Shown here piece after piece: positions 1-47,878 of a stretch of DNA of 47,878 bases (its first letter is position 1; each line of letters begins with the position of its first letter). Location of the stretch: the IMG/VR virus record IMGVR_UViG_3300027911_000021, positions 1 to 47,878 of that record; one strand, given 5' to 3'. The translations under genes were made by a program, and so were the position numbers. The notes below the pieces were generated by a model. It had not been told where the DNA came from and did no database searches. It saw only the letters and a program-made list of their open reading frames with translations. Source of the DNA: a virus.

Positions 1-128
1 CCTACTGGCTGCCGGCGACCGCTTATGTGACGCTAGGCGAGTTCACGCCGCCGCCTGGCTACACGAAGTTCAGAACCGACGAGAGCGGCGATCGGACGTA
101 CTGGCTGCCGGAGGCAGTCGCCCCATGA
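1..128 (+). CDS. C-terminal part of a small unknown protein (continues from the right end)
   Basis: An open frame runs from the left edge to the TGA at 126..128, with codons in phase from position 3. It encodes about 41 residues rich in Pro, Tyr and Trp, and the short string YWLP occurs twice, near both ends of the visible part. Its stop overlaps the ATG of the next gene in an ATGA junction, so it heads the early operon. Joining it to the incomplete gene at 47845..47878 gives one uninterrupted 53-residue protein with an ATG start. No known family is recognised. Confidence 0.6.
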   Translation, partial: YWLPATAYVTLGEFTPPPGYTKFRTDESGDRTYWLPEAVAP

Positions 129-643
129 ACAGTCAATTCGCGATCGTGACCCGCGCCGTTGCCGAGGTGACCGGAGTGCCCGAGCACATGCTGGTATGCG
201 GTGGGCGTACCACCGGCCTCGTCAGTATCGCCCGGCACCTGGCCATTGCACTGGCGCGTGACCTGATGGACGCGACGTTTGCCGAAATCTCCGACGTCTT
301 CGGGATCGAGGCGGCCTCCACCCGCAACGCCAGCGCCTCGCACGTGCTGCGCCGAAACATCATGCCGGTGCTGGTGCAGCAGGAGGCCGAGGTCCGGCGC
401 GTGATCGCAGCGCGCTTTAGGGGGCATTACGTCAAGGCCATGCGCATCACCGTCTCGGTCTCTCCCGCAAGAAGAGTCGGGCATTCTGGTTCTCCGTACT
501 GCATGGCGAAGACCTCCGCGCTCGCACCGATGTCCTACGACACGCAGGACCAGGACGCCTGGTTCCGCGCCAACGACCGGCGCTTCCGTGAGGCTATCGC
601 CCGGCTCGCTGAGCAAATCCAAGAGGACGCCGCCTGTCCCTGA
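125..643 (+). CDS. DnaA domain IV-like DNA-binding protein
   Basis: This 172-residue protein resembles the C-terminal DNA-binding domain of the replication initiator DnaA and nothing else of it: there is no AAA+ ATPase. Residues about 8-78 follow the domain IV pattern: a V.EVTGV segment, then RTTGLVSIARHLAIALARDL matching the basic loop and helix, then FAEISDVFG for the helix-turn-helix entry. The DnaA signature DHTTV, which reads the DnaA box, is replaced by ASTRNAS, so its target may differ from a normal box. The C-terminal 90 residues are not recognised. It is the first full gene of the early operon, translationally coupled to the gene before it. Free-standing DnaA-like proteins occur in alphaproteobacterial phages. 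A role in the phage origin or in interfering with host initiation is inference. Confidence 0.72.
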   Translation: MNSQFAIVTRAVAEVTGVPEHMLVCGGRTTGLVSIARHLAIALARDLMDATFAEISDVFGIEAASTRNASASHVLRRNIMPVLVQQEAEVRRVIAARFRGHYVKAMRITVSVSPARRVGHSGSPYCMAKTSALAPMSYDTQDQDAWFRANDRRFREAIARLAEQIQEDAACP

Positions 644-699
644 GACCGACGCGCCGATGGAACACGTCACCGTCACCACGATCAACTGAGGGGCACGAT

Positions 700-1170
700 A
701 TGAGCGAACCAATCGGCAAGAACACGGCCCGGGGCAAAGACCTGACGGAGCGCGCCGACGTCATCGCCGGCAAGGAGAAGATCCACGCCCAGTATAAGGC
801 CCAGGCTAAGGCCATCAAGAACGAGATCACCGACCACTACAAGTCGGCTCAAAATGCGGGCTACGCGGTGCGGACGCTGAAGAAGGCGGTCAAGGAGGTG
901 CTGCTCACCGAAGAAGAGCGCGAGGACCTCTACAAGGGCGAGCAGGCCGCGCAGCTCGAACTCGATCTCTACCGCCACGCGCTGGGTCTGCTCGACGGTG
1001 ACGACGCGGACGAGGGCGAGCCGGAAACCCTCAACGACGAGATCTACGAGGAGGTGTTCGGCGAGAACGACACCGTCCAGTTCGGCAATGGTCCGCAGAT
1101 CCCGGCCCGCGATTTTGCGAAGGCGGCCAAGCGCGTCGGCCGCGGCGTCCGAAAGGAAATCCGCCAATGA
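700..1170 (+). CDS. GapR/DUF2312-like nucleoid-associated protein
   Basis: This 156-residue protein has a region (about 24-100) that follows the DUF2312/GapR pattern: a charged helix, then EITDHYKSAQNAGYAVRTLK, matching the family's DVYAEAKANGFDVKALR block, a basic stretch, an acidic stretch and YRHALGLL. In Alphaproteobacteria GapR binds AT-rich, overtwisted DNA and supports replication and chromosome segregation. Here the core is followed by a 55-residue acidic-then-basic extension. The ATG lies 10 bases after a GAGGGG Shine-Dalgarno-like sequence, and the stop overlaps the next start (ATGA). With the DnaA-like gene just upstream it suggests a replication or nucleoid-control pair. The family match is by eye. 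Confidence 0.65.
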   Translation: MSEPIGKNTARGKDLTERADVIAGKEKIHAQYKAQAKAIKNEITDHYKSAQNAGYAVRTLKKAVKEVLLTEEEREDLYKGEQAAQLELDLYRHALGLLDGDDADEGEPETLNDEIYEEVFGENDTVQFGNGPQIPARDFAKAAKRVGRGVRKEIRQ

Positions 1171-1697
1171 ACCAGATCGACCGGATCGAGCGGACCGCGC
1201 CGCTGCCAAAGATCGACCCGTTCGACGTCATCGAGCGCTATGCCCTCGGCTACCATTTGGGTGTGGCGGTCGAGTGCTTGCTGCATCGTGACCGGCTGGA
1301 CGACCTGCGCAAGGCCGAACGGCACCTCAAGCGGTGGCTTGAGCAGGATTGGCCATTCCTTCCGGTCGCCCGTGACGGCGTCCTGAATTGGGCCGACCCG
1401 AGTACTATCGCGGCGTCCTTCGATCTGCGGCTGACGGAATCGATGGCGCTCGCTGGCATCCTTCGGGCGGCTCTGCCCGGAGACATCGGCGCGCGGTTGT
1501 TGATCGAGGGCGCGCTGGGCGACGTCCAAACGGCAATCCTTATCGCCGATGGCTCCGCTCAGCCTCGCCCGCTTGACGACGGCGGCGATGTCCCAATGCG
1601 CGCAGTGCCAGGTGGCCGCTTGGAGGCGCTGCTCGATTTCTGCGCCGCGCGGTCAAATGGCTTTCATGCCGTCGATGACGTTGGGGGCGGCCCATGA
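1167..1697 (+). CDS. Hypothetical protein with DUF3310-like helical N-terminus
   Basis: This 176-residue protein is unrecognised as a whole. Residues about 17-60 (DVIERYALGYHLGVAVECLL, then a charged RLDDLRKAERHLKRWLE helix) recall the DUF3310 layout found in many phages, in which a GxxxGNAIKYI-type helix precedes DLxKAxxYL. That match is weak. The rest is predicted helical without motifs, ending in a Gly/Asp-rich tail. Its ATG overlaps the stop of the GapR-like gene and its own stop overlaps the next start, so the three are probably translated in a chain. Confidence 0.6.
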   Translation: MNQIDRIERTAPLPKIDPFDVIERYALGYHLGVAVECLLHRDRLDDLRKAERHLKRWLEQDWPFLPVARDGVLNWADPSTIAASFDLRLTESMALAGILRAALPGDIGARLLIEGALGDVQTAILIADGSAQPRPLDDGGDVPMRAVPGGRLEALLDFCAARSNGFHAVDDVGGGP

Positions 1698-1975
1698 ACG
1701 TGCCGCTTCAGATCGCCGAGCGCTTGACCCCCAAAGAGCTAAAGCTTTTCGACCTGGTGGTGTCGAAGCCTGGCACCTCGCGCGCCCAGGCGATGGAGTT
1801 TTTGTATCCTGGAGTTGCCGCCCCGCCTGATCCGGCGACGATCAGGGTCCTGCTGAGCCGCATCCGCACCAAGCTGTCGACGCTTGGAATCTCCATCGTG
1901 ATGGAACGCGGGTACGGCTACCGGCTGACCGAATCCAGCTGCGCCGCGCTCGCCCGCATTCAGGAGGCAGCGTGA
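1694..1975 (+). CDS. Winged-helix DNA-binding protein (OmpR/PhoB C-terminal type)
   Basis: This 93-residue protein is a free-standing winged-helix domain of the trans_reg_C type found at the C-terminus of OmpR/PhoB response regulators. The order is typical: LTPKELKLFDLVVSKPG for the first helices, a loop, TIRVLLSRIRTKL for the recognition helix and GYGYRL for the wing and final strand (residues about 10-78). There is no receiver domain. It sits directly after the DnaA- and GapR-like genes, overlapping the preceding stop by 4 bases, and may be an early transcription regulator or a replication accessory. Its DNA target is unknown. Confidence 0.75.
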   Translation: MNVPLQIAERLTPKELKLFDLVVSKPGTSRAQAMEFLYPGVAAPPDPATIRVLLSRIRTKLSTLGISIVMERGYGYRLTESSCAALARIQEAA

Positions 1976-2211
1976 TGCAGATGAACCTTCCGACCCGCAA
2001 GGACACCGGGTATTCGCAGCCATCGCGTGCCTCGGTCTACGCGATGGCCGAGCCCGACGTGACGCCAATCGAGGGCCCAACCCGCACCCTGCGGGTGGTC
2101 GACGGCGCCACCGAGACCGAGATCGATCCCTGCACCGGAGATGTGATTTCCGAGCGTCCCCTGCAGCTAACCAACCAGGAAGCCGAGCCATGTCGTTCGT
2201 CGAAATCCTAG
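1975..2211 (+). CDS. Small hypothetical protein
   Basis: A 78-residue protein with no recognised family. The ATG at 1975 is chosen over the in-frame GTG at 1972 because AGGAGG lies at 1962..1967, 7 bases before the ATG. The junction with the previous gene is TGATG. The protein is polar and probably largely disordered, with a TEIDPCTGDVI segment in the middle. The 3' end overlaps the next gene by 22 bases. Confidence 0.6.
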   Translation: MQMNLPTRKDTGYSQPSRASVYAMAEPDVTPIEGPTRTLRVVDGATETEIDPCTGDVISERPLQLTNQEAEPCRSSKS

Positions 2212-2675
2212 AGACCAAGGTGCAAACCGTTGCTGAGGAGCGCGTGCGGGTGTCGCGCCGGCGTCGCTTGTTCCTGTTCTCTCTGTCGATGCTGCTCGCC
2301 CAAAGGCTTGGCATCAAGGAGGGATCGAGATGCCGGGTGCTGATCGACATGGAGGCGTTCCCGCGCATGCTGCGGATCCTCATCGACCCCAATGGACCAC
2401 ACCGGTTCGGGCACAAAAGCAAGGGCGGCGCGACGGTATCCGTGCCGATCGAAGGCACGGGCGACGGCCTGGTCCCCATCGTGACCCTCAACCACGAGAT
2501 CAGCAAAGCCGGGCGCGGCATCGACGTCGAGCTCACTCCGGCGCTGGCGCAATGCAAACTCACCGAGTTGAAGAAAGCGAATGCCTCATCCCCCGCGCAG
2601 CAGGCGGCCCTGAAGAAAGACCAGGTCGAGCGGGCGGCCAAGGCCGTTCCCTACAATCTTGGAGGGCGGTCATGA
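2190..2675 (+). CDS. Hypothetical protein
   Basis: A 161-residue protein of unknown function. The N-terminal 35 residues are strongly basic (RVRVSRRRRLFLF), followed by a hydrophobic helix, then a region likely to be beta-rich (residues about 45-105) and a Lys/Gln-rich helical tail. It starts inside the preceding gene and its stop overlaps the next ATG. No catalytic motif is visible. Confidence 0.6.
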   Translation: MSFVEILETKVQTVAEERVRVSRRRRLFLFSLSMLLAQRLGIKEGSRCRVLIDMEAFPRMLRILIDPNGPHRFGHKSKGGATVSVPIEGTGDGLVPIVTLNHEISKAGRGIDVELTPALAQCKLTELKKANASSPAQQAALKKDQVERAAKAVPYNLGGRS

Positions 2676-3028
2676 GCCTTGCCGAACAGATCGAGCGGTT
2701 GCGCCAGCAGATGGTCGACGCCCACACGCGCGAGATGACCGCGGCCGACGCACTGTCGGCCGCCATGCACGAAGGCGACACGGCCCTGATCGACGGGCTG
2801 CGCACGATCCTGTCGGACCAGGACAAGCGCCGGTCGGAGATCGCGCACCTGGTCCGCGTCCTGGCCCAGCGAGTGGGCCACGCGCCCGCACCGCTGCAGA
2901 CGGTACCTGTGGACGGGACGCCGCTACCCCGCATCTTGCGCAGTGAAGGCCAGAAGCCGCAGGCCTACGTGCCGCCCGCGCCGCAGCAGCCGGCCCTGCC
3001 GCCGCACGCCAGACAGGTGACCGCATGA
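2672..3028 (+). CDS. Coiled-coil hypothetical protein
   Basis: A 118-residue protein whose first 68 residues form a long amphipathic helix, MSLAEQIERLRQQMVDAHTR onward, consistent with a coiled coil. The last 50 residues are Pro/Ala/Gln-rich and probably disordered. Short coiled coils of this kind in phage early operons often mediate protein contacts, but nothing specifies a partner. The start overlaps the previous stop by ATGA and the end overlaps the next start the same way. Confidence 0.6.
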   Translation: MSLAEQIERLRQQMVDAHTREMTAADALSAAMHEGDTALIDGLRTILSDQDKRRSEIAHLVRVLAQRVGHAPAPLQTVPVDGTPLPRILRSEGQKPQAYVPPAPQQPALPPHARQVTA

Positions 3029-3267
3029 GAGCGCACGCGATGTTGGATTCCGTCGCCGTGGCCGAGGGGTTCCGCCCCATCGAGACCCTGAAGCGCGATT
3101 ATTGCGACGTCGAGATGCAGCTGTGGGACGGCACGTTTGTCACCGGGTGGATGATGCTGTCGGAATACGGTCGTCGCACCTGCTGGTCGCGGCGTTCTGG
3201 CGGCATCACCGCGGTGTATCCGATAGCGTGGCGTCCCCTCGCGCGCGGACAGAGGCAGGCAGCATGA
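3025..3267 (+). CDS. Small DUF551-like phage protein
   Basis: This 80-residue protein shows the layout of DUF551-type small phage proteins: an opening F.PIETL segment, a short strand set around MQLWDGTFVTGW, a central Trp and a closing PIAWRPL that corresponds to the family's HWMPLP end. The family has no assigned function. A similar layout occurs in the protein at 8062..8346, so this phage may carry two such genes. It is coupled to both neighbours by 4-base overlaps. Confidence 0.5.
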   Translation: MRAHAMLDSVAVAEGFRPIETLKRDYCDVEMQLWDGTFVTGWMMLSEYGRRTCWSRRSGGITAVYPIAWRPLARGQRQAA

Positions 3268-3488
3268 GCATGGACGGATCAACCGAAGTGGCGCTGTGGC
3301 GCGAGTTGGGAGCGCTCGAGGGCCAGATCGACGCCCAGGAGGCCGAGGTCGCGGGCTTGCGCAGCCGGATCATGTGGCTGGCGATAGGGCTGGCCTGGGC
3401 GCTGCTAGCGACGGCGCTGGGCAACCATTCGTCACACCCCGCCGCCACCGTCACCGAACCAGAGCAAACCAGGTGCATCGCCGTATGA
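3264..3488 (+). CDS. Small single-pass membrane protein
   Basis: A 74-residue protein with an acidic amphipathic helix (residues about 8-35), one hydrophobic segment IMWLAIGLAWALLATALG (about 36-53) and a short polar tail. It probably sits in the inner membrane with a helical cytoplasmic head. It is one of several tiny membrane proteins in the early region and could be an Rz-like or superinfection-type protein, but no motif supports either. The start overlaps the preceding stop. Confidence 0.6.
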   Translation: MSMDGSTEVALWRELGALEGQIDAQEAEVAGLRSRIMWLAIGLAWALLATALGNHSSHPAATVTEPEQTRCIAV

Positions 3489-4525
3489 GCTCGCCCTGGT
3501 ACCCGATGGACGCCATGCGTCAGTACAACAAGGCCATGCGCCTGCGCTGGAACGGCTGGGAAGGAACGGCCGTGCTGCTCCGAGCCAAGCCGGGCGACAC
3601 ACCGCGCTGGGTGCAGCCTGTCAAGCGCAAAGGCGGGGCGACGTCGTTCGAGCCGCTTCCGTCGCGCCGCCAGCGCACGTTCCCGGGCAATGGCACCGGC
3701 GAGATCGTCGACGTGTCCGAGCGCTGGCTCAACGACCGCGGCTGGGGCGATCAGCCGGACTGCTGGCAGCCGCTCGGCGCCTGGCCGGACCCGCTGCCCG
3801 AGCCGTTGCCCGAAGGCCCGCATCATCAGTCTCGGTTCGGAACCATCGGTGGTGTCGAATACAACGCGGTGCAGGACTACGAAGAGATGCAGGAGGCGCG
3901 CGAGCGCGCCCGCCGCCAGAGAGACGAGCCAGAGCCAGAGACACCCCCCGCGTGGTGGCGAGATCCAACGGCGGTCACGTATTCGGCGCCCGGAGCCATC
4001 GGCGAGCGCGAGGCCGAGGGCCGCGTGATGAGGGCGTTGTATTTCCTGGGTGGCAATGCCGTGTTCCGCGCTCCGCGCGAGCGCCTGAACGCGGACGTGC
4101 TGGCGGCGTGGTACCGTGCCAAGGAGACGGCCGAGGATCTGGAGAAGCCGGGGCGCTTCACGCCGCGCTTGAACGTGCATCCGACCGATACCGCCGACCG
4201 TCTCCTGACCGCCATGCGCTGGGCCTGCGAGCTGGGCGCAGGCGGCATGCGCTATACGTTGGATGGCAAGGGCAAGTTGGCGGCATCCGCCACTGGCGAA
4301 GGCTGGTCGCGCTGGGTCGTGCTCGACCGCCGCGCCCGCAACGTGCCCGACACCTGGTCCGTGATTGCCGACATCGTCGAGGCCCCGAGCCGCCAGGCCG
4401 CGCAAAAGATGTACGACCCCGCGATCGCAGACATCGCCCGAATTGCCAACACCGGCACCCCCATCCTTGACCGCCTTCTCGCCACCACCCAGGAGAGCAA
4501 CCGCCGCCATGCTGACACGCGATGA
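3485..4525 (+). CDS. Large hypothetical protein of the early operon
   Basis: At 346 residues this is the largest protein of the early block, and it is not recognised. The N-terminal 110 residues are Trp/Pro-rich (for example LRWNGWEGTAVLL, DCWQPLGAWPDPL). A charged linker at about 135-155 is followed by a more compact, mostly helical C-terminal half beginning ERVMRALYFLGG-like at about 180. It may contain two domains, the first possibly a small barrel. The ATG at 3485 overlaps the preceding stop (ATGA). With no polymerase, helicase or primase elsewhere in the window, it is a reasonable candidate for an unrecognised DNA-metabolism protein, but there is no positive evidence. Confidence 0.6.
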   Translation: MSSPWYPMDAMRQYNKAMRLRWNGWEGTAVLLRAKPGDTPRWVQPVKRKGGATSFEPLPSRRQRTFPGNGTGEIVDVSERWLNDRGWGDQPDCWQPLGAWPDPLPEPLPEGPHHQSRFGTIGGVEYNAVQDYEEMQEARERARRQRDEPEPETPPAWWRDPTAVTYSAPGAIGEREAEGRVMRALYFLGGNAVFRAPRERLNADVLAAWYRAKETAEDLEKPGRFTPRLNVHPTDTADRLLTAMRWACELGAGGMRYTLDGKGKLAASATGEGWSRWVVLDRRARNVPDTWSVIADIVEAPSRQAAQKMYDPAIADIARIANTGTPILDRLLATTQESNRRHADTR

Positions 4526-5108
4526 CATCGAGGCGCTCGCCTCCCCGCCCGGGCCCTTGCCCGAGGACCACGCCGCCGTGCGCGAGCGCTGGCCGGCCTG
4601 GATGAAGACCGACTTTCGCACCATGGCGCCGGCGGCGGTCTGGATCGGCGGCGCGCGCGACCTGGTGTCGGCGGCGATCTTCCACGACGACGGCAAGATC
4701 ACCCGCTTCGGCGGCAATCGCCCGTGTCGTCCGGTCAAGGTCGGCGTGTCCGCCGCCTGGCGCGAAACGGTCACCAAGACCCTCGATCAGGTGCCGTTCT
4801 GGTGGCAGGGCCTGCTCGTCCGGCTGTGGGTGCGCTCGGATCATAACGCCAAGATCCTGGCGGCCGCCATCACCGAGCACCTGGCCGAGATGGGCGAAGC
4901 GACCGAACTGCGCCGCGACTTCCTCGACCTCGGTCCTGACGTGGCGCTCGACCGCCTGAGCTTCGACCTGATCGCGCTGGCCGACCGGCTCAATATGGAC
5001 AGCTGGGACGATGCCGGCCTGGTCACCTATCTGGAGCGCCAACACGTCAGAAAGATCGCGGCAGCGCGCGAGGCCGCCCAGGTGAAGGCCAGCAGGGGGA
5101 GGCGGTGA
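4509..5108 (+). CDS. Hypothetical protein
   Basis: A 199-residue protein that is probably helical, with no recognised family. The N-terminal part carries a short WPAWMKTDFRTM segment and the C-terminus ends in a strongly basic helix (VRKIAAAREAAQVKASRGRR). The ATG at 4509 is preceded by AGGAGA about 13 bases upstream and lies 17 bases inside the preceding gene. The stop at 5106..5108 shares bases with the GTG of the mini-gene that follows. Confidence 0.6.
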   Translation: MLTRDDIEALASPPGPLPEDHAAVRERWPAWMKTDFRTMAPAAVWIGGARDLVSAAIFHDDGKITRFGGNRPCRPVKVGVSAAWRETVTKTLDQVPFWWQGLLVRLWVRSDHNAKILAAAITEHLAEMGEATELRRDFLDLGPDVALDRLSFDLIALADRLNMDSWDDAGLVTYLERQHVRKIAAAREAAQVKASRGRR

Positions 5109-5227
5109 CCTGCGATCACCAATGGATTTGGATCACGGCCAGCACGACGGAGGCACAGCCGCATTGGTTCTGCTCTCGGTGTGGGACGGTGAAGCCGGCA
5201 AGAGGAGAGGGTGATGGGCGGAAGTAA
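5105..5227 (+). CDS. 40-residue zinc-binding-type mini-protein
   Basis: This tiny gene begins with GTG overlapping the previous stop (GTGA) and ends at the TAA at 5225..5227, inside the following gene. The product starts TCDHQW and later has HWFCSRCG, giving a Cys-x-His ... Cys-x-x-Cys set that is the usual minimal metal-binding arrangement of small phage zinc-ribbon proteins. The overlap geometry matches the rest of the operon, which supports a real gene despite its size. Function is unknown. Confidence 0.5.
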   Translation: MTCDHQWIWITASTTEAQPHWFCSRCGTVKPARGEGDGRK

Positions 5228-5405
5228 ACCAGATGAGGAAGGCGCGATCCTTTTCTTCGGCACGATTGTTGGCCTCGGCGTGGGACTCATCGTGGCTGGG
5301 CTTTCGTCGCTGATTGTCGGGGTCGGCGCTGGCTTGCTGGCGTGGTTGGCCGGAGTGATCATCGGCTCAAGGTTGGCGCAAACCGAGTTTAGGCGGAAGG
5401 ATTGA
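5214..5405 (+). CDS. Small glycine-rich membrane protein
   Basis: A 63-residue protein consisting mainly of two closely spaced hydrophobic segments rich in Gly (residues about 12-32 and 35-52) with GxxxG-type spacing, and a basic C-terminus (RLAQTEFRRKD). ATG 5214 is preferred to GTG 5211 because GAGGAG lies at 5202..5207. The two-segment, short-loop, basic-tail layout also fits a class II holin, and since no lysis genes are otherwise recognised this is a candidate, with low certainty. Confidence 0.55.
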   Translation: MGGSKPDEEGAILFFGTIVGLGVGLIVAGLSSLIVGVGAGLLAWLAGVIIGSRLAQTEFRRKD

Positions 5406-5408
5406 CCC

Positions 5409-6140
5409 ATGGCACAACGTGAATCGGGTTACGCCCGCCAGCCCCGCGACCTGTACGAGACGCCAGCCTGGGTGACGACGGCCCTGCTTGACGACCTGAA
5501 GGATCAGGGCTGGCAGCCGACCACCCACACCGGCCAGCTCCGCTACGTGTGGGAGCCGGCCGCTGGCACCGGGGCCATGGCCGCCGCTATCCGCGGCGCG
5601 GGCTATTGTGTCACCGCGACCGACATCGAGGGCAGCTGCCCGGGCCGCAACCCCATCATCCCGCGCGACTTCCTCGCCCCCGGCGACATGCCCTGGCAGC
5701 ACGAGTGGATCATCACCAACCCGCCCTACGATGCCCCCACCGGCACGGCCCTGCAGTTCATCGAGCGCGGCCTGGAGTTGATCCGCGAGTGCGAGGGCCT
5801 GCTCGCCCTACTGCTCTCGGTCGACTTCGACAGCGGCAAGACGCGCCGCCACCTGTTCGGCGAGTGCCACGAGTTCCGCCGTAAGCTGGTGTTGATGGAT
5901 CGCATCGAATGGTTTGATCGCAAGGCCGAGAATGAGGCGATCAAAGCTGAGAACGTCAAGCGCAAAGCCGCCGGTCTGAAGCCGGAAAAGCTCATCGCCG
6001 GGCCATCCGCCAACCACGCCTGGTACATCTGGAACGCGAGCCCTCTCGTCACCCGCTTCCGGCCGCTGACCCTCGGCTATGCCGGGAAACCCAAAACGGC
6101 GAAGGCTGCCAACCCCGCCAAGGAGTTCGCCCTCGCATGA
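5409..6140 (+). CDS. DNA N6-adenine methyltransferase
   Basis: This 243-residue protein is a small Rossmann-fold DNA methyltransferase. Residues 49-55 (EPAAGTG) form the SAM-binding motif I, TD at 71-72 is the acidic end of strand two, and NPPY at 104-107 is the catalytic motif IV of N6-adenine (or N4-cytosine) enzymes. The order motif I then NPPY fits the gamma-like or Dam-like group often found in phages. There is no target-recognition domain longer than about 80 residues and no restriction enzyme nearby, so an orphan role in protecting or marking phage DNA is likely. The recognition site cannot be read from sequence. It is followed by an ATGA overlap. Confidence 0.85.
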   Translation: MAQRESGYARQPRDLYETPAWVTTALLDDLKDQGWQPTTHTGQLRYVWEPAAGTGAMAAAIRGAGYCVTATDIEGSCPGRNPIIPRDFLAPGDMPWQHEWIITNPPYDAPTGTALQFIERGLELIRECEGLLALLLSVDFDSGKTRRHLFGECHEFRRKLVLMDRIEWFDRKAENEAIKAENVKRKAAGLKPEKLIAGPSANHAWYIWNASPLVTRFRPLTLGYAGKPKTAKAANPAKEFALA

Positions 6141-6355
6141 CCCAGATCATCGACTTCGCCGCGCGCCGGCAGGCAGCGCCACCAGCTGCCGATCAGACTA
6201 TTGCCGGGATCGACGCGGCCTGCAGCCAGATAGCCGCGGCATATATGGCGCTCGAAGCTGAAGTCGGGCCGTTCGTCGCGCTGCTCATGCTGATGAGCTT
6301 CGTTGGCACCATGGCCGATGGCCTCGGTTCTGGCAGTAAGGGAACCGCCCAATGA
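6137..6355 (+). CDS. Small hypothetical protein with hydrophobic C-terminal half
   Basis: A 72-residue protein with a polar Ala/Gln-rich N-terminus (about 1-25) and a hydrophobic stretch, VGPFVALLMLMSFVGTMADG (about 43-62), that may be membrane-spanning or a buried helix. It is translationally coupled to the methyltransferase (ATGA) and to the next gene. No family is recognised. Confidence 0.55.
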   Translation: MTQIIDFAARRQAAPPAADQTIAGIDAACSQIAAAYMALEAEVGPFVALLMLMSFVGTMADGLGSGSKGTAQ

Positions 6356-6534
6356 CATCCCGCGGACCAGGCTCGGGCCAGCCCGTCATCGACATCGCGA
6401 TGCAGCTGCGCGGTACGTTGGCGGCTGCTGTGCAAGCCGAAGCCAAGCGCGCCAAGCGCTCGCCGGCAGATCTCATCGCCGACGTGATCGAGACCGTGAT
6501 CAAGGACGACCTGTTCAAGGCGGTGCTGGGATGA
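6352..6534 (+). CDS. Possible ribbon-helix-helix mini-protein
   Basis: A 60-residue protein. After a Gly/Pro-rich leader, residues about 12-55 read VIDIAMQLRGTLAAAVQAEA, a short linker with SPADLIADVIETVI, then KDDLF. A strand, helix and helix in that order are the layout of Arc/MetJ-type ribbon-helix-helix DNA-binding proteins, but the first strand is less basic than usual. It sits in a chain of overlapping genes. The assignment is tentative. Confidence 0.5.
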   Translation: MTSRGPGSGQPVIDIAMQLRGTLAAAVQAEAKRAKRSPADLIADVIETVIKDDLFKAVLG

Positions 6535-6788
6535 GCGAGAATTTGGAAGACATTCTTCTGCGCCATCAGATGGAGATGGCAGGGTTCAGGGGCGATCCGA
6601 AAGGGTTCGAACGGATGAAGCGGGCTGAGCGCCGCCGTGACGTTCTCGATCGGGCGTGGTTTGTGTTTGTGGAAATGGCCAAGGTCTATGGCTTCTTCCT
6701 GTTGGCCGTGGCGTTTCTCTCAGCCTGCGTTGGCGGGCTCCTCTTGATCGCGTCGTGCATCGCCCTGGTGTCGGGGTGGCTCGGATGA
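6531..6788 (+). CDS. Small membrane protein with charged N-terminal helix
   Basis: An 85-residue protein with a charged, basic amphipathic N-terminal region (about 1-45, including RMKRAERRRDVLDR) and one long hydrophobic segment, GFFLLAVAFLSACVGGLLLI onward (about 53-82), long enough for one or two passes. It probably anchors in the inner membrane with the charged part in the cytoplasm. It overlaps the preceding and following genes by 4 bases each. Function unknown; a lysis or superinfection role is only a possibility. Confidence 0.6.
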   Translation: MSENLEDILLRHQMEMAGFRGDPKGFERMKRAERRRDVLDRAWFVFVEMAKVYGFFLLAVAFLSACVGGLLLIASCIALVSGWLG

Positions 6789-7003
6789 CCGCCTTCGACA
6801 AGATCAGCGCTGGGCTCAAGGAAGCCAATCAACACGCCCACTGTACGCGCCGGCATAGCGAGGCCCACGTGCAGACCGTGCATGAAGGGCGCCCGGACAC
6901 GGTATTCTGGGAGTGCCTCGCGTGCGGTCATACCTGGATCGAGAGGGAGCGTACTACGGCGTTCGGAGAAGTTTTCAAAACCGTAGTACAGGGGCGGCCG
7001 TGA
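6785..7003 (+). CDS. Small zinc-ribbon-like protein
   Basis: A 72-residue protein with a probable metal site formed by HAHCTRRHSEAH (about 17-28) and WECLACGHTW (about 42-51). The CxxCGHxW block is typical of phage zinc-ribbon mini-proteins. It is coupled to the membrane protein upstream (ATGA) and to the next gene (TGATG). No specific function is known. Confidence 0.6.
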   Translation: MTAFDKISAGLKEANQHAHCTRRHSEAHVQTVHEGRPDTVFWECLACGHTWIERERTTAFGEVFKTVVQGRP

Positions 7004-7452
7004 TGCAGTATCGAGAATTGGCCGTCCCGAGTGCACTTAGGCTATTGCGGCGCTTGGTCCAGCGGAACGGATTTGTTTGCCATGACAGAGAGGCTGCGAC
7101 GCTGTCTGTTGATGGCAGGGAGGTCTCATCTGTCGCGGATGTCGAGTATCTGATGCAGCGCGGACTTATGCGGCATGAGGATCTCGGGACAAAGATCGTG
7201 CCGACCGATCGCGGGCGAGAATTCTTGGCAACGATCACGGGCTGGCCGAGGCCTATGCGGCGATTTGGGCGTTCGACAATGCCGTCCCGAGACGAGATCA
7301 AAGAGGTCATACAGGATGCGATTTGGCCGCCGCCTGATTACGAGCCTGCGTTCTGGGGCGTTGAGCTTGACCGTGCCACAGATGCCGTATTGGCGTTGTT
7401 TACAGCCTCACGCCGTCCTGTGATGAGATCAAGCATGGAGCGCGAGACATGA
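7003..7452 (+). CDS. Hypothetical protein, possible winged helix
   Basis: A 149-residue protein. Residues about 1-75 have helix, helix, then two short strands around VSSVADVEYLMQRGLM and GTKIVPTDRGREFLATI. The last string, with TDRGREFL, is common at the wing of small winged-helix proteins, so DNA binding is plausible. The C-terminal half (about 95-149) is acidic, then basic, and unrecognised. The start at 7003 overlaps the previous stop in TGATG; an in-frame GTG lies one codon earlier. Confidence 0.55.
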   Translation: MQYRELAVPSALRLLRRLVQRNGFVCHDREAATLSVDGREVSSVADVEYLMQRGLMRHEDLGTKIVPTDRGREFLATITGWPRPMRRFGRSTMPSRDEIKEVIQDAIWPPPDYEPAFWGVELDRATDAVLALFTASRRPVMRSSMERET

Positions 7453-7769
7453 AGATAACGGTCGTCATCGATGGCAAAGAATACGCCGCCCAAGATGTCA
7501 AGGTGGGGTTGCCCGGTTCCGACCTCTCTGTTCGGGAAAAGCTCGCGGCCACGCTCAAAGAGCGCTTCGCAGGCCGAGACGTCACGTCCGCCCTGGTCGC
7601 CGAGGTGACGGCAAGCCTCCTTGATATGGCTGGGTCGCTGGGCATCGAGGGGGAACTCACCGCGGAGGCGGACCCGGATAACGCTGGGGCGGTGAAGGTC
7701 TCCGCGACTGGAGACTATGCGCGGTGGCTGAAGGCAGCGGAGGACGCTAGCAATGAGCAGAACGCCTGA
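7449..7769 (+). CDS. Hypothetical protein
   Basis: A 106-residue protein beginning MKITVVIDGKEYAAQDVKVG, a beta-hairpin-like start, followed by an alpha-helical middle (about 27-62) and an acidic C-terminus. No family is recognised. It is coupled upstream by ATGA, and its last 17 bases contain the start of the next mini-gene. Confidence 0.55.
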   Translation: MKITVVIDGKEYAAQDVKVGLPGSDLSVREKLAATLKERFAGRDVTSALVAEVTASLLDMAGSLGIEGELTAEADPDNAGAVKVSATGDYARWLKAAEDASNEQNA

Positions 7770-7902
7770 AGAGCGCGAAGCCGACCGCCGCGAGCAGCGC
7801 GACTATGAAATGACTGAGGTCTTACGGCTTCTGTGCATCATCGCCGACTCGCTCATTCGCATCGTTCGTGTTGTTGAAAGCAAGGAAGCCAGCCGTGGAT
7901 GA
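7753..7902 (+). CDS. 49-residue helical mini-protein
   Basis: A short gene that starts inside the end of the preceding gene and runs to the TGA at 7900..7902. The product is highly charged at the N-terminus (many Glu/Arg in the first 20 residues), then has a hydrophobic helix LRLLCIIADSLIRIVRVV. It is probably a single amphipathic helix that could dimerise or touch the membrane. The evidence is its place in an unbroken chain of overlapping genes; no family is known. Confidence 0.45.
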   Translation: MSRTPEEREADRREQRDYEMTEVLRLLCIIADSLIRIVRVVESKEASRG

Positions 7903-8065
7903 ACCCTCAGCAACCTACGTCGTGAAGCTGAAGCGCCGCCGCTGGCGTGTCGCGCGGTTCTGGTGGCACGTCCGCGATGGAGGACTGCATCGCCTTGGGT
8001 ATTCGTGGTGTACGATTTGGGAACTGTGCGGTCGTCGAGCCCGCGATGTGGTGAGGGGCCTATGA
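7895..8065 (+). CDS. Small basic hypothetical protein
   Basis: A 56-residue, Arg/Trp-rich protein (KLKRRRWRVARFWWHVRDGG). The GTG at 7895 is chosen because AAGGAA lies about 8 bases upstream and it overlaps the previous stop by 8 bases; a longer version from GTG 7868 is possible. It could bind nucleic acid by charge, but no fold is recognisable. Its stop overlaps the next start (ATGA). Confidence 0.45.
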   Translation: MDEPSATYVVKLKRRRWRVARFWWHVRDGGLHRLGYSWCTIWELCGRRARDVVRGL

Positions 8066-8346
8066 CCTGGATTTATTTCAACACCTCAGAGTCCGTGCCT
8101 TTCGGTCGGCGCCTCCTCGTCAAGCTCAAGTCCGGCGCTGAGAAGGTCGCAATCTGGGAGAGGCGAGGCACCGTGACAGCGTGGTGGGATGACGCCGGTG
8201 AGCCGACCGGGCTCTACAACGTCGTCGCCTACGCATCGGTCTTTGATCGGCTCATGGCTGAGTTTTCAGAAGCACCAAGAGGGGAGACCAGAAATGACCG
8301 AAACAGCGAGCGAGCCGGACTTCATGGCGATGGCCGCAGCGGATGA
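8062..8346 (+). CDS. Small DUF551-like protein
   Basis: A 94-residue protein with a layout like the protein at 3025..3267: an opening aromatic segment (WIYFNTSESVPFGRRLLVKL), a strand pair around VAIWERRGTVTAWWDD, and an end at NVVAYASV. The last 53 bases overlap the following gene in another frame, so the C-terminal 17 residues may be a by-product of that overlap. Function unknown. Confidence 0.5.
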   Translation: MTWIYFNTSESVPFGRRLLVKLKSGAEKVAIWERRGTVTAWWDDAGEPTGLYNVVAYASVFDRLMAEFSEAPRGETRNDRNSERAGLHGDGRSG

Positions 8347-8857
8347 GCGCCGTGCGCAGGAGTATAAGGCCCGCGAGGCCGGGTGTGCGTTGGATGAAAT
8401 TTCGTATGCGACCCGCCACGCTGACGACTGGAAACCGTCAACGCTTTGGATGATGGCTGACGCCTTCTTCGGCAAAGAGCCTGAGTACGAATGCAAGGGC
8501 ACACTGCGGATTGATGCCATCCACCGCGCATTGGCGAACGGGGATCAGGCGATCGCACTGATCAAGGAGGTCGCCGGCGACGATTGCCAGATTGATTGGT
8601 TCTGGAACTCCTGTCAGGGCCATTACGGCGAAGTGACCACGACGGTCGATGACTTCGAACACCAAGGTTGCGCGACTGGCGGCACGTTCGCGATGGCGAT
8701 CCTGACGGCGTTGCTTGAGTGGGTGCGGTCAGAGCCGCGCGTCATTGAACCGAAAACGCTGACTGCGGTCATCCCCATGAATACAGACGGCGACGTGATC
8801 ACGCCCGAAGCGCTTGAGCAGGCGGTAGCCAAGTTTTCAAACTCACAAATAGGGTAG
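8294..8857 (+). CDS. Hypothetical protein
   Basis: A 187-residue acidic protein, unrecognised. The ATG at 8294 has GGGGAGA upstream at 8281..8287. It contains scattered Cys (AGCALDE, EYECKG, DDCQIDWFWNSC) and ends in a helix-rich C-terminus with EALEQAVAKF. The Cys residues do not form an obvious zinc motif. It overlaps the upstream gene by 53 bases, the largest overlap of the early block. Confidence 0.55.
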   Translation: MTETASEPDFMAMAAADERRAQEYKAREAGCALDEISYATRHADDWKPSTLWMMADAFFGKEPEYECKGTLRIDAIHRALANGDQAIALIKEVAGDDCQIDWFWNSCQGHYGEVTTTVDDFEHQGCATGGTFAMAILTALLEWVRSEPRVIEPKTLTAVIPMNTDGDVITPEALEQAVAKFSNSQIG

Positions 8858-8864
8858 GCACACG

Positions 8865-9095
8865 ATGGCAGCGGAATGGACTAAACTCGATCCTGAGCGG
8901 CACGAAGAATGTGCGAGCGTGAGTTGCGGTCATTCGCCTGCCTCATGGCGGATGGAGGCTGGCGGCGTCGGCTCGTTTTTCTGTGAGATGTGTCACGGCA
9001 AGATCGTCGGCGACGTTACCGTGTCGCACGCTGTCGGACCCTTTGGAATGCCTGCCACACAAATACGGCTTAACCGGATTGTTTTGAGAGACTAG
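8865..9095 (+). CDS. Zinc-ribbon protein, paralogue A
   Basis: A 76-residue protein. Residues about 15-48 hold CASVSCGHSPASWRMEAGG, then FFCEMCHGKI, giving Cys-x4-Cys-x-His ... Cys-x-x-Cys-His, a clear metal-binding ribbon. The protein at 14733..15029 shares almost the same first 50 residues but has an unrelated C-terminus, so the two are duplicates within this genome. GTAGGCAC lies just before the ATG. Such proteins usually act as small regulators or structural cofactors, but nothing shows the partner here. Confidence 0.65.
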   Translation: MAAEWTKLDPERHEECASVSCGHSPASWRMEAGGVGSFFCEMCHGKIVGDVTVSHAVGPFGMPATQIRLNRIVLRD

Positions 9096-9107
9096 GGGGA
9101 AATCCGC

Positions 9108-9683
9108 ATGATTGTGAGCGAGTGCTTGTGGCGACGCCATTGGATCGATGCGAACCGCATCGTCAGCGCGCCCGAACTTAAGTCGGTAGTGGTCGCCGTC
9201 GACCCGCCCATCATGTCGTTTGGGGCGTCGGACCCGTGCGGGATTGTGGTTGCGGGACTTGGGGTCGACGAGCGTGCCTACATCCTTGCGGATCGCACCA
9301 TCGAGGCCAGCGAGCCCAACGTCTGGGCGCGCGCCGCCATCTCCGCCTATCAGGATTTCCAGGCCGACCGTATCGTCGCCGAGGTCAATAACGGCGGCGA
9401 GATGGTCATCTCGGTGCTGCGCCAGATCGACGGCGCCGTGCCCGTGCAAAAGGTTCGGGCCACGCGCGGCAAGTGGCTGCGTGCGGAACCCGTCGCCGCG
9501 CTCTACGCCGAGGGCCGCGTCTCGCACGTCGGCCGCTTCGACAAGCTCGAGGAACAGATGTGCGACTTCGCCATCGACGGTCTCTCCACCGGCCGCTCCC
9601 CCGACCGCCTCGACGCCCTTGTGTGGGCACTGACGGCGCTCATGCTTGATTCGAGACGAACCCCGACGATTAGGGCGCTATAG
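9108..9683 (+). CDS. Free-standing terminase nuclease domain (gene-transfer-agent type)
   Basis: This 191-residue protein is only the C-terminal RNase H-like nuclease domain of a large terminase, beginning just before its first strand. It keeps the three acids: D32 in VVVAVDPP, E92 in IVAEVNNGG and D169 in SPDRLDALVWAL. The spacings (60 and 77) are close to those in this phage's own terminase at 17939..19219 (63 and 77). Wording such as ECLWRRHWID, CGIVVAGLG, RGKWLRAEPVAALYAEGRVS and LDALVWALT is that of terminases from gene transfer agents and related alphaproteobacterial prophages, not of the resident TerL. No Walker motifs are present. A GGGGGAAA sequence precedes the ATG. It could be a relic or a working nuclease; intact catalytic residues favour function. 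Confidence 0.85.
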   Translation: MIVSECLWRRHWIDANRIVSAPELKSVVVAVDPPIMSFGASDPCGIVVAGLGVDERAYILADRTIEASEPNVWARAAISAYQDFQADRIVAEVNNGGEMVISVLRQIDGAVPVQKVRATRGKWLRAEPVAALYAEGRVSHVGRFDKLEEQMCDFAIDGLSTGRSPDRLDALVWALTALMLDSRRTPTIRAL

Positions 9684-9709
9684 CCCTTGGCGCGGTTCTG
9701 CGCTGGGTC

Positions 9710-10243
9710 CTAGGCATCGCGCCGGGGCCGCCGTTCCCACGTCCCGTCCATCCGGTGCTTCCAATTGCTCGCCCTGGTCCCGTTCATTGGTCGCGACGGG
9801 ATTTTCGCCTTGGGCTTGGAGCGCTTGGCCGGTTCCGGCTGCGGGTTCGGTCGTAGCATGGCCTTGCGGCATTCGGCCTGGGCGGCCGTGATGCGGCGCT
9901 TCTTGGCGATCTTCTTGATGTCCTGCGGGGTCTTGACCGCCTCGTGTTCGAGACGCGGGAGCGGTTCGACGTTCGACGGGTGGTTGGTGCCGCCAAGCTC
10001 AAGGGCCGCGAAGTGGTCCCAGCGGTGCCACCTTTCGAAGGTCGCGACGATCTCCTTGGGCGTCTTGGTGCGCGACCACTGCCAGTCGATGATCGGAATC
10101 ATGAGCCCGGTCAATGGGTCGGCCCGCTTCAACTGGAGAATGGTGGCAGCCAGCCGCTCGGTCAGGTTCAGTTTGCGGCGCTGGGTATCCGCAGGCGCTG
10201 GGCACACGTCCTGAGCGGTTTGATCTATGTCATCGATGTCCAT
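9710..10243 (-). CDS. HNH-like endonuclease domain protein
   Basis: A 177-residue leftward gene. Residues about 76-117 read DHFAALELGGTNHPSNVEPL, then H100, EAVKT, DIKKIAKKRR. This matches the phage HNH layout in which an Asp-His pair, an Asn and a late His line the active site, and which usually ends in KT..D...IAK. Zinc-holding Cys pairs are absent. The tail is basic and Pro-rich. ATG 10243 is chosen over an in-frame TTG at 10285 because GGGAAA lies about 9 bases upstream. It is the last gene of the leftward recombination operon and converges with the terminase-fragment gene, leaving 26 bases between stops. A role in DNA processing with the annealing protein and exonuclease is inferred. Confidence 0.65.
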   Translation of the reverse strand: MDIDDIDQTAQDVCPAPADTQRRKLNLTERLAATILQLKRADPLTGLMIPIIDWQWSRTKTPKEIVATFERWHRWDHFAALELGGTNHPSNVEPLPRLEHEAVKTPQDIKKIAKKRRITAAQAECRKAMLRPNPQPEPAKRSKPKAKIPSRPMNGTRASNWKHRMDGTWERRPRRDA

Positions 10244-10291
10244 GGCCGTGTTTCCCGTGGAACGGTGTGGCGCACAGTGTTGCAAGAATGA

Positions 10292-10317
10292 CCGGGCGAC
10301 GCGTGGACTTCGCCCGG
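10292..10317 (-). terminator. Hairpin between annealing-protein and HNH genes
   Basis: CCGGGCG (10292..10298) pairs with CGCCCGG (10311..10317) around a 12-base loop. On the leftward strand it follows the annealing-protein stop and is trailed by a weakly T-rich stretch (TCATTCTT). It may reduce, rather than end, transcription into the HNH gene. Confidence 0.4.
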
Positions 10318-10326
10318 CCGTGAGGG

Positions 10327-11607
10327 TCAGGAGGTCCGGCCTTTGCGCGCTTCCGTCATGATGGCGACGATGCGGTCCTGGTGCAGCGGATGCAGCTTGC
10401 CGAGGTCCTCGCCGTAGGCCGCCAGAGCGTTGGCGAGCACGTCCGGGTCGCGGCTGTAGAGCGACGACTTGGCGAACACCTTGAGCTCGTGCAGGATCTT
10501 CTCACCGAGCTTCCACTCGCGGCTCTTGAAGTCTGGGCACGGGCGCGCCGTCAGGTTGTGCCCGAGCTTGGAGAGCGCGGCATCCAACTGCGCTTTGGTC
10601 TGTTCTGGGGTCACAAGCGCCGCCGCCATCCGGTCGAGCGCGCGTGCCACCACGTCCTTGGGGGCCGGGACGGACGCGGTCGGGATGCTCGGTGCTGGCG
10701 GGGCGACATGGACCGTCACCGGCATGTCGACGGTTGCAGTGCGCGTGACGGGATCCACTCCGATCTGGACCTGGATCGTGTGCTCGACCGCACCCGTGAG
10801 CGGATCCGGTAGCAGTTCGGGCTCGGCCTGGGGCTCTGCCGCAGGCACAACGTCGGCCGCAGCGCTCGGCTCCGAGCTTGCCGCCGGAAGGTCCGGGCCG
10901 TCAGCGGTCGGCACGTCGTCGGAGAACACGTCGTCAGCCTGGGCTTTTGGCACGAGGGTCAGCGGCGTGACGCGGGCGCGCGGGACCGGGCCGGGTCGTA
11001 CCCCCGCCCCAGAACGGTCCGTCAGTTGCGCGCCCGCGTCTCCGATGCGGCCCTCTGCCCGCATTTCGTCGATCTCGGTCTCATCGAGAATTCCGCCCAG
11101 ACCGCCGAGCGAGAGCATCACGCGGCGCTTGGCCTTGGTGGCGGCGGTCATGATGGCGTTGGCGCGGTCGAGCGCGGACAGCGGCTCGTTCGCCAGCGGG
11201 TGTCGCTCCGGTCCCTTCAGGCCGGGGCGGGTGGCCGGATAGAGCAGCGGGACCGCGCCCACGTCGCAATCGGTGCGCCCGTCGCCGGTCGTCGCTCCGG
11301 CCTCGCAGATGCGGACATTGCCGTCATCGTGCGCCGTCAGGCTGGTGATCGAGACCTTGTGAATCGCGCGCAGCTGGTCCGTGCAGTTCTTCAAGGCATA
11401 CAGCTGCAACCGGCCGTCGAGCACGATGTACTTGAGGGGCTTCGTCAGCGGGTTGAGGCCCGCGCCCTTGCAGACCGCCAGCAGATATTCGGTGCGCTCG
11501 TCCTCGCTCAGTTCGGCGAGGTCGCGATCGGCGGCAACGTGGGCGGTGATCTTGGCGGACAAGGGGGACGCCGGCAGGGTCGGGTTCGAAGGGGCGGTGG
11601 CGGTCAT
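10327..11607 (-). CDS. Putative single-strand annealing protein (RecT/Bet-like)
   Basis: A 426-residue protein. Its N-terminal 190 residues resemble phage annealing proteins of the Bet/RecT superfamily: YLLAVCKGAGLNPLTKPLKY, then an LDGRLQLYALKNCTDQLR block, DVGAVPL, ANAIMTAATKAKRRVMLS and GLGGILDETEID. The GLNPLT string is where Bet has GLNPLTREIY. A long Pro/Ala/Glu-rich linker (about 190-310) and a helical C-terminal region (about 320-426) follow. ATG 11607 is used because GGAG lies 9 bases upstream; a TTG is two codons earlier. The gene downstream of a RecE-like exonuclease is the standard place for an annealing partner, which supports the call. Exact subfamily is uncertain. Confidence 0.65.
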   Translation of the reverse strand: MTATAPSNPTLPASPLSAKITAHVAADRDLAELSEDERTEYLLAVCKGAGLNPLTKPLKYIVLDGRLQLYALKNCTDQLRAIHKVSITSLTAHDDGNVRICEAGATTGDGRTDCDVGAVPLLYPATRPGLKGPERHPLANEPLSALDRANAIMTAATKAKRRVMLSLGGLGGILDETEIDEMRAEGRIGDAGAQLTDRSGAGVRPGPVPRARVTPLTLVPKAQADDVFSDDVPTADGPDLPAASSEPSAAADVVPAAEPQAEPELLPDPLTGAVEHTIQVQIGVDPVTRTATVDMPVTVHVAPPAPSIPTASVPAPKDVVARALDRMAAALVTPEQTKAQLDAALSKLGHNLTARPCPDFKSREWKLGEKILHELKVFAKSSLYSRDPDVLANALAAYGEDLGKLHPLHQDRIVAIMTEARKGRTS

Positions 11608-11639
11608 GATCAAATCTCCGGGAATGAATGGGGGCGGAC

Positions 11640-12752
11640 TTAAGCGGCGTTGGAGAACCAGGCCGGCAGGTCGCCGAGGTCGAGGGCGTTCTCAGGCATC
11701 GGGTCGACGTAGCGCCACGCCGTGCCGAAGGCCTGCATGTTCTCGCGGTAGGAATTCAGGGCCGAGGCGACCGCCGCCCGGCCGTGGCTGATCAAGGTGG
11801 CGCCGGCGGGCCGCAGCAGGCAGACCGGAGCGTCCTTCTGGAAAAACGCCCAGTGCCAGAGCCAGTCGGCCGGCTCAAGCGTGGTCAGGGCCTCAAGCCA
11901 CTTCGGGCTGATGCCGTCCGCGCCGGTGACCTTGCCGGACTTGATGAACCCCGCGATCTGGGCCGCGCCGTCGAGGTTGTGAGCGGCCTGCATATCGAGG
12001 CGGTATTCGGCGATTGCGGCGGCAACCGCGCGCTCGGGCGGCAGGTCGCGCTGGTTGGCAAACGACTTTAGGTCCGTTGAGAGCGCAACGAGACGGCGAT
12101 CCTTATTGCGCCCGAGCCGGATATAGTCGAGGCGGGCTTTGCGCGGCACGCCGGCATCGTCCCAGAACACGCTGATCTCGGCCCGGCCGCCCTGGAACGC
12201 TGGGGCGACGTAAGGATCGGCCGCGACAAAGCCGCCGGCGACGATGACCTGCTCATAGACCGCGCGCGGCAGGATCGTGGCCCCGGTCCTGGCAGCCTCG
12301 GCCGCATGGCGATTGAGGATGTCGTCAAAGATAACCGCGGCCGGGTTGGCGGCCTTCAGGCGGGCGACGAGTTCGGGCTTGTTGCCGGTCAGCTTTTCGC
12401 CAAGAGCGCGCAGCGCGTCCTTGATGTCGTCGACGGTGATCAGGCAGCCGGGATGGTCGGCGGGAACCGGCGCGCTGGTATAGGCGGCCTCAAACGCGGC
12501 CCGGCCCTCGAGCACGAGCTTGTGGAGGGCGCGCCCGAAGATCAGGGCTGGCGTGTCGGCATCGCGTGCGCGCATCGGGTTCATCGCGCTCTCGCGCCAG
12601 TAGTACATCGGGCAGGTGTGCAAGCGGCGAATATCGCCGGAGCCGAGCGCTGGGTCGTCGTGGTAGGCGAATTCCGGCAGCCCGAAATAAACGCCAGGAG
12701 CAATGCGGGTGCCGGTCGGGGCGAGGGACTTGAGCGTGGTCATGATGGTCAT
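11640..12752 (-). CDS. RecE-like PD-(D/E)XK exonuclease with SAP-like insert
   Basis: A 370-residue protein of the RecE C-terminal/DUF3799 type. Expected residues are present: GRALHKLVLEG with H77, E192 in RAEISVFWD, D209 in KARLDYIRL and D227-x-K229 in STDLKSF. Near the N-terminus YHDDPALGSGDIRRLHTCP matches the family's opening. Between H77 and E192 lies an unusual stretch, VDDIKDALRALGEKL then TGNKPELVARLKAANP (about 107-137), with the layout of a SAP DNA-binding motif. Known RecE-type enzymes chew the 5' strand of duplex ends for the annealing partner, here encoded 32 bases downstream. ATG 12752 has AAAGGA upstream and follows the operator-controlled promoter at 12799..12867. Confidence 0.8.
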   Translation of the reverse strand: MTIMTTLKSLAPTGTRIAPGVYFGLPEFAYHDDPALGSGDIRRLHTCPMYYWRESAMNPMRARDADTPALIFGRALHKLVLEGRAAFEAAYTSAPVPADHPGCLITVDDIKDALRALGEKLTGNKPELVARLKAANPAAVIFDDILNRHAAEAARTGATILPRAVYEQVIVAGGFVAADPYVAPAFQGGRAEISVFWDDAGVPRKARLDYIRLGRNKDRRLVALSTDLKSFANQRDLPPERAVAAAIAEYRLDMQAAHNLDGAAQIAGFIKSGKVTGADGISPKWLEALTTLEPADWLWHWAFFQKDAPVCLLRPAGATLISHGRAAVASALNSYRENMQAFGTAWRYVDPMPENALDLGDLPAWFSNAA

Positions 12753-12798
12753 GGGGTTCGGTCCTTTGTCGGTTGATGTGTTTCGGGTCGTACATTCC

Positions 12799-12867
12799 GG
12801 GGATGCGTCCCCACATATATCGGGGATACGTCCCCAACTGTCAATCAGGAATTGGGGATTGAGCCCC
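12799..12867 (-). promoter_or_regulatory. Leftward promoter with three repressor-type operators
   Basis: On the leftward strand TTGACA (12839..12844) and GATATA (12816..12821) are separated by exactly 17 bases, a near-consensus sigma-70 promoter for the exonuclease/annealing operon. Three near-palindromes surround it: GGGGATGCGTCCCC (12799..12812) at the start-site side, GGGGATACGTCCCC (12822..12835) inside the spacer, and GGGGATTGAGCCCC (12854..12867) upstream of -35. This is the layout of a lambda-type operator cluster. The Cro-like gene at 12914 is the obvious candidate for the binding protein. Confidence 0.8.
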
Positions 12868-12913
12868 AAAAAGATATTGACGTTACTCGTGCGGTGCAGG
12901 CATACCGGGGAGC

Positions 12914-13168
12914 ATGATTCACGCTCCCGACATTCCGCCCTCGACCCGTGATCTGCTGGCCGAGATCGATGCCTTCCAGGTCGCGCACCCGGAGGTGAAG
13001 GACAGCGCTATTGGGCACGCTGTAAACGATGGCAAGTTCGTGGGTCGTCTGCGGGGTGGCGGTCGGGTGTTCCCGGAGACCGCCGAGCGGGTCCGGGCTT
13101 GGATGGCCGCCTACGTTCCAAAGTCGAAGACATCGAATCGTAGGCAGAAACCGCGCAAGACCGGTTAG
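12914..13168 (+). CDS. Cro-like small DNA-binding protein
   Basis: An 84-residue protein starting beside the operator cluster and transcribed away from the recombination operon. Residues about 12-64 (LLAEIDAFQVAHP, SAIGHAVNDGKFVGRLRGGG, then TAERVRAWM) follow the layout of small alphaproteobacterial phage repressor-like proteins, where a helix-turn-helix around FG..A..D..FV..LR.G is followed by a T..RV..FM helix. The tail is Lys/Arg-rich. GGGGAG at 12907..12912 lies so close to the ATG that initiation may be weak. It probably binds the GGGGA/TCCCC operators; no larger CI-like repressor is visible. A possible promoter for it is TTGACG at 12877, with only a poor -10. Confidence 0.65.
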   Translation: MIHAPDIPPSTRDLLAEIDAFQVAHPEVKDSAIGHAVNDGKFVGRLRGGGRVFPETAERVRAWMAAYVPKSKTSNRRQKPRKTG

Positions 13169-13740
13169 CGCTTGCTCAGAATGTCGAGGATCTTCGTGAT
13201 GTCAGATTGCATCGCGTCGAGCTTCGTGTCGATGCCGTCGAGGCGGACCCCGTGCTCATCGAGCTTGGCGTCGTGGCCATCGACCTTTGCGCCGAGTGTC
13301 TCGACCTTTGCGCCGAGTGCGTCGAGCTTGGCCCCGTGCTCATCGAGCTTGGCCCCGTGCTCATCGAGCTTCGCGTCGTGCCCATCCGCTCGCCCGTTGA
13401 GGGCATGGATGTCGGCGAGCAGCGCCTTGGTGTTCTCGGCCATTTCTGACTTCATCGCGCGGAACCCAAGGTCCATGCGATGGGAGAGTTCGCCAAACTC
13501 CTCGGTGAGGGTCGAGAGCGCCCGGCCGACCTTGTCGAAGTTCTCGTCGGTTTCTTCAAACCCGCGCTTGATCTGTTTCCCGAGTTCGCGGGTCCGCTCA
13601 TGCGTAAAGGTCTGCAGCAACTTTATCTTGCCGACCACCATCTTATGGGCGTCGTCGGCGTCGGTCCGGGCCGCTTCAAGGCTGTCAACTCGTTCGGTCA
13701 AGGCGCTGACCTCTTGCTCGATGTTCACGGGGTTCTCCAT
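13165..13740 (-). CDS. Heptad-repeat coiled-coil protein
   Basis: A 191-residue protein, almost entirely coiled coil. The N-terminal half is a charged helix with irregular heptads. Residues about 120-170 are exact-looking seven-residue repeats of the type GAKLDEH, GAKLDAL, GAKVETL and DAKLDEH, ending VRLDGIDTKLDAM. Similar repeats occur in phage fibre-like shafts and in small DUF-type tail or regulatory proteins. There is no membrane segment or enzymatic motif. The gene runs toward the Cro-like gene and overlaps its end by 4 bases. The repeats are mirrored in DNA with a 21-base period (see the repeat entry). Function unknown. Confidence 0.6.
   Translation of the reverse strand: MENPVNIEQEVSALTERVDSLEAARTDADDAHKMVVGKIKLLQTFTHERTRELGKQIKRGFEETDENFDKVGRALSTLTEEFGELSHRMDLGFRAMKSEMAENTKALLADIHALNGRADGHDAKLDEHGAKLDEHGAKLDALGAKVETLGAKVDGHDAKLDEHGVRLDGIDTKLDAMQSDITKILDILSKR
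13246..13389. repeat. 21-base in-frame tandem repeats
   Basis: Within the coiled-coil gene, copies related to TCATCGAGCTTGGCCCCGTG recur with a 21-base period, two of them nearly identical (13321..13365), and a second variant, TCGACCTTTGCGCCGAGTG, is also duplicated. Each unit encodes one heptad. This is recent enough duplication that copy number may vary between related phages. Confidence 0.7.
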
Positions 13741-13776
13741 AGCTGAATTTAAGTCCGAGTGGAACAGGCACCAAGC

Positions 13777-14013
13777 TCACACCAACCCGAGCGCGTAGTC
13801 CTCCCATGCGAACCGAGAGGCGTTCTTGCGGTTGTGGCGGTCCCGGATGACGCGGGCCTGCCGGTTCCGCTCGGCGGAAAGGCGCTGATAGAGGGGGCCC
13901 TTCACGGTCGGGTCGCTCTCGGCGGCGATGGCGAGCAACAGCCTTTCCTCGGTCTTGGTCTTGGGCTCGAAGGCTTTGCCGTCGATGATGATCATGTGGT
14001 TGCGCTTGGTCAT
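13777..14013 (-). CDS. Small hypothetical protein
   Basis: A 78-residue leftward gene product beginning MTKRNHMIIIDGKAFEPKTK, followed by a helical, strongly basic region (RLSAERNRQARVIRDRHNRK) and an aromatic end. It may bind nucleic acid through the basic helix but has no recognised fold. It lies between the coiled-coil gene and the next leftward gene, 36 bases from the former. Confidence 0.55.
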   Translation of the reverse strand: MTKRNHMIIIDGKAFEPKTKTEERLLLAIAAESDPTVKGPLYQRLSAERNRQARVIRDRHNRKNASRFAWEDYALGLV

Positions 14014-14064
14014 AGTCGTCTCCGTCGGGTTGAAGGGGTGAAGGTGAAGGCGGGGCGTTTGGGT

Positions 14065-14361
14065 TCAGGCGGCGATGGCGGTTGCTTGGCGGGCGCTCTC
14101 GCGCTGGGCCAGGGCGGCGACCAGCAGGAGCGCGAATTCGGTGCGCTCGCGGTGGAATTCCCGCATCAGGGCCCGGTGGCGAGGCAGGTCGTAGGCGAAA
14201 GAGTTGGCAAGACCGCGCGCCCGTTCCGCCTTCAGGATCTGGCGCAGCGTACCGATGAGGGTTGCGCGGGCCGTCAGGGTCGGTTCCAGTTCGTTTGGCC
14301 ACAGCGGGATCAAACCTCCGAGTTTGCGGATCCGGGTGGCTTGGTCGAGGAGGGCGGTCAT
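14065..14361 (-). CDS. Hypothetical helical protein
   Basis: A 98-residue protein predicted to be all helical. The middle carries TARATLIGTLRQILKAERAR, and the C-terminus an Ala/Leu-rich helix (EFALLLVAALAQRESARQA). No family is recognised. It is the first leftward gene from the second operator region (14430..14504), so it is probably controlled by the site that also faces the ribbon-helix-helix gene. Confidence 0.5.
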   Translation of the reverse strand: MTALLDQATRIRKLGGLIPLWPNELEPTLTARATLIGTLRQILKAERARGLANSFAYDLPRHRALMREFHRERTEFALLLVAALAQRESARQATAIAA

Positions 14362-14429
14362 TGGGGGCTCCGTAGGTTTGTCGGTGTCGGTTGGTTGCCT
14401 TGCGTGAGCATCAAGTTAGTCGTAAGCAA

Positions 14430-14504
14430 AACGTAATGCAATACGTTTGGCAATAGAAGGCTATCACGTTTTTGTGATGCGTTTAGTTATGCACAACGTA
14501 TTGC
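14430..14504. promoter_or_regulatory. Divergent control region with AACGTA/TACGTT palindromes
   Basis: In the 195-base gap between a leftward and a rightward gene, AACGTA (14430..14435) and TACGTT (14442..14447) form a perfect palindrome with a 6-base spacer. GCAATACGTT (14438..14447) is also a perfect 10-base inverted partner of AACGTATTGC (14495..14504). Between them ATCAC (14463..14467) and GTGAT (14474..14478) form another palindrome with a 6-base spacer. The gap is AT-rich compared with its surroundings. The ribbon-helix-helix protein encoded next may bind it and regulate itself. Confidence 0.65.
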
Positions 14505-14556
14505 TACGAGGTGGGATTGGTGCTAGCAGCGATCCAAGCAGGAAAGGATCTGATCA

Positions 14557-14736
14557 ATGGCTCGCCCCCGCATAGGAGAGGAAAAACGAGCGTCGACTGG
14601 CATCGCTCTGCGTGTGACGCAAGAGATGAAGGACGACGTTGATCGCCTAGCTGCAGCCCGAAAGGTTGGAATCGCGGATGTCGTGAGGGAGGCGATCAAG
14701 GACTACTTGGTGAGGCAGGCGGGGAAGCGCGCATGA
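14557..14736 (+). CDS. Ribbon-helix-helix DNA-binding protein
   Basis: A 59-residue protein that fits the ribbon-helix-helix fold closely: a beta strand TGIALRVTQEMKDDVDRLAA with the strand-helix boundary at RVTQEM, a turn ARKVGI, then a second helix ADVVREAIKDYLVRQ. Such dimers insert the strand into the major groove and often repress their own promoters. AGGAAAGGATC at 14540..14550 provides the ribosome site. The gene lies 53 bases after the palindromic region at 14430..14504, a likely autoregulatory target, and its stop overlaps the next ATG (ATGA). Confidence 0.75.
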   Translation: MARPRIGEEKRASTGIALRVTQEMKDDVDRLAAARKVGIADVVREAIKDYLVRQAGKRA

Positions 14737-15029
14737 CCGCTCCGGTATGGATGAAGTTGGACCCCGAAAACTTCGAGACGTGCGCGAGCGTCAGTTGTGG
14801 TCACTCGCCGGCCGCTTGGCGGATGGAGGCGGCCGGCACTGGGTCGTTCTACTGCGAGGCGTGCCATACCAAAATCGCAGGCCGTGAGGGCCCGTCATTC
14901 ACACAGGACCAGATATTGCGACGGGTGCGGCGGGCGTTAGGTGAGGCGCGAGACCGCGTGATGATTTCGCAGGCACAGTACGACGCGCTCTACGATCGGA
15001 TGAGCGCACCATTCATCGAAGACGTATGA
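14733..15029 (+). CDS. Zinc-ribbon protein, paralogue B
   Basis: A 98-residue protein. The first 50 residues nearly repeat those of the protein at 8865..9095 (WMKLDPENFETCASVSCGHS, then RMEAAGTGSFYCEACHTKI), with the same Cys-x4-Cys-x-His ... Cys-x-x-Cys pattern. The C-terminal half differs: a basic helix, QILRRVRRALGEARDRV, then an acidic end. It is in an operon with the ribbon-helix-helix gene (ATGA overlap) and may be a small regulator or cofactor. The duplication is clear; the function is not known. Confidence 0.65.
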   Translation: MTAPVWMKLDPENFETCASVSCGHSPAAWRMEAAGTGSFYCEACHTKIAGREGPSFTQDQILRRVRRALGEARDRVMISQAQYDALYDRMSAPFIEDV

Positions 15030-15041
15030 GGGGGGTAGGTC

Positions 15042-15605
15042 ATGTTCGTAAAATCGCGCTGGGTCTTGGTTTCGTGGTTTGTGCTATCTGGTGTCATGGC
15101 CGCGCACGCCGCTGATGACCCTCCAAAGCTGCCGACCGTACCGCTGCCGGCAGACGAAGCCCTGTTCTTGAAAACGATTGAGGAGGCGCGGGCGGCCTAC
15201 GATGCGGCGCCGAACGAGATGGCGCGTGGGGCCACCCGCCCTGCTCGTATGCGGCGCCTCTGTGCGATCCAGCCGAGCCCGAAGGTCCGGGCGTGGGTCG
15301 GGACTGTTGAAATGTTGAGTTCCACGTCGAAGGGCAACGGCGTGCTGGCCGTCCGTCTGAGCGAGCACGTGCTCTTGCATACCTGGAATATCGAAACCGG
15401 CGATGTGGGGACTTTGATCCAAGTTGGTGGCAAGGTCTTTGAGGCAGTCTCGGCGATGAAAGCAGGTGCTGTGGTCAGTGTATCAGGCCGGCTGATCCAG
15501 GATGACGAGGACTGCTTCAGGGAGACGAGCGTCTTCGTCTATGGCGGTATGCACAGTCCGGATTTCCTGTTCCGATTTGATGACGTAAAGCTAGTCGGTC
15601 AGTAG
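15042..15605 (+). CDS. Exported protein with OB-like domain
   Basis: A 187-residue protein with a classical signal peptide: MFVKSRW, a hydrophobic core VLVSWFVLSGVMA, and a likely cut after AHA (about residue 23). The mature part (about 75-187) is beta-rich. It contains VRAWVGTVEMLSSTSKGNG, VLAVRLSEHVLLHTW, VQVGGKVF-like strands and VVSVSGRLIQDDEDC, a layout seen in small exported OB-fold-like proteins. It carries two Cys, near the start and end of the domain. It is probably periplasmic and could alter the host envelope or exclude other phages. No specific family is recognised. Confidence 0.6.
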   Translation: MFVKSRWVLVSWFVLSGVMAAHAADDPPKLPTVPLPADEALFLKTIEEARAAYDAAPNEMARGATRPARMRRLCAIQPSPKVRAWVGTVEMLSSTSKGNGVLAVRLSEHVLLHTWNIETGDVGTLIQVGGKVFEAVSAMKAGAVVSVSGRLIQDDEDCFRETSVFVYGGMHSPDFLFRFDDVKLVGQ

Positions 15606-15621
15606 GCTAGAGGTGATCACG

Positions 15622-16248
15622 ATGAGCCGTTACCTGATGCGAACTCTCGCCTTTGCCGCGCTGGGCCGCCCCGCGCGGCGCTATCAGCCGATCTTGCCAG
15701 CGGTGCCGGTGAGCGCGCCTGATATCGGGTCTGGCCACGTCTATGCCCTGATCAATCCGGCCATGCCCGGCCTGGTCAAGATCGGCTTCACGACCGTTTC
15801 GGTTGAAGGTCGGGCCGCCGATCTCTCGCGCGCCACCGGTGTGCCGCAGTCATTCCAGGTCCTGTGCTCGCTCTCCTGCCGGGACCCGCAAACCGTGGAG
15901 GCGCGGCTCCATCGCTATTTTGCGGAGCGCCGGGTGCGGGGATCGGAATTCTTCTCGATACCGCCCGAGGATGCTCTGATCGCCTTTGAGGCCATGCGCG
16001 GTCTGTTGGGTGCCGCATACGCTCTCCCCGCGAGCCCGGCCCGTGCCCGGTCATGGCTGTGGCCGTTCCCCCCGCTGTCGGCATGGTCCGATTGGCTCGT
16101 CGTGCTCGGTCTCGTGTTTATTCTAGGCTACATGCGCGAGGTCGACTGGGTCTCGGTCTGGCAAACGAGGCCATGGCTCGTATGGCTGGCGCTCTATTTT
16201 ATCGGGTGGATCGTTTGGCGGTTCGTGCGGAAGGCGGAGAGCGGGTGA
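15622..16248 (+). CDS. Membrane-anchored GIY-YIG (T5orf172) protein
   Basis: A 208-residue protein. Residues about 37-127 form a T5orf172 domain of the GIY-YIG superfamily: GHVYALINP (38-46) for the first strand, LVKIGFT (51-57) for the second, R64, then VEARLHRYFAERRVRGSEFF (92-111) with the conserved Glu and His. After it come a Pro-rich linker and two hydrophobic segments (about 157-171 and 185-201), so the nuclease-like domain is tethered to the inner membrane. GIY-YIG domains cut DNA using the Tyr, Arg and Glu seen here. ATG 15622 is chosen because AGGTGATC, fully complementary to the 16S rRNA tail, ends 3 bases before it. A role in excluding incoming DNA is speculative. Confidence 0.7.
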   Translation: MSRYLMRTLAFAALGRPARRYQPILPAVPVSAPDIGSGHVYALINPAMPGLVKIGFTTVSVEGRAADLSRATGVPQSFQVLCSLSCRDPQTVEARLHRYFAERRVRGSEFFSIPPEDALIAFEAMRGLLGAAYALPASPARARSWLWPFPPLSAWSDWLVVLGLVFILGYMREVDWVSVWQTRPWLVWLALYFIGWIVWRFVRKAESG

Positions 16249-16261
16249 TCACAACGGCCAA

Positions 16262-16297
16262 GAGTTATCTACGGTTTTGCGGAAGTGCAGATAACTC
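16262..16297. promoter_or_regulatory. 9-bp inverted repeat before the next gene
   Basis: GAGTTATCT (16262..16270) and AGATAACTC (16289..16297) pair perfectly across an 18-base loop, starting 13 bases after the preceding stop and ending 17 bases before the next likely start. No T-run follows, so a protein-binding site or RNA stem near the ribosome site is more likely than a terminator. Confidence 0.45.
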
Positions 16298-16314
16298 AAA
16301 CGGAAGGTAGGTCG

Positions 16315-16512
16315 GTGCCAACGTCCGAACAGATCGATGCGGCCGCCCTCATCTTGAGGCGCCTTCGCGGCTGTGACGCTCCGCTTCAGTCGGACGGATC
16401 GTTGCCATGCCCATTCTGTTTGTGGGGGTGGGGTGGAGAGAACGGCAACGACGAAACCGGCTGTATGTTCGCGGCCGAAGAAATGTTGAAAGCGGCCGAG
16501 GCCGCGAAGTGA
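16315..16512 (+). CDS. Small Cys-containing protein
   Basis: A 65-residue protein from GTG 16315, with GGAAGGTAGG just upstream; a longer form from GTG 16285 is possible. It begins with a helix (QIDAAALILRRLRGC), then PCPFCLWGWGGENG and a third Cys (ETGCMF), and ends in an Ala/Lys-rich helix. The CxFC plus later Cys suggest a small metal site. Last gene before the late-control region; function unknown. Confidence 0.55.
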   Translation: MPTSEQIDAAALILRRLRGCDAPLQSDGSLPCPFCLWGWGGENGNDETGCMFAAEEMLKAAEAAK

Positions 16513-16648
16513 AGTGGGCTTGGCGGCGCTCCGGCGCGGATACAACCGTCACACCAGCAACGCCAAAACTTAGCCAATTCAGTTCCCACTTCGACGCCAC
16601 TGGACCGCACAGCGGTCTGAAATCGTGCAGATTTATTTCTGAAGCCTG

Positions 16649-16677
16649 TTGACACTTAGTGCGAAACCAGATAGCGA
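16649..16677 (+). promoter_or_regulatory. Possible late promoter
   Basis: A perfect -35 hexamer TTGACA (16649..16654) is followed after 17 bases by TAGCGA (16672..16677), a weak -10. It faces the structural operon. A start near 16684 would place a strong terminator only 20 bases downstream, recalling lambda pR', where a factor must let polymerase pass. Confidence 0.4.
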
Positions 16678-16703
16678 ATCAGGCACAGTCGCAAGACGTA
16701 TGA

Positions 16704-16742
16704 AAAACCGGCAACGCTCCCCAACAGGGTGCTGCCGGTTTT
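16704..16742 (+). terminator. Rho-independent terminator, probably bidirectional
   Basis: AAAACCGGCA (16704..16713) pairs perfectly with TGCCGGTTTT (16733..16742), followed by CTCGTTTCT. The A-run on one side and T-run on the other let it work in both directions. It separates the 14.5-16.5 kb operon from the late genes. Confidence 0.7.
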
Positions 16743-16873
16743 CTCGTTTCTGGGCTGTCATATCGACTGATCCGGCGGGCTTCCTCACACATCAGGCCCT
16801 TACCCTAGCGCCCCGTGAAGCCACGCGCCGCGAAGACGTTGACGTTGTCCCAGACCAGATTCGAGAGACCCTC

Positions 16874-17077
16874 ATGGCGAAGAACCGCACCAAGGCGCCG
16901 GCGAAGGCCGCCGCCAAGTCGAAGCCCGTCAAGGCGAAGGCCAACGGCGCGAAGGCCAACGGCGCGGCGAAGCCGGTAGCGCTCAAGCCATCCGAGCTAG
17001 CCCTTGTAAATGCCGAGATCGTCGCACTGCGCGCGCGTATCGCCAAGCTCGAAGCGCGTCGCTGGTTCTTTTTCTGA
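16874..17077 (+). CDS. Small basic Lys/Ala-rich protein with coiled-coil end
   Basis: A 67-residue protein. The first 37 residues are Lys/Ala-rich, histone-like repeats (KAPAKAAAKSKPVKAKANGA), followed by a short amphipathic helix LALVNAEIVALRARIAKLEA and an aromatic end RRWFFF. The basic region probably binds DNA. It opens the late operon, immediately before the terminase genes. ATG 16874 has GAGAG upstream; the in-frame region before it is not likely translated. Confidence 0.55.
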   Translation: MAKNRTKAPAKAAAKSKPVKAKANGAKANGAAKPVALKPSELALVNAEIVALRARIAKLEARRWFFF

Positions 17078-17090
17078 GATCGAGCCACCC

Positions 17091-17285
17091 ATGGCCTGCA
17101 CCGGTTGCCAGCAACTGCGCGCCGGGGCGGTCAGGGCGCTTGCGAGCGGTCGCCTGTCCGAAGCCGCGCGCATCGCCGCAACCGGCCTTCGCCATATTGT
17201 GACGGGAACGACGCCGCCGGCAAAGGCCGCGCCGCCCGTCGTCAGACACCCCTATGTCCGGCCGAGGCTCAAGCCGCGGGCCTGA
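17091..17285 (+). CDS. Small basic protein with N-terminal CxxC
   Basis: A 64-residue protein beginning MACTGCQQLRAGAVRALASG and continuing as one basic helix with a Pro/Arg-rich tail. The single CxxC could bind metal as a dimer. It lies between the basic protein and the small terminase gene. No family is recognised. Confidence 0.5.
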   Translation: MACTGCQQLRAGAVRALASGRLSEAARIAATGLRHIVTGTTPPAKAAPPVVRHPYVRPRLKPRA

Positions 17286-17307
17286 GACACAACCGGATCA
17301 CCCGATC

Positions 17308-17949
17308 ATGGCTTCCCAAACCCGGCGCACGGCGCCCGACCGGCTGACGCCGGCCCAGTCCAAATTCTGCGACCACTATGCCCTCCACGGCAACGGCGCC
17401 GAGGCCTATGCCCACGCCTATCCGGCCTCGCGAAAGCAGTCTCCGAAGTACCGCGGCAACAAAGCGGTGCAGCTTCTCAAGAAGGTAGGAATCAAGGGTG
17501 GAATCGCCGCCCGGTCCGAACGGGCCTCGGAAATGGCACTCCACGAGTTCGAAATCAGCGCCCATCGGGTGCTCCAAGGCCTTGCGGCAATTGCCTTCGC
17601 CGACCCCGGCGATTTCTATCAATGGGGCAGTCGTCGGGTGCCGATCTACAACAAGGACGGCAGTCCGCGGCACGACTCCAAAGGCCGTCAGGTCTTCGAG
17701 GATGTGCCCTATCTTACCATCAAGCCGTCGAATGGCCTGACCCGTGAGCAGCGGGCCGCCATCGTCGGGGCCGATCTGACCGTCTCGCAGACCGGAAAGC
17801 AGATGCTTTCGATCAAGATGGCCGACAAACGGGCGGCTCTGCGGGACCTCGGTCAGCACTTGAAGCTCTTCACCCAAGGCATAGACATCGGCGGCAAGGG
17901 GGGCGGTCCGGTCCAGCTTGTCATCTCGAGCGCCGAGGATGCCCTTTAA
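17308..17949 (+). CDS. Terminase small subunit
   Basis: A 213-residue protein of the Terminase_2 type. Residues about 10-65 hold the family's LTPAQSKFCDHYALHGNGAE opening, the AYPASRKQS...GNKAVQLLKKV helix-turn-helix and the RSER end. A longer middle region with FADPGDFYQWG and KLF completes the usual plan. It recognises phage DNA and feeds it to the large subunit, encoded directly downstream with an 11-base overlap. ATG 17308 is preferred to an earlier in-frame GTG because the conserved region starts soon after it. Confidence 0.85.
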   Translation: MASQTRRTAPDRLTPAQSKFCDHYALHGNGAEAYAHAYPASRKQSPKYRGNKAVQLLKKVGIKGGIAARSERASEMALHEFEISAHRVLQGLAAIAFADPGDFYQWGSRRVPIYNKDGSPRHDSKGRQVFEDVPYLTIKPSNGLTREQRAAIVGADLTVSQTGKQMLSIKMADKRAALRDLGQHLKLFTQGIDIGGKGGGPVQLVISSAEDAL

Positions 17950-19219
17950 GTACACCGCCGACCAGGCCACCGCTCTGCATCTGCTCGGCGGTCCGGCGCG
18001 TCATACGATGCTGTATGGCGGCGGCCGGTCCGGTAAGACGTTCCTCTTGACCTCGGCCATGGTCATCCGCGCCATGAAGGCGCCGGGCTCGCGCCATGCC
18101 ATCTTCCGGCACCGCTTCAATCACCTCAAGGCCTCGATCGGTCAGGACACCTTTCCCAAGGTGATGCAGTGCCGGTTTCCCGGCGTGCCCTACCACATCG
18201 ACCGCAGTGACTGGGTCATCAAGGTCGGCGGCTCGGAAATCTGGCTGCTCGGCCTCGACGACAAGGACCGCACCGAGAAGATTCTCGGCCAGGAATTCGC
18301 GACCCTCTACTTCAACGAGTGCTCGCAAATTGCTTATAGCGCCGTGCTCATGGCGCGGACCCGACTGGCGCAGAAAACGACGCTGGTGCCGCGGGCCTAT
18401 TACGACTGCAACCCGCCAGGCTCCAAGCACTGGACCTCGCTCATCTTCGTCGGCAAGAAGGATCCGGCCTCCAAGCCAATGGGCGCGCCTCTGCCCAACC
18501 CGGACAATTTCATCGCGACCGTGATGAACCCGGAAGGCAATGCCGAAAACCTTCCGCCTGAGACCCTGGAAGAATTGCGCAACCTGCCCGAGCGGCAGCG
18601 CAACCGCTTCTATCTCGGCAAGTTCACGACCGATCTCGACAATGCGTTGTGGACGCCTGAGAGCTTTCACCGTGTCGATGGTGATCCGGTCGAGCTTGCC
18701 AAGGAGTGCGATCGCGTCGTCGTTGCTGTCGATCCTTCGGGCTGTGACGGGGCTGAGGACAAACGCTCCGACGAGATTGGCATTACGGTCGCCGGCCGCT
18801 ACCGCGGACAGAAGCGGTACGTCGTGCTTGCCGACCGCACGCTGCGCGGCAGTCCGGATCAATGGGCGCGGGCGGCGTGCAAGGCCTATTCCGACTTCAA
18901 GGCCGACACCGTGATCGCCGAGCGTAACTACGGCGGCGCGATGGTCGAGCATACGATCCGGTCCGCCGACCGTTCCGTCCCCGTTAAGGTGGTGACGGTG
19001 CATCGCGGTAAAAACATCCGTTCCGAGCCGATCTCTGTGCTCTACGCCAAAGGCCTGGTGGACCATGTCCAGGGGCTTGGTGATCTTGAGGACCAGGCGA
19101 CCAACATGACCACAGCCGGATACATGGGCGAGAAATCTCCGGACCGCCTCGATGCCGCCGTTCACGCCCTCTCCGACCTGTCGCAGGGTCGGACCATCAC
19201 CTTCCACGGCATCGCCTGA
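17939..19219 (+). CDS. Terminase large subunit
   Basis: A 426-residue packaging motor. The Walker A motif is YGGGRSGKT (26-34) and the Walker B-like TLYFNE (122-127) ends in the catalytic Glu, though with Asn instead of Asp before it. The nuclease domain has D265 in VVAVDPS, E328 in IAERNYGG and D405 in SPDRLDAAV. It translocates DNA into the prohead and cuts it. Compared with many phage terminases of about 500 residues it is compact. The domain is homologous to the separate protein at 9108..9683 but clearly of a different lineage. The start overlaps the small-subunit gene and the stop abuts the portal start. Confidence 0.93.
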   Translation: MPFKYTADQATALHLLGGPARHTMLYGGGRSGKTFLLTSAMVIRAMKAPGSRHAIFRHRFNHLKASIGQDTFPKVMQCRFPGVPYHIDRSDWVIKVGGSEIWLLGLDDKDRTEKILGQEFATLYFNECSQIAYSAVLMARTRLAQKTTLVPRAYYDCNPPGSKHWTSLIFVGKKDPASKPMGAPLPNPDNFIATVMNPEGNAENLPPETLEELRNLPERQRNRFYLGKFTTDLDNALWTPESFHRVDGDPVELAKECDRVVVAVDPSGCDGAEDKRSDEIGITVAGRYRGQKRYVVLADRTLRGSPDQWARAACKAYSDFKADTVIAERNYGGAMVEHTIRSADRSVPVKVVTVHRGKNIRSEPISVLYAKGLVDHVQGLGDLEDQATNMTTAGYMGEKSPDRLDAAVHALSDLSQGRTITFHGIA

Positions 19220-20742
19220 TGGGCATCCTTTCCCGTCTTAATCCGTTCCGCACCCGGTTTGAAGCCAAGACCGACCCGGTCTTTTCGCAGATGCCGACCG
19301 TCGCGGCCCCGATCAACGCGGCCCAAATGGACACGCTGACCTCGTTCCTGTTTGGCGAGCGGTTTGGCGAATCCGAGAACTATTACCTCCCGCCGGCGCT
19401 CTGCTGGCGGCTCTACAAGCAGGTATCCACGCTGGCCAAGGTCGTGGACCTGATCGCAGATCAGGCAGCCCGTTTGGGCATCGTCATCGAGGTCGACGGC
19501 CAGCCCGATCCTGAGCATCCCTTTGGTGCCCTCCTGGCGCGTCCCGGTTACGGCCGTTCCCGGCGCCAGCTCATCAAGGAACTGGCGGTCCAGCAGCTCG
19601 TGTCGGGGACCGGCTACCTGCACGGCATCGGCATGCTCGACCGCCCGCCGGTCGCCCTCGATGTCATCAAGTCTCACTTCATGAACCCCATCCAGGGGCC
19701 GGATATGTGGCCGTCCCAGTTCCGCTATTCGGAAGGCACGCGCTCGGCGAATTTCATGCGCGATGGCGCCATCGATCTGCGCTACACCGACGGCGCCTTG
19801 AACGAGATGGTCGCGATCCTTGACACCATGGGCGACCTGCGCGGCGTCGGTCTGTCGCGCCTGCAGGCGGTTCGCAGCGACGTCGACCTCCGCTTGCGCG
19901 GCACCGAGCACAACGCCGCCTTGATGCGCAACGGCGCGCGGCCCTCCGGAGCCTTCGTTTTCAAGGAAAACTTGACCCCGGAGCAGGCCGAGGACGTCAA
20001 GGCGCAGATCAATGCCCAGCTGGGCGGCCCTGGCGGCGCCGGCAAAATTGGCGTTTTCGGCGGCGGAGAAGCGACGTTTCAAGAGTTGTCGAAGTCCATG
20101 CGAGACATGGATTGGACGAACCTGCACCGCCTGACCGACGATGCCATCGTCGCGCGCTACAACGTGCCGATCACGCTGTTCAATACCGACGCGCAGACCG
20201 ACAATAATTACGAGACGGCTTGGTATATGCTCTACGAGCTGGCCGTGCTGCCGACCGCGGAGATTATCACCGACGGTCTAGCCCGCTTTGCCTCGGTTCG
20301 CTATGGCGAGGATATCTCGATCACGATCGACCCGCTGTCGAACGAGGTGCTGTCCAAGCATGCCCAGGACCGATCCGTGAGGCTCTATGCCGCGAACCTC
20401 GTCACCCGCAACGAAGCGCGCGAGATGATCGGCTACGAAGAGACGATCGGCGGCGATACCTTCTATCAGTCGATGGGGCTTGTTCCCGCCGGTTACGATT
20501 ATTTTACCGACCACGGCTCTCCGTCGCCCGAAGTCGCCGCCGCGCTCGGCCTCAATCCCGACGGCAGCGATCCGGCCGCGGACGCCAAGAAACCGGCGCC
20601 CAAGCCCGAACCCGACACGGCCGAATCCGACAGCCAGAAGTCGCTTGCCCTTGGTGGCGGACGCAAGGGCCGTTCCGCCAAGCCGAACCGGTCGACCCGG
20701 CCAGGTGCGCGACGCGGGTCAGCCCCTACTGTTCTGAACTAA
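19219..20742 (+). CDS. Portal protein (HK97 family)
   Basis: A 507-residue portal of the HK97/PF04860 type. The core includes LRGTEHNAALMRNGARPSGA (about 228-245), the FGGGEATFQELSKS region and YNVPITLFN, all characteristic of the family's stem and clip. The C-terminal 80 residues form a Pro/Ala/Lys-rich, low-complexity tail (about 430-507), longer than is common, which may reach into the capsid. It forms the dodecameric channel through which DNA enters and the tail joins. The ATG overlaps the terminase stop by one base. Confidence 0.9.
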   Translation: MGILSRLNPFRTRFEAKTDPVFSQMPTVAAPINAAQMDTLTSFLFGERFGESENYYLPPALCWRLYKQVSTLAKVVDLIADQAARLGIVIEVDGQPDPEHPFGALLARPGYGRSRRQLIKELAVQQLVSGTGYLHGIGMLDRPPVALDVIKSHFMNPIQGPDMWPSQFRYSEGTRSANFMRDGAIDLRYTDGALNEMVAILDTMGDLRGVGLSRLQAVRSDVDLRLRGTEHNAALMRNGARPSGAFVFKENLTPEQAEDVKAQINAQLGGPGGAGKIGVFGGGEATFQELSKSMRDMDWTNLHRLTDDAIVARYNVPITLFNTDAQTDNNYETAWYMLYELAVLPTAEIITDGLARFASVRYGEDISITIDPLSNEVLSKHAQDRSVRLYAANLVTRNEAREMIGYEETIGGDTFYQSMGLVPAGYDYFTDHGSPSPEVAAALGLNPDGSDPAADAKKPAPKPEPDTAESDSQKSLALGGGRKGRSAKPNRSTRPGARRGSAPTVLN

Positions 20743-20746
20743 AGGC

Positions 20747-21820
20747 GTGTCCCACGCCCGCCTGCTCGAGGCTAAGATTGCTCTCGAGGCCGAGATCGCC
20801 GAGCCGGTCCAGCGCATCCTGAAGGGTCACGTCGCGGCCCGCTTGAACGGCCAGATCCCGAACTCGGCCCCGGTCCTCCAGTCGGTGCTTTTGAACCACT
20901 ACGCCCGCACCGTCATGGTGGTCACGGGCCGCCGCCCACCGCGCACGCCCTCCCTCGAGGAGGCCGTCGTCGGCTTCATCCACGGCGAGCGCCTGCGCCA
21001 CCGGGCCCGGCTGCAGACCTCGCTCATCGTCAACGGTCTGGAACGCCTCATCGCCCGGCACAATTCCCGGGTCGGTCGCAAGGCCCTGTCGTCCCTGGAA
21101 GGGCGCTTGCCAGCGACTGAAGCCGTGATCGAGACCAAGGACGCGCACCACGTTTCCGGCGACGCACTCGCTGCCAGCATCGCCGCCCGGGCCGCCTCCA
21201 TCGCCAACGCCAACACCAACGGCGTCGCCGAGGAAGCCCGCTTTGCGGTCGCCCTGCAGGAAGCCCAAGGGGCCGCCCTGTCGAAGTCGTGGCTGACCGT
21301 GCTCGACCCCCGGGTTCGCCCGGCCCATTACCTCGCCGAAGGCCAGACGGTCTCCGGTGACCGCCCCTTCGACGTGTGGGGCGAGCCCCTGATGTATCCC
21401 GGCGACATGACGCTTGGCGCAACGCTTGGTAACGTCATCAACTGCCGGTGCAGCGCCGACTACACCGCCCGCCGGTCGGATGGTTCAACGATCGAAATAT
21501 CGGCCCTGCCGCGCCTGGTTGCGGTCCATCCCGCCGACATGGACGACGCCGCTCGGCCCTTGAAGCCGACGCCCGAGGTTCGCCTCGACGACGGCGTGCA
21601 CGGCTCGGTCATTCTGGACGATCTCGAGCCGGCTCGGCTCGATTTTACTATGAACACGATCACCCTCCGACGCGGCGGGGAGGTGTTGGGATGGGCGACC
21701 GCGAGTGAAGTTGCCGGGGGGCATCTCGTACTCGACGCGCTGCATATCGCTGACGGCGCGCGCGGACTTGGCATTGACGGGCTGATCGCCCGCTCGATTG
21801 CCGCTCACAACAAGACGTAA
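20747..21820 (+). CDS. MuF-like minor head protein with GNAT-like C-terminal tail
   Basis: A 357-residue protein of the phage head morphogenesis/MuF type. Residues about 178-240 carry the marker region SWLTVLDPRVRPAHYLAEGQ, the WGEPLMYPGD block and NCRC (232-235). The first 170 residues are helical, as in the family. After the MuF domain lie about 60 linker residues and then a segment (about 305-357) with VLGWATASEVAGGHLVLDAL and RGLGIDGLIARSIA, which recalls acetyltransferase motif A (V...RG.GIG..L). Only the later part of such a fold is present. The start is GTG 20747, five bases after the portal stop. MuF proteins are few per head and may be injected. Confidence 0.8.
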   Translation: MSHARLLEAKIALEAEIAEPVQRILKGHVAARLNGQIPNSAPVLQSVLLNHYARTVMVVTGRRPPRTPSLEEAVVGFIHGERLRHRARLQTSLIVNGLERLIARHNSRVGRKALSSLEGRLPATEAVIETKDAHHVSGDALAASIAARAASIANANTNGVAEEARFAVALQEAQGAALSKSWLTVLDPRVRPAHYLAEGQTVSGDRPFDVWGEPLMYPGDMTLGATLGNVINCRCSADYTARRSDGSTIEISALPRLVAVHPADMDDAARPLKPTPEVRLDDGVHGSVILDDLEPARLDFTMNTITLRRGGEVLGWATASEVAGGHLVLDALHIADGARGLGIDGLIARSIAAHNKT

Positions 21821-21844
21821 CGCCCTCCATCAAGGACATCGCTC

Positions 21845-22546
21845 ATGGACTTCGGTCTGCTCATCGATTTTGAGGAAAAGTCGCTCAAGGACGGCGATGA
21901 CGTGTGGACGGTCGAAGGCTACGCCGCGATCTTCAACACCCGCGACCGCGGTGGCGACATCATCATCCCGGGCGCCTTCAAGAAGAGCCTGTCCGAGTTC
22001 TGCCCCGATCCCCCGCTTCTCCTCGAACACGACATGAAGGGGCTCCCGATCGGGACGCTGATCGAGGTCGGTGAGGATGCCAAGGGGCTCCGCTATGTGG
22101 CGGAACTGCCCAAGGACGACCCGCTGTCGGCGCGCGTCGCCTCTCAGATCAAGTCCCGGACCAACGGCAAGCGCGGCCTCAAGGGGTCTTCGTTCGGCTA
22201 TGTGGCCGAAAAGAAGTCGTTCGATACCGTTGACGGCAAGCGGTCGCGGCTTCTTCAAGAAGTCAATATGTTCGAAATCTCGATGGTCAAGCTGCCGATG
22301 CACCAGGGCGCCGGTCCGACCTCGATCAAGGGCGATGCGTTGCCCTCCATCGACGAGTTCAAATCCTTTTCGGACCGTGAGCGCGAGGCTCACTTCCGGT
22401 CGCTTGGCTTCAGCGATAGCTGGTCCAAGTACATGGTGAAATGCACGCGGGAGGCGGGTGTTTCGACGAAGACGGCGCAGCGTGAGGCTGGTGCACCCGC
22501 AACCGCGATCGATGTCGCGGACATCTTCAACCGCTTCAAAATTTGA
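21845..22546 (+). CDS. Prohead protease (HK97 U35 family)
   Basis: A 233-residue assembly protease. The family fold is shown by VWTVEGYAAIFNTRDRGGDI, the His in LLLEHDM (H62), the GLRYVAELP strand, and GSSFGY with the nucleophile Ser near residue 116. It removes the scaffold part of the capsid protein and itself during maturation. The C-terminal 60 residues (about 170-233) are more variable and may be removed. It lies between the MuF-like and major capsid genes, the usual position. The ATG is at 21845. Confidence 0.9.
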   Translation: MDFGLLIDFEEKSLKDGDDVWTVEGYAAIFNTRDRGGDIIIPGAFKKSLSEFCPDPPLLLEHDMKGLPIGTLIEVGEDAKGLRYVAELPKDDPLSARVASQIKSRTNGKRGLKGSSFGYVAEKKSFDTVDGKRSRLLQEVNMFEISMVKLPMHQGAGPTSIKGDALPSIDEFKSFSDREREAHFRSLGFSDSWSKYMVKCTREAGVSTKTAQREAGAPATAIDVADIFNRFKI

Positions 22547-22558
22547 AAGGACCCCCAG

Positions 22559-23851
22559 ATGGGTTATGAGCGCAAGTCCGCTGATGCGGGCGGCGAAGTC
22601 ACGCCGCTGACCAAACCCGAGCTCGATAGCGTGCTTGGCAAGCACCTTGGCGAAGTCAAGAGCCTCCTGAATTCGCAGGAGTCCAAGGACGAAGCCACGC
22701 GCCGCAATGTCGAGGCCGAGTTCAAAAAGTTCGAAGACAAGACCGCTGAGCACAATCTCAAGTGGATCAAGTACGAGACCGAGAAGAAGGCGATCGAGGA
22801 CCGCGCCATCGCCGCCGAAACGCTGGCTTCCGCCAACGCCAAGGAACTCAAGGACTTCATGGTCACGATGGCCACCAAGGGTGGCGGCGATGGCGATGAC
22901 GGCCGCAACGCCCCTGAGTACAAGGCGTTCTTCGACCTCCTGAAGACCGGCGACAAGTCCACCTTCGGGTTCCGTCAGAACCAGTTGGTCGAGCAGAAGA
23001 TGCTGCGCACCGACGTCGGCCCCTACGGCGGCGTCCTGGTTCCGCCGATCCTCGATTCGGAAGTTCGCAAGAAGATCACGGAAATCGACCCGGTCCGCGC
23101 TTTGGCCCGTGTCCGCGTGCTGCCCGGCAAGACCATGTCGGTCGGCGTCCGCAACGTGCTGATGGACAGCTGGTATGAGGGTGAGGCTCAGCCTGCCGTC
23201 GAGACCGGCAGCCAGTACGGCCTCGTCAACGTCACCACGTTCCGCCAGACCGCGCTCGTGCGCATGTCGATGGATCAGCTGATGTCGGCGGCCGTCAACA
23301 TGGAAGCCGAGATTGCCTCCGACGCCGGCGAGACCTTCGCCAAGAAGGAAGGCATCATGTTCCTGAAGGGCTCCGGCGACGGTCAGCCGCAGGGTATCCT
23401 GAAGGATTCGCGCATCGTTCCGACCATCTCGGCCGCGAGCGGCGTCATCTCCTTCGATGACGTGGCAACCCTGATCGGCAACATGAAGTCCGGCTATATG
23501 GGCGTTCTGGGCTTCAACCGTCAGACGCTGGCGACCCTGCGCAAGCTGAAGGACACGATCGGCAACTACCTGTGGGCACCGGCCGCCAATGGCGCTCCGG
23601 CGACCATCTGGGGCGAGCCCTACGTCGACAAGTTCATCGACATGGATTCGGCCTCGGCCGGCTCGAACGCCGTGCCGATCGTCTATGCCGACTGGCACCG
23701 CGGCTACGAGATCTACGACACGGTTGGCATGAATGTCATCCGTGACGACCTGACCTCGGCCACCTCGGCGGTCATCAACTACATCTTCCGTCGCTGGTCG
23801 ACCGGCAAGGTGATCATGCCCGAGGCGATCCAGTACCTCAAGATCCAGTAA
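22559..23851 (+). CDS. Major capsid protein (HK97 fold)
   Basis: A 430-residue capsid protein. The first 110 residues are a long charged coiled coil (the delta domain, scaffold removed by the prohead protease), ending in a Gly/Asp linker. The mature part begins near GPYGGVLVPPILDSEVRKKI, typical of HK97-fold capsids, and continues through RVLPGKTMSVGV, LKGSGDGQPQGIL and the C-terminal WSTGKVIMPEAIQYLKIQ. It forms the icosahedral shell. GAAAGGA precedes the ATG. The following hairpin (23884..23905) may limit read-through from this highly expressed gene. Confidence 0.93.
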   Translation: MGYERKSADAGGEVTPLTKPELDSVLGKHLGEVKSLLNSQESKDEATRRNVEAEFKKFEDKTAEHNLKWIKYETEKKAIEDRAIAAETLASANAKELKDFMVTMATKGGGDGDDGRNAPEYKAFFDLLKTGDKSTFGFRQNQLVEQKMLRTDVGPYGGVLVPPILDSEVRKKITEIDPVRALARVRVLPGKTMSVGVRNVLMDSWYEGEAQPAVETGSQYGLVNVTTFRQTALVRMSMDQLMSAAVNMEAEIASDAGETFAKKEGIMFLKGSGDGQPQGILKDSRIVPTISAASGVISFDDVATLIGNMKSGYMGVLGFNRQTLATLRKLKDTIGNYLWAPAANGAPATIWGEPYVDKFIDMDSASAGSNAVPIVYADWHRGYEIYDTVGMNVIRDDLTSATSAVINYIFRRWSTGKVIMPEAIQYLKIQ

Positions 23852-23883
23852 GCGAAGCGCGCTGACGCGCGTTTCCAACAGCG

Positions 23884-23905
23884 GGAGCCGGCCCCGGCCG
23901 GCTCC
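23884..23905 (+). terminator. GC-rich hairpin after the capsid gene
   Basis: GGAGCCGG pairs with CCGGCTCC around CCCCGG, followed by TATTCCCCCTTTCCCC rather than a pure T-run. A shorter GCGCGC/CGCGCG stem lies before it. It may attenuate transcription or stabilise the upstream mRNA. Confidence 0.4.
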
Positions 23906-23949
23906 TATTCCCCCTTTCCCCTTCCTCCTTTTCCCCGGAGCCAATCCCA

Positions 23950-24369
23950 ATGAGCATGGAATACGACCGCGCGTCGTACATGGTCCCGCTTGCCGGCACT
24001 GCCGCCGGCGTCACCATGGACGGTACGCATTTCACCTCCACCATCGACTGCGACGCTCTCCAGGCCACATCGGCCGCCGGTAAGGCGTTGGTTTTCGTTG
24101 CCAACATCTCGGCCGCGGCTGCCTACAGCGCCGTAAGCTGGGTGATCCAGGAGAGCGTTGACGGATCGACCTGGACCGCTCCGGCCGACCCGGCAACGTC
24201 CATCGTTCCGCTGCCGGCCAATCTGGCCCTGACCAGCACGGTGTTCCACGCCGGCACGGTCTCCAAGGCCAGGTACCTCCGCGCCGCGTTCAACGCCGGT
24301 GGCGCCCAGACCGGCCAGATCACGGCCATCGTCGAGCAGCTCGACGTGGTCCCGGCCTTCGCCAGCTGA
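23950..24369 (+). CDS. Putative head decoration or minor structural protein
   Basis: A 139-residue protein, predicted to be mostly beta strand, with Ala/Ser/Thr-rich composition (GTAAGVTMDGTHFTSTIDC, SWVIQESVDGSTW, ARYLRAAFNAGGAQTGQI). The position right after the major capsid gene and the beta-rich layout fit a capsid decoration or stabilising protein. No specific family is recognised. Confidence 0.6.
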   Translation: MSMEYDRASYMVPLAGTAAGVTMDGTHFTSTIDCDALQATSAAGKALVFVANISAAAAYSAVSWVIQESVDGSTWTAPADPATSIVPLPANLALTSTVFHAGTVSKARYLRAAFNAGGAQTGQITAIVEQLDVVPAFAS

Positions 24370-24390
24370 TCGCTGAGCAGACCTCAACCT

Positions 24391-24422
24391 CCAGGCGGCG
24401 GACCTTCATCTCCGCCGCCTGG
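24391..24422 (+). terminator. 12-bp perfect hairpin between head genes
   Basis: CCAGGCGGCGGA (24391..24402) pairs perfectly with TCCGCCGCCTGG (24411..24422) around an 8-base loop, followed by ACCTCTTATCC. The strong stem with a weak pyrimidine tail suggests an attenuator or mRNA-processing signal. Confidence 0.5.
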
Positions 24423-24445
24423 ACCTCTTATCCTCCGAGGACGCC

Positions 24446-24808
24446 ATGGCGAAGCACTACATTCAGTCATTCGAGACCGGACGCTGGTGCGTCGATCACA
24501 ACCCGGTCGACGTCAAGCCCGGCGACGTGGTCGCTTTCAGCCGCGCCGAGGATGCCGCCCATTTCATCGACCTGAAGCGGGCCGGTTATATCGGCCAGTT
24601 CGCGACCATGACCGACGCCCTGCACCGGCTCGACGTCTTGATGGCCGAACACGAGGCAGCCAAGGCCAAGGCTCAGGCAGCCCAGGCCGCCGCCGACGCG
24701 GAAGCTCTGGCCGCCGCCCAGGCCGCAGCTGCCTCTGAGCCGCAGGGTGCTGGCTCTGACGCCGCTCAGGACGCCGACGCTGGCAAGCCCAGCAAGCGCA
24801 AGAAGTGA
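24446..24808 (+). CDS. Hypothetical protein with Ala-rich coiled-coil tail
   Basis: A 120-residue protein. Residues 1-65 look folded (HYIQSFETGRWCVDHNPVDV, then VVAFSRAEDAAHFIDLKR). The rest is an Ala/Lys-rich helix (AAKAKAQAAQAAADAEALAA) with a polar, Lys-rich end (GKPSKRKK). Placed among head and connector genes, it may be a head-associated protein. No family is recognised. Confidence 0.55.
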   Translation: MAKHYIQSFETGRWCVDHNPVDVKPGDVVAFSRAEDAAHFIDLKRAGYIGQFATMTDALHRLDVLMAEHEAAKAKAQAAQAAADAEALAAAQAAAASEPQGAGSDAAQDADAGKPSKRKK

Positions 24809-24815
24809 GACCCCG

Positions 24816-25025
24816 ATGAGCAAGCTTACAGCCAAGACCCGCGACGCTCTCCCCGCCAGCGCTTTCGCCGGACCGGATCGGTCCTACCCCGTCGATACCC
24901 CGGCACGAGCCGCCAGCGCCAAGGCGCGCGCGACGCAAGAAGTCGAGAAGGGCAATCTCAGCCCCTCGGAAGCGGCCACGATCGACGCCAAGGCCAACAA
25001 GGTTCTCGCCCGCAAATCCAAGTAG
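24816..25025 (+). CDS. Small protein of the phage ALPASAFAGP type
   Basis: A 69-residue protein. Its LTAKTRDALPASAFAGPDRS, then YPVD and an ARAASAKARA helix, is a pattern that recurs in small phage proteins and at the ends of some capsid-related proteins (DUF6582-like), where KALP.SAFA.P....YPI.D..HA is conserved. The family's function is unknown. It ends in a Lys-rich helix (AKANKVLARKSK). It lies just before the large Ala/Gly-rich proteins and may belong to the same virion module. Confidence 0.6.
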   Translation: MSKLTAKTRDALPASAFAGPDRSYPVDTPARAASAKARATQEVEKGNLSPSEAATIDAKANKVLARKSK

Positions 25026-25040
25026 CAGGATCATCCCGCC

Positions 25041-26969
25041 ATGACCTACTCTGCGACCGACAAGGCCAAAGACCTCGCCACCGGCGCCGGCATCGGTGCT
25101 GCGACCAACGCGGCCGTGGTCGGTACGCTCGCGGTCTCGGCCAAGGTGGTCCCCGCCGTTGCCGCCGGCGCCAAGATGCTGGGGCCGATCGGCATGGCCG
25201 CGACGGCTACCCTCGCGCTCGTCGGCGCCGCCCGCGCCGCTTTGCAGTCCGGCAAGCCTGGCGATGTTGTCGCCGGTGCGGCCGCGGGATCGATTGGCTA
25301 CTTCCCAGACTTTACGCCGCCGCCGGCCGCGAGCCCGGTGTCCGACGATAGCGCGAACGGCGGCGCCAAGCTGATCCTGGCCGCTGATCGCACCCCGACG
25401 ATTGCGGAGCGTCAGAAGGAGCTTGCCGAGAAGAATGGCGCGGGTGGCGACCCCGAGGTCTTTAAGAAGATCTCCGAAAACAGCCGCAAGCAGATGGAGA
25501 AGGCCGGATCGACTGCGGAGCGCAACGCGCAAGAGCGCCGGGCGCTGCTCGCCGAGGAGAAGTACGAGGCCATAACCGGCAAGCACATCGGCCCGACCTC
25601 CAAGGTCGACGCCTCCCCGGCCGCACCCGCAGCGGCCGCTCCCGCCCCAGCGGCTCAGTCCGGCGTGACCGACACGCTGGGTCAGATCGCGAACAAGGCG
25701 CTCGGCGCGTTCGAGACCGCGGTGTTTGGCGACGGCAAGCCCAAGGCGCCCGATCAGTTCGACCAGCAGCGACAGGTCCTCGACAAGCAGATCAGCGACT
25801 TGAGCACGCGGCGCAATGAGGCCTTCAAGCATGGCGGCGGCATCCGTCGCGATCCCAGCACCGGCAAGGTCATCGAATCCGATTACGACCGGATCGGCAA
25901 GGAACTCGAGAAGCTGACGGGCGAGCGCGCCCGCGTCGACACCGACGAGCGCGAAGCGAACGAGGCGACGTCCCAGCTTTACCGTTCGGCGGGCGCGCTC
26001 GCCGCCGGTCTCGTCGTCGGCCATTACATCGGCAAGAGCACGGTCGAGACCGCCCGGGAGACCGCTGCGGTCGCCGAGAAGGGCATCGCGAGCGCCGCCA
26101 AGACGGCCGGCGAAATCGTCAAGAGCAACCCGCGCGGCGTCATCAAGGGCACGGTTGCCGGCGACAAGGCCGCGGCCGCGGTTTCGTCCGCCGCTGCCGC
26201 CAAGGCAGCCCCCGCCGTTGCGGTCAGTGATGCCTATGCGCTCCCCGCCGTCGGCCTCGCCCATGGCGCCGGCATGTATGCCTTCGGCGAGTACCGCGAG
26301 CACGAGGCCGCCAAGGATGGTCGCCACGATCCGCTGGCAACCGTCTTCAAGACCGAGGGCGCCTTCGGTATGGGCTACGGCCTGACCTCGCTGAAAGGCG
26401 CCATTGCCGCTCGTTCGACGCGTCCCCGCGTCAAGGCGACTGATCAGGCCAAGTTGACGGCGGCCGACAACCGCCTGACGCGTGAGGGCAAGCGCGGCGG
26501 TGGTCCGGCTGCGGTGGCCCAGAGTAAAGGGTCCATCAAGGCAACGGAGGCCCGGTCCGGTGCGGCCGTGGCCCGGGTCAACGCCAAGGGCGAGGTGGCG
26601 ATCGCCGAGGTTCGCGGCGCCGGCCGCGTCATTGCGGCGGGGCACGATACCGCGGCCCGGGTCGGCCGGGCGGCGTCACGCGCCGAGATCGGCCGCATCA
26701 AGGGCAAGTTTGACGCCGAGATCGCCAGCGTACGTGGCGAGCGCGCGGTCGGCAAGGTCACCGGACAGTCGCCGAAAATGACCGCCGAAGCCAAGGAGCG
26801 CGTCACCTACAAGACTGGCAAAGCGCACACCCACGCCGAGATCGCCGCCTATCAAGCCCGCTCGGTCCGCGTCAAGGCCAACGTGCGGGCCGCGACGATC
26901 TCCAAGGATACGGTCGCGGCTCAGAACGACAACGCCGCGACGCTCGCTCTCAACGCCAAATCGAAGTGA
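25041..26969 (+). CDS. Large Ala/Gly-rich, partly membrane-like virion-type protein
   Basis: A 642-residue protein, unrecognised. An N-terminal glycine-zipper-like region (about 10-95: TGAGIGAATNAAVVGTLAVS, GPIGMAATATLALVGAARAA) could insert into membranes. It is followed by a Lys/Glu/Ala-rich helical middle with VTDTLGQIANKALGAFETAV, and by further hydrophobic helices (ALAAGLVVGHYIG at about 320, and about 415-460). Near the C-terminus the motif ERVTYKTGKAHTHAEIAAY (residues about 590-610) reappears almost unchanged at the end of the next protein. The layout recalls phage internal or ejection proteins that form a conduit, but there is no lytic motif. It lies between capsid and connector genes. 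Confidence 0.65.
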   Translation: MTYSATDKAKDLATGAGIGAATNAAVVGTLAVSAKVVPAVAAGAKMLGPIGMAATATLALVGAARAALQSGKPGDVVAGAAAGSIGYFPDFTPPPAASPVSDDSANGGAKLILAADRTPTIAERQKELAEKNGAGGDPEVFKKISENSRKQMEKAGSTAERNAQERRALLAEEKYEAITGKHIGPTSKVDASPAAPAAAAPAPAAQSGVTDTLGQIANKALGAFETAVFGDGKPKAPDQFDQQRQVLDKQISDLSTRRNEAFKHGGGIRRDPSTGKVIESDYDRIGKELEKLTGERARVDTDEREANEATSQLYRSAGALAAGLVVGHYIGKSTVETARETAAVAEKGIASAAKTAGEIVKSNPRGVIKGTVAGDKAAAAVSSAAAAKAAPAVAVSDAYALPAVGLAHGAGMYAFGEYREHEAAKDGRHDPLATVFKTEGAFGMGYGLTSLKGAIAARSTRPRVKATDQAKLTAADNRLTREGKRGGGPAAVAQSKGSIKATEARSGAAVARVNAKGEVAIAEVRGAGRVIAAGHDTAARVGRAASRAEIGRIKGKFDAEIASVRGERAVGKVTGQSPKMTAEAKERVTYKTGKAHTHAEIAAYQARSVRVKANVRAATISKDTVAAQNDNAATLALNAKSK

Positions 26970-26984
26970 TGGAGACCACGCCCC

Positions 26985-27644
26985 ATGGCCGACGATAATA
27001 CGATTTCTCACGGTCTCGACGCCCTGTCTCAGTACGCCGGTTCGGCGCTCGATTCTGCAGCGCGTGCGACCGGGCTCAAGCACGACCCGTCGCTCTATGA
27101 GCGGGTGGGCGGCGCGGTGCGCTCGGCAACCGATGCGGTCGGCCTCACCACGCACGAGCCGACCTTGATGGAGCGCGCCGGCGATGCCGTCAGCTCGGCC
27201 GGCAAGGCCATTGGCGACGCGGCTGCGACCGCCCGCAACATCATCACGACGCCGCCCAACCAGATGAGCCCCGGCGATCGCTCGGTCTATGACCGAATCG
27301 AAGCTGGTGGCAACGCGTTCGCTGCGGGTGTCGACAGTGTGAAACACGCGGCGGCTGGTTATGCCAACGCCGCCGGCCATTGGGGGGCCGCTCTGCTCCA
27401 GGGCAGCGCCGATGCGGTGCGCGGGTCCGTCTCGCCGCAGAACGGTGGTACGGCCGGCCACGCAGGCGCGCCTCCGGGCCGGCCAGGTCCGGCAACCGGC
27501 GCCTCGGCTCCCGGAGACGGCGACAACAACGGCAACCGCAAGCAGCCGGCAGAGCGCGTTACCTACGACAAGACCGGCAAGGAGCATACCCAGAAAGAGA
27601 TCGCCGCCTACCAGGCGCGCATCAAGGCCCCGCAGTCGGCCTAA
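26985..27644 (+). CDS. Ala/Gly-rich helical protein sharing a C-terminal motif with its neighbour
   Basis: A 219-residue protein. The first part has two related helical repeats (HDPSLYERVGGAVRSATDAV and EPTLMERAGDAVSSAGKAIG), then a long Ala/Gly-rich region, a Pro/Gly-rich linker (about 150-185) and the C-terminal motif ERVTYDKTGKEHTQKEIAAY, matching the motif at the end of the preceding protein. The repeats suggest amphipathic helices able to lie on or cross a membrane. It is probably a partner of the preceding gene product; the shared tail could be a packaging or docking tag. Function unproven. Confidence 0.6.
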   Translation: MADDNTISHGLDALSQYAGSALDSAARATGLKHDPSLYERVGGAVRSATDAVGLTTHEPTLMERAGDAVSSAGKAIGDAAATARNIITTPPNQMSPGDRSVYDRIEAGGNAFAAGVDSVKHAAAGYANAAGHWGAALLQGSADAVRGSVSPQNGGTAGHAGAPPGRPGPATGASAPGDGDNNGNRKQPAERVTYDKTGKEHTQKEIAAYQARIKAPQSA

Positions 27645-27667
27645 CGGTCTTAGAGGATCGGACGGCT

Positions 27668-28762
27668 ATGGGTCAGGATCTCGACACCCTCGCGCGGCAG
27701 GTGGAGCACCTGCCCGCGCCTGTGGGCAAGACGCACGACACCATCTTTGCGAGTTACGTGTCGGTCGGCGAGACGGCTGCGCACCACACCGCGATCAACT
27801 ACGTGCGGCGCGATGAACGCGGCAACCCGGTGTTCTGGCACGTCGTCGAGGCCGCCCCCGAAAAGGGCGCGCCCCTGACGCCGGCGACGGTCTGGCACGC
27901 ACTGTTGCCGCCCGACCGGAGCGATTACGGAGCCCTCAAGGCCGCGGTCCGCGATGGCCGCGGCGATCATGCCTTCGACATGGCCCACGGTGGCGTGGAT
28001 CGCCCGACCCTGACGCTCGCCGAAGGCGACGATCTCTCGCGCAAATTCCAGACCGTCCTCGAGGCTGCGAGCCAGATCGACCGCGAGCAGCACCAGTACA
28101 ATCCGCTGCTGCAGAACTCCAACACGTTCGCAAATACCATTGCCGCCTGGGCGGGCCTGCCGCGCCCGCTGGGACGGACCGACGACGGCAAAGGCGTCTT
28201 TGCCCCTGCCAGCGAAAACGTCTCGCGCCCCGATAACGTCGCCCGTGACATCCAGATCGGTCGCGCCGAGGAAACGGGGGCTGCGACCGCCGCCGCTCTG
28301 ACCGCGGCCAAGACCGCACTCCGGGTTGCCCCTGGCGTGACCAAGGTGCCTGCCGCGCTTGTTGCCGCCGCGGTCGGGTATGGAGCTGCAGCCCTGTTCC
28401 ACCGCCAACAGGATGACATCACGGGAGACCTTTCCCCGTCGGTCGCCGATCGGGTCGCGAGCGGGGCCGGCGATCTCGTCCAAACTGCCGCGAGCGGTGT
28501 CGTCTCCCTTGCACGCACGGCGATGGCTGCACCCGATCCGGCGCCGGCCCAACCAGCCGAGCGTGGCTCGGGCGATCCCGGTTTCCAGATGGCGGCAGCC
28601 GCGCACGCGGCGCTCATTCAGGCGAGCGCCACCGGGAGCGCCGCCGGCGATGTCCCCGGCCGCGCGGCCTATGCCTACAAGGCCGCCTGGCCGGTCGTGC
28701 GCGCCGACGGCAAGACGGTGACCGCGCATCGCCATGATCTGACTGTCAGGAAGGCTCTGTGA
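27668..28762 (+). CDS. Possible virion peptidase-like domain with hydrophobic C-terminal half
   Basis: A 364-residue protein. The N-terminal 165 residues look like a folded domain: HDTIFASYVSVGETAAHHTA, a VFWHVVEA strand, then a late YNPLLQNSNTFANTIAAWAG. The last block recalls the end of papain-like or NlpC-type folds, where a conserved N..NTF precedes a helix, but no catalytic Cys is visible, so this is only a suggestion. A hydrophobic stretch follows (PAALVAAAVGYGAAALF, about 240-256), then a Pro/Ala-rich linker and a basic end. It sits in the same group as the two Ala/Gly-rich proteins upstream. The start is ATG 27668, 23 bases after the previous stop. Confidence 0.6.
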   Translation: MGQDLDTLARQVEHLPAPVGKTHDTIFASYVSVGETAAHHTAINYVRRDERGNPVFWHVVEAAPEKGAPLTPATVWHALLPPDRSDYGALKAAVRDGRGDHAFDMAHGGVDRPTLTLAEGDDLSRKFQTVLEAASQIDREQHQYNPLLQNSNTFANTIAAWAGLPRPLGRTDDGKGVFAPASENVSRPDNVARDIQIGRAEETGAATAAALTAAKTALRVAPGVTKVPAALVAAAVGYGAAALFHRQQDDITGDLSPSVADRVASGAGDLVQTAASGVVSLARTAMAAPDPAPAQPAERGSGDPGFQMAAAAHAALIQASATGSAAGDVPGRAAYAYKAAWPVVRADGKTVTAHRHDLTVRKAL

Positions 28763-29475
28763 TGTTCGGTTACGGCTCAGGTTACGGCGACCGCGGCTCG
28801 CCCTCCAACATCGACCGCCAGCCTGTCTGGCAGTGGACCAAGGTGTCGGAGCCGCAGGTGGTCTCGGCGATCCCGGCGCTGCTGGCCTTTGTCAAGACCT
28901 TCATCAACCGGCCGCTCGAAGATACGTTCTGGGACGCTGAAACCGAGCAGCTGATCACCGTCGCCCAGGCCGCGATCGAGACCTATCTGCAGATGTCGAT
29001 CGAGCCCGCGACCTGGCTCGGCACCGCCCCGCGTCTCACGCACGGCACCGTGATTGCCAAGCGCCCCTTCCTCGACGTCGTCGGCATCCAATATGTCGAT
29101 CCGATCTCGGGCGTATCCACGACGCTCGACCCGTCGACCTATCTCGTTGAGGATTACGCCCAAAGACGCGGGTTGATCCGTCTCGCCGCCACGGCCCAAT
29201 GGCCATGCGCCGCCCAACGCCGCGACGCCTGGCGCGTCATGGTGACGACCGGCTGGCCGCTCGATAGCGACAGCAATCCGATCATCCCGCCCGATCTCAT
29301 GCACGCGCTCGCCATGACGGTAGCCGCCCTGGACGCCAGCCGTGGCGATGGCGGCGGCGGCGGCCACCTCGACAATACGGTGTGGGGTCAGACCCATGCG
29401 GGCGGCGCCAGCGTCATCCCGGCCGGTGCCCGGGCGCTGCTCGCCTCCTACCGGCTCGTCCAGACGTACTTTTAA
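28762..29475 (+). CDS. Head-tail connector (gp6-like)
   Basis: A 237-residue protein with the gp6/phage_connect plan: a run of helices with YLQMSIEPATWLGTAPRL, a strand region IAKRPFLDVVGIQYVDPISG, the VTTGWPLDSDSNPIIPPDLM segment and a final helix bundle ending RALLASYRL. VTTGW..D...IP.DL is the clearest family marker. It forms the ring below the portal. ATG 28762 is preferred to GTG 28759 because AGGAAG lies 8 bases upstream. Confidence 0.8.
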   Translation: MFGYGSGYGDRGSPSNIDRQPVWQWTKVSEPQVVSAIPALLAFVKTFINRPLEDTFWDAETEQLITVAQAAIETYLQMSIEPATWLGTAPRLTHGTVIAKRPFLDVVGIQYVDPISGVSTTLDPSTYLVEDYAQRRGLIRLAATAQWPCAAQRRDAWRVMVTTGWPLDSDSNPIIPPDLMHALAMTVAALDASRGDGGGGGHLDNTVWGQTHAGGASVIPAGARALLASYRLVQTYF

Positions 29476-29492
29476 AGGCAGGACGCGACCCC

Positions 29493-30422
29493 ATGAAAAC
29501 CCTGCAGCGCCGTTATCGCGAGGCCGCCGCCGAAGATAGTCACGCGCTCGCGTTCAAAACGCGCCAGGAGCGGGCCGAGGCGCTCGATCAGTTCCGCGCG
29601 ACCGGCGACCGCAGCTACCGCAAGGAAGCCGTGCTCGACGACCGATTCGCGCGCCGGTTCGCGGATCATGCCGACGAGAGCATGGGCAAGGCGGCTGCCC
29701 ACGATGCGTTGATCGCATCCGGCCGCGGCGCCTCTCCCGCGCTTGGCTTTGCCGGACACGTTCCCGTCGCAGCGCAGATGCGCCCCGGCGAAGCCGACAT
29801 GGCCGCTGCCGCCTCAGACGCGCACGCCAAGCACACGCTCTCGTCCGGTCTTGAGACCGCCGAACATCTCGGCAAAGCGGCCCTCGCGACCGTCGGCGGT
29901 GTTGCCGAATCGATCAGCAACCTGGCGTCTGCCGTGTCTGAGCGGGTCGCCAGCGGCGTGCACGATTTCATTCATGGGGCTTCGCCGGTCCCGACCAACG
30001 CATTCGCTGCGACCGCCGGCAGCCTTGCCAGCGCGCATGAACGCGCCGCCGACGGCGAAGCCGTGACGGGCGTGGTGCAGACCGCTCTCGGCCTCGGCGT
30101 GACCGGGCTCGGGATCGCGACCCATATGCCGGTCTCCGGCGTCCTGGGAGGTGGTAGCCTGCTTGGCTTCGGCGCTGAGCATATCCGCCAGGCCTCCAGC
30201 GAGATCAGCGCCGCACATGCGCTGCGCGAGCATAGCGCACGGGTATCAGCGACTCTCGACCAACGGGACGCCGCCAGCGCTATCCCGGCGATCGCAGCGA
30301 CGCACGCCGCGGCCAAGCTTGCTCCGAAGGCGCCCGGCAACGGCGTCGACCACGGCCGCGGCTTTCAGAACAAGACCAACCGTGACGCCGCCCAGGCGGC
30401 CCGGAAGGCCAAAGGACACTAA
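29493..30422 (+). CDS. Ala-rich virion-type protein with RGF..N..N..AAQAAR tail
   Basis: A 309-residue protein, unrecognised. A charged N-terminal helical part (about 1-80) with REAAAEDSHALAFKTRQERA is followed by Ala/Gly-rich helices, one of them hydrophobic (TALGLGVTGLGIATHMPVSG, about 192-211, continuing GGGSLLGFGA). The C-terminus ends HGRGFQNKTNRDAAQAARKA, closely matching the end of the His-rich protein at 39729..40058. It lies between two connector genes, an unusual place for a non-connector. It may be another virion protein carried in or ejected from the head. Confidence 0.6.
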   Translation: MKTLQRRYREAAAEDSHALAFKTRQERAEALDQFRATGDRSYRKEAVLDDRFARRFADHADESMGKAAAHDALIASGRGASPALGFAGHVPVAAQMRPGEADMAAAASDAHAKHTLSSGLETAEHLGKAALATVGGVAESISNLASAVSERVASGVHDFIHGASPVPTNAFAATAGSLASAHERAADGEAVTGVVQTALGLGVTGLGIATHMPVSGVLGGGSLLGFGAEHIRQASSEISAAHALREHSARVSATLDQRDAASAIPAIAATHAAAKLAPKAPGNGVDHGRGFQNKTNRDAAQAARKAKGH

Positions 30423-30425
30423 GCC

Positions 30426-30797
30426 ATGGCCAAGGCCCCCAAGCTCGGCGATATGCGCTGGTCGATCCAGCTGATGCGCCGCGCCATCGTCATGCCGACG
30501 TCCCTCGGTTGCGAAGAGATCGACCACGTCTACACGCCGTTTCTGACGACCCGGGCCGCCTGCCAAACGCACAACGGTGTCAGTGAATTCGATACCGTCG
30601 CGCTCGGTGGCGCCAAGGCCAGCCACACCTTCATCATCCGCTTCACGAGCTTGCCCGTCGATATCCGCGACCGCGTCCAGGACAGCCTCGGCACGCTCTA
30701 TACCATTCTCGCGGTCGATACGATCAACGAGGGCCGGCGCTGGATGCGTCTGCGCTGTGCGCTCGTCGGCGCCGCCGATAAGCCGGTCGACAGGTAG
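30426..30797 (+). CDS. Head closure/head-tail joining protein
   Basis: A 123-residue protein of the Phage_H_T_join type: an opening LGDMRWSIQLMRR, a TTRAACQTHNGVSEFDTVAL middle, FIIRFTSLPVDIRDRV and YTILAVDTINEGRRWMRLRC. These strands form the small barrel that closes the head channel. It lies directly after the Ala-rich protein and before the neck gene. Confidence 0.75.
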   Translation: MAKAPKLGDMRWSIQLMRRAIVMPTSLGCEEIDHVYTPFLTTRAACQTHNGVSEFDTVALGGAKASHTFIIRFTSLPVDIRDRVQDSLGTLYTILAVDTINEGRRWMRLRCALVGAADKPVDR

Positions 30798-30802
30798 GCC
30801 GC

Positions 30803-30916
30803 ATGGACCCCGAGCGCCCCGATCCGCTGGCGTGGGCCCGCACGAGCCCGACCGCGGACATCGCAGGCGTCGCGCTGCTGACCATCTTGGCGTTGGTTCT
30901 GATCGTTCTGCTGTAG
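30803..30916 (+). CDS. 37-residue single-pass membrane mini-protein
   Basis: A short gene with GTAGG upstream of ATG 30803, ending at TAG 30914..30916. A Pro/Arg-rich head (MDPERPDPLAWARTSP) precedes one hydrophobic helix, IAGVALLTILALVLIVLL, at the very C-terminus. Such tail-anchored mini-proteins in phage structural operons are often overlooked. The neat spacing from both neighbours supports it. Function unknown. Confidence 0.55.
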   Translation: MDPERPDPLAWARTSPTADIAGVALLTILALVLIVLL

Positions 30917-30926
30917 GGGGTGGGTC

Positions 30927-31343
30927 ATGGGCTTCATGGTGCGCGGCGAAGCCGATGCCAACCGCGTGTTGCTGAACCTCAAGGCCAACTTTCAGCGCGC
31001 GATCCTGGGCGGCGGCAACGAGGCCGTGATCCTGATCACCAACCGCGCGCGACAGGGCATGATCGAGGGCCCCCATTCGGGTCGCCAGTATCCGCGCTTG
31101 CCCAATCAGTCCTCATCCGCCGGCGAGTATGCCGCCAACCAGTCGGGCAGCATGATGGGCTCGATCGGTGGTTCCAACTCTCTGATGCGTATCGCGATCT
31201 GGGCGACGGCGCCGCACGCCGGCTACGTCGAGTTCGGAACCTCCAAAATGGGCGCCAGGCCGACCGTCGGCGGCGCCATCCGCGACACCGAAGGCCAGGT
31301 CGAGGCCATCATGGGATCCTGGGTCTGGCGCATGGTGTCGTGA
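30927..31343 (+). CDS. Neck protein (HK97 gp10-like)
   Basis: A 138-residue protein of the HK97 gp10-like type. The family marker is HAGYVEFGTSKMGARPTVGG near residue 100-120, following a strand IAIWATAP. The N-terminal helix is preceded by a strand VRGEADANRVLLNL. It builds the neck between closure ring and tail terminator. GGGGGTGGGT precedes the ATG. Confidence 0.8.
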   Translation: MGFMVRGEADANRVLLNLKANFQRAILGGGNEAVILITNRARQGMIEGPHSGRQYPRLPNQSSSAGEYAANQSGSMMGSIGGSNSLMRIAIWATAPHAGYVEFGTSKMGARPTVGGAIRDTEGQVEAIMGSWVWRMVS

Positions 31344-31344
31344 G

Positions 31345-32613
31345 ATGAGAGTGTCCCCCCTGGTCGCACACGCGACGGTCCGGCTGCCGGCGCTGACCCG
31401 GCTGTTCTCCGAACCGGTCAACCTGTCGCTCATGACCGTGGTGACGGGTGGCTTGGTCACGCTCACGTGGTCAGCGCCCCATGGCATCCCGATCGGTCAG
31501 CCGAAGGCGATCTCCATCGTCGACGCTGGTACGCCCAACGCGATTACCGCCGCGACGGCCGTCGCGGTGTCCCAGGGCCTGCTCGTGCAGATCACGACCG
31601 CCTACGGGCACGACCTGACGCTGAATTGGAATCTGTTCGCCAAGCTTTCCGGGTTTGCGGTCGGTGCCGTCAACGGCATGAAGCAGCTCGTCTCGGTCGA
31701 CGGTCCTAACACCTTCACGGTGCTGGTGCCGTCAAATGTCGGCCTGACCGCCGGACCAATTACGATGACCGGCGCCGAAGCCCTGATCGAGCGGCTAGAG
31801 CAGGGCATCGTCGGCTGGCATAAGGTCACGGCGACCGGCACCACGACCGCGACCTTCCCGACCCCGCCAGATGTGGCGCGGTCCTATACGGTGCCCAATC
31901 CGGTTGCGGTCAGCGACGTGCGCGTCGCCGGCGCCATCAATTTCGACGTCGCCAAGAACCTCTACACGCGCGGGTTTGCCCCCGGCGCGACCAGCCAGAC
32001 CAATGCCTTGATGGGCAAGTCGTGGCTGTTCATCTGCCCGTGGCTGACGATGCAGCTCTCCAAAGACCGCCGGGCCCAGACCGACGCGCTGATCGAGCGT
32101 ACCGCAGGCTCGGATTACCGTCGCCTGCTGCTCGACGGCTATAACCTCTACGTGGCGTTGCCGGCCGCCAAATCGACCAGCGGCGCCCGCCCGTCCGATC
32201 TGGCCAACGGCGAAGTGCTGGCCGCGATGCTGCGCACCTTCGACGGTCTCAAGGTGCCGCGCGCGGAGTTCTTTGCCGGCGACACTTACGTCCACACCCT
32301 GGTTCAGCACGGCCAGACCATGGGCGAGTACGACTACGCCACCTACTGGCACGGGTTTTCGGTCGAGGCCCCGGTTCAGTTGCACCAGTGGGATTCGATC
32401 CTGCCCTTCGAGATCACCGCGCTTCCGGAAGTGCCGATGACCCCGCCGTCCGGGGATGGTCCTGGATCGCTCGGCGGGGCCAGCGCGGCGTCGCCCGATG
32501 GTCCGGTCGCACCGACAGGGTCGGTCGCCTTCCGCGGGCTCACGTTCTCGCCCGGCATTTATCACGACACGCTCGACAGCGAGCCGCTCACCGCCACCGT
32601 GCCCTTCGTTTAA
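31345..32613 (+). CDS. Putative tail terminator with inserted beta domain
   Basis: A 422-residue protein between the neck and sheath genes, the position of the tail terminator. The C-terminal half (about 195-360) has the mixed alpha/beta look of such proteins: VAGAINFDVAKNLYTRGFAP, SWLFICPWLTMQLSKDRR, YNLYVALPAA and FGHTMGEYDYA-like text ending in VPMTP. The N-terminal 160 residues are a beta-rich insert, in which LVTLTWSAPHGIPIG and LFAKLSGF ... VSVDGPNTFTVLVPS resemble an insert in the baseplate J protein at 43500..44837. At 422 residues it is much longer than usual for this role. The call rests mainly on position. Confidence 0.55.
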   Translation: MRVSPLVAHATVRLPALTRLFSEPVNLSLMTVVTGGLVTLTWSAPHGIPIGQPKAISIVDAGTPNAITAATAVAVSQGLLVQITTAYGHDLTLNWNLFAKLSGFAVGAVNGMKQLVSVDGPNTFTVLVPSNVGLTAGPITMTGAEALIERLEQGIVGWHKVTATGTTTATFPTPPDVARSYTVPNPVAVSDVRVAGAINFDVAKNLYTRGFAPGATSQTNALMGKSWLFICPWLTMQLSKDRRAQTDALIERTAGSDYRRLLLDGYNLYVALPAAKSTSGARPSDLANGEVLAAMLRTFDGLKVPRAEFFAGDTYVHTLVQHGQTMGEYDYATYWHGFSVEAPVQLHQWDSILPFEITALPEVPMTPPSGDGPGSLGGASAASPDGPVAPTGSVAFRGLTFSPGIYHDTLDSEPLTATVPFV

Positions 32614-32642
32614 GTCCACCCTGCCCAAGGAACCCCACCGCC

Positions 32643-32918
32643 ATGACCAATCAGACGATCAGGCTCCGCATCGCGGGGTCCACGCCGATTCACGGCAAGC
32701 GCCCCGGAGCTGAGTTCACTGTCGCGGTCGATGCCGACGGCATCCCGCTTGATCAGAATTGGCGGCGTCGTCTCGCCGACGAAAACCTCTACGGCATCGG
32801 CGCCGTGGTTGTTGTCGGCGCCTCCCCGGCGACCCCGACACCCGTTCCCGCTGCGACCTCGTCTGCAGCTCCCGCAACGGCGGCGCCGGCCGCGACCTCG
32901 ACCGTGAAAGGCTCCTAA
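32643..32918 (+). CDS. Mu gp38-like DUF2635 protein
   Basis: A 91-residue protein. The first 55 residues follow DUF2635: TPIHGKRPGAEFTVAVDADG, then IPLDQNWRRRLADEN, where the family has a Gly-rich opening, an L...G..V turn and W.RRL.DGDV. The C-terminal 35 residues are Ala/Pro/Thr-rich and disordered. In Mu the equivalent small gene also lies directly before the sheath gene. Function is not established. Confidence 0.65.
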   Translation: MTNQTIRLRIAGSTPIHGKRPGAEFTVAVDADGIPLDQNWRRRLADENLYGIGAVVVVGASPATPTPVPAATSSAAPATAAPAATSTVKGS

Positions 32919-32921
32919 TCC

Positions 32922-34508
32922 ATGGCACAGGCAACTCAGTATTCTCAGCAGTACGTCGCCAATCCGCGCACGACGTTCGATCTCGTAACCGTCGATTCGA
33001 CCATCGGCCCGGAGAACCAGCGCGCCCTGCTGATTGGTCAGATGACGACGGGCTCGGCCACGCCCGGCGCCCTCTTCGCCAACGTGCCGCGCACGTTTGC
33101 CGATATCGCCGCGGCCTTCGGTGCGAACTCGCACCTGGCCCAGATCGCGATGGCTTACCGCGAGGTCAACACCGTCACCCAGGTCGATGCACTTCCCTTG
33201 TCGGACGCCAGCGGTGGCACCTTGGCAGCCGCGGCGGTCGGGATCGCCGGCACCGCAACGGCTGCCGGCATTTTGTATTTCTCGGTGGTCAGCCAGCAGA
33301 ACCACACGTACGAGGTCGACGTCAACATCGGCGATACCCCGAGCGTCGTTGCCGCCGCTCTGATGGCGGCCATCGCCGCCGATCTCTACATGCCGTTCAC
33401 TGCCGCTTCGAGCGTCATCAGCGGTCTGCAGACGGTCACCTTGACCGCGGCCAACAAGGGCCTCGGCGCCAATGATTGGTTGCTGGCGGTCCAGGGCAAG
33501 GTGCCTGGCCTCACGGTCACGCTGACCGGCTGGGCCGGCGGCGCCACCAACCCCTCGCTGACCTCGCTGTGGGATCCGGTCGCCTCGACCCGGTATCAGA
33601 CCATCGTGTGGCCCAACAGCTATACGCTGGGGTCGCTCTCAGGCTTCCTGAACCCGCGCAAGAACGTCGCCAACAACGTGATGGATGGGCGTGGTTTCGT
33701 CTATCTCAATCAGCCGTTCTCGACGGTGATGGCAACCGCTCTCGGGCTCAACAGCTCGGAGATCGTCGTCCTCAACAACCAGCCGACGGCGATGGCGAAC
33801 CGTTGGCTCGGCCCCTACCTGCCCGAAGCCCCCGACGTGATCGCAGCCAAGTTTGCTGCGGCCCGCGATCTGCGCCTTTCGCTCGGCGCCGATATTTCGA
33901 GCGTGGTCGTCACCAACGCCCCAAACGACCAGGTCGGCGGCCCGAGCACCGCGTCGCTGCCCTACTTCAACACGCCGCTGATCGGCGTGGCTCCTGGCCT
34001 CGCCGGCACCGGCCATACCTACGACGAACAGGTGGAGCTCGAGGCCTCTGGCGTCTCGGTCATCGGCGACAACCGCTTCGGCAATAGCGTGATCGCCGGC
34101 CAGATCGTGACGACCTGGCTCAACGATGCCGCGGGCAATCCCGACCAGACTTGGAAGTATCTCGAGTGGCGCGACACGCACGGCATGATCCGGGAGTTCT
34201 TCCAGGAGAACTGCCAGAAGCGCTTCGCCCAGACCCGTCTCACCACCGGTGACATCGTCGGCGGGTTTGACATGACCAACCAGCAGACCATCTTCTCCTT
34301 CTGCCAGCTGCTCTATCAACAGCTGACCCAGATGGCGCTGACGGTCGAAGGCCAGGCGGCGCGGACCGCGTTCGAGCAGAGCCTCGTCATCACGCTGACG
34401 CCGTCACAGCGGCTCGCTGCGATCTCGATGGTGGTCCCGATGGTCAGCCAGCTCGGCCAGATCAACGGCGTCATCCAGTACACCTTCACGGTCGGCTCGT
34501 CCTCGTAA
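32922..34508 (+). CDS. Contractile tail sheath protein (Mu gpL-like)
   Basis: A 528-residue tail sheath. It starts with a beta region that leads to QRALLIGQMTTGSATPGALF, the sheath family's opening. The middle (about 100-200) is an Ala-rich domain with ATAAGILYFSVVSQQNHTYE. The later part has GFVYLNQPFS, NNQPTAMANRWLGPYLPEAP and the conserved C-terminal domain with FRETFC-like QTIFSFCQLLYQQLTQMALT and a final VIQYTFTV. Sheath subunits contract to drive the tube through the envelope. The presence of a sheath defines the phage as myovirus-like. Confidence 0.88.
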   Translation: MAQATQYSQQYVANPRTTFDLVTVDSTIGPENQRALLIGQMTTGSATPGALFANVPRTFADIAAAFGANSHLAQIAMAYREVNTVTQVDALPLSDASGGTLAAAAVGIAGTATAAGILYFSVVSQQNHTYEVDVNIGDTPSVVAAALMAAIAADLYMPFTAASSVISGLQTVTLTAANKGLGANDWLLAVQGKVPGLTVTLTGWAGGATNPSLTSLWDPVASTRYQTIVWPNSYTLGSLSGFLNPRKNVANNVMDGRGFVYLNQPFSTVMATALGLNSSEIVVLNNQPTAMANRWLGPYLPEAPDVIAAKFAAARDLRLSLGADISSVVVTNAPNDQVGGPSTASLPYFNTPLIGVAPGLAGTGHTYDEQVELEASGVSVIGDNRFGNSVIAGQIVTTWLNDAAGNPDQTWKYLEWRDTHGMIREFFQENCQKRFAQTRLTTGDIVGGFDMTNQQTIFSFCQLLYQQLTQMALTVEGQAARTAFEQSLVITLTPSQRLAAISMVVPMVSQLGQINGVIQYTFTVGSSS

Positions 34509-34606
34509 GGCCAGGACAGGGAGCGGGTAGGCCGAGGCCGCTCGCTCCGGTCCGCTCACCGCTTTAGCAACCCCGCCTTTTTCGCCCCAATCCAGGAACC
34601 GTCGCA

Positions 34607-35014
34607 ATGGCCACCATCAGTCAGACCCGGGAAGTCTCTACGCCGTCAGTGCTCGTGTCGGGCGTCACCATTCCGATCATCCCCAACTCGGCGGAGTGGG
34701 GCCTCGGCAACGGCTCGACGCCGCGCGCGGTGTCCAACGGCGGCGGCTCGATCGCCCTCGTCAACGGCATCGACGCCTCCAAGCTCGTGTGCGGCGTCAA
34801 GTTCGAGGTCGCCAACACGCCCGAGATGATCGGCATCTGCCGTGCCTGGATCAACAACGCCAACAACGGCGGCCAGGAGACGATCCAGATCGTCGACCAG
34901 GCGTCGGGGTCTTCGTGGGCCTTTGACCAGTGCTACCTCAAAGGCGACATGAACGCTGGCCTCAAGGCCAACGGCAATATCACGGTCGCGTGGGACGCGC
35001 GCTACGTCGCTTAA
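34607..35014 (+). CDS. Tail tube protein (Mu gpM-like)
   Basis: A 135-residue beta-rich protein: VTIPIIPNSAEWGLGNGSTP, SIALVNGIDASKLVCGVKFE, and later FDQCYLKGDMNAGLKANGNI. The small size and the place directly after the sheath fit the tail tube subunit, which stacks in hexameric rings. The 98 bases before it hold no gene and only a weak stem. AGGAACC lies before the ATG. Confidence 0.8.
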   Translation: MATISQTREVSTPSVLVSGVTIPIIPNSAEWGLGNGSTPRAVSNGGGSIALVNGIDASKLVCGVKFEVANTPEMIGICRAWINNANNGGQETIQIVDQASGSSWAFDQCYLKGDMNAGLKANGNITVAWDARYVA

Positions 35015-35042
35015 ACGTTAACACCACTAAGGGGGACTACCC

Positions 35043-35738
35043 ATGTCACATCCATCGAACCAAAGCGGAGCCGTGTCGGGACACGCGGCTCCGGTCCAGA
35101 AGGGCCGCAAGGTCCTGATCCTGCCGTGCGAGTTCCGCTACACCGCCAAGGCGCCTGGCGGTCAGGCCACGTTCTTGACCGAACACGCCGTCACGGTGTG
35201 CGCGCCCTCTTTGGCGCACTTCGCCATCCACAGCCGGATGATCGGCTTTGCCAAGGCCGCCAGCGCCACGTTCCAGCGCGAACAGGCCATCGCGTTCTCG
35301 GCCATGAAGCCCGAGGCGATCGAGACCATGATGCGCGCCCGCAAGGCGATGGCAGCCGATGCCGCTCAGGCTGGCGTGGTCGAGGCCGAGGAGCTTCCGC
35401 CCGAGACCGAGGTCGAGATGGCCGATCGCGTCATGGACTACTTCGCGACCGGGCTTGGCCCCGATCGGTTCCCCGAGTTCTGGGACTGGCTGAAGAAGGT
35501 CCTGACCGGCAATCCGCGGCTTGCCTTTGTCGGCGACGCTGAGGGCGGCAGGACCGGCTCGGCCCTCAACGACGGCGAATGGAATGCCATCGACCAGGCC
35601 GGCGGCATGGAGGCGATCAACATCATTCTGGCCGGCTTCGCCGATTTTTTCTTAACGGGGGTTGCGCCGTCGAAGTCAGCTTCGACGACTGGAACCGAAT
35701 CGCCCACCTCTCAGCCTTCCGAAGTAACGGAGCTTTGA
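35043..35738 (+). CDS. Tail assembly chaperone, short form
   Basis: A 231-residue zero-frame product. The N-terminal part (about 20-75) is beta-rich (KVLILPCEFRYTAKAPGGQA, then FLTEHAVTVC), followed by a helical region ending PEFWDWLKKVLTG. The last 28 residues after the slippery site are Thr/Ser-rich and probably without structure. In phages this gene wraps the tape measure and recruits tube subunits. It is made in excess over the frameshifted long form. The gene lies between tube and tape measure, as in Mu. Confidence 0.8.
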   Translation: MSHPSNQSGAVSGHAAPVQKGRKVLILPCEFRYTAKAPGGQATFLTEHAVTVCAPSLAHFAIHSRMIGFAKAASATFQREQAIAFSAMKPEAIETMMRARKAMAADAAQAGVVEAEELPPETEVEMADRVMDYFATGLGPDRFPEFWDWLKKVLTGNPRLAFVGDAEGGRTGSALNDGEWNAIDQAGGMEAINIILAGFADFFLTGVAPSKSASTTGTESPTSQPSEVTEL

Positions 35739-35833
35739 GCCTGGATCGGGCGCTGTCCCTGGCGCTGCCCGAGCTGCTCACGGCCAACGACTTCCTGAAC
35801 GAACTCGATAAGCTCAAAACCGGCGGACGCTGA
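35043..35833 (+). CDS. Tail assembly chaperone, -1 frameshift long form
   Basis: The long product is read in frame 0 from 35043 to 35651 and then in the -1 frame from 35651 to 35833, giving about 263 residues. The extension begins LNGGCAVEVSFDDWNRIAHL and ends with a helix LLTANDFLNELDKLKTGGR. The -1 frame is open through the slip site and reaches its stop 15 bases before the tape-measure ATG. Such extended chaperones bind the tape measure, while the short form binds tube protein. Confidence 0.8.
35645..35687 (+). promoter_or_regulatory. Programmed -1 frameshift signal
   Basis: T-TTT-TTC (35645..35651) is a canonical X-XXY-YYZ heptamer in the right phase, with zero-frame codons TTT TTC. Sixteen bases on, CGTCGAAG (35668..35675) pairs perfectly with CTTCGACG (35680..35687) around the tetraloop TCAG. 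The spacer is longer than the usual 5-9 bases. Confidence 0.82.
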
Positions 35834-35850
35834 GGGGAGATTTCACGTCA

Positions 35851-38800
35851 ATGTCCCAGCACGTCGTCGACTTCATTTTCGAGCTGATCGATAAGTTCTC
35901 CGGCAACGCCAACAAGATCGGCGCGTCGGCGTTGAAAGCCGAGAAAGCCATCCACCAGATGGGCAAGGCGGCTGATGCCGTCGATAAGGCCATGGCCAAA
36001 GGCGCGGCAGGAGCCAGCCGTCTGCATACGTCTGTTAAGTCGATCGACCCGGCCTTGCAGTCGGCCACCCGCCAATTGCAGGCCTATGGGGCTGCCGGAG
36101 AAAAGGCCGCCCGGCAGGTCAAGACCCTCGAAGAGGCGCACGCCGCTTTGGGGAGGTTGCAGGCCCGCGAGGACTCGCGCCAACGCGCCCGCCAGAACGT
36201 GATGCGCAACGGCATGCTGGCGTTCGGTGGCTATGAGCTGGCAACCCACCTGCAGAGCGGTCTTGGTCACTTCCTCGACACCTCGAACAACGAGTATATG
36301 GCGCAGCAAAAGATGGGCTTCGCCGGCTTCAACGATGCTCAGACGCGCCGGGCCGTCAGTCAGGCGAGCGGATTGTCGGCTAAGTACCGCAACATGTCGC
36401 GCGGCGACGTGCTAGAGCAAATGTACGAAGGCGTCAGCATCTTCGGCGACGCGGAATCGTCGCTGGGAAACGTCGAGATGATGACCCGGTTCGGGTCGTT
36501 TCTGAAGGCGTTCCAGGGTGGCACGCACGCCGGCAAGGGTGCCGGATGGCTGCGTGAGGCCTATGCCGGCGTCAAGTCGGCGGAAATGCAGGGCGCTCTC
36601 AATGAGATGGACCCGGCGAAGCGCAAAGGGGAGGTCGAGCGCTATCTCAAGGGCATGATCTCCATGAAGGCGCTCTATGGCGATCAGGCGAAGATTTCTG
36701 ACTACCTCGCCATGCAGAAGTACGCGGGCGCCTCGTTCTACGGGATGAGCGACGAGTTCCGCTTCGGCTTCCTGCCGGCGATGATTCAAGAGCGCGGCGG
36801 TATGCAGACCGGCCAGCGTCTCATGACGACTTACAACACCATGAACGGCGCCGTGTTGCTGCGCGGCAAGCAGAAGGAAGCGCTCGCGAAGTTCGGCCTG
36901 CTCGAAGGCAAAGGCAAGGGCGCGCACCTCCCCAATGCATTGCGCGATGCCTACAACGTCGATCCGCGCAAAGCGGAAGAGATGATTCTCGACCACATCG
37001 CCAAGGCCCGTCATCTGGATATGAATACGGAGCTCGGCCGCAAGCTATTGCGGGCGTATGTGCCGGGCGATCTGGCCGCGATGTTCCCGAACCGGAGCAC
37101 CTCCGGCCTGTTCAGTGATATGTTCTTCAACGAACACAATTTCGACAAGCACGTCAAAGCCATGGCCGACGTCAAGCGGATCATGGAGGCTTACGCCGAC
37201 GGCAAACGCTTCCTGGCCGGTGAGACCAAGGAGGGCGCCGAGACTTCCGTCGCCGCCCAGTGGTCTAATCTGAAGGCGACCATCGGCACTCCAATGATGC
37301 CGCAGTACATCGCCAGCATGAACCAGCTGGGCGATGCGTTTAATTACGTGTCGACCGCGCTTGGCGGGTTCCTCGACAAGCACCCGCGGATCAAGGAGAT
37401 GTTCGGCAAGGGCACCGTGATGGGGATAGGCGGTCTCGCCGGTCTCTCCGGCCTGGCCGCGACTGGCTTCGGCATCGCGGCGCTCCGCGGCGGTATCGGT
37501 CTCTTGAACCCGTTCAGCGGGGGCGGCATCGGGCTTGGACTGGGCGCTGCAGGAGGTGCTGCCGCGGCCGGTGGTGGTCGCAGTCTGCTCGGGCGCCTCA
37601 TGGGCGGCATGGTTCCGCTCGTCCTCGGTGGCGTCGCGATTGCGGCCCTGACGCCTCTGCTCTCCGACCCGCAAGGCACGCTGCATGGGTTTGCCGACCT
37701 GATGACGAGCGCCTGGGGCGGTGCCCAGGGGCTGTGGACCTCGGTTCAGGGCTCGGGCGCCGCCCAATCGCTGCGCAGCGGGTTTGCCGACCTCAGCAAC
37801 TTCTTGATGACGTCGACGCCGTTGCCTGGCTTCCTCAAGTACCTGTCCGACGCCGGCAAGGAGATTGCCCAATCCGATCTCGGCCGGGCCGCGGGCTCCC
37901 TGATGGGGACCGGCATGGACTTCCTCGCCAACGCCGTGACCAGCGCGCCAACGTCACTCGGCGGGCTTGGCGGCGGCCTCTCTGGCCTCGGCGGCATGGT
38001 GACGAAGGGCTGGGACCGCTACGGCGGATATGCCTCTGCTGCGGCCGGTGGATATGCCGGTTACCGCTTCCTGCGCTACCTGATGGGCCCGCTGGGCGGC
38101 GCTGGCGGCGGTCACGGCGGCAAGATGGGCATGGGCGGGATCGCGGGAGAGTCCCGCATGCACCGCCTCCACCGCAGTATGCACTTGTTGGGCGAAGGCC
38201 ACGATTTCGAGCATCTTGCGACCTGGGGCATGTACGCGAAGCGCGTCGGCCAGACCGCTCGGCGTGTGGCCATGCTGGGTGGCGTTCTTGGTTTCGTCGT
38301 CAGCGAGCTGGCGTGGCACGGCCTCGACAACCTGATCAAGGACCCCAAGGGATCACTTGAATCGGTAGGCCACGGCGTCAGGACCGCTGGCCAGTGGATC
38401 ATGAAGGGGCTGGACTGGATCGATAAGATATCGACCGACATCGGCAACGCGATCGAGGTCGGCCTGAAGTACCGCTTCTTCTCGTTGAAATTCTTGAATG
38501 CGCTGAAGCCCGTCGGCAACGATCTCAAGCCACCGGGCGGCGGTGGGAGCAGTTACGCCAGCTGGGATAAATACCTCGATCACCTCGACCGCTCGAGCGG
38601 CTTGCGGTCGAACATGCGCTACCAGCTCGGTCTCGACACTCGCAAGGTACGCTTCGGCAATGATGCCGTCGACTATGCCCGCGTCCTCAGGAACCCCCTT
38701 ACCGGCCAGAGGGAGGGTTTCGACGTCGGTCGCTTGCTGGACTACCAGACGAGCTACGGTAACCCAATGTGGGGCCACCTTCACGCCCTACGGCGAGGCA

Positions 38801-39201
38801 CGCACAAAGGCCCCGCGGCGCCCTACAACGACTTCTTCACCGACAAGAACCTGTCGGCCACCTTCAGCGACAAAAACATCATCGCGGCCATAACGAAGCC
38901 CTTTGAGGCGATTGGAAAATACATCGGCGACGCCGTTAAGGGAGCCTTGCTGCCAAACCAGGGGCCGCGGCCCGTCGTCAAGTTCGGCACCGACGCGCCG
39001 GGGCAGCAGGCGGGTGGGGCCGCGACGCCGCAAAAGGTCGATGTTACGGTCGCGCCGCTGACGGGTACCGTGAACGGATCCATTACCTTCAAGGTCGATG
39101 CTTCGGGCATGGCCTCCGGCAGCGTGCCAGTGACGGGCGCGGTTCAGAACAAATCGAACGCCGACCGCGGTGAATCCGCGGCGCCCAATCCGACAAAGTG
39201 A
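35851..39201 (+). CDS. Tail tape measure protein
   Basis: A 1116-residue protein, the longest in the window. It starts with long charged helices (FIFELIDKFSGNANKIGASA, about 8-27, and further to 130). The middle contains very hydrophobic Gly/Ala-rich segments (about 520-610: LAGLSGLAATGFGIAALRGG, LGLGAAGGAAAAGGG), and another Gly-rich region lies around 690-750. The C-terminal third has more folded sequence and ends in a polar tail. It sets tail length and may be injected, crossing the inner membrane with its hydrophobic region. At about 1.5 angstroms per residue, a tail of about 165 nm is inferred. Confidence 0.88.
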   Translation: MSQHVVDFIFELIDKFSGNANKIGASALKAEKAIHQMGKAADAVDKAMAKGAAGASRLHTSVKSIDPALQSATRQLQAYGAAGEKAARQVKTLEEAHAALGRLQAREDSRQRARQNVMRNGMLAFGGYELATHLQSGLGHFLDTSNNEYMAQQKMGFAGFNDAQTRRAVSQASGLSAKYRNMSRGDVLEQMYEGVSIFGDAESSLGNVEMMTRFGSFLKAFQGGTHAGKGAGWLREAYAGVKSAEMQGALNEMDPAKRKGEVERYLKGMISMKALYGDQAKISDYLAMQKYAGASFYGMSDEFRFGFLPAMIQERGGMQTGQRLMTTYNTMNGAVLLRGKQKEALAKFGLLEGKGKGAHLPNALRDAYNVDPRKAEEMILDHIAKARHLDMNTELGRKLLRAYVPGDLAAMFPNRSTSGLFSDMFFNEHNFDKHVKAMADVKRIMEAYADGKRFLAGETKEGAETSVAAQWSNLKATIGTPMMPQYIASMNQLGDAFNYVSTALGGFLDKHPRIKEMFGKGTVMGIGGLAGLSGLAATGFGIAALRGGIGLLNPFSGGGIGLGLGAAGGAAAAGGGRSLLGRLMGGMVPLVLGGVAIAALTPLLSDPQGTLHGFADLMTSAWGGAQGLWTSVQGSGAAQSLRSGFADLSNFLMTSTPLPGFLKYLSDAGKEIAQSDLGRAAGSLMGTGMDFLANAVTSAPTSLGGLGGGLSGLGGMVTKGWDRYGGYASAAAGGYAGYRFLRYLMGPLGGAGGGHGGKMGMGGIAGESRMHRLHRSMHLLGEGHDFEHLATWGMYAKRVGQTARRVAMLGGVLGFVVSELAWHGLDNLIKDPKGSLESVGHGVRTAGQWIMKGLDWIDKISTDIGNAIEVGLKYRFFSLKFLNALKPVGNDLKPPGGGGSSYASWDKYLDHLDRSSGLRSNMRYQLGLDTRKVRFGNDAVDYARVLRNPLTGQREGFDVGRLLDYQTSYGNPMWGHLHALRRGTHKGPAAPYNDFFTDKNLSATFSDKNIIAAITKPFEAIGKYIGDAVKGALLPNQGPRPVVKFGTDAPGQQAGGAATPQKVDVTVAPLTGTVNGSITFKVDASGMASGSVPVTGAVQNKSNADRGESAAPNPTK

Positions 39202-39211
39202 GACGGTTCCC

Positions 39212-39727
39212 ATGACCACGATTGTCACCGACGGGCTCTCGATCGCAGCCGATGGCCAATCTACGAGCGGGAGCGAAATCACGCGGACCCGCTCTCAGAA
39301 GATCCTCGTTCGCCATGGCCGGGTTTATGCGTTCTGTGGTGGGACCGCCATAAGAGAAGCCCTGATCGCGTGGCACCACGCCGGCGCCGATCCAGCCACA
39401 TACCCCGTTGTCGATGATAAATTCGCGGCGACCATGTTGGTGCTTGAGGCTCCGATGCGCGGGACGTACTACGCAACAGAGGTGCGCCGCCCCGACCCTG
39501 TGGAGTTTCCGTTCGCGATGGGAACCGGGCAGGACTTTGCTACGGGCGCGGTGCTGGCGGGCGCGTCGGTCCAGCGGGCCGTCGAGATCGCCAGCCTGCG
39601 GGACATCTATACCGGCGGCGAGATCACCGTGGTGGACATCGCCGCGGCGCTGAAGCCTGCCAAGCGCACGCCCCGCGCCAAGGCGTCCCAGGACAAGGTG
39701 ATCAAGTTCCGGAACAAGGCAGCCTGA
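39212..39727 (+). CDS. HslV/proteasome-like Ntn hydrolase
   Basis: A 171-residue protein that resembles HslV, the peptidase of the bacterial proteasome-like complex. After loss of Met1 the mature protein would start TTIV, as HslV does, with Thr1 as nucleophile. IAADGQSTSGS gives the DGQ motif and SQKILV the Lys. The distance between that Asp and Lys is 16 residues, as between D17 and K33 of HslV. VYAFCGGTA matches HslV's VIAGFAGGTA, and AMGTGQDFATGAVLA its AIGSGGPYAQAAARA. No HslU ATPase is present. It lies between tape measure and baseplate genes, so it may act in tail or virion assembly, or degrade host proteins. The family call is by eye but the landmarks agree well. Confidence 0.8.
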   Translation: MTTIVTDGLSIAADGQSTSGSEITRTRSQKILVRHGRVYAFCGGTAIREALIAWHHAGADPATYPVVDDKFAATMLVLEAPMRGTYYATEVRRPDPVEFPFAMGTGQDFATGAVLAGASVQRAVEIASLRDIYTGGEITVVDIAAALKPAKRTPRAKASQDKVIKFRNKAA

Positions 39728-39728
39728 C

Positions 39729-40058
39729 ATGAGCAAGCACGGCCACCACGCCAGCTGGCATCCGGGCGCCCATCATGGTCACGGCCACAGCCACGGCGGC
39801 CATTCTGGTCACCACACTGGCCATACTGGTCACCATCCCGCAGGCGCTGCCGGCTCGGGTCACGGCTCGGGCAGTGCGTTCGCCATGGCGGCGACTGCGG
39901 CCGCCCATCACGCCCACGGCGTGGCCCACGGTCACAGCGGGCACGGACACCACGGCGCTGGGGCCGGCGTTCACGACGGAGGCCGCGGCTTTGCCAACGC
40001 GCACAACCAGGCCGCGGCTCAGGCCGCGCGCCACGCGCATCTGATGGACAAGTCCTAA
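39729..40058 (+). CDS. Histidine-rich protein with C-terminal RGF..N..N..AAQAAR motif
   Basis: A 109-residue protein in which 28 residues are His, in runs such as HPGAHHGHGHSHGGHSGHH and HAHGVAHGHSGHGHHG. Such sequences bind Ni, Zn, Co or Cu. The C-terminal GGRGFANAHNQAAAQAARHA closely matches the tail of the protein at 29493..30422. It starts one base after the stop of the HslV-like gene, so the two are probably translated together. It might carry metal for the virion or spike, or act in assembly with the peptidase. No known family is recognised. Confidence 0.6.
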   Translation: MSKHGHHASWHPGAHHGHGHSHGGHSGHHTGHTGHHPAGAAGSGHGSGSAFAMAATAAAHHAHGVAHGHSGHGHHGAGAGVHDGGRGFANAHNQAAAQAARHAHLMDKS

Positions 40059-40062
40059 GCCG

Positions 40063-41244
40063 ATGGCCGCCCTCCAGGAACTGCTCCCCGCCTCCTTCCG
40101 GGGCGTGCCGTTCTATGTGCCGCACGGATCGGTCGAGACCGGCCGTCATGCCGTCATCCACACCTATCCCGACAGCAACACGCGCTATGTCGAGGACAAC
40201 GGTCTCGCGGTCGCGGATTTCAAATTCGAGGCCTGGGTTGCCGGCCCCGACGCGCTCTCGCAAATGCGGGCGCTCGAAGGCGCGTTCCAGATGCCGGGCC
40301 CCGGCATTCTGGTCCATCCGACCCACGGGCGCCGCTTCGTTCAGATCGGCAAGATTTCGACCAAGCATTCCGACGAGTCGATCGGGATCATCAAATTCGA
40401 GGTCGAGGCCCACGAGACCGGACCGCCAAGCTGGCCCGGCCTGGTGTCGGGCATCGCCGCGTCCATCTCAGGGCTGGCCGCCCTCGACATCACCGCGGCC
40501 TTCAACGCCTTCATAGCTCAATTCCCGAACCCGTTCTCGCTCGGGGGCATGACGCTCTCGGTCGTTTCCGGCGCGATCTCCTCGATCGTTTCGACGGCGC
40601 TTAGCGCCTTCTCCAACGTCGCCGGCGTCCAGGTGGCAGCCGGCGCGCTCCTGCAGCAGCCCCAGCTGATCACGGTCAACCCGGCCGCGTTTGCCGCCAG
40701 CCTGCAAACGCTGCTGCGGTCGCCCTTTGACGCTGCCACCGTGTCCCAGACCGCACTTTATAATGGGGCGGTGTCGCAGGTTGCCGCGGCGGCGGCGGTG
40801 GCATCGTCGGCTGCGGCCATCACGCCCTCGACCGTCGATCTCGCCCGCCGCCAGCAAGTCCTGACGGCGCTTGGCACCGCGCTGACGGTGACATCCTACG
40901 TCAATCTGTGCGAGGCGGTCGCTGGCAAGACCTATCAAACTGCCGAACAGGTGACCGCGGATATCCAGGCCGTCGTTGCGGCCTATGAGGCGACCAGCCT
41001 GTGCGACATGGAGACCGGTCAGCGTAACGACCTGACCACGCTTCTGTCGGAGACGATCGAGGTCCTGCACCAGGATCAGGTCACGTTGCCGTCGATCATA
41101 TCTCTGTCGGTCCACGACCTGCCGGCCTCGGTCCTCGCCTACATGCTTTACGACAGCGACGCCAACACCGAACTGCTCGTCTCTCTCAACGATGGCAAGA
41201 CGCCTCTGCTCTATAGCGGGCCGGTCGACGTGCTCAGGAACTGA
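40063..41244 (+). CDS. Mu gpN-like tail/DNA circularisation protein
   Basis: A 393-residue protein. Residues about 8-70 match the DNA_circ_N domain: LPASFRGVPFYVPHGSVETG, then TRYVEDNGLAVADFKFEAWV and GPGILVHPTHG. The central 130 residues are Ala-rich helices (LSALSNV...AAAAAVASSAAAI), and the C-terminal part ends SLSVHDLPASVLAYMLYDSD. In Mu, N is a baseplate/tail component despite the name of the domain. It lies directly before the hub gene, as in Mu. Confidence 0.82.
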   Translation: MAALQELLPASFRGVPFYVPHGSVETGRHAVIHTYPDSNTRYVEDNGLAVADFKFEAWVAGPDALSQMRALEGAFQMPGPGILVHPTHGRRFVQIGKISTKHSDESIGIIKFEVEAHETGPPSWPGLVSGIAASISGLAALDITAAFNAFIAQFPNPFSLGGMTLSVVSGAISSIVSTALSAFSNVAGVQVAAGALLQQPQLITVNPAAFAASLQTLLRSPFDAATVSQTALYNGAVSQVAAAAAVASSAAAITPSTVDLARRQQVLTALGTALTVTSYVNLCEAVAGKTYQTAEQVTADIQAVVAAYEATSLCDMETGQRNDLTTLLSETIEVLHQDQVTLPSIISLSVHDLPASVLAYMLYDSDANTELLVSLNDGKTPLLYSGPVDVLRN

Positions 41245-41249
41245 CGGCA

Positions 41250-42482
41250 ATGGCCCTGACCGTCCCGGACACCTCGGCGATCGTCCTGCTCAACGGCCAG
41301 GCGTTCACCGGCTGGACCCACTTCCAGATCACCCAGGCGTTCGACAGGGCCACCGGCGATTGCACGCTCAGGATGAGCCCGCAGCCGGGCGTGCCGCTGC
41401 CGGTCAAGATCGGCGACGTGGTCCAGGTCATCTGCGCCAAGAGGCCCGTCCTGACCGGTCACGTGCACCGCATCTGGGGCGAGCACGACGACAAGACCCA
41501 CGTCATTCAGGCCCAGATCCGCGACAAGACCCAGGACCTGATCGACAGCACCATCGGTCCGAAGCTGGATGTAACCCCGCCGACCACGATGTCGGCGGTC
41601 GCGAGCCAAACGCTGTCGGCCATGGGGCTCGGCTCCATCAAGGTGATCGACCGGGTAGGCTCTGCGCCATTCGGGCTCGCCGAAAAGGTCTCCGCGCCCA
41701 TCAACGCGCGCGGGCTTGAATTCCTCGAGAAGTGGGCCGCTAAGCGCCATTCGGTGCTGACGACCGACGGACTTGGCAACCTGGTCATCGACCAGAACCA
41801 GGGGCGACGGCTGGCGGGCGCCTATATCCGGTGCGGGCTGCCCGACGACCCGACGAACAACGTCAAGAAGAGCCAGTTCGGAATCGACGATTTCAACCGC
41901 CACAACACGACGGCGGTGGCAGGCCAGAAGAGTTCGACCGACCGTGGCTGGGAAAAGCTCGGCAAGGGCGAACCGCAAGGGCAGGGCGCGGCCCTCTCCT
42001 CGCGCTACGGGGTCGCCAGCGACACCAGTGTTCGGCCTGAGCGCCGGCGTCATATGCGCGGCGGCGAGGCCCATTCGGGATCCTCGCCCAAAGAGAGCGC
42101 CAAGTGGCACCAGAACAGCATGCGGGCCAAGTCCAACGAGTACGTGTGCACGGTGCCAGGCTTCACGACCTCTGACGGCGCGACGCTGTGGTGGCCCGGC
42201 AATCTGGTGCCGGTCTACGACTGGGCCTGGAACATCAACGCCGACCTGCTTCTGAAGGAAGTCGAGTTCCAGAAAGAGGCCGGCGCGACCCACGGTGCCA
42301 GCACGCAGTTGAAATTCACGCTCGAGGACGGGTTCACCGACCAGGCGAGCCGCGGCGGGGGACCGCAGCGGACATCAAGCGGACCGCTGGGTGAGTCCAA
42401 CACCACGCATGAACCCGTCAGCCCGCAGGAGATGGGCATCAATGATCCCGATACCGAGGTCGACGTTGACAGTGGAAATTGA
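41250..42482 (+). CDS. Baseplate hub protein (Mu gpP/gp44-like)
   Basis: A 410-residue hub protein. Family features are FTGWTHFQITQAFDRATGDC near the start, the VKIGDVVQVICAKRPVLTGH block that resembles the tail tube fold, IQAQIRDKTQDLIDSTI, a central loop region and YVCTVPGFTTSDGATLWWPG with a final strand set. It forms the hub to which the spike binds. The C-terminal 60 residues are Gly/Ser/Pro-rich, perhaps a linker to the spike. Confidence 0.85.
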   Translation: MALTVPDTSAIVLLNGQAFTGWTHFQITQAFDRATGDCTLRMSPQPGVPLPVKIGDVVQVICAKRPVLTGHVHRIWGEHDDKTHVIQAQIRDKTQDLIDSTIGPKLDVTPPTTMSAVASQTLSAMGLGSIKVIDRVGSAPFGLAEKVSAPINARGLEFLEKWAAKRHSVLTTDGLGNLVIDQNQGRRLAGAYIRCGLPDDPTNNVKKSQFGIDDFNRHNTTAVAGQKSSTDRGWEKLGKGEPQGQGAALSSRYGVASDTSVRPERRRHMRGGEAHSGSSPKESAKWHQNSMRAKSNEYVCTVPGFTTSDGATLWWPGNLVPVYDWAWNINADLLLKEVEFQKEAGATHGASTQLKFTLEDGFTDQASRGGGPQRTSSGPLGESNTTHEPVSPQEMGINDPDTEVDVDSGN

Positions 42483-42497
42483 GGGGGAACGGCTGCA

Positions 42498-42983
42498 ATG
42501 AAAGTCCGGGGGGCATTTCATGGGTTTGTCAGCGAGGAGAGCTCGGACAAGGGCATCTCCATGTTGACCAAGGTCACCGCCGACGGCAAGCAGCACGACG
42601 TCGAGATCATCAACGGCTCCGGCATGGAAGGCGCGCCCATGAAGGGCTGGCGCGTGCTGTGCATCCCGCTCGACGATGCCGACGGCAAAATCATGGGCTT
42701 CGCTTTCCCGGCGCCGGCGCAGCGCACCGACGGCAAGAAGCCCGGCGAGACCATGCACAAGAACTACAAGCACGGCCAGACCATCCACCAGGACGACGAA
42801 GGCCATACCGCGATCGCCTCGCCCAACGGCGACGTCACGGCGACAGCGCATGGCAAGGTCGAGACTCAATCCGGGGCTGACAACAACGTGCTGGCGGGCG
42901 GCGTCGTCAATCTGGCCGGGCTCAATGGCGCGGCGGTCCTGACGACCGCCGGACCGAGCACCAAAGTGTTTGCGATCATCTGA
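42498..42983 (+). CDS. Baseplate spike (Mu gp45-like)
   Basis: A 161-residue spike. The N-terminal 85 residues are an OB-like fold with MLTKVTADGKQHDVEIINGS and GWRVLCIPLDDADGKIMGFA. The rest is a beta-helix region with short repeats (GHTAIASPNGDVTATAHGKV, VLAGGVVNLAG). HKNYKHGQTIHQDDEG is His-rich and may bind metal, as the Mu-type spike holds iron near its tip. It pierces the outer membrane. The place after the hub agrees. Confidence 0.85.
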   Translation: MKVRGAFHGFVSEESSDKGISMLTKVTADGKQHDVEIINGSGMEGAPMKGWRVLCIPLDDADGKIMGFAFPAPAQRTDGKKPGETMHKNYKHGQTIHQDDEGHTAIASPNGDVTATAHGKVETQSGADNNVLAGGVVNLAGLNGAAVLTTAGPSTKVFAII

Positions 42984-42985
42984 CC

Positions 42986-43471
42986 ATGACCACAGGCCCC
43001 TTCACCGACGTCGCCATGGCGCGCGGGTCCGACGGCATCTACGATCTCGTCATCGACGCGACCTCTCGCGATCTGACGACGGTCTCCGGCCTGCAAACGC
43101 CGCTGCTGTGTTCCCTGTTCTCCGATCGCCGGGCCGAGTCGTCTGAATGTGCCGACCCGATGAAGCGGCGCGGCTGGATCGGCAACCTGTTGTCGGAGGT
43201 TCCCGCCGACAACTACGGGTCGGGCCTGTGGCTCTACGAGCAGCGCCGCGGCACGCCCGACGTCCTGGCTTTGCTGCGGATGGAGGTCCTGTCTTCGCTG
43301 CACTGGCTCATCGAGGATGGCCTCGCGACCCAGATGGATGCGGTCCTCGCCTACGATCCCCAAACGCGGCGCGTCGTGATCACCGTCACCGTCACCGACG
43401 CCGTGGACGGATCGCGCAAGTCATACCAGCTCTGGAAAGCCTCGGGTTCCGGCCTTTTGGGCTCGAACTGA
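42986..43471 (+). CDS. Baseplate wedge protein (Mu gp46-like)
   Basis: A 161-residue protein of the gp46/gp25-like type. Landmarks are LQTPLLCSLFSDRRAESSEC, MKRRGWIGNLLSEVP (the family's RRGWWGD), GSGLWLYEQRR, then a helix EVLSSLHWLIEDGLA and a strand VVITVTVTD. It forms part of the inner baseplate ring with the J protein encoded next. Confidence 0.85.
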   Translation: MTTGPFTDVAMARGSDGIYDLVIDATSRDLTTVSGLQTPLLCSLFSDRRAESSECADPMKRRGWIGNLLSEVPADNYGSGLWLYEQRRGTPDVLALLRMEVLSSLHWLIEDGLATQMDAVLAYDPQTRRVVITVTVTDAVDGSRKSYQLWKASGSGLLGSN

Positions 43472-43499
43472 CCGACCCTCGTTCTCTTTCGGAGGCTTG

Positions 43500-44837
43500 A
43501 TGCCGCTCTCCATTCCTTCGCGCGAGGACGTTTACAACTCGCTCGCGACCTACGTGCGCGGCACGCTGCCGAACCTCGACCCTACGCCCGCGCGCCGCTC
43601 GATGGTCGGCGGCTGGATCAAGAGCGTCGGGTCGGCGCTGCAGGACTGGTATGTCGCGCTGCGCGATGCGTGCCGCCAGTTCTTTCCCCAGACCGCGACC
43701 GGCGACTTCCTCACCACCGGGTGGTGGTGTGATATCACCAACCTGAAGCCGAACCCGGCGGCCCCCAGCTTAGGCATCGTCGCGTTCACGGGGACCCCGG
43801 GCACGGCTATTCCCTCCGGCACGACCCTGCAGGCCAACGGCATCACGTTCCTGACCGACAGCGCGAGCGCCATCGTCACTCAGTCGCTGGTGCTGTCAAA
43901 CCTGATCTACAACGCGCCCTCGAACACCGTGTTCGCCACCACGGCGCAGGACCATCTGCTGGCGACGGGCATGACGGTTGCGATCAGCGGGGCGAGCGAG
44001 TCCAATTACAACGGGTCGTTCCCGATCGTTGTCACCGACGACAACGATTTTTCCTATACCCCGAATGCGGCCCCCACGGCGTCGCCCGCGACCGGCGCAC
44101 GGGTTTCGGCGACGTGGGCCTCGGCGTCGGTCACCGCCCAATCGCTGGGAAGCGCCACCAACGTCAGCAACGGTGGCACCCTGACCGTGGTCGGATCTCC
44201 CACCGGCGTCGACACGACCGCGCTTGCGACCTTCGGCGGGATCGAGGGCGGCACCGACCCGGAGCTTCCCGACGCCTTTCGCACCCGCGTGCTGGATGCG
44301 CTGGGCACCGATTACGGCGCGTTTTCGGCCCCCGAAATCAGACTGATCGCCGGCACCGTTCCCGGCGTTACACGGGTCTGGGTGAAAGAGGCGACGCTCG
44401 ACGGCGCCAACGGCGTCTACGAGGGTCAGGTCAAGATCGCGTTTGTACGCGACAACGACGGCAACATCTTTCCGACCGCCGCCGAGGTCGCCGCGGTCAA
44501 GTCCCTGATCGTCGCCGAGACGATGACGGCCAACACGGCGCCCGAGGACGTGATGGTCATGTCTCCGGTGCCGCACCCCATCGCGATTCAAGTCCACATC
44601 GTGCCCGACAGCACCGCGATGCGGGCCGCGGTCAACAGCGCCTTTGTCCAATGGTTCGGCGAGAACGCCAATTATGAGACGACGGTGGCGCTGCTCGATC
44701 TGCAGTGCGCGATCAAGGGGCTCGTCGACCCGGTGACGGGCGCGGTGCTGCAATCCTTCTCGTTTGCGGCGCCGACGACCGACACCGTCATGGCGTCCAA
44801 TGAACTGCCGACGCTGCTCTCGGTGAGCTTCGTCTGA
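43500..44837 (+). CDS. Baseplate J-like protein (Mu gp47-like) with inserted domain
   Basis: A 445-residue J-like wedge protein. It opens IPSREDVYNSLATYVRGTLP and has the core VAFTGTPGTAIPSGTTLQAN, GGIEGGTDPELPDAFRTRVL, VTRVWVKEA and the end APEDVMVMSPVPHPIAIQVH. Between about residues 120 and 195 it carries an extra beta domain, with LATGMTVAISGASESNYNGS and VVTDDNDFSYTPNAA, absent from Mu gp47 and similar to the insert in the protein at 31345..32613. ATG 43500 has GGAGG directly upstream; the earlier in-frame TTG is less likely. Confidence 0.85.
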   Translation: MPLSIPSREDVYNSLATYVRGTLPNLDPTPARRSMVGGWIKSVGSALQDWYVALRDACRQFFPQTATGDFLTTGWWCDITNLKPNPAAPSLGIVAFTGTPGTAIPSGTTLQANGITFLTDSASAIVTQSLVLSNLIYNAPSNTVFATTAQDHLLATGMTVAISGASESNYNGSFPIVVTDDNDFSYTPNAAPTASPATGARVSATWASASVTAQSLGSATNVSNGGTLTVVGSPTGVDTTALATFGGIEGGTDPELPDAFRTRVLDALGTDYGAFSAPEIRLIAGTVPGVTRVWVKEATLDGANGVYEGQVKIAFVRDNDGNIFPTAAEVAAVKSLIVAETMTANTAPEDVMVMSPVPHPIAIQVHIVPDSTAMRAAVNSAFVQWFGENANYETTVALLDLQCAIKGLVDPVTGAVLQSFSFAAPTTDTVMASNELPTLLSVSFV

Positions 44838-45517
44838 TGACCGATACCTCCTGCCATCAATATCAGCCCTGGGCCGGGCAGGCGCTGCGCGTGCTGCTGC
44901 GCCATCTGCCGACGGGGCCAGCCTGGGACGCCTACCGCATCACCGGCAAGACCGCCAATTTGCTGTGGTCGGGGATCTCTCAAGCCTTCACCGACGCGTC
45001 GGTGGCGCTGTGTGCTCTCGCGCTCGAACTCAACCCCTACACGACCAACGAACTGATTTCCGATTGGGAGCGCGCGGTCTCGCTGCCTGATCCGTGTCTG
45101 CCGCGCGTCGATACGATCGAGCAGCGCCGGGCCTGGGTCGTGTGGCGGCTGAAGAAGAAGCGCTGGACTACGGCACGGGACTGGCACGATCTGGCGTCTC
45201 TGTTCGGGCTGACGATCTCGATCGTCCCGGGCTGGTACGTCCAACAACCTGCGCTGTTTGATGCGTGTCTCGATTCGTACTTCTTCGACTTTCCCAAGCG
45301 CGGGCGCTTCCGGGTTTACATCGACATCACGTCGGGGTGCGGGGAAGCCGGCTTCGATTACACCAACGATTATGCGTTCCCGACGACCTCATCGGCCTGT
45401 CAGACATTCATGTGCCTGATCAACCGCGTGAAACCGGCCAACGTGGTCGTCGTCTGGAATGCCGACCCGGTCGGGAATGGCTGGCTCACCTGCGGCTCAA
45501 GCGGAAAGGTCCTCTAG
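44837..45517 (+). CDS. Baseplate/tail protein (Mu gp48-like, DUF2313)
   Basis: A 226-residue protein of the DUF2313/YmfQ type: LLRHLPTGPAWDAYRITGKT near the start, LNPYTTNELISDWERAVSLP, RRAWVVWRLKKKRWTTARDW and later FRVYIDITSGCGEAGF with CLINRVKPANVVVVWN. The LPTG.AW and ELL.DWE..LGLPD-type blocks are the family markers. It joins baseplate to fibre. The start overlaps the stop of the J gene by one base, and it ends beside the fibre gene. It has an unusual number of Cys (at least seven). Confidence 0.82.
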   Translation: MTDTSCHQYQPWAGQALRVLLRHLPTGPAWDAYRITGKTANLLWSGISQAFTDASVALCALALELNPYTTNELISDWERAVSLPDPCLPRVDTIEQRRAWVVWRLKKKRWTTARDWHDLASLFGLTISIVPGWYVQQPALFDACLDSYFFDFPKRGRFRVYIDITSGCGEAGFDYTNDYAFPTTSSACQTFMCLINRVKPANVVVVWNADPVGNGWLTCGSSGKVL

Positions 45518-45518
45518 C

Positions 45519-47249
45519 ATGTATTCGTTCCCGTCCAAGGTTGCCAATAGCGGCGCCTCGCTCGCCGGCATGCACCTCGCGGCCGAGTTCGACGATTACG
45601 TCCCCGAGATGATGAATGCGATCATCTCGATGGGCATCACGCTGACGACCTACCCGACCGATCCGCGCACCACGACCGATCCCAACATGGAGATGATCGC
45701 CGAGGCGCTGGCGCGAGCGGCGTCGGCCGGTGTCGGCTACCAGGATACAGGCGCGGCCAACGCCTATGTCCTCTCGCCGCTTCTGGGCAGCGTGGTGCCT
45801 CCCAAGGCGCTGTTTGCCGGCATGTGGGCGTATTTCGTGGCGGGCCATGGCAACACGTCGGCCAGCACAGCCAACGTCGCCGGCCTCGGCATCAAGCCGA
45901 TCGTGACGCCCGCCGGCGCCGCTCTCATCGGCGGAGAATTCCAGGCCAACGGTCCGACCGCGCTCTACTGGTCGCCGTCGATTATTTCTGGCGGCGCCTG
46001 GGTGCTGCCACCGTGGGCCAACGCCAACGCGCTGCGGCCCGTGGTGTTTGCCGGCGTCGATAGCGGAACGGCCAACGCTCACGTCGTCGGAGAGGACGGG
46101 GACCTTCCCGTTGCGCCGGCGCTGTTTGACGGCATGCTCCTGTCGTATTCTCCGGCCAATGCCAATACGGGCGCGGTGACCGTCAACCCGTTCGGGCTCG
46201 GCGTGACGCCGGTCAAAACCTACGCCAACGCGGCGCTGACGGGCGGCGAGTTTGCCGCCGGCCGGCCGACCGTGCTGCGCTACTCAAACGCGTTGACGGC
46301 CTTTGTGCTGCTGCCGTGGGCCGCGGCGCCAGCCTCGGTCGTCGACTACTATGCCGTCGACACCAGCGGTACGGCCAATGCCGTCGTCGCGAGTTTCTCA
46401 ATCGCGCCGGCATCCTATGCCGCGATCGCCGGTAAGCTTCTTCGCATTAAGCTTGCCAACGGTTTCACGGGCGCGGCGACGGCTAACCTCAACGGCCTCG
46501 GCAGCATCAACATCAAACGCCCAGACGGCAGCCCGATCCAGAGCGGGGACGCCGCAGCTGGAGAAATCGGTGTGTTTTCATACGACGGCACCAACCTGCA
46601 GCTCGTCGAGACGCTGCCCGCGAACGTCAGTGCGAGCGGCCGTCTGCTCAATATCTCGCTCGTAACCTCGTCCGGTGCTTATACGCCAACGGCGGGCGCA
46701 ACCACGCTGATCGCCCTTGCGGTCGGCGGAGGCGCTGCCGGCGGCGGTTCACCCGCCAACGGCACCGGCGCGGGCGGCGGCGCTGGCGCCTTCATTATTC
46801 ATAAGATGTCCTTGACCGGCGTCTCGAGCGTGTCCGTCACGATCGGCGCAGGCGGCGCAGCATCTAGTGGTGCGAACGGCGGCAATGGCGGCGCGACGTC
46901 CTTCGGCTCCTATTTCACGGCTGGCGGTGGCCTCGGTGGCCAGGCCGCTCAAAGCACCGGTGTCAACAACAACGGTCAAGGCGGACTCGGCGGCACACCC
47001 ACGGGCGGCACATGGGCCTTCAACGGCAACCCGGGCGATTCATCCGGCTATGACCACGGCGGTAACGGCGGCCCAAGCCCGCTTGGAGCTGCTGGCCTCG
47101 GTGTGAACGTAACGACGACCCCGACGACCTTACCGGGCGGAGCCGCCCTTCAATACGGAGCAGGCGGCGGTGGCTGCGATGCTGGGACCGGGCCGCAGAC
47201 CGGCGGTAACGGCGCGCCTGGCGCGATCATGTTTATTGAGCTGAGCTGA
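45519..47249 (+). CDS. Tail fibre with three repeats and Gly-rich tip
   Basis: A 576-residue fibre. The N-terminal 70 residues attach to the baseplate. Three repeats of about 90 residues follow, each with a D(S/T)G.ANA opening (QDTGAANAYVLSPL, VDSGTANAHVV, VDTSGTANAVVAS), an N..GLG middle and a GGEF or SGDAAAGE turn. The last 190 residues form a very Gly-rich domain (VGGGAAGGGSPANGTGAGGG, then VTIGAGGAASSG, GGNGGATSFG), as seen in fibre tips and adhesins where Gly-rich loops read receptors. It starts from ATG 45519, two bases after the previous stop. Confidence 0.82.
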   Translation: MYSFPSKVANSGASLAGMHLAAEFDDYVPEMMNAIISMGITLTTYPTDPRTTTDPNMEMIAEALARAASAGVGYQDTGAANAYVLSPLLGSVVPPKALFAGMWAYFVAGHGNTSASTANVAGLGIKPIVTPAGAALIGGEFQANGPTALYWSPSIISGGAWVLPPWANANALRPVVFAGVDSGTANAHVVGEDGDLPVAPALFDGMLLSYSPANANTGAVTVNPFGLGVTPVKTYANAALTGGEFAAGRPTVLRYSNALTAFVLLPWAAAPASVVDYYAVDTSGTANAVVASFSIAPASYAAIAGKLLRIKLANGFTGAATANLNGLGSINIKRPDGSPIQSGDAAAGEIGVFSYDGTNLQLVETLPANVSASGRLLNISLVTSSGAYTPTAGATTLIALAVGGGAAGGGSPANGTGAGGGAGAFIIHKMSLTGVSSVSVTIGAGGAASSGANGGNGGATSFGSYFTAGGGLGGQAAQSTGVNNNGQGGLGGTPTGGTWAFNGNPGDSSGYDHGGNGGPSPLGAAGLGVNVTTTPTTLPGGAALQYGAGGGGCDAGTGPQTGGNGAPGAIMFIELS

Positions 47250-47257
47250 GGACCATC

Positions 47258-47758
47258 ATGACCGCAGTTGCAACCCCGCTTGTCGATTCGGCGACCCGCA
47301 AAGTCGTCAACCTCGTCATGATCGACCCTGAGTCGACGTGGACGCCACCGGCCGGGCAGATGCTTGGTCCCATCGGTGGCAACATCGGCGACACGCTGAA
47401 CGGCGACGGCGTGACCTACGCCGCGCCGGCCGTGCCCACCCCCACGGCCGCCCAGATCACGGCGAACATCCGCGCCGAGTACGCACGCCGGATTACCGCG
47501 GCGCTCGGCGACGCCCTGAAGCAGGCCTCCCTGCAGCGGGAGGCGACGGCGTTGCTGAATAAGGTCCGTCTCGGCCAGGTGCTGACCGACGTTGAGGCTG
47601 GCGATGCCGTCCTGCTCGACGCCATCAATACCTGGGAGGGCACCATGATCGACGCGCGCGAAGCCCTCATCGCGGCCGGCGACATGACCTACGCCAGCGA
47701 CGCGCATTGGCCTCCCGCCCCCGTCGGCGTCACCGCGACTTGGCTTGCCGGCTACTGA
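47258..47758 (+). CDS. Fibre-associated protein or fibre chaperone
   Basis: A 166-residue protein after the fibre gene. The first 50 residues have an extended beta-like look (LVDSATRKVVNLVMIDPEST, then TWTPPAGQML). The rest is a long helix, AAQITANIRAEYARRITAAL onward (about 65-150). Phage proteins with a tail-fibre-like beginning and a charged R...A...A helix often help to fold or attach fibres. It ends the late operon. Family not firmly recognised. Confidence 0.55.
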   Translation: MTAVATPLVDSATRKVVNLVMIDPESTWTPPAGQMLGPIGGNIGDTLNGDGVTYAAPAVPTPTAAQITANIRAEYARRITAALGDALKQASLQREATALLNKVRLGQVLTDVEAGDAVLLDAINTWEGTMIDAREALIAAGDMTYASDAHWPPAPVGVTATWLAGY

Positions 47759-47844
47759 GGCCGTCCGACCGCAGCCTGTCTTGTTGACGCTCCGGCGAAC
47801 GGCGGTGCCAGGCCCGATCGACCCGGGCGCATAGGGTTCCACGC

Positions 47845-47878
47845 ATGGCAGTCGCCAACAAACCAGTCGGCTACCTGC
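47845..47878 (+). CDS. Start of a small unknown protein cut by the window end
   Basis: ATG at 47845 followed by 11 codons and the first base of a twelfth, without a stop. Read on into position 1 it stays in phase and reaches the stop at 128, giving MAVANKPVGYLPYWLPATAY and 33 more residues. Only a weak AGGG precedes it. The 86 bases before it hold a TTGACG without a good -10 and a weak GC hairpin. Confidence 0.5.
   Translation, partial: MAVANKPVGYL

Follow-up and report, generated by a model that had tools for sequence, protein, structure and literature searches.

A terminase nuclease domain of gene-transfer-agent type carried as a separate gene by a tailed phage, and its possible role as a decoy

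The stretch of DNA analysed here, the window, is 47,878 bases long and is the whole of an IMG/VR virus record. It carries portal, protease, major head protein, baseplate and tail fibre genes and is, judged by these, a tailed phage. The features that matter for the argument are these.

8865-9095, plus strand: preceding gene, a small Cys-rich protein of 76 aa that matches no known family
9094-9100, plus strand: Shine-Dalgarno-like AGGGGGA, read from the sequence
9108-9683, plus strand: free-standing terminase nuclease domain of GTA type (P0001), 191 aa, ATG start
9710-10285, minus strand: HNH endonuclease-like gene, a weak match (PHROG_7785, E 0.0034)
10327-11613, minus strand: open reading frame of the convergent block
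11640-12869, minus strand: exonuclease VIII-like gene with an inserted SAP domain
17254-17949, plus strand: resident small terminase (PHROG_51, E 4.2e-21)
17918-19219, plus strand: resident full-length large terminase (TerL), 433 aa, Terminase_6N plus Terminase_6C

The frame at 9108-9683 is intact and complete. Its AGGGGGA, which shares bases with the stop codon of the preceding gene, lies 7 nt 5' of the ATG. The gene stands among phage early and recombination genes, not in a gene transfer agent (GTA) cluster, and it is the last plus-strand gene ahead of a convergent minus-strand block. This position agrees with the end-of-early-operon placement proposed in a first, sequence-only reading of the window. 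Transcription together with the upstream genes is plausible only. The joins fall at the open reading frame and its ribosome site, which makes a misassembly of the metagenome unlikely.

Three other genes of the window may be mentioned here. The small Cys-rich protein directly preceding P0001 has a paralogue at 14733-15029 (both CxxxxC...CxxC, of no known family). For the early-operon neighbour at 8189-8857, relatives were sought in viral contigs and none was found. The gene at 15613-16248 encodes a T5orf172/MUG113 domain protein with hydrophobic C-terminal segments; it matches the PADLOC candidate PDC-S57 (E 2.3e-25) and is possibly a phage-carried defence gene. PADLOC gave no match for P0001 itself.

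What kind of protein is P0001? Its sole Pfam match is Terminase_6C (PF17289, E 2.4e-21), extending over residues 30-177 and covering profile positions 2-154 of 155. At 76.7 bits against a curated cut-off of 22.6, the score is far too high for a chance match. The catalytic acids are D32, E92 and D169, spaced by 60 and 77 residues, and D166 is retained too, so that the D-x-x-D motif is present. These four acids are invariant across 43 aligned, homologous nuclease domains. The N-terminal packaging ATPase, to which the nuclease is fused in a TerL, is missing, and P0001 is therefore not a TerL. No remnant of an ATPase was found in the frame or nearby: the GTA TerL L114 matches the window at 9117-9680 and, apart from that, at the resident TerL alone. 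On the same ground we rejected both a fusion to what is left of an ATPase and a splitting of the resident TerL. Thus the description first given from the sequence alone, of the nuclease half of a large terminase with its own ribosome site and three catalytic acids spaced much as in the resident TerL, holds in each of these respects.

If P0001 is a terminase fragment, from which terminase was it taken? The closest relatives are GTA TerLs, 63-68% identical over residues 4-191, C-terminus included. A scan of GTDB genomes gave 65% identity to L114, and the GTA TerLs of G818 and G844, two genomes from a single Hyphomicrobiales family, reach 68%. The alignment with host GTA TerLs reaches the last residue, and the position of the stop is shared. 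In a tree of 111 rows P0001 falls inside the GTA TerL clade of that family (28 rows, support 100/97); its end branch of 0.30 is no longer than those of some GTA rows (L369, 0.31). In a second tree, of 46 rows, it pairs with L359 at 95/85.

Two residues are known to separate GTA from viral TerLs, P282 and C292 of RcGTA (Kogay et al. 2021, PMC7947584). The proline occurs in 90% of GTA TerLs and in none of the nearest viral ones, the cysteine in 99% against 4% (PMC7947584). The corresponding residues of P0001 are P34 and C44, a correspondence read from the motif DP-[P/A]...[C/T]-G and the equal distance of 10 residues. Its C-terminal arm, PTIRAL at residues 186-191, fits the pattern P-x-[VILA]-R-x-hydrophobic, which 111 of 112 GTA TerLs have as their C-terminus and which is absent from the TerLs of the resident phage and of a sister prophage.

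The limits of the capture can be read from the DNA. Similarity to the GTA genes of the family, at about 66-73%, begins no earlier than 9113 and extends no further than 9649, and none was detected outside the frame of P0001. The capture was therefore trimmed to the nuclease domain, in keeping with the earlier proposal that the protein starts at the domain border. That proposal's assignment to the GTA lineage is supported by the tree, by P34 and C44 and by the arm. Compared with the RcGTA-like TerL (g2) of Hyphomicrobiales GTAs, P0001 thus has the same nuclease domain, both diagnostic residues, the arm and the stop position; it differs in lacking the ATPase half and in residing in the early operon of a phage. 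We conclude, with near certainty, that a Hyphomicrobiales phage has captured the nuclease half of the large terminase of a host GTA, and that P0001 is this half, now a separate gene. Among the GTA sequences themselves, two Rhizobiaceae-type clusters (L152, L155) come from metagenome-assembled genomes labelled Arenimonas and Pantoea, probably through contamination or misnaming, and the GTA TerL genes of two Rhizobiales genomes (L176, L167) have an internal frame break.

Might P0001 instead be a copy of the phage's own terminase? The resident TerL belongs to the same domain family, is 46% identical to P0001 over the nuclease domain and has the same spacing between its last two acids (D272, E335 and D412, spaced by 63 and 77). 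On the other hand, it is a full-length protein of another lineage, with S and I, as in viruses, at the two diagnostic positions and a different C-terminus, and in the 111-row tree it groups with a prophage TerL at 100/100, far from P0001. A duplication, recent duplication included, is refuted by the tree, the diagnostic residues and the arm, and we regard it as almost certainly wrong.

How widespread are such genes? A resident-like TerL occurs in only 2 of 103 genomes of the Hyphomicrobiales family. One of these, G818, is home to the sister prophage and also to the GTA TerL that scores highest against P0001. Its prophage TerL (L394) is 71-72% identical to the resident TerL, and its prophage contig has structural genes in the order of the window, at about 31-52% identity. 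With the TerL at 72% and the other shared proteins at about 31-52%, the TerL may have been exchanged separately. The G818 prophage has no stand-alone nuclease gene, the two P0001 matches in that genome being the GTA TerL and the prophage TerL; the gene was therefore gained in, or kept only by, the lineage of the window.

The sequence-only reading had suggested a survey of related phages for conserved stand-alone copies, and this did not bear out such a family. Twenty-three related viral contigs have a single TerL match each and no stand-alone copy. Of 361 phage records with a match to P0001, only Caulobacter phage Sansa has it in two places (two accessions, one genome), and there the active site is dead. 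Single-sequence searches, which distant stand-alone copies could escape, found no closer phage with the gene in the collections covered, and DNA patterns (a ribosome site with ATG and VAVDP or VDPP) gave no further copy among the matches listed. The short frames checked among the Hyphomicrobiales matches were contig ends or a frameshift (G847, G862, L176).

Separate nuclease-domain genes were also seen in six alphaproteobacterial genomes. In three of 1.3-1.5 Mb (L353, L354, L355) a GTA-related TerL is split into two genes, an ATPase gene of about 257 aa that ends at the domain border and, about 0.5 kb on, a nuclease gene of about 165-186 aa with the acids kept; a small ORF of 85-98 aa lies between them in L354 and L355, and the two diagnostic positions hold the virus-type A/T. 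Three others of 0.9-1.8 Mb (L352, L356, L357) have a nuclease-domain gene of 170-178 aa, with no ATPase domain detected in the stretch fetched; in L357 a small ORF lies directly upstream.

The second phage case deserves a closer look. Sansa gp95 (AKU43499.1) is a separate gene of 181 aa annotated as 'DNA-packaging protein' (KT001913, 64881-65426; L197:4882-5427, minus strand), located near the primase and sliding clamp genes, and gp21 is the Sansa TerL (see also PMC4599082). Gp95 carries the GTA-type P and C. Among the domains compared, 38 of its best 40 matches are of P/C type, the other two being unreadable by pattern, and in a tree of 46 rows its smallest well-supported set (9 rows, 97/84) is otherwise all of P/C type. 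It sits on a very long branch and its exact placement is unsure; an AU test does not reject its grouping with all P/C rows (p 0.356). Like P0001, then, it is a stand-alone TerL nuclease domain with GTA-type P and C in a phage that has its own full TerL. It differs in being only 33% identical, in its separate lineage, in its place in a replication module and in its active site: E92 is replaced by A and D169 by N, D32 and D166 being kept. Since two acids have been lost from a phage gene that has an annotated ribosome site, its sequence points to a non-catalytic role, a relic being also possible.

Is P0001 itself decaying? Against 17 GTA genes its median dN/dS is 0.208, compared with 0.205 among GTA genes at equal distance, these being pairwise values with dS near saturation. 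The codon-position pattern is alike for P0001-GTA and GTA-GTA pairs. Of 50 family-invariant columns P0001 keeps 48, the misses being residue 2 and a Q to N change at residue 95. Because its dN/dS of 0.21 equals that between GTA genes, these comparisons suggest a gene with no sign of decay, although a gene captured recently from a GTA outside the sample would be indistinguishable; most of the branch leading to P0001 may date from its time as a host GTA gene. The earlier idea of a relic is weakened by this ratio together with the intact acids and fold, and survives to the extent that a recent capture would give the same picture.

The fold itself was predicted by AlphaFold2 at a mean pLDDT of 89; stretches below 50 are limited to the first 3 and the last 7 residues. 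With this model Foldseek found TerL nucleases (8dgc, 5m1f, Sf6, RB49, HK97) and RuvC-type resolvases, among them T. thermophilus RuvC (4ld0, E 4.3e-06), that is, an RNase H-like fold with D...E...DxxD. A sequence search of the PDB gave chance matches only. P0001 shares its fold and two-metal active site with RuvC and with the isolated nuclease domains of G20c, RB49 gp17 and Sf6 gp2. The latter, unlike P0001, were cut from full proteins in the laboratory, and RuvC, a dimeric resolvase, belongs to another sequence family, one that P0001 does not match in Pfam.

What role might such a domain play in a phage that has a terminase of its own? Since a GTA will package whatever DNA the cell contains, phage DNA is a likely victim. 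We propose, tentatively and as something short of probable, that P0001 is a decoy that poisons or misdirects GTA packaging. The free domain keeps what would be the docking surfaces of the GTA TerL, namely the GTA-type loop and the C-terminal arm, without the motor. It would occupy GTA portals, or the ATPase lid of the GTA TerL, so that GTA packaging would be stalled or misdirected and phage DNA would be neither cleaved nor loaded into GTA particles. As the resident TerL and portal come from another lineage, the motor of the phage itself would be left alone. Cleavage by P0001 may help the decoy but would not be required.

Published work on terminases bears on these steps. In D6E an arm that follows the last nuclease helix, with a conserved arginine, is proposed to bind the portal, and it touches the ATPase site (PMC5727402). 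The nuclease domains of HK97 have been fitted directly below the portal (PMC10359639). When T4 gp17 was split at the linker the nuclease was kept and translocation was abolished (PMC3012670). Isolated nuclease domains are weaker, as in SPP1, or inactive, as in P22 (PMC5389553). The nuclease domain of RcGTA did not bind the small terminase gp1 (PMC6854486), and the possible targets of a decoy are therefore fewer. For the decoy count the arm motif, shared with the GTA TerLs and missing from the resident TerL, and Sansa gp95, GTA-type but lacking the equivalents of E92 and D169. Against it counts the intact set of catalytic acids in P0001, which a pure decoy would not need.

Those same acids are the main reason to consider a free RuvC-like endonuclease, which would resolve or trim branched DNA, or cut host or rival DNA, within the recombination set of the phage. 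The D-x-x-D is complete, the fold matches the G20c TerL nuclease, RuvC and Ydc2, and the G20c nuclease uses RuvC-like chemistry (PMC5389553). The exonuclease VIII-like and HNH-like genes adjoin P0001, Sansa gp95 lies between primase and sliding clamp genes, and the split T4 gp17 retained nuclease function (PMC3012670). However, gp95, the case most alike in setting, has lost two of the three acids; isolated TerL nuclease domains, those of SPP1 and P22 for example, are often weak or dead (PMC5389553); and a general nuclease needs neither the GTA-specific loop nor the arm. We consider this endonuclease reading rather unlikely, though worth weighing.

Equally improbable in our estimation, and equally worth weighing, is a passenger, a recently captured fragment of a host GTA that is intact by chance and has no role. 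Its absence from the sister prophage and from the 23 related contigs would fit a passenger, as would the GTA-like dN/dS if the capture were very recent. But both ends are cut exactly to the nuclease domain, a good ribosome site is fitted to the upstream stop, the frame is intact and a second phage has a similar gene.

Avs proteins sense TerL, and the top structural match of P0001 is a TerL bound to Avs3 (8dgc). Could P0001 tie up such a host sensor before the real TerL appears? This seems very unlikely: a fragment that the sensor recognises could just as well set off the defence, and the GTA-specific origin would be left unexplained.

The two captures, P0001 and Sansa gp95, share fold and lineage features and not catalysis, and this favours, without proving, a decoy that acts on GTA packaging motors. 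Caulobacter crescentus, a laboratory host, has a working GTA, and cells that produce GTAs lyse at the end of the process (PMC9632790). A broader proposition, that phages of GTA-bearing alphaproteobacteria repeatedly capture the GTA nuclease domain as a dominant-negative decoy with catalysis optional, is possible but doubtful. If it is true, such a decoy would be a phage counter-measure to gene transfer agents; a limited literature search turned up no phage gene described as directed against GTAs. The nuclease domain of a TerL can, in any case, exist as a gene of its own. With one such domain cut exactly from a GTA motor, and another with a dead site in a phage of C. crescentus, the conflict between phages and GTAs becomes directly testable.
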